Assembly: GCA_019038745.1 (NCBI GenBank)
Contig: JAHOYV010000039.1
Location: 1-42,051, forward strand
DNA: 42,051 bases
Source: Gemmatimonadales bacterium
Lineage (GTDB): Bacteria > Krumholzibacteriota > Krumholzibacteriia > LZORAL124-64-63
Direction of reading: 5' to 3'
Of this stretch, positions 1 to 42,051 are shown piece after piece. Made by a program: the position numbers and the translations under genes. Position 1 is the first letter of the stretch. Every line of letters begins with the position of its first letter. The notes under the pieces are model-generated. The model searched no databases, was not told the origin of the DNA, and worked only from the letters and a program-made list of their open reading frames with translations.

Positions 1-55
1 ACGAGTTTCTCGACACACTCCCCCACCCACGCTCGTCGCCCCGTCACCTTTTAAT
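1..55. repeat. Terminal direct repeat, left copy
   Basis: These 55 bases are identical to 41997-42051. An exact 55-base repeat at both ends is what an assembler leaves when it closes a circle with a k-mer of 55, so the molecule is most simply circular or circularly permuted. A genuine short terminal repeat cannot be excluded. Joining the ends restores a hairpin whose 5' arm is at 41991-42001 and whose 3' arm lies in this copy at 32-42, so the left end is the tail of a terminator upstream of the first gene. Confidence 0.9.
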
Positions 56-69
56 AAATAAGGAGACTG

Positions 70-378
70 ATGATGGCAGGTACGATCAAAAAATATGACG
101 AATTGCTTTGTTGTGAGTCTTGCGGTCAAATAGGCGATGACAAGACTCCATTGTTCGACACTGCATGGTCGGGCGTACATTGGTGCGGGAGTGCGTCGTG
201 TGCGCACACTATAATGAGAGATAATTGTGACAATATAGACGTCGAGCCATTCGCTGAGGATGTCTGTGAAATTTGCGAGGAGTCTGATTGCATCTGTGAA
301 ATATGTGAGCATTGCGGCGAGAACATAGACGCCGATGAATGTGAGTGTATAATTGTTGACGAGGAGATTGACGAATAA
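70..378 (+). CDS. Cys-rich zinc-ribbon-like small protein
   Basis: A 102-residue acidic protein of unknown function. The N-terminal half has CESC, then about 20 residues later WCGSASCA, a metal-binding pattern that recurs twice in the protein at 17377-17628. The C-terminal half is a run of Cys pairs (CEIC, CICEIC, EHCG) in Asp/Glu-rich sequence. The ribosome site AGGAG at 61-65 lies 4 bases before ATG 70 and 7 before ATG 73, so the true start may be 73. It is the first gene after the terminator that spans the sequence ends. A zinc-binding role is inferred from the Cys spacing only. Confidence 0.75.
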   Translation: MMAGTIKKYDELLCCESCGQIGDDKTPLFDTAWSGVHWCGSASCAHTIMRDNCDNIDVEPFAEDVCEICEESDCICEICEHCGENIDADECECIIVDEEIDE

Positions 379-443
379 TTGTCGCCGAGGATGATGGAGC
401 GAATATTTGGCCAGGGATGGCCTATTTTTTTGGAGTATCAGCA

Positions 444-647
444 ATGAAAACAAGCGAGTTGCCGGCACAAATAACGTTCCGCTGTACGCAGAGCGACAAA
501 GAATTCTTCGACGCCCTGCGCAGTTCATACATCCGAAAATGCGGGCTGACGGGCATTGCTCTGACAAAAGGCGGGTTCCTTCGTGAACTGATGCACCTGG
601 GCGCGGAATGCGTCCGCAGGGAAATAACGGAGGTGGAACATGAATAA
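444..647 (+). CDS. Small protein, possibly ribbon-helix-helix
   Basis: A 67-residue basic protein. It starts with a short polar strand-like segment (ITFRCTQSD) followed by two predicted helices ending LRELMHLGAECV, a layout seen in Arc/MetJ-type DNA-binding proteins, but I cannot identify a family. ATG 444 is preferred over the upstream ATG 417 because GGAG at 431-434 sits at normal distance. A short GGCC/GGCC stem followed by seven T lies just upstream (about 410-429) and may be a weak terminator. The 3' end overlaps the next start by 8 bases, so the two are probably translationally coupled. Confidence 0.65.
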   Translation: MKTSELPAQITFRCTQSDKEFFDALRSSYIRKCGLTGIALTKGGFLRELMHLGAECVRREITEVEHE

Positions 648-771
648 GGGCGAGCAAGCTGCAAAGGCAGTAATGGATATATTCATCGGAGCCGTGTTCG
701 TCGGGGCCGCGATATCGATTACTGGCATTGCGTTGCGTATTTTAGCGTGGGGGATAAAGGCCTTTTTCTAG
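640..771 (+). CDS. 43-residue single-pass membrane protein
   Basis: A short open frame with a strong ribosome site (GGAGG at 629-633) ahead of ATG 640, overlapping the previous stop. The protein has a polar N-terminus (MNKGEQAAKAVMD) and then a nearly continuous hydrophobic stretch of Ile, Phe, Ala, Val and Gly to the C-terminus, interrupted by one Arg and one Lys. It should insert in the inner membrane. The next gene follows after 10 bases. Function unknown. Confidence 0.6.
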   Translation: MNKGEQAAKAVMDIFIGAVFVGAAISITGIALRILAWGIKAFF

Positions 772-781
772 GAGGCTCGTC

Positions 782-1573
782 ATGAACGAATATCACCAGA
801 GCGCGCTGTCTTCGTTTGAATACTGCGCGTATGCCTACCACCTTGAACGCATCGAGGGCAAGCGGTCTCTCGGCAGTTTCGCGACTTGTCGGGGCACAGC
901 GGTACACGCTGGCCGAGAACACAACCTCTCGCAGAAGATAGAGAGCGGCGTCGATTGCCAAGTCGATGAAGTTTTGGACGCGACCCGCGATTCCGTCAAC
1001 AGCGATATCGGCAAGGACAGGATCGACCTGGCTGTCGAACCGCTCGACGGAATGAGCAAGCGGGATGCGGCGGGCAAGATTATAGACACCGCCGTCAAGC
1101 TGGCCGAACTCGACCACGAACAACTCCAGCCGACCGTTCGGCCAGTCGGCGTCGAAGTCCCAATTGTGATCGAGATTCCCGGCTATCCGTTCAGGGTCGG
1201 GATGCGATTGGATAGCATAAACGCCGATAATACAGTTAGTGACTTGAAACATTCCTGCCAGCGTCGCGACGGTCTATGGCTGACCGATCAGTATCAGCCG
1301 CCGCTATACGCTCTCGGATTCTCAGCCCATACCGGCAGGCCGTTCAAGCAGTTCGTCTACGATTTCGTGATATGCACGCGAGGCGCAAACAGGCTCTACG
1401 CATACAGGCGAGAGATTATGCCAACGCGACAGCAGACGCTCGCGATGCTGAATCGATTCTCGGCGATGCACGAATCAATCCTCAAGGGCTGCTTTCCCCC
1501 ATCGCACAAGGCCGCGTGGAAGTGTTCGCCGGTTTATTGTTCGCAGTACCGAAATTGCAAATATGTGTTTTGA
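782..1573 (+). CDS. PD-(D/E)XK nuclease, Cas4/RecB-like with Fe-S cysteines
   Basis: A 263-residue protein with the Cas4/AddB-type plan. Cys15 lies in an N-terminal FEYCAYAYHLE motif and three further cysteines (248, 253, 259) lie in the last 16 residues, the spacing used to hold a [4Fe-4S] cluster. Nuclease motifs are a RGTAVHAG helix near residue 38, a TVSDLKHS strand near 150 (the D-x-K catalytic core) and a DQYQPPLYAL helix near 170, corresponding to the RecB QxxxY motif. The family acts on DNA ends, usually as an exonuclease. With the strand-annealing-like protein at 2320 it could form a recombination pair. Ribosome site TAGGAGG precedes ATG 782. Confidence 0.85.
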   Translation: MNEYHQSALSSFEYCAYAYHLERIEGKRSLGSFATCRGTAVHAGREHNLSQKIESGVDCQVDEVLDATRDSVNSDIGKDRIDLAVEPLDGMSKRDAAGKIIDTAVKLAELDHEQLQPTVRPVGVEVPIVIEIPGYPFRVGMRLDSINADNTVSDLKHSCQRRDGLWLTDQYQPPLYALGFSAHTGRPFKQFVYDFVICTRGANRLYAYRREIMPTRQQTLAMLNRFSAMHESILKGCFPPSHKAAWKCSPVYCSQYRNCKYVF

Positions 1574-1586
1574 TGAAGGGGCTCCC

Positions 1587-1835
1587 GTGAAACGAATAAC
1601 AAAACCTATCAATCGCGTGTTTTGGCTCACGCGATCAAGCCAGTCGCCATCACACATGTTGTGGCGGGAGAAATCAGAGCCGCATCGCACTGAATGGAGC
1701 TACCAAGGGTCGGGTAGGCGTTTATTTCTGCGGACGGTTTGCACCTCAGCACTCCAGCAATTAGGCATTCCGGCGGTTCCATATATGTCGGGCGGCAAGT
1801 ACAAACTGACAGTCACGATTGAACGTATAGAATAA
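1587..1835 (+). CDS. Hypothetical protein, GTG start
   Basis: An 82-residue basic protein of unknown function with many Arg, Trp and Ser residues and a C-terminal strand-rich end (YKLTVTIERIE). I chose GTG 1587 because AAGGGG at 1577-1582 is placed correctly. A longer frame begins further upstream but lacks a ribosome site and would overlap the nuclease gene. It sits in the same operon, followed 11 bases later by the next gene. No domain is recognised. Confidence 0.55.
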   Translation: MKRITKPINRVFWLTRSSQSPSHMLWREKSEPHRTEWSYQGSGRRLFLRTVCTSALQQLGIPAVPYMSGGKYKLTVTIERIE

Positions 1836-1846
1836 GGAGAATGACC

Positions 1847-2218
1847 ATGACGAAAAGGATTTTGAGCCAGCGCAACACAATCAGAGTCGCCGATTTCCTG
1901 CGCGACAACAAGCCGTCTCTCGATGGGAAAACGCTCCAAGAGATTGTTATGAGCGTGCGGGCCGGATGCGGCCTGTCAGAGGACGATTGCGGCAACAAGT
2001 CGCTACACCGGCTCATTCGCGAACGGGAGATTGCGTACGTGAGCAAATTCGCACACGGGACGGGCGGCAATATTCCACGGCGATACCTTGACGCCCTCGC
2101 CACGCAGTTATTATCAATCGCGGCGGCGACCGAGGCCGAACTCACTCAGGGCTTTACAGAGCTATGCCAGGAACGTAATCTCATTACGGATGGCTGCGAG
2201 GACTTGTTCAATGGATGA
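1847..2218 (+). CDS. Hypothetical early protein
   Basis: A 123-residue mostly helical protein with no family I recognise. ATG 1841 is only one base after the Shine-Dalgarno AAGGAG (1834-1839), so ATG 1847 is the better start. The N-terminus (RNTIRVADFLRDNKPSLDG) and the following LHRLIREREIAYVSKF segment are reminiscent of a small winged-helix or antitermination-type DNA-binding protein, but this is only an impression. The gene lies between the nuclease and the strand-annealing-like gene, so a role in DNA metabolism or regulation is possible. Confidence 0.65.
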   Translation: MTKRILSQRNTIRVADFLRDNKPSLDGKTLQEIVMSVRAGCGLSEDDCGNKSLHRLIREREIAYVSKFAHGTGGNIPRRYLDALATQLLSIAAATEAELTQGFTELCQERNLITDGCEDLFNG

Positions 2219-2319
2219 CGAGGCGATTCAAAGCCTGCTGATATCAAACGATGGGCGACCACTTCGCGGCCTGCGACCAGCGCATCAAATACGAGGGCGA
2301 TATTATCCAAAGGAGAATC

Positions 2320-3144
2320 ATGCGAGCAAACGAAGTAGTACGGGTGCAATCAGCGCCAATCATGGACGAATCGCGGATTCGGATACAAAGCGAAATATCA
2401 ACCGCGAAGGAATATCCGAGAAATCTCGCCGAAGCGGAAAAGGCGATGCAAAGTTATGCCCTGACCCCGGAGAGAGCGCCGAGCATGTACTATTCGATCC
2501 CAAGGGGCCAAACGATGATCGAGGGGCCGACAGTAAGGCTGGCCGAAATAGCGGTGACGGCCTTCAAGAATCTGGCGGTTGAAACTATTCTGCCGGACGT
2601 TCCATTCACCGCAACCCACGCCGTGGCGACGGCAATGTGCCGAGACCTGGAAAACAACGTGGCCGTAAAGGAAACGGTCATCCGTAAAATCACCGACAAG
2701 AATGGTCGGCGGTTTAATGAGGATATGGTCACGATTACCCAGCGGGCGGCGGCGAGTATCGCCTATAGAACCGTAGTGCTGCGGGTTATTCCACATTGGA
2801 TTATTGATCCGATATGGGAAAAGGCAAAACAAATAGCCGCTGGCAACGCAGAACACCTGCCCACTACTCGCGCGAAGGCCTTGAAGGAATTTGCGAAACT
2901 GGGAATCGATGAGCCTAGAGTTCTCGCCATGCTGGGAGTGCCGACAGTTGACGAGATAACACTGGCGAATATCGCTACGCTTAAAGGTGCGTACAATTCC
3001 CTTAAAGAGGGTCACGCGACGGCGGAAACTATCTTCCCGCCAGTCAAAAGCGAATCGCCGACGCCCGACACATTCGACCCCGAAGAAATCAAAGACGTAA
3101 CGCCGCCAGCCGGGCCCCGGCCAACATCGAACCTGCTGGGATAA
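2320..3144 (+). CDS. Phage DNA-metabolism protein, possible strand-annealing type
   Basis: A 274-residue protein. The central region PRGQTMIEGPTVRLAEIAVTA, followed about 50 residues later by RRFNEDMVTITQRAAASIAYR, resembles a family common near phage recombination genes, and its position with an exonuclease-like partner (782-1573) suggests a single-strand annealing role. That is inference. The C-terminus is proline-rich and disordered. ATG 2320 is chosen because AAAGGAGAATC lies immediately upstream. An in-frame ATG at 2251 would add 23 residues but has no ribosome site. Confidence 0.7.
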   Translation: MRANEVVRVQSAPIMDESRIRIQSEISTAKEYPRNLAEAEKAMQSYALTPERAPSMYYSIPRGQTMIEGPTVRLAEIAVTAFKNLAVETILPDVPFTATHAVATAMCRDLENNVAVKETVIRKITDKNGRRFNEDMVTITQRAAASIAYRTVVLRVIPHWIIDPIWEKAKQIAAGNAEHLPTTRAKALKEFAKLGIDEPRVLAMLGVPTVDEITLANIATLKGAYNSLKEGHATAETIFPPVKSESPTPDTFDPEEIKDVTPPAGPRPTSNLLG

Positions 3145-3282
3145 CATTTATGCGGCGGAACAATCTAAAATAAGCCATTGTGGCCCATTTAGTATTGGTA
3201 AAGCACTCATATCACCCTCCTTCTGGCCGACGCCGGTGGGGCTGAAAACGACCCGGCATTTAATCTTGAAAGGAGAATGACC

Positions 3283-3696
3283 ATGCGTAAGCTGATAATC
3301 AGATACCAGAACGAAGCGACAGAGGATAAGCCCGTCAATATGGAGGATTTGGCTCAGGGGACAGTGTTTAAGACTCACGGCGGCGGTACGTTTGTGAAAG
3401 GAATGGGCAAGGAATCCGTTTTGATTATGGACTGCTCCGGTAAAGCAGGTTTTAAGCCTTTCGAACAACTAATAGACAGCCGCGCCACCAAAGTCCTCGG
3501 CCCCCTACGGGGTATCATCATCAGCAGAGAGGGGGAGGCGAAATCGTCGAATCCCTGGTGTCTGCACGGCGTCGATGACGGGTGGCAGGTGTTGCGGAAT
3601 GCGTGTTACAAGCACTCTCTCGCGGCAGGCACATACACCGCCGCCGAAGCCAAAGCCCACGTTGCCGCCCTGAACGCAGCAGAGGACGGGGAGTAG
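3283..3696 (+). CDS. Hypothetical protein
   Basis: A 137-residue protein of unknown function. A strand-rich first half (HGGGTFVKGMGKESVLIMD) is followed by a proline/serine linker, and then a compact segment (CLHGVDDGWQVLRNACYKHSL) ending in an Ala-rich helix. ATG 3283 is preferred over ATG 3277, which is too close to AAAGGAG at 3269-3275. A 138-base gap with no clear signal precedes it. Its stop is followed by a copy of an 18-base repeat containing a GAAA-tetraloop hairpin. Confidence 0.65.
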   Translation: MRKLIIRYQNEATEDKPVNMEDLAQGTVFKTHGGGTFVKGMGKESVLIMDCSGKAGFKPFEQLIDSRATKVLGPLRGIIISREGEAKSSNPWCLHGVDDGWQVLRNACYKHSLAAGTYTAAEAKAHVAALNAAEDGE

Positions 3697-3704
3697 CTCT
3701 TTGA

Positions 3705-3722
3705 GAACATCCGCGAAAGCGG
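3705..3722 (+). repeat. 18-base repeat with GAAA-tetraloop hairpin, copy 1
   Basis: An 18-base sequence identical to 4429-4446. Both copies begin within about 10 bases of a stop codon. Its 3' part, CCGCGAAAGCGG, folds as a four-pair stem capped by a GNRA (GAAA) tetraloop. Here it lies in the 54-base gap before the gene at 3751. Confidence 0.6.
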
Positions 3723-3750
3723 CAATAATAACCAGAAGGCGAGGTGAATT

Positions 3751-4419
3751 ATGAAAGTATGGTGTAGTGAATGCGAAGACAACATAGAGGTTGGCCCAGA
3801 CGAATGCGTAGAGTGTCACGTCCACGATTGTGAGGTGCAGATAAAATTGCGGGCCGAGGCCAATCTCTTGCACGTTAAGGAGGACTCAGAACTGGCACAG
3901 CGAATGCGGGAGCACTTTCAGTCGGTGCTGGGATTGGACGGCGCGGCGATTGATGTTATGATTGCCATGTCGCTCGAACGTGCTTTTGAGACGGCCACAG
4001 CCACGATCAATAAAGCCGTCGAGGCTATTGCGAGAGAAAAGGCCGGCGAGTTTATCACCAAGAAATGCGAAGAACACTTCGGACAAGAATTCGAAATCGC
4101 TCTCGACTCGTCTGTGTTGATGAAAGAATCACAGAGATACGGTGGCGACCATTACATTGAGAGGACTGTTCGCGAAATGGTAGCGGGTCGAATGAAAGAG
4201 TTCTTCGACAGCACTAAAACGAAGAAGGATGCAATAGCCAAAACGCTCGACGAGGCCATTGGCAACCGGGCCGACCGAGCGGTCAAAGAAGCTATCAAGG
4301 AACTCAAAGAGGATTGCATCGAGAAATTCAACAAGGAAGCCATGAAGAAGATGATGCAGGGCATGGCCCGCGAATTACAGAGCGACAAGCGGCTGTTGGC
4401 TCTGCTCGGCGGCCCGTAG
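3751..4419 (+). CDS. Hypothetical helical protein with N-terminal zinc ribbon
   Basis: A 222-residue protein. The first 26 residues contain CSEC, CVEC and a further Cys, a likely zinc ribbon. The rest is charged, Lys/Glu-rich and strongly helical, with heptad-like regions around residues 85-115 and 150-205, so a coiled coil is probable. No enzyme motif is visible and I do not recognise a family. The ribosome site is weak (GAGGTGAATT). It is the last gene before a 378-base gene-free control region. Confidence 0.65.
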   Translation: MKVWCSECEDNIEVGPDECVECHVHDCEVQIKLRAEANLLHVKEDSELAQRMREHFQSVLGLDGAAIDVMIAMSLERAFETATATINKAVEAIAREKAGEFITKKCEEHFGQEFEIALDSSVLMKESQRYGGDHYIERTVREMVAGRMKEFFDSTKTKKDAIAKTLDEAIGNRADRAVKEAIKELKEDCIEKFNKEAMKKMMQGMARELQSDKRLLALLGGP

Positions 4420-4428
4420 GCATATTGC

Positions 4429-4446
4429 GAACATCCGCGAAAGCGG
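4429..4446 (+). repeat. 18-base repeat with GAAA-tetraloop hairpin, copy 2
   Basis: Exact second copy of the repeat at 3705-3722, starting 9 bases after the stop of the gene at 3751. It begins the gene-free stretch 4420-4797 and is followed by the multi-stem structured region ending in a T run at 4557. Confidence 0.6.
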
Positions 4447-4468
4447 TTCATAAAGCGTGGGTTCCCCA

Positions 4469-4557
4469 GGCAGGCTGACACGGGAACATCTGGCCCGGCA
4501 CGCGTGGAGTCCTCCCAGCCGGGGAATAACTGAGGACCTAGGCCTGCCATTTTTTTC
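4469..4557 (+). terminator. Structured RNA ending in a T-run terminator
   Basis: An outer stem pairs GGCAGGC (4469-4475) with GCCTGCC (4542-4548) and is followed by A and seven T. The long interior has at least two further stems: CGGG 4481-4484 with CCCG 4494-4497, and GTCCTC 4509-4514 with GAGGAC 4532-4537. It probably ends the operon that starts near 70. The branched fold is more than a simple terminator needs, so it may also be a processed small RNA. Confidence 0.5.
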
Positions 4558-4576
4558 TATCAAAAAGGAGGTGATT

Positions 4577-4591
4577 ATGCGAAGCCCCTAA
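4577..4591 (+). CDS. Four-codon minigene (MRSP) with perfect Shine-Dalgarno
   Basis: The 12 bases AAGGAGGTGATT immediately before ATG 4577 match the usual complement of the 16S rRNA 3' end completely, far better than the AAGGAGAATC sites of the other genes. Yet the frame stops after four codons (ATG CGA AGC CCC TAA). The stop overlaps a small GCCC/GGGC hairpin. It lies between two terminators. Possible roles are a ribosome-stalling or leader minigene, or a site that merely resembles one. Confidence 0.35.
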   Translation: MRSP

Positions 4592-4632
4592 AAAGGGCAT
4601 AGACAACTGAATATGGGTTTACTATTGACCTC

Positions 4633-4673
4633 GCGGGCGGTGATTCTGATATGTAGACGCCGCCCGCTTTTTT
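4633..4673 (+). terminator. Rho-independent terminator
   Basis: GCGGGCGG (4633-4640) pairs perfectly with CCGCCCGC (4660-4667) across a 19-base loop and is followed by TTTTTTC. This is the second terminator in the gene-free region 4420-4797 and lies 42 bases after the minigene, so any transcript through the minigene would end here. Confidence 0.8.
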
Positions 4674-4727
4674 CTTGCCTATCCGTCGCCCTGCTCACCG
4701 CGCACTGCTCTAAGCGAGTCCATTCAG

Positions 4728-4781
4728 TATAATCGCACTCGAAAACAGTAAAATCGACCAGAGCGGCTCACAGCGGCTCAC
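4728..4781 (+). promoter_or_regulatory. Probable promoter and repeat box upstream of the ATPase operon
   Basis: A perfect -10 hexamer TATAAT occurs at 4728-4733, with no good -35. It overlaps a 26-base element (4732-4757) that matches 41079-41104 at 23 of 26 positions. A tandem direct repeat AGCGGCTCAC occupies 4762-4771 and 4772-4781, just before the ribosome site at 4786. Because a terminator lies immediately upstream, the operon 4798-7126 needs its own promoter and this is the best candidate. Confidence 0.4.
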
Positions 4782-4797
4782 AGTAAAAGGAGAATCC

Positions 4798-6453
4798 ATG
4801 CACCTGCAAACATTAACGATCCACAATTTCATGGGCATCGCCGAGGCCGTCGTGGACTTGAGCAAGCCGGTAACCCTCATTGCCGGGCCGAACAATTCCG
4901 GCAAAACGACAATCGCCGACGCCCTACAGTTCGCCTTGTGCGGAAAATGCCGGACGGCTGTCAAGTTCAAAGACGCCGCCGACCTGATCGGCCCCGGCGA
5001 AGACCCGTTTTCCGTCTGCCTGACATACACCAAAGACGGCGAGCAATACGAAATCACGCGCACAGCCAAATCGGCGAGCAAGAATGTGATTGCGGGCCCC
5101 ATACTCGATGCCGCGTTGAATCCGCTGAGCTTCGTTGCGGCGAAGCCAGCCACCAGGGCATCGATACTCGCCTCAGCATTGGGCGATTCCAGGGCGATTA
5201 TCAAGACGGCGCTCGACAAACACGTCGGCGCCATCATGGACGATGTCGCGAAAGCTCTCAGGTCAAACGGCTGCGATCAGACCGACCTCGATAACTATCA
5301 CAAAACGGCAGTCGAATTGCGGCGGGCATGGCAGCGTGATTTGGAGCAGATACCCAAATCATCGCCGACGCTGGCTCAGTTCGACCTGCCGGCGGACTAC
5401 GACCACGGGAAAGCAATCGCCGCCAAGCAGGGGCTCGGCGAGCGAATCAAGACCGGAACTGCTCTGTTCGAGAAATCGAGGCAGTTGAATCTCAAGAAGT
5501 GCCGACGCTCTGAAATCGTCCGAGAGATTGCGAAAGCTAAGACTGAGATCAAGGATTTGCCGACGCCGCCCAAAGCCGATATGGAGCTTGATCGAGTACG
5601 CGGCGAATTCGCCCGCGCGTGGCTGGACGGCGATTATCCGGACAAGGCCCGCTGTTATTGCCCGTTCTGTGGGTCTGATAAAGACGCAAAAAACATGCTC
5701 AACATGGCGGATAATTACATCGAAGCCGTTTCACAGCAAATCAAACTCGCCGCTGAATACAGAACCGTGGTCGCTGGAAACGAGATTATCGCGGCGAAGA
5801 TTACGAATCTGGAGAGAGAATTGGGTATGATCGATAAGGTTATCGGCGAAATGAGCGAAGACGTGCCCGAAGGACTCGCGAGCAATGAGTCGTTGTTCTC
5901 GCAACTGGGAATCGAACGCGATGCACTGGTAGTCCAAATCAACTCATTCCAGACGTACACACAGGCCTGTGCCCGCTGTGAGAGCGCACAGGGCGGCAGG
6001 ACGGGGCTTGAAGCCAATATCGCCGAATGTGCCCGCATCGAGACCGCAATCAAAGAGAGCGGGCCTGTGCGCGAATACATCGCCAGCAACGGGGCCGAGT
6101 TGCCGCTTTGCACCGAACTGGCTGAGGCGTGGGAGATTCCGTCGTTGCAATGGAACGCAAATGGCCAGATTACGCTTCTCGGCAGGCCCGTCGAGGCCGC
6201 GAGCTATTCCGAGAGATACAGGGTGGCGGGCGTTCTCTGCATTGCCCTGGCCAACGTCGTGGGGCTGGGGTTCGCTATATTCGACGGCTACGAGCATATC
6301 ATCGGCGACAAGGCCAACGCACTGCTCAATATCGACGTCGGGCTCGATAATGTGGTCGTGTTGACGGCGACGGACAAGCACTACGAGCCCGAAGCGATGT
6401 CGAATGAGATATTGAGTGTCTGTGTCGTGGAGAGCGGTGTCGTGGAACAATAA
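4798..6453 (+). CDS. SbcC/Rad50-like AAA ATPase
   Basis: A 551-residue SMC-like ATPase. The N-terminus has the strand-rich start of Rad50/SbcC and a Walker A motif GPNNSGKT at 30-37. A central coiled coil is split near residue 285 by CYCPFCGS, whose CPFC is the CxxC zinc hook. Toward the C-terminus SYSERYRVAGV (about 469) matches the ABC signature and FAIFDGYE (about 491) the Walker B region. It is about half the length of bacterial SbcC, typical of phage versions. It probably acts in DNA repair or recombination. Start is supported by AAAAGGAGAATCC. Confidence 0.88.
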   Translation: MHLQTLTIHNFMGIAEAVVDLSKPVTLIAGPNNSGKTTIADALQFALCGKCRTAVKFKDAADLIGPGEDPFSVCLTYTKDGEQYEITRTAKSASKNVIAGPILDAALNPLSFVAAKPATRASILASALGDSRAIIKTALDKHVGAIMDDVAKALRSNGCDQTDLDNYHKTAVELRRAWQRDLEQIPKSSPTLAQFDLPADYDHGKAIAAKQGLGERIKTGTALFEKSRQLNLKKCRRSEIVREIAKAKTEIKDLPTPPKADMELDRVRGEFARAWLDGDYPDKARCYCPFCGSDKDAKNMLNMADNYIEAVSQQIKLAAEYRTVVAGNEIIAAKITNLERELGMIDKVIGEMSEDVPEGLASNESLFSQLGIERDALVVQINSFQTYTQACARCESAQGGRTGLEANIAECARIETAIKESGPVREYIASNGAELPLCTELAEAWEIPSLQWNANGQITLLGRPVEAASYSERYRVAGVLCIALANVVGLGFAIFDGYEHIIGDKANALLNIDVGLDNVVVLTATDKHYEPEAMSNEILSVCVVESGVVEQ

Positions 6454-6478
6454 ACCAAATCAAGAAAGGATGGATGTT

Positions 6479-7126
6479 ATGAGGATTAAATGCACGTTTG
6501 CCGAGCCAGCACTTGGCAGCTTGTCTGGCAACAGAGAAGTGACGGCGGAATATATCGCGTCCAAAGCGGATACGCCGGAAAAGATGGCTGAAGAAGTAGA
6601 GGCAGTACCAGATATCGAAGAAACTCTCCAAAAGGCCACTACGGTATTCGCCCGAACGCCAGACGGAAAACCGCAGATATGGGATTATCAGGTCAGGGGT
6701 TTTTTCAAGGCTGCCGCACTGGCACTGAGCGAATCCGGGCAATACACCAAAGAACACCTCAAGAAGTTCAAGTTGACGCCGTATACCTACAAACGGACGA
6801 TAGATACGCAGGTATTCGTCTTTCCCCGCAAGATCCCGCTGATATTACCCGAAGACGGGGCGGTCGGCTTCGTCGAACGGCCCTTGCGAGCCGAGACGAT
6901 GCGAGGCCCGCGAATCGCGCTTGCCCGGAGCGAATCCGTCCCGGCTGGTACGACCTTTGACATTGAGGTTGAATGGCTGAACGACAAACTCGGAGACTGG
7001 GTTAAGTCGTGGCTTGACTACGGCAGGTACAGCGGTATCGGCCAGTGGCGTAACGGGTCGTATGGCCGCTTCACATGGGAAGAGGGTGATAATACCGTGA
7101 AGGCGGGGCGGTGTGCGGCAGTGTGA
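6479..7126 (+). CDS. RAMP-like phage protein (Cas7/Csm3-type C-terminus)
   Basis: A 215-residue protein with ribosome site GAAAGGA before ATG 6479. Visible motifs are IWDYQVRGFFKAA (67-79), FVFPRKIPL (113-121), VPAGTTFDIEVEWL (154-167) and GIGQWRNGSYGRFTW (186-200). A 'VPAGT-x-F' strand followed by a helix and a glycine-rich G-x-G-x(5)-G-x-G-like loop near the C-terminus is the layout of Cas7/Csm3-type RAMP RNA-binding proteins. This is motif resemblance, not a proven homology. The last 8 or so codons are already part of the 11-bp periodic array that follows, which may explain the unrelated tail after residue 201. Unknown function; RNA or ssDNA binding is a reasonable guess. Confidence 0.75.
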   Translation: MRIKCTFAEPALGSLSGNREVTAEYIASKADTPEKMAEEVEAVPDIEETLQKATTVFARTPDGKPQIWDYQVRGFFKAAALALSESGQYTKEHLKKFKLTPYTYKRTIDTQVFVFPRKIPLILPEDGAVGFVERPLRAETMRGPRIALARSESVPAGTTFDIEVEWLNDKLGDWVKSWLDYGRYSGIGQWRNGSYGRFTWEEGDNTVKAGRCAAV

Positions 7127-7274
7127 GGGCCGGGTGCAGCACTGTTAAGCGCGGTGTAGAGGCAGAGCCACGTACAGGTAACGCGCAGTCAAGTGCCGGC
7201 AGGGTAACAGCAGGGCATGGGCAAGGCAGAGGCAAAGCGTGGCGTAGTTTGGGCGAGGCGCAGTGGAGCGGCGT
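7100..7274 (+). repeat. Degenerate 11-bp periodic G-rich array
   Basis: Sixteen degenerate units step mostly by 11 bases from 7100, one step (7232 to 7242) being 10. The cleanest are 7199 GCAGGGTAACA, 7210 GCAGGGCATGG, 7221 GCAAGGCAGAG, 7232 GCAAAGCGTG, 7242 GCGTAGTTTGG and 7253 GCGAGGCGCAG. Consensus is roughly GCRARGYRNRG, so GC or GT dinucleotides recur at alternating steps of 5 and 6. G is about twice C on this strand in 7181-7280. The first units overlap the 3' codons of the RAMP-like gene. No long plus-strand frame crosses it. It occupies most of the 314-base gap 7127-7440. Confidence 0.6.
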
Positions 7275-7292
7275 GATTTCTCAATAATTATC

Positions 7293-7320
7293 TTGACAAG
7301 CTGCTGGCCGGCTGTATTTT
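7293..7320 (+). promoter_or_regulatory. Sigma70-type promoter
   Basis: A perfect -35 TTGACA at 7293-7298 and a -10 TATTTT at 7315-7320, separated by 16 bases. Transcription would start near 7327-7328, which is the first base of a 12-pair stem in the leader that follows. It lies between the periodic array and the replication gene at 7441. Confidence 0.6.
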
Positions 7321-7327
7321 GAAGTAC

Positions 7328-7428
7328 GATGATCACAATCCTTGATAGTATGTTTTGTTTTCTACCCCCGCCAGAGGTTCGCATTTCTTTCGAGGATTTC
7401 GATCATCACCCTTTGGCGGGGGTTTTTT
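7328..7428 (+). ncRNA. Leader RNA with competing stem and terminator
   Basis: A strong terminator pairs CCCCCGCCAGAGG (7365-7377) with CCTTTGGCGGGGG (7410-7422), 13 pairs with one G-U, followed by six T. A second stem pairs 7328-7334 with 7401-7407 and 7337-7341 with 7394-7398, 12 pairs around a 2x2 internal loop. The two stems interleave, so they are either mutually exclusive (attenuator or riboswitch logic) or form a long pseudoknot. The region is the untranslated leader of the replication gene at 7441, whose own ribosome site (AGGTG) is weak. Confidence 0.55.
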
Positions 7429-7440
7429 ATAGGTGCAGTT

Positions 7441-8316
7441 ATGAAAAACACCCCTGCATTTCAGTATTATCCCGCTGACCTAATCAGCGACCCGGACGTA
7501 ATGTCATGGAATATGGAGGAAGTTGGATGCTACTGGTGGTTGATTTCTGCGATGTGGTTAAATGGAGGCAAACTGCAAAATAATGAAACAATTTTGCGCC
7601 GTTTAACGCGCATAAATGGAAAAAAAAAGTGGAAAAAAATCTGGGAAACGATCAACGTCAAGTTTCAAGTGAACCCGGATTGCATCACACACAAACGAGT
7701 AACTCACGAGATGGAAGTACAGGCAGAGAAAAGGCTTAGCAGAAAAAACGCTGGGAAAAAGGGTGCTAAAAAGCGATGGCAAACAGATAGCAATGCCATA
7801 GTTTTGCCAATGGCAAACGATAGCACTTCATCTTCATCTTCATCTTCTTTAGCTACTAACAACAACAACGCGTGCGCGGAAAATGGCAAAGCTATGGCAA
7901 AAGAAGCCGAAGAAATCGACGACGTCGTCTTCCCGGAGACTCTCCAGACTCAACCAATCGAGCCGCTCGTCGATGAGTTGATTGCCAAGTGGGATTCATT
8001 CGCCGCCAAGAAAAGCAACGGCTCGGTTCTGGCGGTTCAGTCCGAGCTTTCGCGAGTCCTGATGCAGACCGACCCGGTAATCCCATTCTCGGACGTGCTG
8101 GCGGCTATGGATAATTACCGGACGGCGTTGGCGTTGCCGGATAGCCAGGCACCGCAGCATCAGTGCGCCAATTGGCTATCGAAGCACCTCAAGAAATATC
8201 TGCTGGGCTATTTCGACGTCGATCATTACGACGCAGCCAGGTACGGCCCGCCCAAGAAACCGAAACGAGAGCCGATTGCGGATCGTATTGCAAGACTGGA
8301 GGCCGAAAATGGATAG
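7441..8316 (+). CDS. DUF1376-type replication protein
   Basis: A 291-residue protein. Residues 6-90 match the DUF1376 (YdaU-like) pattern: FQYYPADLISDPDVMSW, then MEEVGCYWWLISAMWLNGGKL and a TRINGKKKWKKIW helix, a winged-helix domain typical of phage replication initiators. A low-complexity linker follows (Ser run near 125, Asn run near 137). The C-terminal part (LIAKWDSFAAKKSNGS onward) ends in a helix and a basic tail. It probably binds the origin and recruits host replication proteins. ATG 7441 is chosen after the leader terminator; an upstream in-frame start at 7342 would run through that terminator hairpin. Confidence 0.75.
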   Translation: MKNTPAFQYYPADLISDPDVMSWNMEEVGCYWWLISAMWLNGGKLQNNETILRRLTRINGKKKWKKIWETINVKFQVNPDCITHKRVTHEMEVQAEKRLSRKNAGKKGAKKRWQTDSNAIVLPMANDSTSSSSSSSLATNNNNACAENGKAMAKEAEEIDDVVFPETLQTQPIEPLVDELIAKWDSFAAKKSNGSVLAVQSELSRVLMQTDPVIPFSDVLAAMDNYRTALALPDSQAPQHQCANWLSKHLKKYLLGYFDVDHYDAARYGPPKKPKREPIADRIARLEAENG

Positions 8317-8746
8317 TATTCAAGCCGGACAATTCGTCGCGTTATTGGAGGAGCTATGGGAGAAGTACGACTGGTCGCCGACTACTCGTGAGTTGGTGCT
8401 CTGGATGCGTGAGTTGCCAAAGTACGACTACGACCGGGCGATAGCCCTGGTTGAAATCTGGTATACACACGAGAAAATCAAGGCTCGTGAGCCGGTCATG
8501 GGCGCGGTATTAGACGCTATCGCCAACGCCAAACTCGCATCGCCGGTTCGACGGCAGGTGAAGCGGGCCACCGGCACTGCAGGCCCGCGCGGTCGGCAAG
8601 CGGCGCGATTGGCAGCCGAGAAGATATTGGCTGGCCCCGACAGCCCTGCCAAGTGCTTCCTGCTGGCGCGCCGCGAAGTCGCTGAGTTTGCGAGGCGGTC
8701 ACAAATAGCCCAAGAATCGACAATCAATGATGGGATACCGTCCTAA
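8309..8746 (+). CDS. Hypothetical protein, possible helicase-loader-like
   Basis: A 145-residue protein. The helical N-terminal half (FVALLEELWEKYDWSPTT, then ELPKYDYDRAIALVEIW) resembles small phage loader proteins of the G39P type in length and helix spacing, and the gene directly follows a replication initiator, but there is no firm motif. The C-terminal half is Arg/Ala-rich and basic. GGAGG at 8298-8302 sits 6 bases before ATG 8309, and the start overlaps the previous stop by 8 bases, so the two genes are coupled. Confidence 0.6.
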   Translation: MDSIQAGQFVALLEELWEKYDWSPTTRELVLWMRELPKYDYDRAIALVEIWYTHEKIKAREPVMGAVLDAIANAKLASPVRRQVKRATGTAGPRGRQAARLAAEKILAGPDSPAKCFLLARREVAEFARRSQIAQESTINDGIPS

Positions 8747-8759
8747 AAAAGGAAAGATC

Positions 8760-9182
8760 ATGGTGAATAACGAAACCGAAATCAGCAAAACCAATCTGGA
8801 TCACCTCATCGACGCAATTGGCCCCGGCCCAGCAGTTCAAACGATGATGGCCCTTGCGCTTCAAACGCCCGTGCTCAAGTGTGCGTTGCTGCTCAGCGAG
8901 CGCTGCGGCTATATTTTGCAGTGCTCGTGTCTCGGACGTGCTCTCCATTTCGTGCAGTTTTGTCTCGACGAGAATATGATTGATATCGCCATTCTTAAAT
9001 CCGACGAGCACAAAAAAGACGGCGTCAAGCTCAGCACGCCGAAAAGCTTGCTCGACGAAGGCGAGATTACAGCGAGGATGACCAGTCCAATGTTCTTGGC
9101 GTATGCGGCGGTGGCGGCTACTGCCGAAGCCGAACTTACCTTTGAAATTATCCGAAAACGAGAAGAACAGGAAGGCGAATAA
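8760..9182 (+). CDS. Hypothetical protein
   Basis: A 140-residue protein of unknown function, largely helical, with a central segment rich in Leu, Cys and Ala (SERCGYILQCSCLGRALHFVQF). ATG 8760 is preferred because AAAGGAAAG lies just upstream; an in-frame ATG at 8727 lacks a ribosome site. The stop TAA shares its last base with the start of the next gene. Membership of the replication operon is the only functional hint. Confidence 0.65.
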   Translation: MVNNETEISKTNLDHLIDAIGPGPAVQTMMALALQTPVLKCALLLSERCGYILQCSCLGRALHFVQFCLDENMIDIAILKSDEHKKDGVKLSTPKSLLDEGEITARMTSPMFLAYAAVAATAEAELTFEIIRKREEQEGE

Positions 9183-9622
9183 TGCGAAAACATAAATACA
9201 GAGTATGGAACAAGGTCTCTGGGGAGTTCACTTACTTCGATACTCTTGTGGTGACCCTAGATAAAGACTACCCGATTGCATTCAAAAATGTTTCGGATAC
9301 CAGGAGAATGATTACGGGCTACGGCGAGCAAGAGGACTACATCGGCCTCAAGGACAAGAACGGCGTGGAGATATACGAGGGGGATATTGACGAAAAAGGA
9401 TTTCTGTTCACTTTCAACACTGAAATGGGTGGCTGGTATAGAACACGGGGTGGCTATAGCTTCGGATGGCACGAAATGGCAGTCAAAAAGGGGAGATTGC
9501 CGTTTAAGATTGTTGGTAACGTCCATCAGGATAGTCACTTACTTGAATATCCCGAATCACTCGATTACCCAAAGTCGCAGGATGATAAACCAGAGATAAA
9601 AGGGGAAGCCGATGACTTTTAG
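9182..9622 (+). CDS. YopX-like phage protein
   Basis: A 146-residue protein with the YopX plan: an N-terminal YRVWNKVSGEFTYFD, a middle IGLKDKNGVEIYEGDI and a C-terminal FKIVGNVHQDSHLLE. The phrase 'GLKDKNG-x-IYEGDI' followed by 'GNVHQ' is diagnostic for the family. Its biochemical role is unknown. It starts on the last base of the previous stop and overlaps the next gene by 11 bases. Confidence 0.9.
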   Translation: MRKHKYRVWNKVSGEFTYFDTLVVTLDKDYPIAFKNVSDTRRMITGYGEQEDYIGLKDKNGVEIYEGDIDEKGFLFTFNTEMGGWYRTRGGYSFGWHEMAVKKGRLPFKIVGNVHQDSHLLEYPESLDYPKSQDDKPEIKGEADDF

Positions 9623-9944
9623 CGAAGAATGCGAGCTTGACGAAGCGTGGAAACAGTGCTTGGAAATGTGGAAGTGGATTGCCGGCCAGGACGGCGAAGT
9701 CACAACCCTAAAAGAAGAATGGATGAGGCAAACTGATAACTATGGGCGTATACGCGACAACTGCTATTTCTGTCACTATAGCGCCGACGACGGAGATGAA
9801 TGCGACTGTTATCATTGCCCTGGAGTACTAGTTGACCCCACTTTCAACTGTCATTACCCAACCTATCACTACGAATACTCGCCGTTGGAGTTCTATCAGA
9901 AGCTCTTGGAGCTCGATGCCATAAGGAGGGGTGGCAATGACTAA
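9612..9944 (+). CDS. Hypothetical Cys/His-containing protein
   Basis: A 110-residue acidic protein. CYFC with a downstream His, then CDCYHC and a later CHYPTYHYE, suggest a zinc site. The rest is helical and Trp/Glu-rich. The ribosome site is AAAGGGG before ATG 9612. Both ends overlap neighbours, so it belongs to the same polycistron as the YopX-like and DUF1064 genes. No family recognised. Confidence 0.65.
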   Translation: MTFSEECELDEAWKQCLEMWKWIAGQDGEVTTLKEEWMRQTDNYGRIRDNCYFCHYSADDGDECDCYHCPGVLVDPTFNCHYPTYHYEYSPLEFYQKLLELDAIRRGGND

Positions 9945-10383
9945 ATACGGAAACGATCCACACAAAGCCATAATCAACGGCGAGACGTATTCTTTCCGCT
10001 CGAAACTGGAGCATCGGTATGCCGGATATCTCGAATTACTGAGACGCGCGGATGAGATTGAAGGCTGGGAATACGAGCCGGAATACTACGATTTCGAGGA
10101 AATCGACCACGGCGTGACGCGATACCTACCTGACTTCAAAGTGTTCTATGCCGACAAAACATTCGAGTTGCACGAATGCAAGGGCGCGTTGGACGGCAAG
10201 AGTAAAACCAAGTTGCGCCGGATGCGAAAGTATTACCCGGATATCCATATCGTGCTCGTGATCGACAGATTGCCCGCCGGTAGGACGGCAAAGAGTCGGC
10301 ACAGGCGTTCGCAGATTCTTGACCTGTGCGGCAAACATGGCATTCAACTATTCCAGATCAGCACACTTTCAATTATGAGGTGA
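9937..10383 (+). CDS. DUF1064 PD-(D/E)XK-type nuclease
   Basis: A 148-residue protein matching DUF1064. The motif order is SKLEHRYAGYLELL (catalytic Glu in the first helix), YEPEYYDFEE, RYLPDFKVFY (catalytic Asp) and FELHECKGALDG (E-x-K), followed by KLRRMRKYYPDIHIVLV. This is a PD-(D/E)XK nuclease fold; members are suspected to process recombination intermediates. AGGAGG at 9924-9929 points to ATG 9937 rather than the GTG at 9931, which is only one base away. Confidence 0.88.
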   Translation: MTKYGNDPHKAIINGETYSFRSKLEHRYAGYLELLRRADEIEGWEYEPEYYDFEEIDHGVTRYLPDFKVFYADKTFELHECKGALDGKSKTKLRRMRKYYPDIHIVLVIDRLPAGRTAKSRHRRSQILDLCGKHGIQLFQISTLSIMR

Positions 10384-10385
10384 AG

Positions 10386-11216
10386 ATGATGACCGAACGA
10401 GTTTCAGGAACCCGCGAATGGTCGGGGCATTCAATGAACATCGGCGTGGGCTGCTCGAACAATTGTCGCTACTGCTACGCTAGGGCCGGCCAGCGGCGAT
10501 GGCAACGTGAAAATTGGCTCAACTGGCACAAGGGCTTTGTGTTCAATCCAAAATGGTACGACAAGTGGATGAAGACGAACCGGGCCAAAAAGAAGGGCAT
10601 TATGACCCCGACGCAGCACGATATTACAGAGGATAACTGGGAGAAAATGCGGGATGTTATTCTCCACAATCACGGACTCGGCAGCCGCATCCTGATTGTG
10701 AGCAAGGGCGGTAGAGGGCTTGAGTTGTTGGCGCATAGTCTTATGCAAAGCACTTGGATAGGCAATCGCGGCAAGATTGAGATTCGCATCAGCATCGGTT
10801 CGACCCAAAACGAAACTCTTGCATTTTGGGAGCCCGGCGCTCCTGGATACGAGATAAGAAAATATGACTTAAAACTTGCGTATGATTTAGATTTCAACAC
10901 GAGCGTTTCGTGCGAACCCTATCTGAGCACTGCGGACGATTTAATCAGGCTGATTGCCAAGGTGAGATTGTATTGCACGCAAGGCATCTGGATCGGGCCG
11001 CTCAACAAACTCAACGAGCGAGTGAATTTCCAAGCCATAACAGCAGAAGAAAACAAGCGATTTGTTCAGCCCGTGCTCGACAACCAGACCCCCGAAAGCG
11101 TCGGGCGAATTCACGATATGATCGGGAGTTTTTGCGAAGCAGATGAATGGCACGGTGTGCATTACAAGTGCGAATTCCGCGAATTGTTAAACAAACATCA
11201 AGAACAGGAGGCGTAA
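10386..11216 (+). CDS. Radical SAM protein (SplB/DUF5131-like)
   Basis: A 276-residue protein. Residues 23-30 are CSNNCRYC, the CX3CX2C motif that binds a [4Fe-4S] cluster and S-adenosylmethionine. Later motifs (IEIRISIGST, FWEPGAPGYEIRKYDLKLAYD, then TSVSCEPYLS) match spore-photoproduct-lyase-like and phage DUF5131 proteins. The substrate is unknown; DNA modification or repair is plausible. ATG 10386 is followed by a second ATG at 10389, either of which could be used. It begins 2 bases after the DUF1064 stop. Confidence 0.82.
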   Translation: MMTERVSGTREWSGHSMNIGVGCSNNCRYCYARAGQRRWQRENWLNWHKGFVFNPKWYDKWMKTNRAKKKGIMTPTQHDITEDNWEKMRDVILHNHGLGSRILIVSKGGRGLELLAHSLMQSTWIGNRGKIEIRISIGSTQNETLAFWEPGAPGYEIRKYDLKLAYDLDFNTSVSCEPYLSTADDLIRLIAKVRLYCTQGIWIGPLNKLNERVNFQAITAEENKRFVQPVLDNQTPESVGRIHDMIGSFCEADEWHGVHYKCEFRELLNKHQEQEA

Positions 11217-11219
11217 AGA

Positions 11220-11696
11220 ATGGAGATTAAAACCCATCATTGCGAATTGTGCGGCGACAGAATCCCGGATTGTGACGTCGTGGAAAGTAGCCAGATGCCA
11301 AGATATATCCTGCCGGTACCCGGAGGTATCCACACCCGAACGATCACCATAGATATAATATTTAGCGTGCATGGCCAACATGCTTTGCCGGAACCAGTGA
11401 AGGGCAATAGGCTCGCCGCCTTGTGCAAAGAATGCAAAATGAACGTGATGAATCGCTATTCAGGCGTCGTGCGAGACACAGACGCCATCGCTGACCTAAA
11501 TACACAACTCGCCGATGCCATAAATGCACTGCGTTCGCTTGCTCGCAAAGATAAGTGCGAGCAGTGCGTCAATAACGGCAAAAGCGTAGACTGTGATTGT
11601 TGCAGGTGTCTTCGCGACGATGCGGCGGCTTCTTATCGCAAGATTACCGGTAAGTCGGCGATGATCGGACCGAAGGGGGGCGGCGATGCAGAATAA
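11220..11696 (+). CDS. Hypothetical protein with two zinc-finger-like regions
   Basis: A 158-residue protein. An N-terminal CELCGD pairs plausibly with a later CKEC (about residue 70), and the C-terminal region has CEQC and a CDCCRC cluster. Between them is a short helix (IADLNTQLADAINALRSL) that could form a coiled coil. The plan suggests two metal-binding modules joined by a helix, otherwise unrecognised. The ribosome site is AGGAGG directly before the start; the 3' end overlaps the next gene by 11 bases. Confidence 0.65.
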   Translation: MEIKTHHCELCGDRIPDCDVVESSQMPRYILPVPGGIHTRTITIDIIFSVHGQHALPEPVKGNRLAALCKECKMNVMNRYSGVVRDTDAIADLNTQLADAINALRSLARKDKCEQCVNNGKSVDCDCCRCLRDDAAASYRKITGKSAMIGPKGGGDAE

Positions 11697-12048
11697 AAAA
11701 AGCGTACGCGATACATTCTCGGATATTGCCTATGAGGGCCGGTTCGACGGCGATTCAAGAGAAGATGGATTCAACGCCGAAATCTATCTCGGCCAGGTGC
11801 GATTCCGCGTGCAGGTCTCGTGGTGCGACAACTGGGAGCACGTAAGCGTAAGCGTTGTCGGCAATCGCAAGGCGACGCCGACGTGGGATGAAATGTGCGC
11901 TATCAAAGATATGATATTCGCCCCGGACGAATGCGTGATCCAATATCACCCACCGGCCAGCGATTACGTCAATACGCACCCCGGTGTTTTGCACCTCTGG
12001 CGGCCTGTGAACGGCGAAATACCCATGCCGCCGAAATGGATGGTCTAA
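11686..12048 (+). CDS. Conserved phage protein (DUF7694-like)
   Basis: A 120-residue protein. The second half carries the pattern PTWDEMCAIKDMIF, CVIQYHPPASDYVN and LHLWRPVNGEIPMPP, which I associate with a conserved phage family (DUF7694, from memory). The first half is a beta-rich region (FRVQVSWCDNWEHVSVSVV). No activity is known. A sigma70-like promoter follows its stop, so transcription may be reinforced for the ParB-like gene downstream. Confidence 0.7.
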   Translation: MQNKKSVRDTFSDIAYEGRFDGDSREDGFNAEIYLGQVRFRVQVSWCDNWEHVSVSVVGNRKATPTWDEMCAIKDMIFAPDECVIQYHPPASDYVNTHPGVLHLWRPVNGEIPMPPKWMV

Positions 12049-12056
12049 ATTTAGAC

Positions 12057-12083
12057 TTGACACTAATTCCCTGTTGATATCAT
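12057..12083 (+). promoter_or_regulatory. Candidate sigma70-type promoter
   Basis: TTGACA at 12057-12062 and TATCAT at 12078-12083 with a short 15-base spacer. It lies in an A/T-rich 63-base gap before the ParB-like gene, one of the few gaps in this part of the genome. The short spacer lowers confidence. Confidence 0.4.
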
Positions 12084-12111
12084 AGTATTTGAGGTTATTA
12101 AGGAGAATCCT

Positions 12112-12708
12112 ATGGCAAGCACGACAGGCGTTCCAATCGACGTGCATTGCTCGCACGACAAACTCGTCGATACTGGCAAGCTCAGACCCAACCCGATCAA
12201 TCCCAATACGCACCCCCCCGAACAAGTGGCGAAACTGGCACGGTTGCTACTGCATCACGGTTGGAGGCATCCGATCACCGTCTCCAAGCGTTCTGGGCTG
12301 GTCGTAGCGGGCCACTGTCGGCTACTGGCGGCCCTTGAGTTGAAATGCGATAAAGTGCCGGTCGATTATCAAGAGTTCGATTCAGAGGCCCAGGAGTGGG
12401 CTGTGCTGGCCTCTGACAACATCGTCGCCGAGCTTGCAATTACAGACGGCGGAAAGATGGCCGATGGTCTCGTAATGCTCGATCAGGCCGGGATAGATAG
12501 CCCATTGCCGGAACTCACCGCCCTTGACCTTGCAGAAATCGAGGCGTTTATCGACGGCCCCACGGGCTTGCCCCAAGGAAATGACGGCTCAGGAACCCAG
12601 ATTCCCGATTCGAGCTTCGGTGTTATGGTCGAATGCGGCGACGAAGCCGAGCAGAAAAGGGCATTTGAACTGCTCAAGAAAAAAGGGTTCTCGTGCCGAT
12701 CGGTATGA
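12112..12708 (+). CDS. ParB/Srx-fold nuclease-like protein
   Basis: A 198-residue protein. The first 100 residues follow the ParB N-terminal domain: KLRPNPINPNTHPPEQVAKL, then GWRHPITVSK and VVAGHCRLLAALEL, in which the last replaces the usual G-x-R-R box with G-H-C-R. Such proteins are common next to phage terminase genes and may act as nucleases or CTP-dependent switches. A C-terminal extension is strand-helix (FGVMVECGDEAEQKRAFELL). AAGGAGAATCC precedes the start. Confidence 0.82.
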   Translation: MASTTGVPIDVHCSHDKLVDTGKLRPNPINPNTHPPEQVAKLARLLLHHGWRHPITVSKRSGLVVAGHCRLLAALELKCDKVPVDYQEFDSEAQEWAVLASDNIVAELAITDGGKMADGLVMLDQAGIDSPLPELTALDLAEIEAFIDGPTGLPQGNDGSGTQIPDSSFGVMVECGDEAEQKRAFELLKKKGFSCRSV

Positions 12709-12722
12709 TTAGGAGGTGAACA

Positions 12723-13049
12723 ATGTCGTCACAGATAAGACTATTGCAAGATGTTTGGGTGCTGCATATTGACGACCAAGTGGTCGGCGAAGTCTATTCG
12801 TATGGATCATCGCGTACACATAAGGGAGAGATTGATACAATTACAATTGTTGTTTGTCAGCAAGAAGGAAATTTCTGGGATTATTGGTCCTATCTTGACG
12901 GCCAGAGACGAATTCTGTCAGTCGTGTGCGGCGACGAAACAATAGAAACGGAAGGGGTGTTGGAAATGGCTGCACCAGATACGGCGATGTTTTTAACGCT
13001 CAGTTTTCGAGTATTTCGGACAGGAGAAAACAATGCTATTGAGACGTGA
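12723..13049 (+). CDS. Hypothetical protein, paralogue of the next gene
   Basis: A 108-residue beta-rich protein with no signal peptide. Its N-terminus (DVWVLHIDDQVVGEVYS) aligns with residues about 51-67 of the following Tat-signal protein (DVWKVYIDGQRVGPVLS), and both end in a LSFRVF/VRFSVS strand, so the two are probably a tandem duplication. Strong ribosome site AGGAGGTGAAC. It overlaps the next gene by 17 bases. Function unknown. Confidence 0.65.
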   Translation: MSSQIRLLQDVWVLHIDDQVVGEVYSYGSSRTHKGEIDTITIVVCQQEGNFWDYWSYLDGQRRILSVVCGDETIETEGVLEMAAPDTAMFLTLSFRVFRTGENNAIET

Positions 13050-13530
13050 ATTTATGAAACTGGCCGGGGCCCTGGCAATCATCCCCCGTGGAATCCTCGA
13101 AAAATCAGCGCCACCCCCCGCAGTTGAACCAGCAGAACCCGCACGCCAAAGCGAAGACAGAGATTGCGGCGAGGACTCCGACGTCTGGAAAGTCTACATC
13201 GACGGCCAGAGAGTTGGCCCAGTCCTCTCGTGTGTATTTGAAAGCAAAATGCCAAATTGCTTTCAAATCAAGGGCACTTCAACGTCCGATATGTTTCCGG
13301 TCGATGTGATCGAGATGGCAATTGTCGGGTGTAATGAAGGCAATTTGGAGATCATACTAGGCGGCCGTCTTCGCGTTCTAACTATACAATCAGGGAATAC
13401 GAGATATAGTGCAGTGGCTAGGCTAAAGGGAACAGATTTTTTTGGGCGCCATCGTAATTCAACCGAAGTTGGTGTTCTCCAAGTCCGATTCTCAGTATCT
13501 AATTTCAGAGAATATTACGTTGAAGAATAG
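13033..13530 (+). CDS. Probable Tat-exported protein
   Basis: A 165-residue protein. It begins with MLLRREFMKLAGALAII, closely matching the twin-arginine export consensus RRxFxK followed by a hydrophobic stretch, and then a Pro-rich linker up to about residue 50. The remainder is a beta-rich domain paralogous to the protein at 12723. Export by the host Tat system is inferred from the motif. AGGAG precedes ATG 13033. The 3' end overlaps the terminase small-subunit gene. Confidence 0.65.
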   Translation: MLLRREFMKLAGALAIIPRGILEKSAPPPAVEPAEPARQSEDRDCGEDSDVWKVYIDGQRVGPVLSCVFESKMPNCFQIKGTSTSDMFPVDVIEMAIVGCNEGNLEIILGGRLRVLTIQSGNTRYSAVARLKGTDFFGRHRNSTEVGVLQVRFSVSNFREYYVEE

Positions 13531-13999
13531 AAGTGGACGAAAAATAACGCGGGTACAACGCACGGCCATGTATCAGGCGTGGCTCGAAAAACCCACTGTG
13601 AATTACGTGGTGAAGAAGTGCGGTTTTCACCGGACAACAGTGGAGAGATACCGCCGAGAGGATAAGTGGGACGAAAAAGCCGAGATCGTTTCGCACAAGA
13701 TCGACACCAAAGTTGGCGAAATGATGGTGACGGAGAACGCGAAATACATCACAATCGCCGAGGGCGTGGTCAACGTCTTCGCTAAATCCCTCGTCGGCCA
13801 TGTAAGTGAGAACTGCCCGCATTGCGGCGGCGCCGTGATTATTCAGGTTCCCAATCCTAAGATCGGCCCCGGCGATTTCGGGGCTATGGTGGCGCTCGTC
13901 AAGAGCTTGCGGCGGGAAGATAAATCGCAGGATGAACGCAAAATCATTATTGAGCACGTGTATCCTGAAGGGTACGAACCAAAAGGAGAAGCAAAATGA
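13520..13999 (+). CDS. Putative small terminase subunit
   Basis: A protein of about 159 residues with a basic N-terminus and a helix-turn-helix (YQAWLEKPTVNYVVKKCGFHRTTVERYRRE) of the kind that recognises packaging sites. A C-terminal zinc pair CPHC is followed by a helical segment (GAMVALVKSLRRED). It lies two genes before the large terminase. The start is uncertain: TTG 13520 keeps the basic residues before the helix-turn-helix, while the first ATG is 13568 and would trim it. No strong ribosome site distinguishes them. Confidence 0.7.
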   Translation: MKNRSGRKITRVQRTAMYQAWLEKPTVNYVVKKCGFHRTTVERYRREDKWDEKAEIVSHKIDTKVGEMMVTENAKYITIAEGVVNVFAKSLVGHVSENCPHCGGAVIIQVPNPKIGPGDFGAMVALVKSLRREDKSQDERKIIIEHVYPEGYEPKGEAK

Positions 14000-14283
14000 G
14001 CAAGGAAAACACAGTAGAATTAGGAATGTTAGTACGCGATAAAATCACCGGTTTCGAGGGCATCGCTTTCGCTGAAACACGGTGGATACATGGTTGCACG
14101 CGGATTCAGGTGCAGCCAAGAGTGATGCACGAGGGTAAGCCCATTGACCCCAGATGGTTCGACGTGCCGCAACTGGAGATTGTATCGGCAGAGATTGCTA
14201 TCGCGCCTGATGCGGAGCCAGAGGGCAAAAAGCCTGGTGGGCCTCAAAGCGACCCCGTTCGCATGACGGGAGCGAGCCGGTAA
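13996..14283 (+). CDS. Conserved small protein next to terminase
   Basis: A 95-residue protein. The pattern LGMLVRDKITGFEGIAFAE, then GCTRIQVQPRVMHEGKPIDP and WFDVPQLEIV is that of a small phage family often found beside terminase genes, with an SH3-like strand content. The tail (GGPQSDPVR) is disordered. Function unknown; a packaging accessory is suggested only by position. It starts in an ATGA overlap with the previous stop after AAAAGGAGAAG. Confidence 0.75.
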   Translation: MSKENTVELGMLVRDKITGFEGIAFAETRWIHGCTRIQVQPRVMHEGKPIDPRWFDVPQLEIVSAEIAIAPDAEPEGKKPGGPQSDPVRMTGASR

Positions 14284-14286
14284 CGA

Positions 14287-15645
14287 ATGGCTGCTGGCGA
14301 GATAAAGACAATCAAGCCCCACCTACAGGTCAACGGCCCGCTATACGATTGGCTGGCTGCCGGCGACGGGGTTAAGCGGTGGAATTATGCGTGGGGCGGG
14401 GCGGCGTCTGCTAAATCGTGGACGATAGCAGACTATCTGCTTGCCGAGAAGTTCTGCAAAGAGAAGAATATGGGGATTCTTTGCGTTCGCCGCTCGAAGC
14501 CTCAAGTCCGGAAATCCTGCTGGCGTCTGATAGCGAAACGGCTTGCCCGACTCGATGAGCCGTTCATTCAGAACAAGACAGAGCTTTTCTATCTCTCGCT
14601 CGATACCGGTTCGCGGATATACTTCGACGGCGTCGACGACGTGCTCAAGCTGAAATCGCTTGAGGGCATAAACTATATCTGGGTAGAGGAGGCCACCGAG
14701 CTAAACCACCAAGAGATACTCCAGCTAAATCTCCGGGCCCGGGCGCACAACCCGTACGGCATCAATCGCATTTTCCTGAGTTTCAACCCCGAAGACCCCG
14801 AAGCAAATGAATGGCTCAAGGATTTAACTGATGCGGCCATGACCGGGGCTGTGCCGGATTCTACGGCGTTCCATGTTACGTTCCGCGACAATCCGTTTCT
14901 CAGCGAAGAAGAATGCGAACAGCTCGAACGGCTGGTGGAGACCGACCCGGAGTACAACAGCATATATAATCTCGGTGAATGGGCGACGCCGACGCTTATC
15001 ATATACAGCAACTGGGATAGGTGCGAGAAGCTGCCTGGGCGATACGATCAGCGGCTCTACGGGCTCGATTTCGGGTTTTCCTCCGATCCGTGCGCGCTCG
15101 TAGAGCTACGCTTTGTAGGCAACGACGTTTACTGCCGAGAGTTGATATACGAAAAGGAACTGACAAACCCCGGTCTTATAGCGAGAATGCGGGAATTGCA
15201 GATTGATGAAGACGATTTTATCATCGCGGATTCCGCCGAGCCCAAGAGTATACAGGAGATATGTGACGGGGGATTCAACGTCTTTCCCTGCAAAAAAGGG
15301 CCGGATTCAGTGCGGTTCGGCATTCGCACCGTCAAGAAATACAGGCGGCATATCACGCTCGATTCCGATAATATGCTCAAGGAAGTAAAGTCCTATAAGT
15401 GGAAGCCGGACAAAGAGGGCAAGCCAACGAGGAAGCCTCTTGCGTTTCGCGATCACACAATGGACGCGGAGCGATACGCAATCAGTTGGTGGAATGAGCG
15501 AGTCGAGGCCGGGATGGGTTTCGTGGGCGAAAGCGAGCCGACAGTCAAAGGCGCTGAGCCTGAGCCCCAATTAACCGAAAAAGAAATGCACGATAGGGAG
15601 GAATTCTGGGATGATGCAGGCGGCAATGACGACTTATGGGATTGA
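14287..15645 (+). CDS. terL: Large terminase subunit
   Basis: A 452-residue packaging motor of the PBSX type. The ATPase has a Walker A variant GGAASAKSWT (37-46), an adenine-contact region (CVRRSKPQVRKS) and a Walker B YIWVEEATEL near residue 130, with a coupling motif FLSFNPEDP. The nuclease half begins LYGLDFGFSSDPCALVEL near 256 (first catalytic Asp), then IIADSAEPKSI and the C-terminal RDHTMDAERYAISWW. Length is normal. It cuts concatemers and pumps DNA into the prohead through the portal encoded at 19578. Confidence 0.95.
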   Translation: MAAGEIKTIKPHLQVNGPLYDWLAAGDGVKRWNYAWGGAASAKSWTIADYLLAEKFCKEKNMGILCVRRSKPQVRKSCWRLIAKRLARLDEPFIQNKTELFYLSLDTGSRIYFDGVDDVLKLKSLEGINYIWVEEATELNHQEILQLNLRARAHNPYGINRIFLSFNPEDPEANEWLKDLTDAAMTGAVPDSTAFHVTFRDNPFLSEEECEQLERLVETDPEYNSIYNLGEWATPTLIIYSNWDRCEKLPGRYDQRLYGLDFGFSSDPCALVELRFVGNDVYCRELIYEKELTNPGLIARMRELQIDEDDFIIADSAEPKSIQEICDGGFNVFPCKKGPDSVRFGIRTVKKYRRHITLDSDNMLKEVKSYKWKPDKEGKPTRKPLAFRDHTMDAERYAISWWNERVEAGMGFVGESEPTVKGAEPEPQLTEKEMHDREEFWDDAGGNDDLWD

Positions 15646-15865
15646 TGCAGAACATCCACTCGAATCACTGGGCTGTGTTTGTGGTTGGGTTTGGTGTAGA
15701 TGGACAAGGCAATGGCTTTACACTGCGAAATATTGGCCGGTGCGGGAGTTCTGTAGGATGCATGCGAGAAACTTGAGAAGCTCACCCGTATTTCATTATT
15801 GGAAACGACGATTTCGAGGCCGGGGTAGGCACTTGAATATCGTATTACGAAGGGGCAGAAAATGA
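15611..15865 (+). CDS. Questionable ORF after terminase
   Basis: An 84-residue frame starting inside the 3' end of the large terminase gene, with a GGGAGG at 15597-15602 and an ATGA overlap with the gene at 15862. Against it, the protein is improbably rich in Trp, Arg and Cys and uses AGA/AGG codons that are scarce in sure genes. It competes with the frame described at 15645-15869, which reads more like a protein but has two TGA codons. I cannot decide between them. Confidence 0.3.
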   Translation: MMQAAMTTYGIDAEHPLESLGCVCGWVWCRWTRQWLYTAKYWPVREFCRMHARNLRSSPVFHYWKRRFRGRGRHLNIVLRRGRK

Positions 15866-15869
15866 CTAA
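15645..15869 (+). pseudogene. TGA-interrupted small gene after terminase
   Basis: Starting at ATG 15645, in the TGATG overlap with the terminase stop, a 43-residue peptide (HWAVFVVGFGVDGQGNGFTL near its start) ends at TGA 15774-15776. The same frame then gives HPYFIIGNDDFEAGVGT, TGA at 15834-15836, and ISYYEGAEND before TAA 15867. The post-stop segments look like real protein and both TGAs follow ACT, so TGG-to-TGA changes are the simplest explanation. Genome-wide TGA reassignment is excluded because many intact genes here end at TGA. Confidence 0.3.
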
Positions 15870-16092
15870 GCAAGAATGGATGAAGGACTTCACAGGGCGA
15901 ATAATTGTATTCTGGCACGACGTTTCAACGGGCGAAGGCGGGACAATAGAATACGTATCCACCGATAAATCTTCGGCTTATGCCGGGGCGAAGGTGCTGA
16001 CTGAGTGGGATGAGTCGTATCCCAACCGGCTGTATGGCCTTATTTATAATGAGCGAGCCAGATACGAGCTTGGCCGCGACGGCGTCGCATAA
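15862..16092 (+). CDS. Hypothetical protein
   Basis: A 76-residue soluble protein of unknown function with alternating strands and helices (GRIIVFWHDVSTGEGGTIEYVS, then a KVLTEWDESYPNRLYGL helix). The ribosome site is AGGGGC. It opens a block of about a dozen very small genes between terminase and portal, a typical location for accessory or anti-host functions. Confidence 0.6.
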   Translation: MTKQEWMKDFTGRIIVFWHDVSTGEGGTIEYVSTDKSSAYAGAKVLTEWDESYPNRLYGLIYNERARYELGRDGVA

Positions 16093-16104
16093 TGGAGGCT
16101 GAAA

Positions 16105-16407
16105 ATGACTGACAAAGAATTCAAAGAGGAAATGATAGATGCCGTAGAGGCAGCATGTTTTGACGTGACGTGCATACTGTGCGTCTTGAGCATTATCGCT
16201 GTCGCGGTGCTCTGTATGGCGATTCATAAAAGCCATCACCCAGCAGAAGCAGTTGGCATAAGTACCAGGGGCGTAGAAATAAAACCAGGCGACATAGCCA
16301 ACGGCGAGTTGATAACAAAAGATACTTGGATTGGCGTCAGGTCCTTACGGTTCAACAATGCCTGTTATCCCAACCAAACAGGCTGTCCGGGAGAAGACAA
16401 TGAATGA
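16105..16407 (+). CDS. Single-pass membrane protein
   Basis: A 100-residue protein with a charged cytoplasmic N-terminus, one hydrophobic segment at about residues 18-40 (CILCVLSIIAVAVLCMAI), and a soluble C-terminal part. That part contains SHHPAEAV followed by EIKPGDIANGELI, a pair of motifs shared with the membrane protein at 16518-17012, so the two are paralogues. The C-terminal part should lie in the periplasm or outside. Function unknown. The ribosome site is TGGAGG. Confidence 0.65.
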   Translation: MTDKEFKEEMIDAVEAACFDVTCILCVLSIIAVAVLCMAIHKSHHPAEAVGISTRGVEIKPGDIANGELITKDTWIGVRSLRFNNACYPNQTGCPGEDNE

Positions 16408-16483
16408 CAAAGAGCCATTCGTTCTACTGATAATCACGATCATATTGGTACTGATAACGATTGCGATACAGTGGCGCAAGTGA
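16400..16483 (+). CDS. 27-residue membrane peptide
   Basis: A very short frame, ATG 16400 to TGA 16483, overlapping the previous gene. After MNDKEPF the peptide is a single hydrophobic helix of Leu, Ile, Val and Thr ending in a basic WRK. It fits between two membrane-protein genes with no leftover space, which supports it being real. Function unknown. Confidence 0.45.
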   Translation: MNDKEPFVLLIITIILVLITIAIQWRK

Positions 16484-16517
16484 AGCAGAGTAGGCGGTTC
16501 ACAAAAAGGAGATTACG

Positions 16518-17012
16518 ATGGACAATGAAAATTGCACAGCGGCAGGTTATGATTTGAGCGACAAGCAGAAAGATGCAGTGGAAGAAATGATTAGCGACAG
16601 GCTTCACGACGAGGACGTGGAGAAAGGCGACCAGCGATTCAAGCGGTTCATTCAAGTACTTATCTGTATCGGCGTGATCGTCGCGAGCATTGTTGTTTGG
16701 GAATATGGAAACGATGCATTGGAGGAGCGGAAAATACAACAAAACTATCGCAGACAGTCCATTATGCGTAGCATTGAAGCCGCTTCAAGCGAGGCTGTAC
16801 GTGAGGCTATAGAGGAGGCGTGGAAAAACACCAAAGGAATGATCCAGCATCACGAGCTAAAGCATCACCCGGTAGAGGCAAATGACCCCAACGCCATAAT
16901 CTCTTGGAGGGAAACTATAAAGCCAGGCGATGTGGTCAACGGCGTGATGTGTGGGCGAGAAGACGCCAGTTATTCCGAGGAGACAGGCTGGAGCTATGAA
17001 ATAAATGATTAA
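16518..17012 (+). CDS. Single-pass membrane protein, paralogue of 16105
   Basis: A 164-residue protein with a long acidic N-terminal region, one transmembrane segment at about residues 46-62 (FIQVLICIGVIVASIVVW), a helical stalk rich in Glu, Ala and Arg, and a C-terminal domain with KHHPVEAND followed by TIKPGDVVNGVM. The last two motifs repeat those of the protein at 16105. The stalk could oligomerise. AAAAGGAG precedes the start. Function unknown. Confidence 0.7.
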   Translation: MDNENCTAAGYDLSDKQKDAVEEMISDRLHDEDVEKGDQRFKRFIQVLICIGVIVASIVVWEYGNDALEERKIQQNYRRQSIMRSIEAASSEAVREAIEEAWKNTKGMIQHHELKHHPVEANDPNAIISWRETIKPGDVVNGVMCGREDASYSEETGWSYEIND

Positions 17013-17169
17013 CACAATCGTATGCCTGATCTTCGGCCATCGTTGGCACAGGTTCGGCTATCCGACTGCCAACGGAGACTCACAGCTGTTCATTTGTACC
17101 CGATGCTGCCGAACTGCCATAGTCAAGCATAATGGACGTGTACCGAAAGCGAGGACGTTAAAAAAATGA
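17005..17169 (+). CDS. Small zinc-binding protein (DUF1660-like)
   Basis: A 54-residue basic protein. It has CLIFGHRWHRF near the N-terminus and CTRCC about 25 residues later; the combination of C-x3-GH-x-W with C-x-RC is that of the small phage family DUF1660. The spacing implies a single zinc site. It overlaps both neighbours (8 bases with the previous gene, ATGA with the next). Confidence 0.65.
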   Translation: MINTIVCLIFGHRWHRFGYPTANGDSQLFICTRCCRTAIVKHNGRVPKARTLKK

Positions 17170-17402
17170 CACGCAAAGAAAATGCCGAACAATCCTATAA
17201 GGGAGAAAGCGGGCGATGTTGTGCGAATTGCACGTGGAAGCGATTTGTGCCGCCGGCCTATCCGGACGGGTATGGGCAATACGGCGACGAGTGGGAATGT
17301 CGCCTGATGGAAACGGACGTGGCTGCGGATGGGTGCTGTGCGGAGTTCGAGCACGATGGTATAGTGGAGGCCGAAAATGAAACAGAAAGCAAAATGCCAT
17401 AA
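17166..17402 (+). CDS. Hypothetical Cys-rich protein
   Basis: A 78-residue protein with CCANC near residue 18, C at about 44 and a CC pair near 56, consistent with one small metal-binding fold, and an acidic tail. I recognise no family. It begins in an ATGA overlap and its 3' end overlaps the next gene by 26 bases. The following start (17377) is preceded by GTGGAGG within this gene. Confidence 0.6.
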   Translation: MTRKENAEQSYKGESGRCCANCTWKRFVPPAYPDGYGQYGDEWECRLMETDVAADGCCAEFEHDGIVEAENETESKMP

Positions 17403-17628
17403 GTGTGAAGCAGAAGCCGTGCGGACAAATATGCAAGAGCAGATTGCATGGTGCGGCTCTGAGGTGTGTGCTGAGAAGCTCTGCCAAGATGACGCTTCTG
17501 ATATCTCGCAACTATGCGAAAATTGTGGCGGAGGGGCGGTGTACTGGCTGGAACAGTTGTGTGTGTATTGGTGCGGTGATTCTGCCTGTGCGAAGGTAAT
17601 TCTCGATCAAGGAGATTGGAATGAGTGA
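17377..17628 (+). CDS. Duplicated zinc-ribbon protein
   Basis: An 83-residue protein built from two copies of one metal-binding unit. The first is CHKC followed 19 residues later by WCGSEVCAEKL, the second CENC followed by WCGDSACAKVI. The same unit appears once in the first gene of the genome (70-378). Each unit should bind one zinc. Function unknown; small phage zinc ribbons often bind nucleic acid or host proteins. The ribosome site is GTGGAGG. Confidence 0.7.
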   Translation: MKQKAKCHKCEAEAVRTNMQEQIAWCGSEVCAEKLCQDDASDISQLCENCGGGAVYWLEQLCVYWCGDSACAKVILDQGDWNE

Positions 17629-17887
17629 CCACGAATGCCAGCGATGCGGAGAATGCTGCATGGGCCGAGGGAATCTGTGGACGCAAGCAAACCTCCCGGC
17701 ATTGTTTAACTCGGACGCAGTGAGGCAACAGAGACGAGAGTTTGGCGACTGCGACATGCTGGGCGTGGATAAGGAAGGCGAGTACACTTGCCTGTTGGAG
17801 GTGATATTTGGTAAAGCAGCTAAACCAGAGGTCTGCCGGGACTATCCGTTCGACGGTGAACAGTGTGAAAGAGAGAAAATGAAATGA
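17621..17887 (+). CDS. YkgJ-like Cys-cluster protein
   Basis: An 88-residue protein. CQRCGECCMGRG at the N-terminus and, later, CDML, CLL and KPEVCRDYPF reproduce the order CxxCGxCC, C, C, P-x-x-C-R-x-Y-P of the YkgJ zinc/iron-chelating family. The family's activity is not established. A strong ribosome site AAGGAG precedes ATG 17621, inside the previous gene. Confidence 0.75.
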   Translation: MSDHECQRCGECCMGRGNLWTQANLPALFNSDAVRQQRREFGDCDMLGVDKEGEYTCLLEVIFGKAAKPEVCRDYPFDGEQCEREKMK

Positions 17888-18093
17888 CTAAGCAAGAAAC
17901 AACAGCCCTAACCAAGCACCCGCTCGGCCTGGAGGCATTCTACGAGAATCGAGAATTGCGGGCGGCGTTGGAATCCTGCGTCCAGGTGATGTTAATAGCA
18001 AAAGATGAGCCTTGGCCCGATGCGTTGGGCGAATTGGCATTCGGGGAAGCGGCCCCACTGCTACCGGACATGAATCTTGAGGGGCTAGGATAA
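17884..18093 (+). CDS. Hypothetical protein
   Basis: A 69-residue helical protein of unknown function. It starts with the same MTKQE as the protein at 15862 but shows no further similarity to it. A helix YENRELRAALESCVQVMLI is followed by an acidic, Pro-containing end. It begins in an ATGA overlap with the previous gene. Confidence 0.55.
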   Translation: MTKQETTALTKHPLGLEAFYENRELRAALESCVQVMLIAKDEPWPDALGELAFGEAAPLLPDMNLEGLG

Positions 18094-18132
18094 CGGAATT
18101 CACAGACAAACACTGATTAAGGAGAATCATTT

Positions 18133-18357
18133 ATGAAAACCAGACGATTACGTTGCCAATGCAACGCGAGCACCTGTGAAATCAACTACAAGATCACCGA
18201 CGCCGACGAATGGGATAGGCTCAATCTTGAGGGGCCAAAATTCTGCCTCATGGACGGGAGTATTGATTGCGAGTGGGAAGTATGCGAAGCCGAGGAGGAA
18301 CCTGTCAAGGAGGCCGAAGATGCTGAGGCGAAGGTGGCCGAACCGGAAATTGCGTAA
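18133..18357 (+). CDS. Hypothetical protein with acidic tail
   Basis: A 74-residue protein. The first 55 residues have Cys at CQCNASTC, a single Cys near 38 and CEWEVC, possibly a small metal site, and the remainder is a Glu/Ala/Lys repeat-like tail. AAGGAGAATC precedes it in a 39-base gap. The 3' end is overlapped out of frame by a small membrane-protein gene at 18320. Confidence 0.6.
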   Translation: MKTRRLRCQCNASTCEINYKITDADEWDRLNLEGPKFCLMDGSIDCEWEVCEAEEEPVKEAEDAEAKVAEPEIA

Positions 18358-18457
18358 ATACGAAGTACAGGCACTTGTTACCGGCGCTCTTGCCCTGTTT
18401 GCTATCAGCCTGATGGCGGCGTCGGTGCTCGTGCATTGGTTTAGGGAGGCTCTATGA
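18320..18457 (+). CDS. 45-residue single-pass membrane protein
   Basis: A short frame with AAGGAGG at 18307-18313, 6 bases before ATG 18320, ending in an ATGA overlap with the gene at 18454. The N-terminus is strongly basic (MLRRRWPNRKLRKYE) and is followed by a hydrophobic segment (ALVTGALALFAISLMAASVL), so the N-terminus should stay in the cytoplasm. Small basic membrane proteins of this kind can be holin accessories or membrane-targeted inhibitors; nothing here decides. Confidence 0.6.
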   Translation: MLRRRWPNRKLRKYEVQALVTGALALFAISLMAASVLVHWFREAL

Positions 18458-18795
18458 CAATCAAGGGCCCATGCCGAACATGCAATCGCACGAGCGTGCT
18501 GAATGAGCACAAGGGCACGTGTGACAAGTGTACGAATCACGACGAAAAGGAGAATCAAAAGATGACTGAAAAGGTATGGAACGTTGGCGATTGGGTCAGG
18601 ATTAACGGCGGGATCGTCTGTCAGATTCTCTCGGTAAAGAGCGAAAAAACGAGTGAGGCATTGGTGTATGGCTATACGTGCAGGCTCTGGACTCGCGTGC
18701 AAGATGGGTCTTATGTAATGTCGCGACGAGTGTTTTCAATCGAGCCGTGCGAGATCATTGCAGAGGCGACTCCAATTACGGAGAATAGAGGTTGA
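18454..18795 (+). CDS. Hypothetical protein with N-terminal CxxC module and internal start
   Basis: A 113-residue protein. The first 36 residues hold CRTC and CDKC, a likely zinc knuckle, ending EKENQK. The rest (VWNVGDWVRINGGIVCQILSV) is a small beta barrel-like domain. Inside the gene, AAGGAGAATC sits properly before ATG 18562, so the second domain could also be made alone. The surrounding 23 bases (18542-18564) are repeated exactly in the next gene. Starts in an ATGA overlap after GGAGG. Confidence 0.6.
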   Translation: MTIKGPCRTCNRTSVLNEHKGTCDKCTNHDEKENQKMTEKVWNVGDWVRINGGIVCQILSVKSEKTSEALVYGYTCRLWTRVQDGSYVMSRRVFSIEPCEIIAEATPITENRG

Positions 18796-18796
18796 A

Positions 18797-19177
18797 ATGA
18801 TAATCAGCAAAAAGTGTGTAGAATGTTACGAAAAGGAGAATCAAAAGATGGCCGAAGAAAAATGGGCTTGGTTCCCGTGGTATCTACATTGGGCGGTCGC
18901 TGTATTATTAACGCTGGCTGCGATTGGTATCGGAATCGGGGTCAGGCAGGAATACGCCGCGTGGTCGGCCCGTTTGCACGAGCAGATAAGCGACCGCATC
19001 GAGATTGAGATTGCGTTACACGAGCAGAATTACCACTATGAGGATGGGCAGAGTACGACATGGCTCGATCCAAACGGGAATCCCTTCGAACGGTTCAATC
19101 CAATAACGGGACCGTCTTTGCCGTCCAGCAGGATGGCCCCCGATGGGCGTTCTGGGCAGCCAGAATCCACAAAGTGA
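18797..19177 (+). CDS. Membrane protein with internal start
   Basis: A 126-residue protein. A short N-terminal module with CVEC ends in the same EKENQKM as the previous protein and contains the same 23-base repeat (18828-18850), giving AAGGAGAATC before an internal ATG 18848. After it come WAWFPWYL and a transmembrane segment (WAVAVLLTLAAIGIGIGV), then a soluble helical part and a Pro/Ser-rich tail. It is the last gene before the late region. Confidence 0.6.
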   Translation: MIISKKCVECYEKENQKMAEEKWAWFPWYLHWAVAVLLTLAAIGIGIGVRQEYAAWSARLHEQISDRIEIEIALHEQNYHYEDGQSTTWLDPNGNPFERFNPITGPSLPSSRMAPDGRSGQPESTK

Positions 19178-19324
19178 ATCAAGTGCGTGCGATTAGACGT
19201 TCAGACGTCAAAATCGCTTAGAATCGAAGCAGAGAGCTTTTACGGTTGCTGTTGGCGGGGTGGGCTTCGGCCCCCCTGCTGATGTTAAGATGGGCAATAA
19301 AGACTGTTTGATTAGGGGCCATGG
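19178..19324 (+). other. Intergenic region with UUCG hairpin
   Basis: This 147-base gap contains GGGC-TTCG-GCCC (19260-19271), a stem capped by a UUCG tetraloop and extended past one mismatch by two or three further pairs, but without a T run. It also contains CAAAATCGCTTAG (19210-19222), shared exactly with the intergenic region at 41098-41110. It separates the small-gene block from the structural operon. Confidence 0.4.
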
Positions 19325-19525
19325 ATGGCGTGTAATCCAAAATATAATGCACTAAATAACTTGACACCTGGCTCAAAAAATGGTATAGAGCGGGCTGATA
19401 GAGTGCTTGAGGCACTGAAAAGCGAGGCCGAAACTTTAGGCTTCGGCGAAATAGAGGTCAGGTTGATCGTACACAAGGGCGAGATTACAGCGGGCCTTGT
19501 GACGACGCTGACCAAAAAAATCTGA
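19325..19525 (+). CDS. Hypothetical protein upstream of portal
   Basis: A 66-residue protein with an N-terminal loop, a helix (IERADRVLEALKSEAETLGF) and two strands (EIEVRLIVHKGEITAGLVTT), a compact alpha-beta fold I do not recognise. AGGGG precedes ATG 19325. A near-consensus promoter lies inside its N-terminal codons (19361-19389), so it may be read both from upstream and partly overlap the late-promoter function. Confidence 0.6.
   Translation: MACNPKYNALNNLTPGSKNGIERADRVLEALKSEAETLGFGEIEVRLIVHKGEITAGLVTTLTKKI
19361..19389 (+). promoter_or_regulatory. Strong sigma70-type promoter for the structural operon
   Basis: TTGACA (19361-19366), a 17-base spacer and TATAGA (19384-19389): 11 of 12 consensus bases at ideal spacing. 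It lies within the small gene at 19325 and about 190 bases before the portal gene, so it is the best candidate for driving the head and tail genes. Confidence 0.6.
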
Positions 19526-19577
19526 CACACTGGCTACTCCACACCATAGGAATGCCGCGACACTTTGGGACGCGACT

Positions 19578-22500
19578 ATGGGTTTGTGGAGTTGGCTGTC
19601 AGAGCGAATCAAGGGGGCAGAGCATGGCGGCTGGTCGGTTACGCAGTTTCAGGCCGGTCGGCCCACATACCAACGCGCCAATTCGCGGCAGTTAATCGAG
19701 AAATACACCGGCTACGTCTACGCCTGCGCGCGGATTAACGCCGCAAGCTGCGCCGAAGTGCCGCTCAAGCTCTACGCGACGAAGACAAGCACGCGGCAAA
19801 AGGCCCGTTTCCGCACGAAAGACGTTCATCCGAACCGGCTGGCGTATATGGCGAAATCGCAAACGCTCCACAAATACGTGAGCGCTGCGGTCGAAATCGA
19901 GGAAGTTATTGAGCATCCGCTACTGGACTTGCTCCGAAATGTGAATGAGTTCATGGGCGAATTCGACCTGATGGAGGGGCTATTCCTCTATCAGGAGCTC
20001 GTCGGCAATCATTACCTACAGATCATAAACGACGGTCTCGGTACGCCGGTCGAAATATGGCCGCGAATGCCGCAATACATGACCATTGTGCCGGACAAAA
20101 AGAAGTTCATCAAGCACTACGAATTTACCGTTAATGGGGCCGAGAAATACATTATCGATCCCGCCGACATTATCCACTTCAAGTATCTCGATCCTACAAG
20201 CCAATTCTACGGGATGGGGCCGTTACAGGCCGCTGCGGTTGCTGCTGATTTGAATATGGGAATGAATCTGCATGAGAAGAACATCTTTGAAAACGGCGGC
20301 GTTCCCGATTTTGTTATCACCTATCCGCCCGAAGCAGGTAAGCCGAAACCGGGCGAACAGTCGCGAATAGAGAAGCTATGGGCGCGGAAGTTCCGCCGAG
20401 CGCGACAGAGGGGCCAGCCGGGATTTCTCTATGGCGGGGCCGACCTGAAACAGATTGCTATGAGTCCGAAAGATATGGCGTATCTCCAGGGCCGCAAGGC
20501 GACGTTGCAGGAAATCGCCGCAATATTTGGCGTTCCGCTGTCGAAGCTGACCGTCGAAAACGTCAATCGAGCGAACGCAGAGGCGGGCGAATACGCATAC
20601 GCCAAGAGCACAATACTGCCCAGGCTGCGCAAGGCCGAAAGCAAGTTCAACGAGAATCTGACCCCGCGTTTCGATCCTAACCTGTTTCTGGCGTTCGATA
20701 ATCCCGTGCCGGATAACGTCGAATTGATGCTCAAGGAGCGCGAAACAAACCTTAGAACACAGTATTCGTCAATCAATCTCGAACGGCGCAGAGCGAACGA
20801 GGAAGACGTGCCGTGGGGCGATGAGCCGCTCGTGTCGATGGGTATTGTGCCGCTGAGCATTGCGGGCCAGTCGCCGCTAGTTAGCCCAGCAGACGGCGAC
20901 GGAGGCGGCCAGGAGGACAAGAACAAGGCCACAAGCAAGCGAGTGCCCCCGCTCGGACACCCCACGAATTTCGAGAACGAGCCGTTCCGCTATCAATTGG
21001 TTCGGACGTTCGCCGAAATGCGGGCCGACTTCATGGCGGAATTGGCCGAGTACGGAGAAGGCCTGGTCAAGAGCATTGAAAAGGCATCGCCGGACGACTT
21101 CATGTCCGGCTGGTTCGATATGCAGAAGTGGGAAAAATTGCTCAAGGAGCGCACAGACCCGTTTTTGAGATACACGTTTATGACCGGGGCCGAGCGGGCT
21201 ATGCGGCAGATGAACGTCGAAACTCAGTTCAATCCGCTCAATCACCACGTCGATCACGCACTGACCGTAACGCGGACGGGGCACATACAACAGAACCTTA
21301 ACACGAGAGTCAAGGATTTGCGGAAAGCCATTGCCGCCGGCATGGCCGAAGGTGAAGGGCCTGCACTGCTCAAGAAACGTGTAGCCGCCGTGTTCGAGGG
21401 CATGGAACAGCACGCGGCGATGAGAATCGCCAGAACCGAAACAATCTGGGCGTGGAATCGCGGGGCAATGGAGGGCTACCGGCAGTCAGGCCGAGTGAGC
21501 GGGACGAAGTGGGTTACCTCCGGGGATGGGAGGCGATGCCAATTCTGTGCGGCTATGGATGGCAAAGAATCCGGCCTTGGCGCACCCTATAAATCCGCTG
21601 GTACTGAAATGGAGGGGGCCGACGAGGGTATCCTCAAATTCCAATACGAAGATGTTTTGCACCCGCCGCTCCACCCTAATTGCTTACCGGGCGACAGTCT
21701 CGTATCGCCCCGTGGCCGGATTTTGTCTGTTAGTAAACGGCTTTATGATGGAGATATGCTTGTCATTCGCACTGCCGCTGGTGACGAACTCGCCTGCACG
21801 CCAAACCACCCGATACTCACAGACGGCGGGTGGGTCGCTGCGAACGCTTTGGACGTAGGCCGCGCAGTGGTCTGCAACAGCGCCAGTGAGCGGCGAAGTT
21901 TCATTCACGGCGACCACATAAATGCACCAGCCAGAATTGAGGATATAGCGGAAGCGTTCTTGCGTGATAGCAAGGTGTTTGCCGTACCAGTGCCAGTTGC
22001 CGCCGAACACTTCCACGGCGACGGGGGCGGCAGCGAGGTCGCAGTTATAGGCTCCAAAAGCCTTTTGCGGTACGGTTTCGATGCCGCGATCAAGCAACAT
22101 TTGCCCCAACTCGATTTCGCATGGCGAGACGTTTTGCGGAAATCTTTGGAGCGTCTGTGCAGTCTTGCATTTGACAGCCCAAGAGACTTTGCGGCCCTTA
22201 CAGGCGGCGTGGGCGGCTCTGACTTGATTGGCACGGGCACTGCTGCTCATATTCGCCCACTTAACCGTCTCGGCCTCGCTTCGCGTTCTGGGGCGGTAGC
22301 CGATAGCCAGCAATCGCCGGCCAATGGCCCTGCGCGAGCAGCCAAACCGCTTAGCCAAAGCATTAACGGACATTCCATTGCGGTACATGTTGAAGATTTC
22401 ATCAATCGGCAACGAGAGTTGCGGCTGTTGCATCGGCTCAGGAGTGCAATCGGGCGAAGTTTGGATGTTACAACGATTTCTCATATTTCATCCTTTCATT

Positions 22501-22610
22501 ATCGTGGCTACGTTTACAACCTTGAAACCGCCCAATCATACTACATAGCCTCAAACCTTGCAACACATAACTGCCGTTGCGCAATCGTGCCAATCCTGAT
22601 CGGAGAATAA
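19578..22610 (+). CDS. Portal-MuF fusion protein interrupted by an intein
   Basis: A 1010-codon gene. Residues 1 to about 430 are an HK97-type portal (IEKYTGYVYACARINAASC, then the EEVIEHPLLDLL region and LQEIAAIFGVPLSKL). After an acidic linker, a MuF-type minor head domain follows (ARTETIWAWNRGAMEGYRQSG, KWVTSGDGRRCQFCAAMDG, LHPPLHPN). The MuF motif HPNCRC is split: Cys702 to Asn998 is a 297-residue intein, and the C-extein begins CRCAIVPIL. The spliced product would be 713 residues, a ring at the capsid vertex for DNA entry. The start at 19578 lacks a strong ribosome site. Confidence 0.93.
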   Translation: MGLWSWLSERIKGAEHGGWSVTQFQAGRPTYQRANSRQLIEKYTGYVYACARINAASCAEVPLKLYATKTSTRQKARFRTKDVHPNRLAYMAKSQTLHKYVSAAVEIEEVIEHPLLDLLRNVNEFMGEFDLMEGLFLYQELVGNHYLQIINDGLGTPVEIWPRMPQYMTIVPDKKKFIKHYEFTVNGAEKYIIDPADIIHFKYLDPTSQFYGMGPLQAAAVAADLNMGMNLHEKNIFENGGVPDFVITYPPEAGKPKPGEQSRIEKLWARKFRRARQRGQPGFLYGGADLKQIAMSPKDMAYLQGRKATLQEIAAIFGVPLSKLTVENVNRANAEAGEYAYAKSTILPRLRKAESKFNENLTPRFDPNLFLAFDNPVPDNVELMLKERETNLRTQYSSINLERRRANEEDVPWGDEPLVSMGIVPLSIAGQSPLVSPADGDGGGQEDKNKATSKRVPPLGHPTNFENEPFRYQLVRTFAEMRADFMAELAEYGEGLVKSIEKASPDDFMSGWFDMQKWEKLLKERTDPFLRYTFMTGAERAMRQMNVETQFNPLNHHVDHALTVTRTGHIQQNLNTRVKDLRKAIAAGMAEGEGPALLKKRVAAVFEGMEQHAAMRIARTETIWAWNRGAMEGYRQSGRVSGTKWVTSGDGRRCQFCAAMDGKESGLGAPYKSAGTEMEGADEGILKFQYEDVLHPPLHPNCLPGDSLVSPRGRILSVSKRLYDGDMLVIRTAAGDELACTPNHPILTDGGWVAANALDVGRAVVCNSASERRSFIHGDHINAPARIEDIAEAFLRDSKVFAVPVPVAAEHFHGDGGGSEVAVIGSKSLLRYGFDAAIKQHLPQLDFAWRDVLRKSLERLCSLAFDSPRDFAALTGGVGGSDLIGTGTAAHIRPLNRLGLASRSGAVADSQQSPANGPARAAKPLSQSINGHSIAVHVEDFINRQRELRLLHRLRSAIGRSLDVTTISHISSFHYRGYVYNLETAQSYYIASNLATHNCRCAIVPILIGE
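21681..22571 (+). mobile_element. Intein in the MuF domain
   Basis: The element runs from Cys702 (TGC 21681) to Asn998 (AAC 22569-22571). Block A is CLPGDSLVSPRG, block B is ELACTPNHPIL with the TxxH motif, block F is RGYVYNLET and block G is ATHN followed by extein Cys999. All residues needed for standard splicing are present. Removal rejoins HPN to CRCAIV, the intact MuF motif. No LAGLIDADG or HNH motif is visible between blocks B and F in this frame; instead an endonuclease gene occupies the opposite strand, which makes the element look mobile. Confidence 0.9.
21684..22484 (-). CDS. Homing endonuclease antisense to the intein (HTH plus Vsr-like)
   Basis: A 266-residue protein, the only convincing minus-strand gene. 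Residues 36-58 are a helix-turn-helix (MSVNALAKRFGCSRRAIGRR). Residues 119-190 form a Vsr/DUF559-like nuclease: SPCEIELGQMLLDRGIETVPQ, YNCDL (Asp149), PVAVEVFGGNWHW (Glu158) and RFRYILNSGW. The tail (ADHCAAYVQSVRSDP, EYRVVWRAGEFVTSG) fits phage homing endonucleases. AAAGGA lies 6 bases before its ATG at 22484. It is codon-aligned with the sense frame: Met1 opposes His969, and its TAA opposes Leu703, the second intein residue. Confidence 0.85.
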   Translation of the reverse strand: MRNRCNIQTSPDCTPEPMQQPQLSLPIDEIFNMYRNGMSVNALAKRFGCSRRAIGRRLLAIGYRPRTRSEAETVKWANMSSSARANQVRAAHAACKGRKVSWAVKCKTAQTLQRFPQNVSPCEIELGQMLLDRGIETVPQKAFGAYNCDLAAAPVAVEVFGGNWHWYGKHLAITQERFRYILNSGWCIYVVAVNETSPLTGAVADHCAAYVQSVRSDPPAVCEYRVVWRAGEFVTSGSANDKHISIIKPFTNRQNPATGRYETVAR

Positions 22611-22612
22611 CA

Positions 22613-22762
22613 ATGCAGAGAAACGTCAAAGACAAAGCGATGAGGCCAAAGTTGACGGCGGCACAAGTCCACGCCCGACGTTTCCCGAAGCCTAAAGGTG
22701 ATCCGGCCAGGCCGCACACAATCACAAGAGCAGAAATCACAGGAGAATCGGACGATGAGTGA
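22613..22762 (+). CDS. Small basic protein
   Basis: A 49-residue Arg/Lys-rich protein with Pro-rich middle (RRFPKPKGDPARPHT), likely disordered and nucleic-acid binding. ATG 22613 follows CGGAGAATAAC. The 3' end overlaps the next gene by 8 bases. It lies between the portal-MuF gene and the prohead protease gene, in the head operon. No family recognised. Confidence 0.55.
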   Translation: MQRNVKDKAMRPKLTAAQVHARRFPKPKGDPARPHTITRAEITGESDDE

Positions 22763-23033
22763 GTACTCGAAACTCAAAAAGACCGCGTTGGTCAAGCTGG
22801 CCAAGAGCAGGAATCTCGATAGCACGGGCACGAAAGCCGAGATTATCGCGAGACTTGAAGCTAAGCCCGTCAAGCCAGAAAAGGCCTTGCCGCCTATCAA
22901 TGACCCGTTCGTGACCTGCGGAACGTGCAATTCGTCGGTTCGCAAGAGTGAGTGCAAAACTGATACCCAATCAGGCAGGCCCGCTTGCCCGCGATGCGTC
23001 GCGGCGCACAAGGGGCGAGAATACGCGCTTTGA
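22755..23033 (+). CDS. SAP/HeH-domain protein with zinc pair
   Basis: A 92-residue protein. Residues 5-34 (KLKKTALVKLAKSRNLDSTG followed by TKAEIIARL) match the SAP/HeH helix-extended loop-helix motif, which binds DNA or RNA. A second part has CGTC and CPRC separated by about 30 residues, a zinc ribbon. AGGAGAATC is 7 bases before ATG 22755. Such small SAP proteins are common among phage head genes and may help DNA packaging or be packaged. Confidence 0.75.
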   Translation: MSEYSKLKKTALVKLAKSRNLDSTGTKAEIIARLEAKPVKPEKALPPINDPFVTCGTCNSSVRKSECKTDTQSGRPACPRCVAAHKGREYAL

Positions 23034-23044
23034 CAGGAGCTATC

Positions 23045-23824
23045 ATGACTGAGAAGCTGAAAAAGACATTACGGCAATACATTGCCAAGACCGAGACCGA
23101 CGAAACCGAACGCACTGTGACGGCTATCATAAACACCGACACAATTGACCGCGACCACGAAATCATTCTGCCCAAGGGCATGGACGCGATAGCGTATCTG
23201 AAAAATCCCGTCGTACTCTGGGCGCACGATTATTCACAGCCCCCAATTGCGCGGGCTCTATGGTTGAAAAAGGGCCGGAACCGGATCACGGCGAAGATGC
23301 AATTTGCCGAGGATGATGTAGCTGAGCGAGTGTACCAACTATACAAAAATGGTTTTCTTTCGGCGTTTTCGGTTGGGATTGTTCCAACAGAGCAGCCTCG
23401 ACCGCCAAAACCCGAAGAAATCAAAGCCCATCCTGAGTGGTCAGAAGCTCGTTACATCTATCCGAAGTGGGAGTTGCTGGAGTTCTCTGCCGTGCCTGTT
23501 CCGGCCAATCCTGACGCGCTCGCTCAGGCTATCAAGGTTGCGTCGATTACGATTGAAGACGCAAAATTCGCCGGATTCGATGTCGAAGCAATCGAAGCCG
23601 ACGAAGAAGAAACGCTGATGATGGCCACAAAAACGCCCAGCCAGCCCGAACCCGAAGTGGAAGCCGAGCCGCATCCGGAACTGACCACGATCAAAGTTGC
23701 CCCAGTCGCAATTAAAGTCCAGCCGGTCAGCGATATCAGAGTTGCCGAACCCATAACCGTAGCGCCCGCCACCGACGAACTCGTGGGCGAGGCGATTAAA
23801 CGCCATAGGGGCGTAATGTATTGA
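23045..23824 (+). CDS. HK97-type prohead protease
   Basis: A 259-residue maturation protease of the U35/S78 family. It shows the usual order: DTIDRDHEIILPKGMDAIAY, VVLWAHDYSQPPI (catalytic His), AFSVGIVPTE (catalytic Ser) and WELLEFSAVPVPANPDA, after which the C-terminal 95 residues are low-complexity, Pro/Glu/Val-rich. It cleaves the capsid delta-domain and then itself. AGGAG precedes ATG 23045. Confidence 0.95.
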   Translation: MTEKLKKTLRQYIAKTETDETERTVTAIINTDTIDRDHEIILPKGMDAIAYLKNPVVLWAHDYSQPPIARALWLKKGRNRITAKMQFAEDDVAERVYQLYKNGFLSAFSVGIVPTEQPRPPKPEEIKAHPEWSEARYIYPKWELLEFSAVPVPANPDALAQAIKVASITIEDAKFAGFDVEAIEADEEETLMMATKTPSQPEPEVEAEPHPELTTIKVAPVAIKVQPVSDIRVAEPITVAPATDELVGEAIKRHRGVMY

Positions 23825-23843
23825 TCGGAGCAATCAGCCGATC

Positions 23844-23880
23844 GCTGGAGATATCAGGCGAAAGCTGGAGATATCAGGCG
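23844..23880 (+). repeat. Tandem 17-base direct repeat upstream of the capsid gene
   Basis: GCTGGAGATATCAGGCG occurs at 23844-23860 and again, after AAA, at 23864-23880, a 20-base period. The next bases (TGACGTGGAGAT) look like the start of a third, degraded copy. It lies in the leader between the protease stop and the capsid start. Confidence 0.7.
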
Positions 23881-23935
23881 TGACGTGGAGATTCGCAGGT
23901 CATCGAATCGAAACATCGAAAAAAAGGAGTATGAA

Positions 23936-25291
23936 ATGCCGAACGCAAAAGATGAACTTACCATCAAAATCCGTCTCGTCAAAGAATGGGATGACGGCGT
24001 GAACCCGGAATGGCCGCTCGGCCAGGTTCTCATGGCCACCGAGAAGGGCGCTGAGACGCTCGTGAAGCAGGGAGTCGCCGAAATCTATGAGGCCAAGGCC
24101 ACCGACAGAGTCTTTGTCAGCCCGCTCGGCGGCAATATGATCGAGGAAGAACTCGAAGGCACTATTCGGCGCATAGCCGATGAACGCATCAAAGAGAATA
24201 CCGCTCAGACAATCGTGACCGGCGAAGATGACTACATCAAGCGGGCAGGATTCCATTCGATGAGCCATTTCGCAATGGAAGTTTACAAGGCCGGCCCGGG
24301 CGAGCAAGGTTCTCAGGCCATCAACAAGTGGGACGGTTTCTGCAAAGCCGAAGGACTGAGCGAAGGCGTCGGCGCTGATGGCGGCGTGCTTCTGCCGACA
24401 GAGTTCAGAAGCGAACTGCTTCGGATAGCGATGGAGGAATCGTTCATCAGTTCCCGCGCGACCAGTATTCCGATGCAGACCAACTCAATCAAGATTCCCA
24501 TAGTCATGGAATCGTCGAGGGCATCGAGCTTTTTCGGCGGCGTGATTATCTATCGACCGGATGAGGCGGCGCAGATTACAAAGAGTAAGCCGCAATTCTC
24601 GCACGTTAAACTCGAACTCAACAAGCTGGCGGGGCTGGCGTATGTGACGAGCGAATTGCTGGAAGACTCGCCGATGTCGTTGCAGCCGATACTCACGACC
24701 ATGTTCGGGCAGGCTCTCGGATACCAGATGGACGACGATTTCGTCAATGGAACCGGAGCAGGCCAGCCGCTCGGTATTCTCAATGCAGGATGCCTGATAA
24801 GCGTAAGTGCTGAAACCGGCCAGACGTCGAGCGAATTGCTCACGCTGAACATTCTGAATATGTGGGCGAGAATGTTCCCCGGCTCGCATCCTTACGCGCT
24901 GTGGATGGCGAATCCCACGTGCTTCCCGCAGTTAGCGCAACTGTCGCTGTCGGTCGGTACGGGCGGTTCTGGTGTAGGATTGCTGAGAGGCGATGCAACC
25001 GGCGCCGTCGCGACGAGCTTGCTCGGCAAGCCTCTGCAACTGACATCGCATTGTCAGTCTCTCGGCACAAAGGGCGACCTGATTCTCGCGGATTGGCGAC
25101 AGTATCTCGTCGGCCAGAAGGTTGGGGCCTCGATGAAAGTTGATTCGAGTATTCACCTGCGATTCGATTACGATGAGACGGCGTTCCGCTTTATCTCGCG
25201 ATACGATGGTCAGCCCTGGTGGACCGGCGCGTTGACCCCGAAACGAGGCGACAGCCTGAGTCCGTTCGTCACCCTTGAGACTCGCTCCTGA
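23936..25291 (+). CDS. Major capsid protein, HK97 fold
   Basis: A 451-residue protein. The N-terminal part is charged and probably a delta/scaffold domain removed by the protease. The mature part shows the HK97 pattern: GGVLLPTEFRSELLRIAMEE, IPMQTNSIKIPIV, LNKLAGLAYVTSELLEDSP, QALGYQMDDDFVNGTGAGQP, GILN, then LLGKPLQLTSHC and LADWRQYLVG near the C-terminus. AAGGAGTATGAA precedes ATG 23936. Cleavage probably occurs around residue 95-130, but I cannot place it exactly. Confidence 0.95.
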   Translation: MPNAKDELTIKIRLVKEWDDGVNPEWPLGQVLMATEKGAETLVKQGVAEIYEAKATDRVFVSPLGGNMIEEELEGTIRRIADERIKENTAQTIVTGEDDYIKRAGFHSMSHFAMEVYKAGPGEQGSQAINKWDGFCKAEGLSEGVGADGGVLLPTEFRSELLRIAMEESFISSRATSIPMQTNSIKIPIVMESSRASSFFGGVIIYRPDEAAQITKSKPQFSHVKLELNKLAGLAYVTSELLEDSPMSLQPILTTMFGQALGYQMDDDFVNGTGAGQPLGILNAGCLISVSAETGQTSSELLTLNILNMWARMFPGSHPYALWMANPTCFPQLAQLSLSVGTGGSGVGLLRGDATGAVATSLLGKPLQLTSHCQSLGTKGDLILADWRQYLVGQKVGASMKVDSSIHLRFDYDETAFRFISRYDGQPWWTGALTPKRGDSLSPFVTLETRS

Positions 25292-25355
25292 TTCTAACGA
25301 ATCGCGGACGGAGAATGAATGCTGAAACGAAACGTCATTTACAGGAGTTTGTAAG

Positions 25356-25838
25356 ATGAAGAACAGATTAAGCGAAAACGCAAAAGTGGTTCAGGGCCTT
25401 GCTCCGATTACTCCCAGCACGAGTACGCCGGATTATATAAGCGTACGAAACGCCGGGCACCTGAGCATCATCATTTCGGTTGACAACGGAGACACGGTTA
25501 CGGGTTCGGCCATTACACTGTTGCAGGCGACTGTTGTTGCCGGCACGGACGAAAAGGCTCTAGGCTTCACCACCATGTACGCCAATACAGATACAGGGGC
25601 CAGTGATACGCTGGTGGAGACTACGGTCGCCAGTGATACGTTCACGACCGATACCACGAACGCCAAGAACTTGCTCTACGTAATCGAGGTCGATCCGGCG
25701 TCGCTCGATTGCGATAACAACTTCGACTGCATCAGAGTGGGCACAGCGAATGCGGCGAATACGGTACTCGATGTTGTTTATGTGCTCACCGATTTGAGGT
25801 ATCACGGGGCCGGGATGCCGACGGCCATAACCGACTGA
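25356..25838 (+). CDS. Possible capsid decoration protein
   Basis: A 160-residue Thr/Ala/Asp-rich, beta-strand-rich protein with no catalytic motif (for example GHLSIIISVDNGDTVTGSAI, then LDVVYVLTDLRYHG). Its place immediately after the major capsid gene, with a terminator just behind it, suggests a decoration or accessory head protein. CAGGAG lies before the start. The assignment is by position and composition. Confidence 0.65.
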   Translation: MKNRLSENAKVVQGLAPITPSTSTPDYISVRNAGHLSIIISVDNGDTVTGSAITLLQATVVAGTDEKALGFTTMYANTDTGASDTLVETTVASDTFTTDTTNAKNLLYVIEVDPASLDCDNNFDCIRVGTANAANTVLDVVYVLTDLRYHGAGMPTAITD

Positions 25839-25860
25839 CGATAGGGCTTGAGAATGGATT

Positions 25861-25901
25861 CTCCCGCGAGGTCTGCACCGTGCGGCCTTGCGGGAGATTT
25901 T
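25861..25901 (+). terminator. Rho-independent terminator after head genes
   Basis: CTCCCGCGAGG (25861-25871) pairs with CCTTGCGGGAG (25886-25896), 11 pairs including one G-U, and is followed by ATTTTC. It separates the capsid and decoration genes from the surface-protein genes and probably causes high capsid expression relative to downstream genes. Confidence 0.6.
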
Positions 25902-25935
25902 CAGGAATGGAATTCCAATTTGAAGGGGTACGACG

Positions 25936-26724
25936 ATGACCGCTACACAGACCAGAGCTTACTGGAAAAACAGGATCATGAGTTTTTACGACGAGCATCT
26001 GAACCCGGAGCACAAAAAGGGTGTTTGGGCAACGTGCCCGCTGCTCGCTATTGCCTGCAATCCGGGTCTCGCTGCTGTGGTCGGCGAGGACTTCACGCAG
26101 TTTAACGACGCCGTGGCGACAACTTCGCTGCCTGGCTGGACTGTTACACAGGCAGGGTCTCAAGGCGCCGTTAGTATTGACGATGCTGCTGGCGGCGTTT
26201 TATTGATCGACAGCGACAGCGCGACGGTAACACAAGGCGCGAACGTCCAGAAGATCGGCGAGTGTTTCCTGCCTGCTGCGGACAAGGATATATGGTTCGA
26301 GGCCCGCTTCAAGATCGTGGATACATTCGACAAGTGCGAGTTGTTCGTCGGGCTGAGCGAGACTGATACGGCGATCATCGATACATCCGCCAACGCATCT
26401 GCGAGTCATATCGCCTGGCAGTGCGTAACGGATGACGGCGTCCTGTTGCTCTCGTCTGAAAAGGCTGGAACCGGCGAGACTAAAGCGGCGGCCACTATCG
26501 AGGAGGATACGTGGATCAAGGTTGGATTCCATGTTTCCGGCCTCTCAACGGTCGACCAGTACATCGACGACGTTCTGATTTCGACCACAACGGCGTTGCA
26601 GCACGTAACGGCCAATATCCCGATTGTTGAAATGACACCGAGTTTCGTCTGTCAGTCCGGTGGAACCAACGACCCGATCATGCACGTGGACTACGTCAAG
26701 GTCGTACAGGTCTTGAGCCGCTAA
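25936..26724 (+). CDS. Surface protein with lectin-like jelly-roll domain
   Basis: A 262-residue protein. After a short helical N-terminus (AYWKNRIMSFYDEHLN) and a Cys/Ala-rich loop, residues about 60-258 look like a LamG/concanavalin-type beta sandwich: IWFEARFKIVDTFDKCELFVGL, then WIKVGFHVSGLSTVDQYIDDV and MHVDYVKVVQ. The domain could bind carbohydrate on the virion surface. The family is inferred from strand pattern only. No classical signal peptide. Confidence 0.6.
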   Translation: MTATQTRAYWKNRIMSFYDEHLNPEHKKGVWATCPLLAIACNPGLAAVVGEDFTQFNDAVATTSLPGWTVTQAGSQGAVSIDDAAGGVLLIDSDSATVTQGANVQKIGECFLPAADKDIWFEARFKIVDTFDKCELFVGLSETDTAIIDTSANASASHIAWQCVTDDGVLLLSSEKAGTGETKAAATIEEDTWIKVGFHVSGLSTVDQYIDDVLISTTTALQHVTANIPIVEMTPSFVCQSGGTNDPIMHVDYVKVVQVLSR

Positions 26725-26734
26725 GGAGAAAGCC

Positions 26735-27358
26735 ATGAAGCCGAAAACAGTATTTATGGGATTCGTCACGGCAGCAATAATCGCCGTGTCCATCGTCGTG
26801 GTGTTAGGTCAGCCCATAATGGCCCCTGTACACCTGATGAGCGCTATGCAGGGGGCCGGTGGGAGCAGTACGGCATATCGGACCCTGCGAACGGCCACAG
26901 CGACAGAGGACACGCAACTTACCGCGACGACGCAGCAGACCGCTCCGGTCGAGGTCGACGACGGAACCATCGCATTTCTCAAGCCCGTCGGGGCCGCTCA
27001 CGTCAAAATAAAGGGCACTGCCGCTGCGGATAAAACGCTGGCGTGGACGCTGTGGGCCTATAAGACGATCACCGACGATGCTGAGTATGTCGCGCATGGA
27101 ACCGCAACCACTGGGGCAACTCAGACCGGCGAAACAAACGAATTCTGGTGCGACACTATTGTCATCACCGACCAGCAATGGCTGACCGCTGTCTCTGTTA
27201 TTCCCGGAGCCCCGGACACAATCGTCAACGGCGGCGGAATCGCAAAGCTCGCATTCGACACTTGCGAGTATCAGTTTTTCAAAATCATCATCCGCGATAT
27301 TGCCGGGGGTGGCGCTGAGGCAGCGACGGCTGGGGCTGACATCGCAACCATTTATTAA
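26735..27358 (+). CDS. Exported or membrane-anchored beta-rich protein
   Basis: A 207-residue protein. The N-terminus (MKPKTVFMGFVTAAIIAVSI) is a signal peptide or signal anchor. The remainder is Thr/Ala/Gly-rich and beta-structured (LAWTLWAYKTITDDAEYVAHG, then FKIIIRDIAGGG) with no enzyme motif. AAGGAGAAAGCC precedes the start. It is one of three consecutive or near-consecutive products in this late operon with export-type N-termini, unusual for head or tail proteins. Confidence 0.65.
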   Translation: MKPKTVFMGFVTAAIIAVSIVVVLGQPIMAPVHLMSAMQGAGGSSTAYRTLRTATATEDTQLTATTQQTAPVEVDDGTIAFLKPVGAAHVKIKGTAAADKTLAWTLWAYKTITDDAEYVAHGTATTGATQTGETNEFWCDTIVITDQQWLTAVSVIPGAPDTIVNGGGIAKLAFDTCEYQFFKIIIRDIAGGGAEAATAGADIATIY

Positions 27359-27370
27359 AGGGCGACTACG

Positions 27371-29278
27371 ATGAAGCGGCTTATTCTACTCTTGCTATGT
27401 TTGTTTTACGTTGCGCCCGTTGAGGCCGTTGGGCTGCACTATGTTCGCGGCGCGTATCGTTTCGGCGACGAAACACTGCCGAGCGGCAAGAAGCTGATCG
27501 TCTACGACGAGGACAACGCGGAATTCGTGCAACTCTACGCATCGAACAATCAGGCTTACCTCGAAATGGGCGGAACGTCGCCTGCGATGTTCAATATCGA
27601 GAACCCCGGCAACGTGAGCGTGAAACTGTTCGGGGCCGCACAGGAGGGCGTGTATCGATCCTTGATTATCGGGGGATATGCGGCTGGAGCAGGCGCAGTT
27701 GATACATTAGGTATCACCGTGGGGATAACGGGCGACAACAGCGTCAACTTCGGCGGCCTGAGCGATTATTTTTTTACGAGCCCGGCGACAGCGGCGAGTT
27801 ATATACACATTAACACCACAACGACTGGCTATGCCTCTGGATTTAAGCTGGCCGAAGCCGGTTCGCCCCGTTGGTATATCCAGAACGAAGGCGGGGCAGG
27901 CGACCTGTTTAGCGTAAAGCAGCAAGCCAATCAAGCAGTATTCACGTGTGCGCAGGATAAAACAACTACATTCAGTTCAGACCTTACTGTTAATGGCGAC
28001 ATGTCAATCCAGAATACATCGGCCACCAATTCGGATAGCGTCCTTGATATTAGTGGAAATGGAACCGGACACGGCATTTTATCGCTTGATGGTCGGCAGA
28101 TTGGCCGTATTTACGACGCAAACAATGCTATAATGTTTGGCTTCAACGCCGGTGAAGATACTTTGTATGGGACATATTTAGGGGTGTCATGCGGAAATAA
28201 CAACACTGGTGAAGACTTCACGGGCGCAGGTTACGGATGCGGGCATACCAATACCGGCTACAGATTCACAGGCTTCGGCAGATATGCAGGGCATGGCAAT
28301 ACAGGCGACTGGTGTGCTTTTGGTGGCGCGTCTTCAGGGCAGTCGAATACGGCTGACAAAGTGGCCGCGTGGGGCTATTGGTCTGCCTACTTCAATCGCG
28401 GCGAGGGATTGAGCGCGTTTGGCGAGGACACAGGCTTTGCTAACACAGGGGCGTCTGTTACTGGAACCGGCGAGAGCGCGATATACAACAACACCGGAGA
28501 CAATGTCGCTGTTGTCGGTGACGCAGCGGGCTATAATAATATAGCCGACCAAATTGTAGCCATAGGTTCGGGATCATTCTCGAACTTTGACGAGGATTCT
28601 GGGAACGCACAAACGTTTGCTAGCGGCGACGTCGATATTGGCACTGAGCGTATCACGATTGCGGCGCATGGCTTTGGCAGTGTTGGTACATACGTAAATC
28701 TCAAGCCAACCAGCACGGGGACAGTTCCTGCCGGCATGACTTCGGGATATGTGGAGCAGTTCGAGATTATAAGCGTCGACATTCTTGAGGCCAGAACCGC
28801 CAACATTACAGGCGGTGGAACTGGAACTCATACATTGACTCCGAAATTTGCCTACACCAACAGCATTGCAATAGGCTATGACGCCGAGCCGGACGCAAGC
28901 AATCAATGTATGATAGGAAACGCATCCCTGACAAATATCAAGAGCGCTGCTGGCATAACGCTTGGCGGCGGTTTATCGACAGGAGCCGGACATGAGTACC
29001 ATGTCACTGCGATAACAGCCACCACCACGCTCACCTCTGCGCATCACGTGGTTGTCTGTAACGCTGGAGCAAATATGGAGGCCGATCTGCCAGCCGCAAG
29101 CGGTTCGGGGCGGGTCTATCATATCAGCCGTATCGACGCCACTGGTAGCACTGTCGAAATCGACCCGAACGGCACAGATGCAATCGACGGCGGCGGCGCT
29201 GGAGTGAATGTCAGTCTGAGCCAGTGGGATAATGTCGTGCTATGCGATATCGCGTCCGGGCAATGGAAAATACTATGA
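27371..29278 (+). CDS. Large secreted adhesin-like repeat protein
   Basis: A 635-residue protein. It starts with a clear signal peptide (MKRLILLLLCLFYVAPVEAVG). Residues about 250-420 are short repeats of roughly 17-18 residues with recurring G-x-G and NTG (examples NNTGEDFTGAGYGCG, NTGYRFTGFGRYAG, NTGDWCAFGGASSG), resembling the head repeats of trimeric autotransporter adhesins. The C-terminus (GTDAIDGGGAGVNVSLSQW and GQWKIL) is the type seen at the ends of phage fibres. A receptor-binding fibre or a product displayed on the infected cell are both possible. Confidence 0.7.
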   Translation: MKRLILLLLCLFYVAPVEAVGLHYVRGAYRFGDETLPSGKKLIVYDEDNAEFVQLYASNNQAYLEMGGTSPAMFNIENPGNVSVKLFGAAQEGVYRSLIIGGYAAGAGAVDTLGITVGITGDNSVNFGGLSDYFFTSPATAASYIHINTTTTGYASGFKLAEAGSPRWYIQNEGGAGDLFSVKQQANQAVFTCAQDKTTTFSSDLTVNGDMSIQNTSATNSDSVLDISGNGTGHGILSLDGRQIGRIYDANNAIMFGFNAGEDTLYGTYLGVSCGNNNTGEDFTGAGYGCGHTNTGYRFTGFGRYAGHGNTGDWCAFGGASSGQSNTADKVAAWGYWSAYFNRGEGLSAFGEDTGFANTGASVTGTGESAIYNNTGDNVAVVGDAAGYNNIADQIVAIGSGSFSNFDEDSGNAQTFASGDVDIGTERITIAAHGFGSVGTYVNLKPTSTGTVPAGMTSGYVEQFEIISVDILEARTANITGGGTGTHTLTPKFAYTNSIAIGYDAEPDASNQCMIGNASLTNIKSAAGITLGGGLSTGAGHEYHVTAITATTTLTSAHHVVVCNAGANMEADLPAASGSGRVYHISRIDATGSTVEIDPNGTDAIDGGGAGVNVSLSQWDNVVLCDIASGQWKIL

Positions 29279-30435
29279 GCTATTTCGGCAGACTCGATGA
29301 AATTGGAGCGGGCATAATCGGGCGGGCTGTTACCGACACCCTGTACGTCTCTCCGTCTGGCGGCAACACAGATGGAAGGACGTGGGACGGCGCTTTCACT
29401 ACGATTCAAGCCGCCCTTGACGCCGCGCCAACTGATACCGGCAAGGCAACGCTGATACTTATTGGCCCAAACCCGACATGGTACGATATCAATACCACCG
29501 GTGATCCGACGTGGTCAGGCAATTATATTCTTAAAGGAACGCATCGCGCGTGGGCAAGCATCAAAAATACTCATGCTTCGGCCACTTCGATTTTGAATTT
29601 TACGGGCAAGGCAAGTGTAGAGAGTTTGGCGTTTGGGTTAACCGGGTCGGGTAACGGTATTGTGCTCACAGGTAAAGGCTTTAGGGTTAATCACTGCGGA
29701 TTCAATGCTATTGGCGCAACGGGGGCTTCTTCGTGTATTTGGGTCGGGGACGGCGCGACGATAAACGGTGGGAAAATACAGGATATCGAAGTGCGAGGCA
29801 ATCAATCGTACACGACGGGATTGACACTGAACAACGCCAGCATCAACGAAATGACCCATATTCACATGCACAACTGCTTAACAGGAATCCATATACTCAA
29901 CGCTGATAGCGATGTAAATACGTTTGTCGATATGGATTTGGGGCTTTGCACTATCGGAATAGATATCGACGCAGGCAATGCCCAGCACTTTTTCGGCGTC
30001 AACTTTCACGGCTGCACCACGAACATAGACGACGAAGTCGGCGACCATATCTTCGAACATATCACCGGTGATTTCCCGATATATACCAGCCCCGCTAACC
30101 TGGCTGGAATCACGGCGACGGCCCATGTTGACGCCAATACATGGGGAGCCGACACTGAGATAATAGCCGCTGGAGCCATAGACGTGCCGTTCCGAGTTGT
30201 CGGCATAGTAACCGTGCCCAATGTGACCCAATGGCATTCCGTTCGTTTTAGCGATGACAGTGGTTCTACATTTTATGACGAGACGCTATTTTACAGTACA
30301 AAGTTTCAAGGCACAGAACATCCTCCAGGGACTGGATTCATCTTCAATAAGGGGACGCGGATATCCTGTAGCGTAAAGGCGGAATCGGGAGGCAGCGACA
30401 CAATACAGGTATGGCTTAAAGTTCAAGAAATATAG
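29275..30435 (+). CDS. Right-handed beta-helix protein (pectate-lyase-like)
   Basis: A 386-residue protein. VSPSGGNTDGRTWDGAFTTI and QAALDAAP near the N-terminus are the entry motif of parallel beta-helix proteins. They are followed by rungs such as GNGIVLTGKGFRVNHCGF, GGKIQDIEVRG, INEMTHIHMHNC and GIDIDAGNAQHFFGVNFHGC. After about residue 290 a separate beta domain follows. Proteins of this type are tail-spikes or depolymerases, but no catalytic residues can be assigned. ATG 29275 overlaps the previous stop (ATGA); ATG 29263 is an alternative. Confidence 0.75.
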   Translation: MSYFGRLDEIGAGIIGRAVTDTLYVSPSGGNTDGRTWDGAFTTIQAALDAAPTDTGKATLILIGPNPTWYDINTTGDPTWSGNYILKGTHRAWASIKNTHASATSILNFTGKASVESLAFGLTGSGNGIVLTGKGFRVNHCGFNAIGATGASSCIWVGDGATINGGKIQDIEVRGNQSYTTGLTLNNASINEMTHIHMHNCLTGIHILNADSDVNTFVDMDLGLCTIGIDIDAGNAQHFFGVNFHGCTTNIDDEVGDHIFEHITGDFPIYTSPANLAGITATAHVDANTWGADTEIIAAGAIDVPFRVVGIVTVPNVTQWHSVRFSDDSGSTFYDETLFYSTKFQGTEHPPGTGFIFNKGTRISCSVKAESGGSDTIQVWLKVQEI

Positions 30436-30444
30436 GAGAATCAA

Positions 30445-30828
30445 ATGAGACGATCAAAGACATTGTTAATCGGCTTGGCGCTGATTGGAGCGGTATTTGG
30501 TTATGTGCTGGGCACGACAGAGTCAGCGACTTACGCGGAATTGGGCCAGATTGACGATCCGAATGTGATGGCGGCGGCGCTTGACCCGAACACGTTCGAT
30601 CCGAATGACCCGAACCACGTGATGATCCAGTTTGATTACATGGAGAATCAGATTCGGCAGATGCGGCATCTTTACCGGCTCCACGTACAAGGCAAGGTGA
30701 TTGTCTACGAAGTCGATCAGCCGCTTAGTCCGAGCGTCAAACTCAGTCTGCGTCAGAAGTTCCGACTGCGATTGCGCGGGCTTGGCGTTGCTGTCAGCAG
30801 AATGCGTGATGTTACGCCGCCCAACTAG
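30445..30828 (+). CDS. Exported or membrane-anchored small protein
   Basis: A 127-residue protein. The N-terminus (MRRSKTLLIGLALIGAVFGY) is a signal peptide or anchor. The middle is Asp/Asn/Pro-rich (LDPNTFDPNDPNHVM) and reminiscent of calcium-binding or dockerin-like linkers, though no complete motif is present. The C-terminus is basic and helical (LRQKFRLRLRGLGVAVSRMR). TAGGAGAATC precedes the start. Function unknown. Confidence 0.6.
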   Translation: MRRSKTLLIGLALIGAVFGYVLGTTESATYAELGQIDDPNVMAAALDPNTFDPNDPNHVMIQFDYMENQIRQMRHLYRLHVQGKVIVYEVDQPLSPSVKLSLRQKFRLRLRGLGVAVSRMRDVTPPN

Positions 30829-30837
30829 GAGGCTTCA

Positions 30838-31674
30838 ATGAGTACGCTCACAACTCTCGCGAATTATAAGGCCCACGCTGGGATCACTGACTCGGCGGAC
30901 GATGCTCTGATTACATTGGAGCTTGAACGCGCGACGAAAGCGATTCAGGTTGAATGTGACCGCGATTTGGTAGCGGATACGTACCGCGAGAGGTACAACG
31001 GTGAAGGCGACTGCGAAATCATCCTCGATCAATATCCGATCACGGCGATTTCGCTGGTCAGCACGGACGTACTCGATATTATCAGTATCGCCAACACGTC
31101 CACGGACGCCTACAATGCGAGCGTCGACATCAGCGCTACCACAATGACCCTTACTATCTCTGGTGGCTCAGACGCAGGCTCAGACGCTCTAACGCTGTCC
31201 TCGTATACGCTCACCACACTGGTTGCCGCGATTGACGCTTTGGGCAAGGGCTGGGATGCGGAATTGCTGCTCTCCGATTACGGTGTATGGGCGGCGACGG
31301 AACTCTTGCCGGTCTATGGCAGAGGTTGTCTTGACCAGTTGACTTACGCGACCATTCCCGGCACGCCAGCCGAAGATTACGTGGTTGCAACCGACGAGGG
31401 GGTCATCACGTTTGCATCGAGCCTGACGAGGGGTACGCAGAATATCGTGGTCAAATACTCGGCTGGCTGGGCGACTATCCCTGCGGACCTCGAGCGCATC
31501 GCAATCGAGTTGACCGATTATTACTATCGAGGCCGCAAAATCGACCCGTCAATTCAGGCCGAAAAGCTCGGCGACCATTCGATCACCTACAGCAAGGCAC
31601 AGCAGAGCAATGCGATTCCAGAGGGCCTTGTGCTGCGCCTCGCGAAATACAGGAGGTGGATGAGTGCCGATTGA
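30838..31674 (+). CDS. Head-tail connector (gp6-like)
   Basis: A 278-residue protein. The helical N-terminus TLANYKAHAGITDSADDALI, then LELERATKAIQVECDRDLV and the strand RYNGEGDCEIILDQYPITAI, matches the gp6/SPP1 gp15-type connector family, and the C-terminal IPADLERIAIELTDYYYRGR completes it. It is longer than the usual 100-200 residues because of an inserted beta-rich region (about residues 75-180). It should form the ring below the portal. AGGAGG precedes ATG 30838. Confidence 0.8.
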   Translation: MSTLTTLANYKAHAGITDSADDALITLELERATKAIQVECDRDLVADTYRERYNGEGDCEIILDQYPITAISLVSTDVLDIISIANTSTDAYNASVDISATTMTLTISGGSDAGSDALTLSSYTLTTLVAAIDALGKGWDAELLLSDYGVWAATELLPVYGRGCLDQLTYATIPGTPAEDYVVATDEGVITFASSLTRGTQNIVVKYSAGWATIPADLERIAIELTDYYYRGRKIDPSIQAEKLGDHSITYSKAQQSNAIPEGLVLRLAKYRRWMSAD

Positions 31675-31996
31675 CACGTTTATGACCGGAGTTTGCACAG
31701 TCAGGAAAAAGACTGAAACTACGTCGGCGACTGGCGATGTACAAAGCGCCTATGCCGACCGCATCAGCGCGCTTCGCTGCCGCATGACTCCGAACAGCGT
31801 CCGCGAAATCGAAGTTGCCGGCAAGATATCTACGCTCAGACTATTTACTCTGTACTGCGACGCGAGCGACGATGCGTTGACGATAGAACAAGGCGACCGC
31901 GTAGAGTTCGGCAATAGCGTATTCGAAGTCGATGGCATACACAATCCCGGCAGCCTCAACAGGCATCTTGAAATCTCGTTATGGGAGGTGGATTGA
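31664..31996 (+). CDS. Head closure or stopper protein
   Basis: A 110-residue protein with a GTG start 7 bases after AGGAGG (31651-31656). The pattern GVCTVRKKTETTSATGDVQS, LRCRMTPNSVREI and IEQGDRVEFGNSVFEVDGI is typical of the SPP1 gp16/HK97 gp7-like head-closure fold. It overlaps the connector gene by 11 bases and the next gene by one. Confidence 0.8.
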   Translation: MPIDTFMTGVCTVRKKTETTSATGDVQSAYADRISALRCRMTPNSVREIEVAGKISTLRLFTLYCDASDDALTIEQGDRVEFGNSVFEVDGIHNPGSLNRHLEISLWEVD

Positions 31997-32502
31997 TGTC
32001 CGTTATAAAATGGCACGCCACAAAGATAATGAGGCTGGCGACAAAAGCCGGGGTCAGTGCAATGACCGATGCCGCGCTTATCGTCGAGCGAGATGTCAAA
32101 GAGAATTTTACGGTAAGTTCCAAGTTAGGCACAACCAAAAAGGGCAAAAAGGGGACGCGTCGGTCTGGTAAAGGGGCAAAGTCGAAGCGTCATTATCCCA
32201 GCAAGCCGGGCCAGGCCCCAGCAGTCGATTACGGGGCGTACAGGGCGTCGATATCCCACGAGGTTGTCGTCAAGCGGGATCAGGTTCACGCATTCGTCGG
32301 CTCGGACACAAAGAAACTCCAGCAGGAAAACGCTAAACGTCGTGGCATTAGCGCCGCTAAAACAGGTGTGGGCAGCGATTTGGATTACGGTTTTTATCTC
32401 GAAGAAGGAACGAGCAAAATGGAGCCGCGACCGCACTTGCGGCCCGCCGTCAAGCGGATGCGGCGTAAGATTCTAGAGAGATTGCGGAGGGCTTACGCAT
32501 GA
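31996..32502 (+). CDS. HK97 gp10-like neck protein
   Basis: A 168-residue protein. A helical start (MRLATKAGVSAMTDAALIVE) is followed by a Lys/Gly-rich basic loop, then GQAPAVDYGAYRASISHEVV, DLDYGFYLEEGTSKM and PRPHLRPAVKRM, a clear match to the HK97 gp10 family of minor tail/neck proteins. ATG 31996 is placed after GGGAGG; it shares one base with the previous stop. Confidence 0.85.
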   Translation: MSVIKWHATKIMRLATKAGVSAMTDAALIVERDVKENFTVSSKLGTTKKGKKGTRRSGKGAKSKRHYPSKPGQAPAVDYGAYRASISHEVVVKRDQVHAFVGSDTKKLQQENAKRRGISAAKTGVGSDLDYGFYLEEGTSKMEPRPHLRPAVKRMRRKILERLRRAYA

Positions 32503-32906
32503 TTACAGAAGCCTCAAAAGCAATCTTCGACCAGTACAACGCGACGCAGGCCCTTAAAATAGTGCTCCCCGGCGGGATGTTTTTTCATCAATCGCCGGAC
32601 AGCGTTACGACGCCATATTGCGTTTACCGCATGGGCGGATACGACCGCGAAGAAATTACCGGCACGGCTGCGAATGCCATCGTCGAAGTCGATTGGCTGT
32701 TTCATGTAGCGAGCGATGCAGTTGATGGCGGCGAAGAAATACGCGATTGCATACAGGCAATCGAGGATGCGTACAACTGGCAGACGTTAAGTGTCAGCGG
32801 ATACAATTTCATATCAATGCAACTGATGAGCGTCGGCCCAATTATGCGCGTGCATGAACAATGGGAATGTGTGCTCTATATGACAATGAAAGTTGAAAAG
32901 GAGTAA
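32499..32906 (+). CDS. Tail terminator-like protein (DUF3168-type)
   Basis: A 135-residue protein. The order of elements is an N-terminal helix (KAIFDQYNATQALKIVL), PYCVYRMGGYDREEITGTAA, a VDWLFHVASD strand, an EEIRDCIQAIEDAYN helix and a C-terminal strand pair (WECVLYMTMKV). This is the order of the tail-terminator fold that caps the tube. It starts in an ATGA overlap and lies exactly where the tail terminator is expected. Confidence 0.72.
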   Translation: MITEASKAIFDQYNATQALKIVLPGGMFFHQSPDSVTTPYCVYRMGGYDREEITGTAANAIVEVDWLFHVASDAVDGGEEIRDCIQAIEDAYNWQTLSVSGYNFISMQLMSVGPIMRVHEQWECVLYMTMKVEKE

Positions 32907-32909
32907 GCA

Positions 32910-33290
32910 ATGGCGGCTTTCAGTAGCAAGAAAACGACCGTCACATTTTCGGGCCTCACGCTTGAAATGGGGACGGTTACCGTAACGGCAAACGTCGCCG
33001 TTGAGAATGTGACTGTAACGCAGTTGTCTGATTTCGTGGAGCAATACGTGGTCGGCATGAAGGACTGGACGGCGAGCTTCGAGGGCGTTCTGCCCCTTGC
33101 CGGTGTGGGATTAACCGCACTGGGAACTTCGGCCACACTGACAATCGACTTTGAGGAGACTGACAGCCAAAAGTATTCGGGCACGGCTATTTGCACGAAT
33201 ATCACGCCGAGTGGTTCTGCTCCCGGCGCTGGCCGCGTCTCGATATCATGGCAGGGTAACGGCGTCCTCGCAGAAGCCCCATCTGTCTAA
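32910..33290 (+). CDS. Tail tube-like protein 1
   Basis: A 126-residue beta-rich protein. The core includes MKDWTASFEGVLPLAG, followed by a strand of the form ATLTIDFEETDSQKYSG and an end with GQNG-like SWQGNGVL. The DWTASFEG box is shared with the next two genes. Proteins with this pattern are siphovirus major tail (tube) proteins. AAAAGGAG precedes the start. Which of the three forms the main tube is not visible. Confidence 0.7.
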   Translation: MAAFSSKKTTVTFSGLTLEMGTVTVTANVAVENVTVTQLSDFVEQYVVGMKDWTASFEGVLPLAGVGLTALGTSATLTIDFEETDSQKYSGTAICTNITPSGSAPGAGRVSISWQGNGVLAEAPSV

Positions 33291-33307
33291 TAGAAATGAG
33301 GTGAAAC

Positions 33308-33856
33308 ATGGCGGCTGGTTCAGGAAAATACTGTTCGGTGCAATATGGCAGCACTCCGATTGCCAATGTGACCGACTGGTCGATAAACGCATCATCCGAC
33401 ATTGCCCCGGCGACGAGCGTACTCGAAGTCATAGGCGCATGGTCGGATTCTTACGGCACTTACGACGTTGGCGATGTGGTGACGTACAGCGGGGCCGTTT
33501 ACGAGTGCCATACATCGCATACGGCGGCAGTCGGCAAAGAACCGACCGAAACGGCGTACTGGAACGCCTCGCCCGGCGTTGAATCATATACAGCAGGGAT
33601 CAAACGCTGGGAAGCCTCCGTCACGGCTTATGTCGATTCCGCTGGACTTGAACCCAGTATCGAAGGCGATTTGGTTGACACGTCAACGAGCACGCTGGAT
33701 GTCTACTATCAATCGCCGGGCTTGAGCGGAAAAATGCTTACTGGTTCTGTATGGCTCAGGAACGCGCAGCCGTCAACGGATGTTAATGGAAACGCCGTTA
33801 TCAACTATTCATTTATCGGCGACGGTACGCTGACAGAACAGACAGATCCGACCTAA
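33308..33856 (+). CDS. Tail tube-like protein 2 with inserted chitin-binding-like module
   Basis: A 182-residue protein. It begins like the other two (GKYCSVQYGSTPIANVTDWS) and contains the RWEASVTAYVD version of the shared box. Between about residues 42 and 85 it carries an inserted module, WSDSYGTYDVGDVVTYSG then YECHTSHTAAVGKEPTETAYWN, closely resembling ChtBD3/CBM5-12 carbohydrate-binding modules. The module would project from the tail surface. GAGGTG precedes the start. Confidence 0.75.
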   Translation: MAAGSGKYCSVQYGSTPIANVTDWSINASSDIAPATSVLEVIGAWSDSYGTYDVGDVVTYSGAVYECHTSHTAAVGKEPTETAYWNASPGVESYTAGIKRWEASVTAYVDSAGLEPSIEGDLVDTSTSTLDVYYQSPGLSGKMLTGSVWLRNAQPSTDVNGNAVINYSFIGDGTLTEQTDPT

Positions 33857-33868
33857 GAGGGCTTAAAA

Positions 33869-34306
33869 ATGGCGACAATGCACGGCAAATTGGCCGAGAT
33901 ACAATGGGACGCTGAGGTTTCAAGGCAGGAATTGACAGGCGGACAAAGCTGGTCTCTTGATGCATCACGACAATATATCGACGTCACGGCGATGGGCGAT
34001 ACATGGGCGACGTTCCTGCCGGTCTTTGCGGATTGGACTGCGTCCGTCACGTGCGATTTGCAACTGGCTGGCTCCGATATCGGCCTGATACCTGGCGACC
34101 CGAACGGCGTGGGCGACGTTCCCGCGTATATCGAGTTGTATTTCGAGGCCGACACCGGAGCTTACAAAATGCTTTACGGTGAATGTATCTGTTCGGGCCT
34201 GAGCATCAACGCAGATGCGGCGGGCAAACCCGGTATCACATACGAATTCCAAGGGGCGGATTCGCTGCTTGCGTACTATTCCGGCGCGTCCCGCAAAACA
34301 TATTAA
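33869..34306 (+). CDS. Tail tube-like protein 3
   Basis: A 145-residue protein, third of the tandem set. GKLAEIQWDAEVSRQE opens it, DWTASVTCDLQLAG is its version of the shared box, and YEFQGADSLLAYY ends it. A short loop with Pro/Asp/Gly (IPGDPNGVGD) is specific to this copy. The ribosome site is AGAGGG. Its role as tube or minor tube protein is inferred from the family pattern. Confidence 0.7.
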   Translation: MATMHGKLAEIQWDAEVSRQELTGGQSWSLDASRQYIDVTAMGDTWATFLPVFADWTASVTCDLQLAGSDIGLIPGDPNGVGDVPAYIELYFEADTGAYKMLYGECICSGLSINADAAGKPGITYEFQGADSLLAYYSGASRKTY

Positions 34307-34324
34307 CGATTCTGGAGAATCCCA

Positions 34325-34786
34325 ATGGCTTTGAATATGGCAGGTTACACCAGACCGAAACGAGAGTTTGATATTGGGGCCGACCGGCCCCTCAAGTTCA
34401 CGGAGCTTTCGCTCGGCGATTACGCGGCGTTTTCCGCGTGGGTAGCAGAACAGCGAGACATCAACGCATCCCGGCATTCAGAAAAGATTAAGCAACTGGC
34501 GCGTGATATCGAGGGCATCGATCCGCTGGTGTTGCTGGAGAAACTTTGCTCGCCGCCGACTGACGAAGAAATCGAGCACGCCGAGACGACGCCAGAGGGT
34601 ATCGGTTACTTGATTTATCTCAGCCTTAAATATGCCTACCCCGAAATCTCGCACATTGAAGCGATGCAAGTTGTTCCAATCGGCATGATAGCGGAAGTTA
34701 TCCAGTTCATCATGCCCAAAAAAGACGGCGACCCCGCAAACCCCAAGAAGGCCCCGGCGAAAAGAACACAGGCGAGGAAGCGATAG
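34325..34786 (+). CDS. Tail assembly chaperone, short form
   Basis: A 153-residue helical protein located between tube and tape-measure genes, where lambda gpG-like chaperones are found. The body has PLKFTELSLGDYAAFSAWV, DPLVLLEKLC and IGYLIYLSLKYAYPEISH. The last 25 residues are Lys/Pro/Ala-rich and follow CCCAAAAAAG (34715-34724), a probable slip site from which a longer product can be made by a -1 shift. GGAGAATCCC precedes ATG 34325. Confidence 0.75.
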   Translation: MALNMAGYTRPKREFDIGADRPLKFTELSLGDYAAFSAWVAEQRDINASRHSEKIKQLARDIEGIDPLVLLEKLCSPPTDEEIEHAETTPEGIGYLIYLSLKYAYPEISHIEAMQVVPIGMIAEVIQFIMPKKDGDPANPKKAPAKRTQARKR

Positions 34787-35010
34787 CAATCGCCGTCGGC
34801 CAGATATGCAGGTTCTTCGGATGGGGCCTGCAAGAAACTCTCGCCTTGAGCTTTACGCAGTTTAGAACGGTTATGAAGACAATGCCGCACATTATAAAAA
34901 TGGAATCCGGTTGCTCGGACGATGAGACGAGCGACGCAACCGCGAATAGTCAGGCGGCGGCTGCGATGTTTCCGCCAGGTAAGGGTAAGGGGCCACGATG
35001 CCTACGCTAG
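34723..35010 (+). CDS. -1 frameshift extension of the tail assembly chaperone
   Basis: In the -1 frame relative to 34325-34786, a frame is open from before the CCCAAAAAAG run to TAG 35008-35010. After a low-complexity stretch it gives GEEAIAIAVGQICRFFGWGLQ, LALSFTQFRTVMKTMPHIIK and an acidic then Gly/Lys tail. It lacks a good start codon, looks like a gpT-type second domain, and overlaps the tape measure start by 13 bases. The fusion would have about 228 residues. The exact slip codon is not certain. Confidence 0.6.
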   Translation, partial: RRRPRKPQEGPGEKNTGEEAIAIAVGQICRFFGWGLQETLALSFTQFRTVMKTMPHIIKMESGCSDDETSDATANSQAAAAMFPPGKGKGPRCLR

Positions 35011-36887
35011 GGCAAGCAAAAGTTGATATTCTGGCGAATCTGAAACCGCTGAGGGCTGGGCTGGCTTCTGCCCAAGCAATGGTATCAAGTGCAATGCGGT
35101 CTGTGTCTCGCCGGATTACATCCGGCATGAGTCGTATAGTGTCCAGCATAGGCCGAATGATTAAATCAATGGGTCGGCGGATTGTCAGCGCCACAAAATG
35201 GGCGACTGTCGGGCTGGTTGGCTTGCAGGCGGCGCTCGTCAAAGTGGCTATGAGCGCCGAAGAATCCGAAAACTTGTTTACGGTTGCAATGGGCAAAATG
35301 GCCGATAGCACGCGCAAGTGGTCGAATGAACTTAGTAAATCGCTGGGCCTTAACGCTTACGAGTTGCGCCGACAGGTTGGCATATTCTATACCATGTTCG
35401 AGTCATTAGGTGTCGGGGCCGAAAATGCGGCGGCGATGAGTGAGCAGCTTGTACAGTTATCGAACGACATGGCGTCGTATTATAATATCTCACAGAGCAT
35501 CGCTTTCGATAAGTTGTCGGCGGGGATGATGGGCGAAATCGAGCCATTGAAACGCCTCGGCATAATCGTCAAAGAAGAGTTTATCAAACAACAGGCAATA
35601 CGTGCCGGCATCATAAAGCAGGGCCAAGCTCTAAACGAAGTGCAAAAGGTGTATGTTCGTTTCAATGCGATTCTTTCGCAAACAACAAAGGCCCAAGGTG
35701 ACCTGAAACGAACGTACGATGCCACGACGAATGTATTTCGCACCATTGGCTCGCGCATAAAGATGACATCTGTCTTGATTGGAAATCAACTCTTGCCGCG
35801 TGTCAATGAAGTCGCCAAGGCGTTTCGAGATTGGCTGATTGAAAACGAAACGGAAATTGTCAATTGGGCCGACAAGGCATACACGTCCATCGAAACGGTG
35901 ATAGACGTGATGAAGGAATTCTACGGCTTATTACGAGAAGACCCAAAAGGCGCCGCTGCGAATCTAGGTAAAGCATTTATGGAGGTGATAAAGGCGGTCG
36001 GGACTTCAATGGCGGCTATCGGCGCTATGATGGGGCAGCAGTTTGTTGATACAGTTAAAAGAGGGATGACATTAGGAATTGAGACGGACGAAGACGTGCT
36101 TGCTGAATACCGGAATCTCGTTAAGCCAACAGGCGAATTTGCCTTTAAGGGAAGATGGCATAAAGAACTGCCTTGGTATAATCGGCTAACGGAAAGTCGA
36201 GGCATGCACGTTACGCCCTTGTCTGGGCCACGTTGGGAGCCACCGGATTACGGCGGGCACATGAACATAGGAACAAGCAAGGGACGTTGGGTTCGCACTG
36301 AGATGTTAGCACAGCCAACGCACCCGGGATTGATGCCGCGTGCCCGCGCGAATGTAGCTTGGAAAGAACTCGAAACCATTCTTTTCGGTGTCGGCGAAGT
36401 AATGAAGCAGGGCGTTGCCGACGCGACAAAGAAGTTGTTTTCCGATGACACCATAGCAGTTTTAGAGGGTCGGCACAAGGCTAGAATGGATGCGTTACTG
36501 AAACGAACGACTGCCGGGGCGGGCATAGACGATGGAATGCCGTTCGGTATGGGCTTTGCCGGTAGAATGGCAAGTAGTGTTAAGGACGCTGTCAAGGAAA
36601 TACAGCAAGAATTGGGGCCACGCGCCATATCGCCTTATGTTCCACTTGCCCCTCCGGTTGAAGCAGTACCGGATATCGTTGAACCTGCTATGCCTCCGGG
36701 CCTTGCCTTTGTCGGCGTGAAAGAGTTCTGGAAGCAGTTGTCAGTCCAAGTTGGCACTGGGCAAAATGATATGCAAGTACAAATCCGGGACGAACAGAAG
36801 AAGACGACAAAAGCGGTTGAGGTCGGAACCTCTGACATCCGCAAGGCATTAACGCAATTCGCAACGGTAGCATTCGTGGGGCCATAA
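34998..36887 (+). CDS. Tape measure protein
   Basis: A 629-residue protein. The first 65 residues are Ser/Arg/Met-rich helices (SSAMRSVSRRITSGMSRIVS), followed by a hydrophobic segment (ATVGLVGLQAALVKVAM). The next part (AAAMSEQLVQLSNDMASYYN, QSIAFDKLSAGMMGEIEPLK, then RLGI) is a conserved tape-measure pattern. The C-terminal half is less regular. At about 0.15 nm per residue the tail would be short, near 90-95 nm. It starts inside the frameshift extension of the chaperone. Confidence 0.92.
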   Translation: MPTLGQAKVDILANLKPLRAGLASAQAMVSSAMRSVSRRITSGMSRIVSSIGRMIKSMGRRIVSATKWATVGLVGLQAALVKVAMSAEESENLFTVAMGKMADSTRKWSNELSKSLGLNAYELRRQVGIFYTMFESLGVGAENAAAMSEQLVQLSNDMASYYNISQSIAFDKLSAGMMGEIEPLKRLGIIVKEEFIKQQAIRAGIIKQGQALNEVQKVYVRFNAILSQTTKAQGDLKRTYDATTNVFRTIGSRIKMTSVLIGNQLLPRVNEVAKAFRDWLIENETEIVNWADKAYTSIETVIDVMKEFYGLLREDPKGAAANLGKAFMEVIKAVGTSMAAIGAMMGQQFVDTVKRGMTLGIETDEDVLAEYRNLVKPTGEFAFKGRWHKELPWYNRLTESRGMHVTPLSGPRWEPPDYGGHMNIGTSKGRWVRTEMLAQPTHPGLMPRARANVAWKELETILFGVGEVMKQGVADATKKLFSDDTIAVLEGRHKARMDALLKRTTAGAGIDDGMPFGMGFAGRMASSVKDAVKEIQQELGPRAISPYVPLAPPVEAVPDIVEPAMPPGLAFVGVKEFWKQLSVQVGTGQNDMQVQIRDEQKKTTKAVEVGTSDIRKALTQFATVAFVGP

Positions 36888-37762
36888 TGGCAGATAAAAC
36901 TTTTAGCGAAGATGGATATTCGTACACCGAGGACTTTGGCAGCCCGCGTGAATATGTCGCTCAGACTGATGTTCGTGTCGATCGCCATTTGCTTTGCGAT
37001 TGGGGCGACAGGCTGGCTTTGGCCCGTGCTCTTCTTGGCTACCGTCAAGGATCGAGCATCAAGCATCCGCACAAGTACAAACCGGAGGGTGGAACTGATA
37101 TTATCGCATACGCCCAGTCGGTTCAAACCGAACCCGTCGGCAGGCCAACGTCAGCGACCAGCAGCTACGAAAAGGCGAGGCTGATAGTCACATACGGCCC
37201 GCTGACCTACGATACCGCTGAGGGCGGCGAGGGGCCGTGGCCTCCACCCCCGCCAGGTTCACCGATAATATACGCCACTGAATCGCTTGAGGCGTCGATG
37301 GAATTTTTGACACTGCCTCGCAATGGCTTATATTTTGACACTGGCGTGGACAAGGTATCTCTCGATTCAAACGAACTCACAGTGCCCGCGAAACTAATAC
37401 CGTTGGTTGATTGGGTCTACACACTCCACGGTCTCGAACGTGTGCCGAACGCCTTTTTCGCGCTGCCGGGCACTGTCAATGATGCAGACGTCTACAGTAA
37501 ATCACTGGGATTCACCTTCTTTGAGGGCACGTTGCTGGCGGGCACCCCGACGCTGGGCCGCGAATATACCGATTTGGGCGTTACAATGTGGAGTGTGACG
37601 ATGCGGTTCACATACCGGAACAACGGCACAATCGACAACCCCAAGGGCTGGAATCATTTTCCGCGAACAGATGAGGGTTCTCTTTCATGGGAACGGATCA
37701 CAGACGGGGCGGACAATGTTGATATTTACGAGACAGCGGACTTTTCGCAACTGGTGATTTAA
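36887..37762 (+). CDS. Distal tail or baseplate protein
   Basis: A 291-residue protein after the tape measure. A Pro run (GPWPPPPPGSP, about residues 118-128) splits two parts. The second half has strands with LTLPRNGLYFDTGVDKVSL and GWNHFPRTDEGSLSWERI, the latter resembling phage minor tail proteins that lie at the tail tip. It starts one base before the previous stop ends and continues directly into the next gene. Assigned by position and composition. Confidence 0.6.
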   Translation: MADKTFSEDGYSYTEDFGSPREYVAQTDVRVDRHLLCDWGDRLALARALLGYRQGSSIKHPHKYKPEGGTDIIAYAQSVQTEPVGRPTSATSSYEKARLIVTYGPLTYDTAEGGEGPWPPPPPGSPIIYATESLEASMEFLTLPRNGLYFDTGVDKVSLDSNELTVPAKLIPLVDWVYTLHGLERVPNAFFALPGTVNDADVYSKSLGFTFFEGTLLAGTPTLGREYTDLGVTMWSVTMRFTYRNNGTIDNPKGWNHFPRTDEGSLSWERITDGADNVDIYETADFSQLVI

Positions 37763-38199
37763 TGATTTCATTTAAGCGGCTTAGAGCGAATAAGGACAGA
37801 TTCTCAGCGAGCCAGTGGAACTCGCTGATTAAGGTTGTGGAATCTATGGTCAACGCTCTATTCCGCGACGGCTTTGTGAGCACCGGCGGCGGCATGGCGA
37901 CTCGGCGCGTCCTGGGCGGCGGCGGCGGCGAAATCAAGATGGCGCAGTGCCGGGAATCGGCCCCGGCGGATGAGTTCATAAGCGTGAAGCTGCTCGATTC
38001 TGACTTGAGCGAAACAGGCGATGCGTTCGATGTTACCTGCCGGTTTGCAAATAGAATAGCCGGGGCTGGTGCATTGAACGAGGCTCTACCCCGCCTTGTT
38101 TCCGGTGATTATATCCCGATTGTGAACATATCGGGGACGTGGACTTGTACGACTATATTCCAAGACACGGAGGACTGTGACTGTTACACAGCACCATAA
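37762..38199 (+). CDS. Structural protein of the tail tip region
   Basis: A 145-residue protein of unknown family. A helical N-terminus (RFSASQWNSLIKVVESMVNAL) is followed by a Gly-rich hinge with two short Gly runs and then a beta-rich domain (FISVKLLDSDLSETGD, and SGDYIPIVNISGTW). The same helix-hinge-beta plan is common in short fibres and adaptors. It overlaps both neighbours by one base. Confidence 0.6.
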   Translation: MISFKRLRANKDRFSASQWNSLIKVVESMVNALFRDGFVSTGGGMATRRVLGGGGGEIKMAQCRESAPADEFISVKLLDSDLSETGDAFDVTCRFANRIAGAGALNEALPRLVSGDYIPIVNISGTWTCTTIFQDTEDCDCYTAP

Positions 38200-38768
38200 T
38201 GCCAAACGCATTGGCCGCACATTATAATCCGAGCACTGGCAAAGTGCATTTTAGCAATGCAACCGGGAAAATCGGCGGTACACCTATCGTTGTTTCCGCT
38301 GGCGATCTGTGTGCAGGGCCATGTCCAATAGGAGATTCCACGGTAGTAGCTGGCTGTGATGTGCCATGCTTTCCATACTATCCCGCGTATTGGTATACGG
38401 CAATATCTGGCATAAGACGGTGTTCGGATAATAGTATTATTCCTAGAATTGATTTTTGTCTTCCGTGGGTCAGCGGAACTCTTTGGAGTACCACTATCGC
38501 ATGGGAAGGGACTACTGTTACTGTTCGGATGAATATTTCGGGCTGCATCGTCAGCTATACGGAAATTTACGATGATGATAATATCTGGTTTTTCGATGAA
38601 GAACATGAGATACCGCACAGTGGTGGCCATACAGCGCGCCCAGAAAACGAGTTTGAATTAAGCCATTGCGGTGCTTCATGGCCCTATCCCACAAAAACTG
38701 TTGCCGGATACGGCGGATTGATCTCGATCTGCGATACGAGATTTACTTGGGAAGAATGCGAAGCGTAA
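38199..38768 (+). CDS. Cys-rich tail-associated protein
   Basis: A 189-residue beta-rich protein with 10 cysteines, including CAGPCPIGD, GCDVPCFPYYP and two further pairs, so disulfides or metal binding are possible. The N-terminus (AHYNPSTGKVHFSNATGK) is a short Asn-rich strand motif also seen in small structural proteins. Function unknown. It starts at the last base of the previous stop. Confidence 0.6.
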   Translation: MPNALAAHYNPSTGKVHFSNATGKIGGTPIVVSAGDLCAGPCPIGDSTVVAGCDVPCFPYYPAYWYTAISGIRRCSDNSIIPRIDFCLPWVSGTLWSTTIAWEGTTVTVRMNISGCIVSYTEIYDDDNIWFFDEEHEIPHSGGHTARPENEFELSHCGASWPYPTKTVAGYGGLISICDTRFTWEECEA

Positions 38769-39010
38769 TGGCTTGCTGCGGAAAATCAAAACAAGTGATC
38801 GGCAGGGTGCGGCAAATCGCACAGGGCTACAGCCGGTACGTGAGTAAAAAAAAGTGCCCATACACCGACGACAGGATCAGGGTTTGCCAGACCTGTGCCG
38901 AAAACTATTGGATTGGCAAGTCGTTATGGTGCAGAATGTGCAAATGTTTCGTGCCCGCAGCGGCACGCAGTGATGATAAAGATTGCCCGCTTGGAAAATG
39001 GAAGGAATAA
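38768..39010 (+). CDS. Zinc-binding phage protein with CPLGKW end
   Basis: An 80-residue basic protein. Cysteines are at CC near the start, KKCPYTDDRIRVCQTC, WCRMCKCF and DCPLGKW. The order R-x-C-x-x-C, W-C-x-x-C-x-C and CP-x-GKW matches a small conserved phage family usually found near tail or fibre genes. Two zinc sites are likely. It overlaps the previous stop by one base. Confidence 0.7.
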   Translation: MACCGKSKQVIGRVRQIAQGYSRYVSKKKCPYTDDRIRVCQTCAENYWIGKSLWCRMCKCFVPAAARSDDKDCPLGKWKE

Positions 39011-39013
39011 ACG

Positions 39014-40045
39014 ATGGCAACGACATACTGGACAGGGGCGACGGACGGCGACTGGATGGACAATACGAACTGGTCGGGCAGTGCTCCGGTCGATGGCGAT
39101 ATTGCGGTGTTCGATTCTCGCTCGGCAGTCGCAGCGGATGAGGGCATGGACTGGACTGAAAGTGGCGGGGCCGGAAATGGAGACTTGGCGATGTTGCATA
39201 TCAAGTCCGGGCATACCGGCAATATCGGCACGCTCGATGAACCGCTCACAATCTCGCCGTCGAAAATCATCATCGAGGGATCGGGCACATACTATATCTG
39301 CATCGGCACGGCAGACCAGACGACGAGCATCACGACGCCGCTCATTATCATCAACAACAAGGCCGCGACCGTCTACCTGTATTCACTGGCAAACGACGCG
39401 ACCTACACCGCCGAGATCACGAGCTTGATGCACATTGCCGGAACCCTCTACGTGGAGAAGCTGACCAGCGGCGAATCGACTTGGAATGCGGCGCACGCAT
39501 CATTGACAAGCTCCGGCTGCTATATCGCCACGATGATCGTAGCGCCGACCGGGGGCCGGGCGGGAAACGCGACGATCACAATCGAGCACGACGCCTACAA
39601 GGTTAACGGGGCTGTGGCCATGAACCTTGATATGCAGAACGGAACCCTGACCAGCGATTCGATGTTGGGCACTGTACGCTTGTGCAACGGGACGCTGACC
39701 TACGGAACCGATGGGGCCGCCGAGACCGATTGCAATATCGCCGTGCTGCATCAGTACAGCGGAACGTTCAATTGGCTGCCCGACGACACGGGCGACGATG
39801 CGTACATCGGCGAGATATATTTGTACGGCGGCACGTTCGACGCCTCCAGCACCACGAACAACGACCGGGCGAAAGTGCTCGGCAACGGGGCCGGGAAGGA
39901 TATTTACGTTTACAACGGGGCCAATCTAAACATCGCGAACAGCAAGGGCAATATTACAATCGCGGCATCATCGCAGCTATTCAGGTTCGGAGGAGAAGTG
40001 GTGGTCGATACGGGGGCAGAACTGGCGATAAGTTATCATACCTAA
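39014..40045 (+). CDS. Beta-solenoid fibre-like protein
   Basis: A 343-residue protein, rich in Gly, Thr and Ala with few charged residues. It opens with TYWTGATDGDWMDNTNWSG, a motif common at the start of beta-solenoid adhesin-like proteins, and continues as rungs of short strands (for example TSITTPLIIINNKAATVYLY and GEIYLYGGTFDASS) ending in a final cap. AAGGAAT precedes the start. It probably forms a tail-tip fibre or spike. No catalytic residues seen. Confidence 0.68.
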   Translation: MATTYWTGATDGDWMDNTNWSGSAPVDGDIAVFDSRSAVAADEGMDWTESGGAGNGDLAMLHIKSGHTGNIGTLDEPLTISPSKIIIEGSGTYYICIGTADQTTSITTPLIIINNKAATVYLYSLANDATYTAEITSLMHIAGTLYVEKLTSGESTWNAAHASLTSSGCYIATMIVAPTGGRAGNATITIEHDAYKVNGAVAMNLDMQNGTLTSDSMLGTVRLCNGTLTYGTDGAAETDCNIAVLHQYSGTFNWLPDDTGDDAYIGEIYLYGGTFDASSTTNNDRAKVLGNGAGKDIYVYNGANLNIANSKGNITIAASSQLFRFGGEVVVDTGAELAISYHT

Positions 40046-40056
40046 TGAGAGGCATC

Positions 40057-40365
40057 ATGGCGAATGGAGACAGCAACCCATTGATAAATCAACTCAAGCG
40101 AAACTGGCTGACAATCCTCGTGATCGGCGGCAGTATGATTGCAACGAGCGTGGGCTTCTTTGCGCGATTCGATGCACACTGCGCCATGGCATCAGAGCGA
40201 GAAATGCGCAATCAGGAGTCGCTAAAGATACTCAAAACGGAGGGCTGCGATGTTTCGCGGGACGTCGAGAAGCAGTTCATCGAGCAGGCGACGAGAAGCG
40301 AAGCGACGTTCAAGGCGGTTCTCGACCACTTACAGCGTATCGAAAAGAAGCTCGATGACCGATGA
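40057..40365 (+). CDS. Membrane-anchored coiled-coil protein, lysis candidate
   Basis: A 102-residue protein. A transmembrane segment (WLTILVIGGSMIATSVGFFA, about residues 17-36) is followed by a soluble helical part rich in Glu, Arg and Lys (VEKQFIEQATRSEATFKAVL), i.e. an N-in, C-out signal-anchor plan like inner-membrane spanins or pinholin regulators. ATG 40057 follows GAGAGG; ATG 40045 in the same frame is an alternative that overlaps the previous stop. First of the probable lysis genes. Confidence 0.6.
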   Translation: MANGDSNPLINQLKRNWLTILVIGGSMIATSVGFFARFDAHCAMASEREMRNQESLKILKTEGCDVSRDVEKQFIEQATRSEATFKAVLDHLQRIEKKLDDR

Positions 40366-40537
40366 GCAATTAAGCCGCCGAATCGAGCGGCTGGAACGGG
40401 TCGTTTTCCGTATGTGGCCGGGCGACGATCCTTGCGTAAAGGAGAATCACAATGCGAAGATGGATGTTGTGCGTTGCCGTACTGAGCCTCACGCTCGCCG
40501 GCTGCGCGGTCATGCACGAGAACGCCGCCGAGATTGA
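40355..40537 (+). CDS. Doubtful small protein overlapping the lipoprotein gene
   Basis: A 60-residue frame. The first part (TDEQLSRRIERLERVVFRMW) resembles a short amphipathic helix of the kind found in lysis cassettes, but the last 25 residues are Arg-rich and overlap the lipoprotein gene in another frame. There is no clear ribosome site at ATG 40355, which lies inside the end of the previous gene. Reported as possible only. Confidence 0.3.
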   Translation: MTDEQLSRRIERLERVVFRMWPGDDPCVKENHNAKMDVVRCRTEPHARRLRGHARERRRD

Positions 40538-40697
40538 GGCGACCGGCGAGCAACTGCAAGAGATTGCGCCTGCTGTTGGGGCATTTAGCCCGGAGGGGGG
40601 CCTGATTGTGCTGGGGGTTGGCCTGTTAGCCGCCGCTCTGGGCGCTGGATTGCAGAAAAAGAAGCCGAAAACGACGAAAACAGGAGGTGCAAAATGA
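40452..40697 (+). CDS. Lipoprotein, possible outer spanin
   Basis: An 81-residue protein. The N-terminus is a lipoprotein signal peptide with lipobox LAGC (MRRWMLCVAVLSLTLAGC), so the mature protein begins at a lipidated Cys18. A hydrophobic segment (GLIVLGVGLLAAALGAGL, about residues 51-68) and a Lys-rich tail follow. A short lipoprotein beside holin-like genes could be an outer-membrane spanin, but the second hydrophobic segment is atypical. AAAGGAGAATCAC precedes the start. Confidence 0.6.
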   Translation: MRRWMLCVAVLSLTLAGCAVMHENAAEIEATGEQLQEIAPAVGAFSPEGGLIVLGVGLLAAALGAGLQKKKPKTTKTGGAK

Positions 40698-40960
40698 TGG
40701 GGCCTGAAATGCCGGTCGAAGAAATTGTCAGCGTAACGCGGGAAATGCTCTATCTCGTCATCATCATATCGGGCCTGATACAGATGCTCAAGCGTCTACC
40801 GCTGCCCGAAATAGCCAAATCCTTCTATCCGCTCGGCGGCCTGGTGGTCGGGGTTCTGGGTTCGTATTATATGGGCCTTGACAATTACCTACTCAGCGGT
40901 ATAATGTGTGGATTGCTGGCCACGGGCGGTTACGAGATACTGAAATTGCCTACCCAGTAA
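40694..40960 (+). CDS. Probable holin
   Basis: An 88-residue protein with three hydrophobic segments (about 18-33, 48-60 and 67-80) separated by short loops, with LPLPEIAKSFYPLGGLV between the first and second. Size and topology match class I holins. It lies at the end of the late region. AGGAGG precedes ATG 40694, overlapping the lipoprotein stop by 4 bases. I found no endolysin gene next to it. Confidence 0.6.
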   Translation: MMGPEMPVEEIVSVTREMLYLVIIISGLIQMLKRLPLPEIAKSFYPLGGLVVGVLGSYYMGLDNYLLSGIMCGLLATGGYEILKLPTQ

Positions 40961-41230
40961 CCAAAAACGTCAATGGACTGAGGCGATCCACAAGTGCCCT
41001 TTGGCTGGTGGGTCGCCGTTTTATGCGCACAGGGCTGGCCAGGCTGTGCTCCACTGGGCTATTTCGGCCCAATTCGTGCAATCGCACTGGCAAACAGCAA
41101 AATCGCTTAGGTCGACACACAGGAACTCAGGCGGAAAATCCTTGAAACTCGCACTGTCGACGCAGCCCCGGCAAACAAAATGCCAGCTGTAAAAAAAGAT
41201 AAAGCGTTGTAGCGGCAAGGGTTATGCGTG
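40961..41230 (+). other. Gene-free region with repeat box
   Basis: No convincing gene lies in these 270 bases. They contain the element 41079-41104, which matches 4732-4757 at 23 of 26 bases, and CAAAATCGCTTAG at 41098-41110, which matches 19210-19222 exactly. A minus-strand frame of 80 residues (41107-41349) runs into it but has no ribosome site. The region may hold control sites or an origin. Confidence 0.4.
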
Positions 41231-41365
41231 ATGCCGAAAAAAACTTCAAGAAAAACGCTTGACAAAATCGCCGCGGCAAACCAGAATGTCGACAGTTCAG
41301 TTGATCTACTCAGTTGGATTAACAGTTCATTGAAAAGTTCATTGACCATCGACGCTATTTCCTGA
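41231..41365 (+). CDS. 44-residue hypothetical protein
   Basis: ATG 41231 to TGA 41363-41365. The peptide (PKKTSRKTLDKIAAANQNVD, then SSVDLLSWINSSLKSS) is helical and basic at its N-terminus and looks like a small regulatory protein, but the ribosome site is poor. A promoter overlaps its 5' half. The frames after it hold fragments of natural-looking protein, so it may be the first piece of a decayed gene. Confidence 0.35.
   Translation: MPKKTSRKTLDKIAAANQNVDSSVDLLSWINSSLKSSLTIDAIS
41259..41287 (+). promoter_or_regulatory. Candidate sigma70-type promoter
   Basis: TTGACA (41259-41264), a 17-base spacer and CAGAAT (41282-41287): perfect -35 and a 4 of 6 -10. It could drive the last small gene (41695-41934). 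It overlaps the small frame at 41231. Confidence 0.45.
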
Positions 41366-41697
41366 GTTGATGTAAAGAGCCGTCGGGCGATATTGATTCG
41401 CTGGCGGCCAGCGCGAGAGCGTAGGGACGATCACAGACGAGATTACGATTGCCGACTTGAATAATCTGGGATGGCAAAAAGCTAGCCGCGGGGGCGGAAT
41501 CATTGCAGAGAACGGACTGGGCACGATCTGCAGAGGTGTGCTGGATGATAGCAAATCGGGAAGAATCAAAAAAAATCGCTCGTTAGTGAAGACAAAAACA
41601 GCAACCGTTGGCACGATGATTCGAGCGTGCGCGAGTGGGTGCAATTCCCATCCAACGGATTCATTTCTACTGACCCATTCTACAGGAGGCTAAAATG
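41366..41697 (+). pseudogene. Possible decayed gene fragments
   Basis: Natural-looking peptides appear in successive frames without usable starts: EPSGDIDSLAASARA ending at 41418, TITDEITIADLNNLGWQK with its continuation to 41693, and DDSSVREWVQFPSNGFISTD ending at TGA 41695-41697. A 15-base perfect palindrome (CGCTGGCGGCCAGCG, 41399-41413) lies near the 5' end. The pattern suggests a gene broken by frameshifts, or overlapping tiny genes. Confidence 0.3.
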
Positions 41698-41934
41698 ACC
41701 GCCACAATCACAATCGAAGATATCCAACAACAGATTGAGGTCTGCACCGCAGCCGCCGAGAATGAGAGCATTGATCTCTACGAACTCGACGCCAAGTACA
41801 TCGACCCACTGAGGCGTATGATGCGACAGGGCGTCGAAGCCGGGTTGTGGCGCACCGATGCGCAGCGCATCAAGTTGATGGAGGGGCTTAATCAGGTGAT
41901 TCTACGACGAATGGAGGCCGTATACGGCGATTAG
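41695..41934 (+). CDS. Hypothetical small protein, last gene
   Basis: A 79-residue acidic helical protein (ITIEDIQQQIEVCTAAAENE, then RRMMRQGVEAGLW and IKLMEGLNQVILRRM) with no family I recognise. The first residues TATITIEDI resemble the fragment TITDEITIADL just upstream, so the two may be related by duplication. AGGAGG precedes ATG 41695. Two terminators follow. Confidence 0.65.
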   Translation: MTATITIEDIQQQIEVCTAAAENESIDLYELDAKYIDPLRRMMRQGVEAGLWRTDAQRIKLMEGLNQVILRRMEAVYGD

Positions 41935-41943
41935 GGGTTAGTT

Positions 41944-41980
41944 GGCCCCCGGATACTCATACCCGTCTGGGGGCCGTTTT
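41944..41980 (+). terminator. Rho-independent terminator
   Basis: GGCCCCC (41944-41950) pairs with GGGGGCC (41969-41975) across an 18-base loop, followed by GTTTT. It lies 10 bases after the last gene. Confidence 0.75.
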
Positions 41981-41990
41981 GCACTCATAC

Positions 41991-42046
41991 GGGGCGACGA
42001 GTTTCTCGACACACTCCCCCACCCACGCTCGTCGCCCCGTCACCTT
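41991..42046 (+). terminator. Second terminator, crossing the sequence ends
   Basis: GGGGCGACGAG (41991-42001) pairs perfectly with CTCGTCGCCCC (42028-42038), 11 pairs, with GTCACCTTTT behind it. Its 3' half is the terminal repeat, so the hairpin is complete only in this right-end copy or after circular joining. It would stop transcription just before the first gene. Confidence 0.65.
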
Positions 42047-42051
42047 TTAAT
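41997..42051. repeat. Terminal direct repeat, right copy
   Basis: Exact copy of bases 1-55. The unique genome length after removal of one copy is 41,996 bases. Confidence 0.9.

Follow-up and report, generated by a model that had tools for sequence, protein, structure and literature searches.

A probable mobile intein with its putative homing endonuclease gene lying codon against codon on the complementary strand

Here we describe a phage portal-MuF gene that very probably carries a mobile intein. Its likely homing endonuclease is encoded outside the splicing protein, by a gene of its own that runs codon against codon along the complementary strand. The first-pass annotation of the window (the whole stretch of 42,051 nucleotides that was analysed) had read the locus as a two-sided element, with the intein as housing and the antisense gene providing mobility, and this reading is supported by our sequence comparisons.

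The intein and the gene opposite it

The sense frame at 19578-22610 on the plus strand is open over 1010 aa and encodes a portal-MuF fusion (Pfam Phage_portal, 1.5e-55; Phage_Mu_F, 2.7e-10) with an intein inside, for which Intein_splicing (PF14890) gave 8e-6 and 26.2 bits, under the curated cut-off of 35.8 bits. N-extein (19578-21680) and C-extein (22572-22607) enclose an intein of 297 codons (21681-22571, plus strand; Cys1-Asn297, which is Cys702-Asn998 of the ORF), followed by the +1 Cys and flanked as HPN|CRC. Besides profile matches to solved inteins and the two halves of a predicted Hint horseshoe fold (residues 1-66 and 261-297), it has the residues expected of inteins (Cys/Ser as N-terminal nucleophile, TxxH in block B, His-Asn at the end of block F/G and Cys/Ser/Thr at +1). 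Block B (TPNHP, 21798-21812) is located opposite nuclease residues 225-229 and its residues T40, P41, N42, H43 and P44 show a conservation of 0.90-1.00; block F (VYNLE) lies at 22512-22526 and the C-terminal splice junction HN|C, with the block G His-Asn and the +1 Cys, at 22566-22574, all on the plus strand. The coordinates, blocks and splice junctions first proposed were thus borne out. No in-frame endonuclease domain was found between blocks B and F, where Pfam matches Intein_splicing only. The window contains no tRNA, and no Rfam match was obtained within 19000-24000.

The complementary strand carries the predicted homing endonuclease gene (21684-22484, minus strand; 266 aa), which, as the first-pass annotation stated, falls entirely inside the intein and has AAAGGA, a Shine-Dalgarno-like motif (22491-22496, minus strand), 6 bases 5' of its ATG. 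Its stop is the complement of intein codon 2 (TTA, Leu). The codon-opposite-codon register also proved correct, 21684-19578 being a multiple of 3. A weak promoter-like site (TTGCAA-17-TATGAT, 9/12) at 22535-22563 is the sole minus-strand site in 21600-23200, a region with 2 such sites on both strands versus 0.8 (sd 1.0) expected by shuffling.

The antisense product combines a helix-turn-helix at residues 26-60 (22305-22409, minus strand; Pfam HTH_7, 2.4e-6 at 26-52; helices 27-35, 40-47 and 51-60) with a Vsr/EDxHD-like catalytic domain at residues 117-238 (21771-22136, minus strand), the last strands of which overlap the coding of Hint block B. Taken alone, the window protein has a sub-threshold Pfam nuclease match (MTES_1575, E 0.16), a family that 73 of the 122 family members match at E<=0.01. 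Across the 122 aligned members E123, Y146, N147, D149 and E158 are invariant, W164 and H165 are present in at least 90%, and the predicted fold is of the Vsr/PD-(D/E)xK type with the conserved acidic and His active-site residues of EDxHD enzymes, which presumably correspond residue by residue to those of Vsr. The gene for I-Bth0305I resides in a group I intron. The PDB entry 3r3p names it a mobile intron protein, and from what its description (PMC3943268) gives, it has the predicted fold and the acidic/His positions in common with the window nuclease and is likewise a multi-domain protein with DNA-binding modules, whereas the window gene is antisense in an intein and codes for HTH units as its N-terminal modules. 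Profile comparisons and fold prediction place the family as predicted HTH proteins with a Vsr/I-Bth0305I (EDxHD) nuclease, in line with the Vsr-like endonuclease first suggested.

Recurrence and selection on both strands

As a single-protein query of viral_contigs the window nuclease found no relative, and a search with alignment A1 identified relatives in 534 of 600 candidate stretches, of which 80 were kept. The layout of an intein with an antisense nuclease is shared by numerous genomes of phages and bacteria, being present in 20 of 22 phage loci, in all 14 genome-collection loci and in 84 of 86 nuclease clusters (90% clusters). Homologues of both proteins co-occur, as had been proposed for checking, in the same codon-aligned antisense phase, no other phase being seen, and the nuclease stop falls within the intein by 3-66 bases in the 18 loci measured. 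The antisense gene is annotated in a single case (PK2, hypothetical protein) among the 20 nested phage loci that were retrieved. The refuting case named beforehand, a conserved intein with a closed antisense frame, was looked for among the intein-selected loci kept (n=80): all 80 match the nuclease antisense to the intein, 78 of them over a long stretch. Of the other two, L162 is truncated by a contig end, and in L175 the intein looks otherwise complete but its nuclease is shortened to 126 aa, as expected of a decaying homing gene. The two clusters outside inteins, L014 (phage IME285) and L070, are free-standing genes located tail-to-tail with intein-less MuF genes, and the frames opposite to them are closed.

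The proposed comparison of codon-position divergence drew on 87 of the 100 nested loci, which gave 682 pairs; 31 of these were disjoint, and 28 of the 31 had sufficient extein. Divergence switches from the splicing frame to the nuclease frame across the spacer, where 30 of the 31 disjoint pairs, even if aligned in the sense frame, have a sense first position (the nuclease third) that outpaces the sense third position. The spacer thus evolves as the nuclease, its sense frame being the complement of the antisense gene, and the remainder evolves as the intein, so that both strands are under selection. On these grounds we reject the sense spacer as the sole selected product and, together with the stop counts (0 sense stops versus 263 expected), a chance ORF. 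Counting the other way round gives 0 antisense stops in the sense frame versus 404 expected, which we set aside as evidence because openness was how the ORFs had been chosen.

Synonymous changes alone suffice to keep a frame open opposite any protein when codons are aligned, unlike in the other two antisense phases, which may help to explain the absence of the latter. We expected unavoidable stops to block these two phases but found such blocking to be only partial: the dipeptides that enforce a stop occur with means of 1.6 and 0.9 per 200 residues (minimum 0) and number 1 and 0 in the window. The uniqueness of the phase is thus favoured, not enforced.

Two intein motifs illustrate the double coding. 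The complement of block F forms a Shine-Dalgarno-like motif plus the nuclease start in 48 of 76 parsed clusters, 35 of these 48 with a spacing of 7-10 bases (block F was parsed in 76 of the 84 nested clusters, missing L041, L042, L081, L038, L069, L043, L017 and L019). The block F codons are biased in keeping with this: where the start lies opposite block F, the Leu codon is CTC or CTT in 44 of 52 clusters versus 17 expected, and with the ATG elsewhere there is no such bias (7 of 17 versus 6.6 expected). The Leu test comprised the 69 clusters with Leu in block F and the His test 55. For the window itself a start opposite block F was rejected, as its nuclease starts further inside the intein with its own Shine-Dalgarno motif, which places it in the minority class among the parsed relatives.

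The second motif is DFHGDG (HFHGDG in the window; 22008-22025, plus strand), located opposite the active-site strand, nuclease residues 154-159. The first-pass annotation had seen the nuclease Glu motif oppose the sense AEHFHGDGG, and this opposition is real and doubly constrained. The analysis of this overlap included 195 ORFs, grouped at 85% into 132 clusters (excluding L014, L070, L022, L104 and L105). At positions 110, 112, 114 and 115, not at 111 and 113, DFHGDG shows higher conservation than the nuclease residues facing it. A looser form is found, correctly spaced from block B, in 118 of the 120 intein homologues listed. Nuclease codon 155 changes from V to I in 16 of 131, yet Asp is retained on the sense side in 128 of 131, and the base that could alter this Asp without changing the nuclease is nearly fixed (GTC in 112 of 113). 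Together these observations disfavour a DNA-level element at FHGDG.

Mechanism and alternative explanations

With its start close to block F and its stop close to block A, the nuclease gene fits entirely into the segment to be spliced out. The intein would splice itself out and thereby spare the head protein, and a minus-strand RNA would give rise to the nuclease, which may cut intein-free MuF alleles near the H-x-x|C codons; repair would then copy the intein and the nuclease along with it.

Could the antisense ORF simply be spurious, a codon-bias by-product of a real intein with a selected linker? In the window alone its openness is weak evidence against chance, as just 2.0 opposite stops are expected in its last 200 codons, and a second codon-aligned antisense ORF of 178 aa (20877-21413) is indeed present opposite the extein. 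Long ORFs of this kind do arise by chance. Our argument rests on homology and on the comparative tests, and with the faster sense first position of the spacer, the invariant catalytic residues, the confident nuclease model and two copies that exist as ordinary free-standing genes we regard this explanation as scarcely credible. It is unlikely, though less extremely so, that the nuclease is real but that the intein has lost splicing or its sense spacer is a functional domain, with an antisense passenger that may regulate the portal gene by antisense RNA. The conservation of DFHGDG fits a functional spacer, but the model of the sense spacer is mostly of low confidence except for residues 81-100. 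Against a loss of splicing, C1, N42 H43 P44, T283 and N297 are invariant in an alignment of 54 inteins, sense stops are absent, and an exact empty site exists for a relative (filled in Snoke, empty in K1ind2, which is without the intein according to the Snoke paper, PMC6776784); the window intein's own empty site is known by the HPN|CRC motif only.

Finally, the nuclease might move or persist by itself, as a free-standing homing gene of MuF loci that happened to insert into an intein already present, without mobilising that intein. The two free-standing copies next to intein-less MuF genes would agree with such an origin, but we consider it very improbable given that nearly all clusters are nested, that the nuclease stop keeps so close to the intein end and that both share one DNA segment, so that intein and nuclease would be copied together. 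In addition, the histories of nuclease and extein disagree in part. The N-extein analysis included 67 of the 84 N-exteins, namely the parsed ones with a length of 120 aa or more. A mobile intein with its nuclease on the other strand thus remains our preferred reading.

Relation to known systems and implications

Canonical mobile inteins such as TliVMA, as far as they are outlined in PMC8966425, also carry endonuclease-coding DNA between blocks B and F, which splits the Hint domain, and are inserted precisely before the Cys codon of a conserved motif; here, however, a separate gene on the other strand, with a start and a stop of its own, encodes the endonuclease, and the sense spacer is made up of the codons complementary to that gene. 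A gene opposite a spliced element is also known from I-DsqI, an antisense homing gene in a nuclear rDNA group I intron (PMC9548176, in its account of the gene), but that host element is RNA with one protein-coding strand, whereas here both strands code via the same codons. Our search of the open literature found antisense homing genes in group I introns and none in inteins. Split inteins in fractured genes with a Vsr-like endonuclease have reportedly been described by Dassa et al. in 2009. Head-protein inteins of the present kind are known from Guernseyvirinae (Snoke, PMC6776784; vKMB36, PMC11162368; UPWr_S, PMC8425127), and the intein passages of these reports make no mention of an endonuclease within the intein or facing it on the other strand. 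In PMC7468147 a minor head gene has a variable island formed by an intein with a 0.8 kb homing endonuclease, and the relevant passages do not give the strand.

Gordonia phages carry an antisense nuclease that is apparently of independent origin and LAGLIDADG-like. The antisense protein of SchottB contains FIDGEG, which we take to be a LAGLIDADG family motif; it had no Pfam match and no relative in a scan of viral_contigs. Its homologue P0105 (39% over 55%) bears PF00961 and PF14528, and its relatives in Caulobacter phages are annotated as HNH homing endonucleases.

We think it probable that two-strand inteins represent a widespread and overlooked class of mobile elements with at least two origins (Vsr-like and LAGLIDADG-like), in which block F in reverse serves many members as ribosome-binding site and start, an 18-base core codes for both the active-site strand and DFHGDG, and two folded proteins are encoded bidirectionally in phase. 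If so, a selfish element would divide safe housing and mobility between two strands, and this layout would be frequent in phage head genes, including those of sequenced Salmonella and Gordonia phages. Homing genes opposite other inteins may also have been overlooked, as annotation tends to avoid overlaps. The Rodin-Ohno idea is said to propose that both strands were read as protein in the ancestors of the synthetases. With 84 distinct natural cases (90% clusters) of two predicted folded proteins in exact antisense register, the limits of two-strand protein coding become testable residue by residue.

Two reading frames in one intein

One reading frame at 19578-22610 (+) joins the portal and the MuF head protein. 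This fusion of 1010 aa is interrupted by an intein of 297 residues (Cys702 to Asn998) with TPNHP as block B, VYNLE as block F, a terminal His-Asn and a Cys at +1, which splits the site HPN/CRC, and reading the frame, its motifs and its domains bore out the complete intein of the first-pass annotation. A codon-aligned gene of 266 residues had also been claimed inside the intein, and we could confirm it at 22484-21684 (-): it lies fully within the intein in exact codon register, with AAAGGA 6 bases 5' of its ATG, and the complement of the second intein codon serves as its stop. A protein search found one copy of this two-strand locus in the 3.6-Mb assembly, in which the window represents bases 1-42051 of contig 34.

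The openness of the antisense frame in the window is uninformative on its own, because only 2.0 opposite stops are expected in its last 200 codons and a second codon-aligned antisense ORF (178 aa, 20877-21413, -) lies opposite the MuF extein. The latter is a reminder that an open antisense frame by itself is weak proof. In the codon-aligned phase (phase 0) an opposite stop is never dictated by an amino acid; in the two other antisense phases 5 and 6 dipeptides dictate one. Their unavoidable stops number about 1.6 and 0.9 in 200 residues, with a minimum of 0, so that phase 0 is favoured and the other phases are not strictly forbidden. The reality of the antisense gene is decided by its relatives, not by the window alone.

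Recurrence of the layout

A protein search gave 103 relatives of the antisense protein, and tblastn against phages matched it in 112 records; for the intein there were 134. Of 22 phage loci (L002-L023) drawn from these match lists, 20 have the predicted nuclease on the strand opposite an open intein frame, in codon alignment with it, the exceptions being Acinetobacter phage IME285 (L014) with a free-standing copy and Gordonia phage SchottB (L022) with a different antisense gene. In each of the 18 loci measured, the window among them, the nuclease gene stops within the intein, 3-66 bases from its edge. Scanning viral_contigs with the family alignment gave 534 relatives, of which 80 were kept, and 102 of the 103 loci from window, phages and viral_contigs matched the nuclease HMM. 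They form 86 clusters at 90% identity; 84 of these lie antisense within an open frame that has block B, and 77 of the 84 show block G by our own pattern. The three phases hold on average 0.36, 9.2 and 18.3 opposite stops per core, and phase 0 stops are absent from 87 of the 102 ORFs; in 13 they lie upstream of the nuclease start, outside the intein, and L014 and L070, whose nuclease genes are free-standing, make up the rest. The antisense layout without any opposite stop is also seen at each of the 14 loci found in genome_contigs (Pseudomonas, Rubellimicrobium, Chitinophaga, Chloroflexi, Peregrinibacteria and others), a set with many metagenome-assembled genomes. The suggested check, whether intein and nuclease homologues co-occur in the same antisense phase, supports the first-pass reading.

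As refutation we sought inteins kept with a closed antisense frame. Starting from the intein, 80 of 505 loci were kept, a sample biased towards close relatives, and each of the 80 matched the nuclease on its antisense strand (79 in phase 0, one with its phase unassigned by the script). The match is long in 78; L162 ends at a contig edge and L175 retains only 126 aa of the nuclease in a 188-residue intein. This last stretch (3001-3564) resembles a decaying homing gene inside an intact intein. Phage_Mu_F was matched by 49 of 67 N-exteins scanned, so the host gene is usually MuF. The N-terminal length of the nuclease varies among family members, and a Chloroflexi MAG (L199) has an ORF of 461 aa with apparently several extra N-terminal helix-turn-helix units.

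Selection on both strands

The expectation that the sense frame avoids stops opposite the nuclease held across the family, with 0 sense-stopping codons in the last 200 nuclease codons of 84 clusters versus 263 expected from extein codon usage, and the free-standing copies have 8 versus 7.6 and 4 versus 2.1 expected. Substitution by codon position, also suggested as a check, followed the strands: divergence at sense positions 1/2/3 is 0.44/0.38/0.62 in the extein (third above first in 25 of 28 disjoint pairs), 0.21/0.17/0.44 in block F-G (29 of 31) and 0.50/0.24/0.35 in the spacer between the Hint halves, where first exceeds third in 30 of 31 pairs, and in all 31 if the alignment is made as nuclease. 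The nuclease tail opposite Hint blocks A-B gives 0.33/0.14/0.33 (third above first in 16 and first above third in 11 of 31 pairs). Thus the spacer evolves as a nuclease gene and the splice end as part of the intein, and both constraints act on the Hint-N stretch.

The codons of nuclease residues 154-158 (P-V-A-V-E) are nearly invariant (CCC GTC GCC GTG GAA, with GTG for V157 in 119 of 119 versus 24.5 expected), and so the sense FHGDG is fixed. Conservation of the sense residue exceeds that of the nuclease at positions 110 (D, 0.80 versus 0.49), 112 (0.96 versus 0.91), 114 (0.98 versus 0.86) and 115 (0.85 versus 0.72), and the reverse is seen at 111 and 113. Of 387 intein homologues, one being the window's own protein, 120 were listed, and 118 of these have a looser motif, [FLIY][HYNQ][GS]D, 55-90 residues away from block B. 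In the window, DFHGDG (22008-22025, +; here HFHGDG) opposite the active-site strand is kept beyond the needs of the nuclease.

In complement, block F (G-H-V-Y-N-L-Q/E) is often (G)GAGGTTRTANACATG, i.e. a Shine-Dalgarno sequence and a start codon, with the nuclease ATG opposite a His codon. A Shine-Dalgarno-like motif and a start are found there together in 48 of 76 parsed clusters, spaced by 7-10 bases in 35, 11 in 2 and 14-15 in 11. With the ATG opposite block F, 44 of 52 clusters use CTC/CTT for Leu versus 17.2 expected (P 1.4e-15, a value that ignores shared ancestry), compared to 7 of 17 versus 6.6 expected where the start lies elsewhere; His is CAT in 50 of 55 versus 22.6 expected. Clustering at 60% gave 38 of 44 versus 14.5 for Leu and 43 of 47 versus 20.0 for His. 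The window belongs to a minority class with the nuclease start further in, behind its own Shine-Dalgarno sequence.

Probable mobility and an apparent second origin

Snoke (L002) has an insert of 816 bp that separates the Asn codon from the Cys codon at a site left uninterrupted in K1ind2 (L104), with flanks of 300 bp being 88% and 92% identical; the Snoke paper likewise describes K1ind2 as lacking this intein (PMC6776784). The same head gene holds an intein with an antisense nuclease in two Kagunavirus phages, Snoke and Escherichia phage KMB36 (L006), but the inteins interrupt it at different Cys codons. The nucleases of the window and locus L024 are 62% identical but their N-exteins only 10.5% over 200 residues, which suggests transfer. 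Vertical descent also contributes, as nuclease and extein identities correlate at 0.64 (112 pairs with nuclease identity of at least 50%) and only 3 of 11 pairs with nuclease identity of at least 60% have exteins at most 30% identical. The free-standing nucleases of L014 (449-1348) and L070 (3300-4169) stand tail-to-tail with an intein-less MuF gene, opposite a closed frame, and may be either ancestor or escapee.

SchottB (2546-3136, -) and Nordenberg (L105, 2543-3133, -) carry a different, LAGLIDADG-like gene, antisense to and in codon register with an open MuF intein frame. Its protein has a FIDGEG motif and matched neither the nuclease HMM nor any Pfam domain itself; LAGLIDADG Pfam domains occur in one homologue, and HNH is the annotation of some Caulobacter phage relatives. 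By tblastn, six Gordonia phages (9 records; phase checked in SchottB and Nordenberg) have a match to this protein under their MuF gene. The two phages differ 51/6/16 times at sense positions 1/2/3 of the antisense gene and 14/11/69 times in the 840 bases upstream, which means that it is also selected as a protein. Judged from sequence, this gene appears to mark a second, independent origin of the antisense-in-intein layout.

Group I introns are known to hold antisense homing genes (PMC9548176); the literature of one open library yielded none in inteins. We infer splicing, cleavage, homing and transcription of the two-strand intein, the identities of intein and nuclease are strong predictions, and the comparison of relatives establishes coding on both strands.
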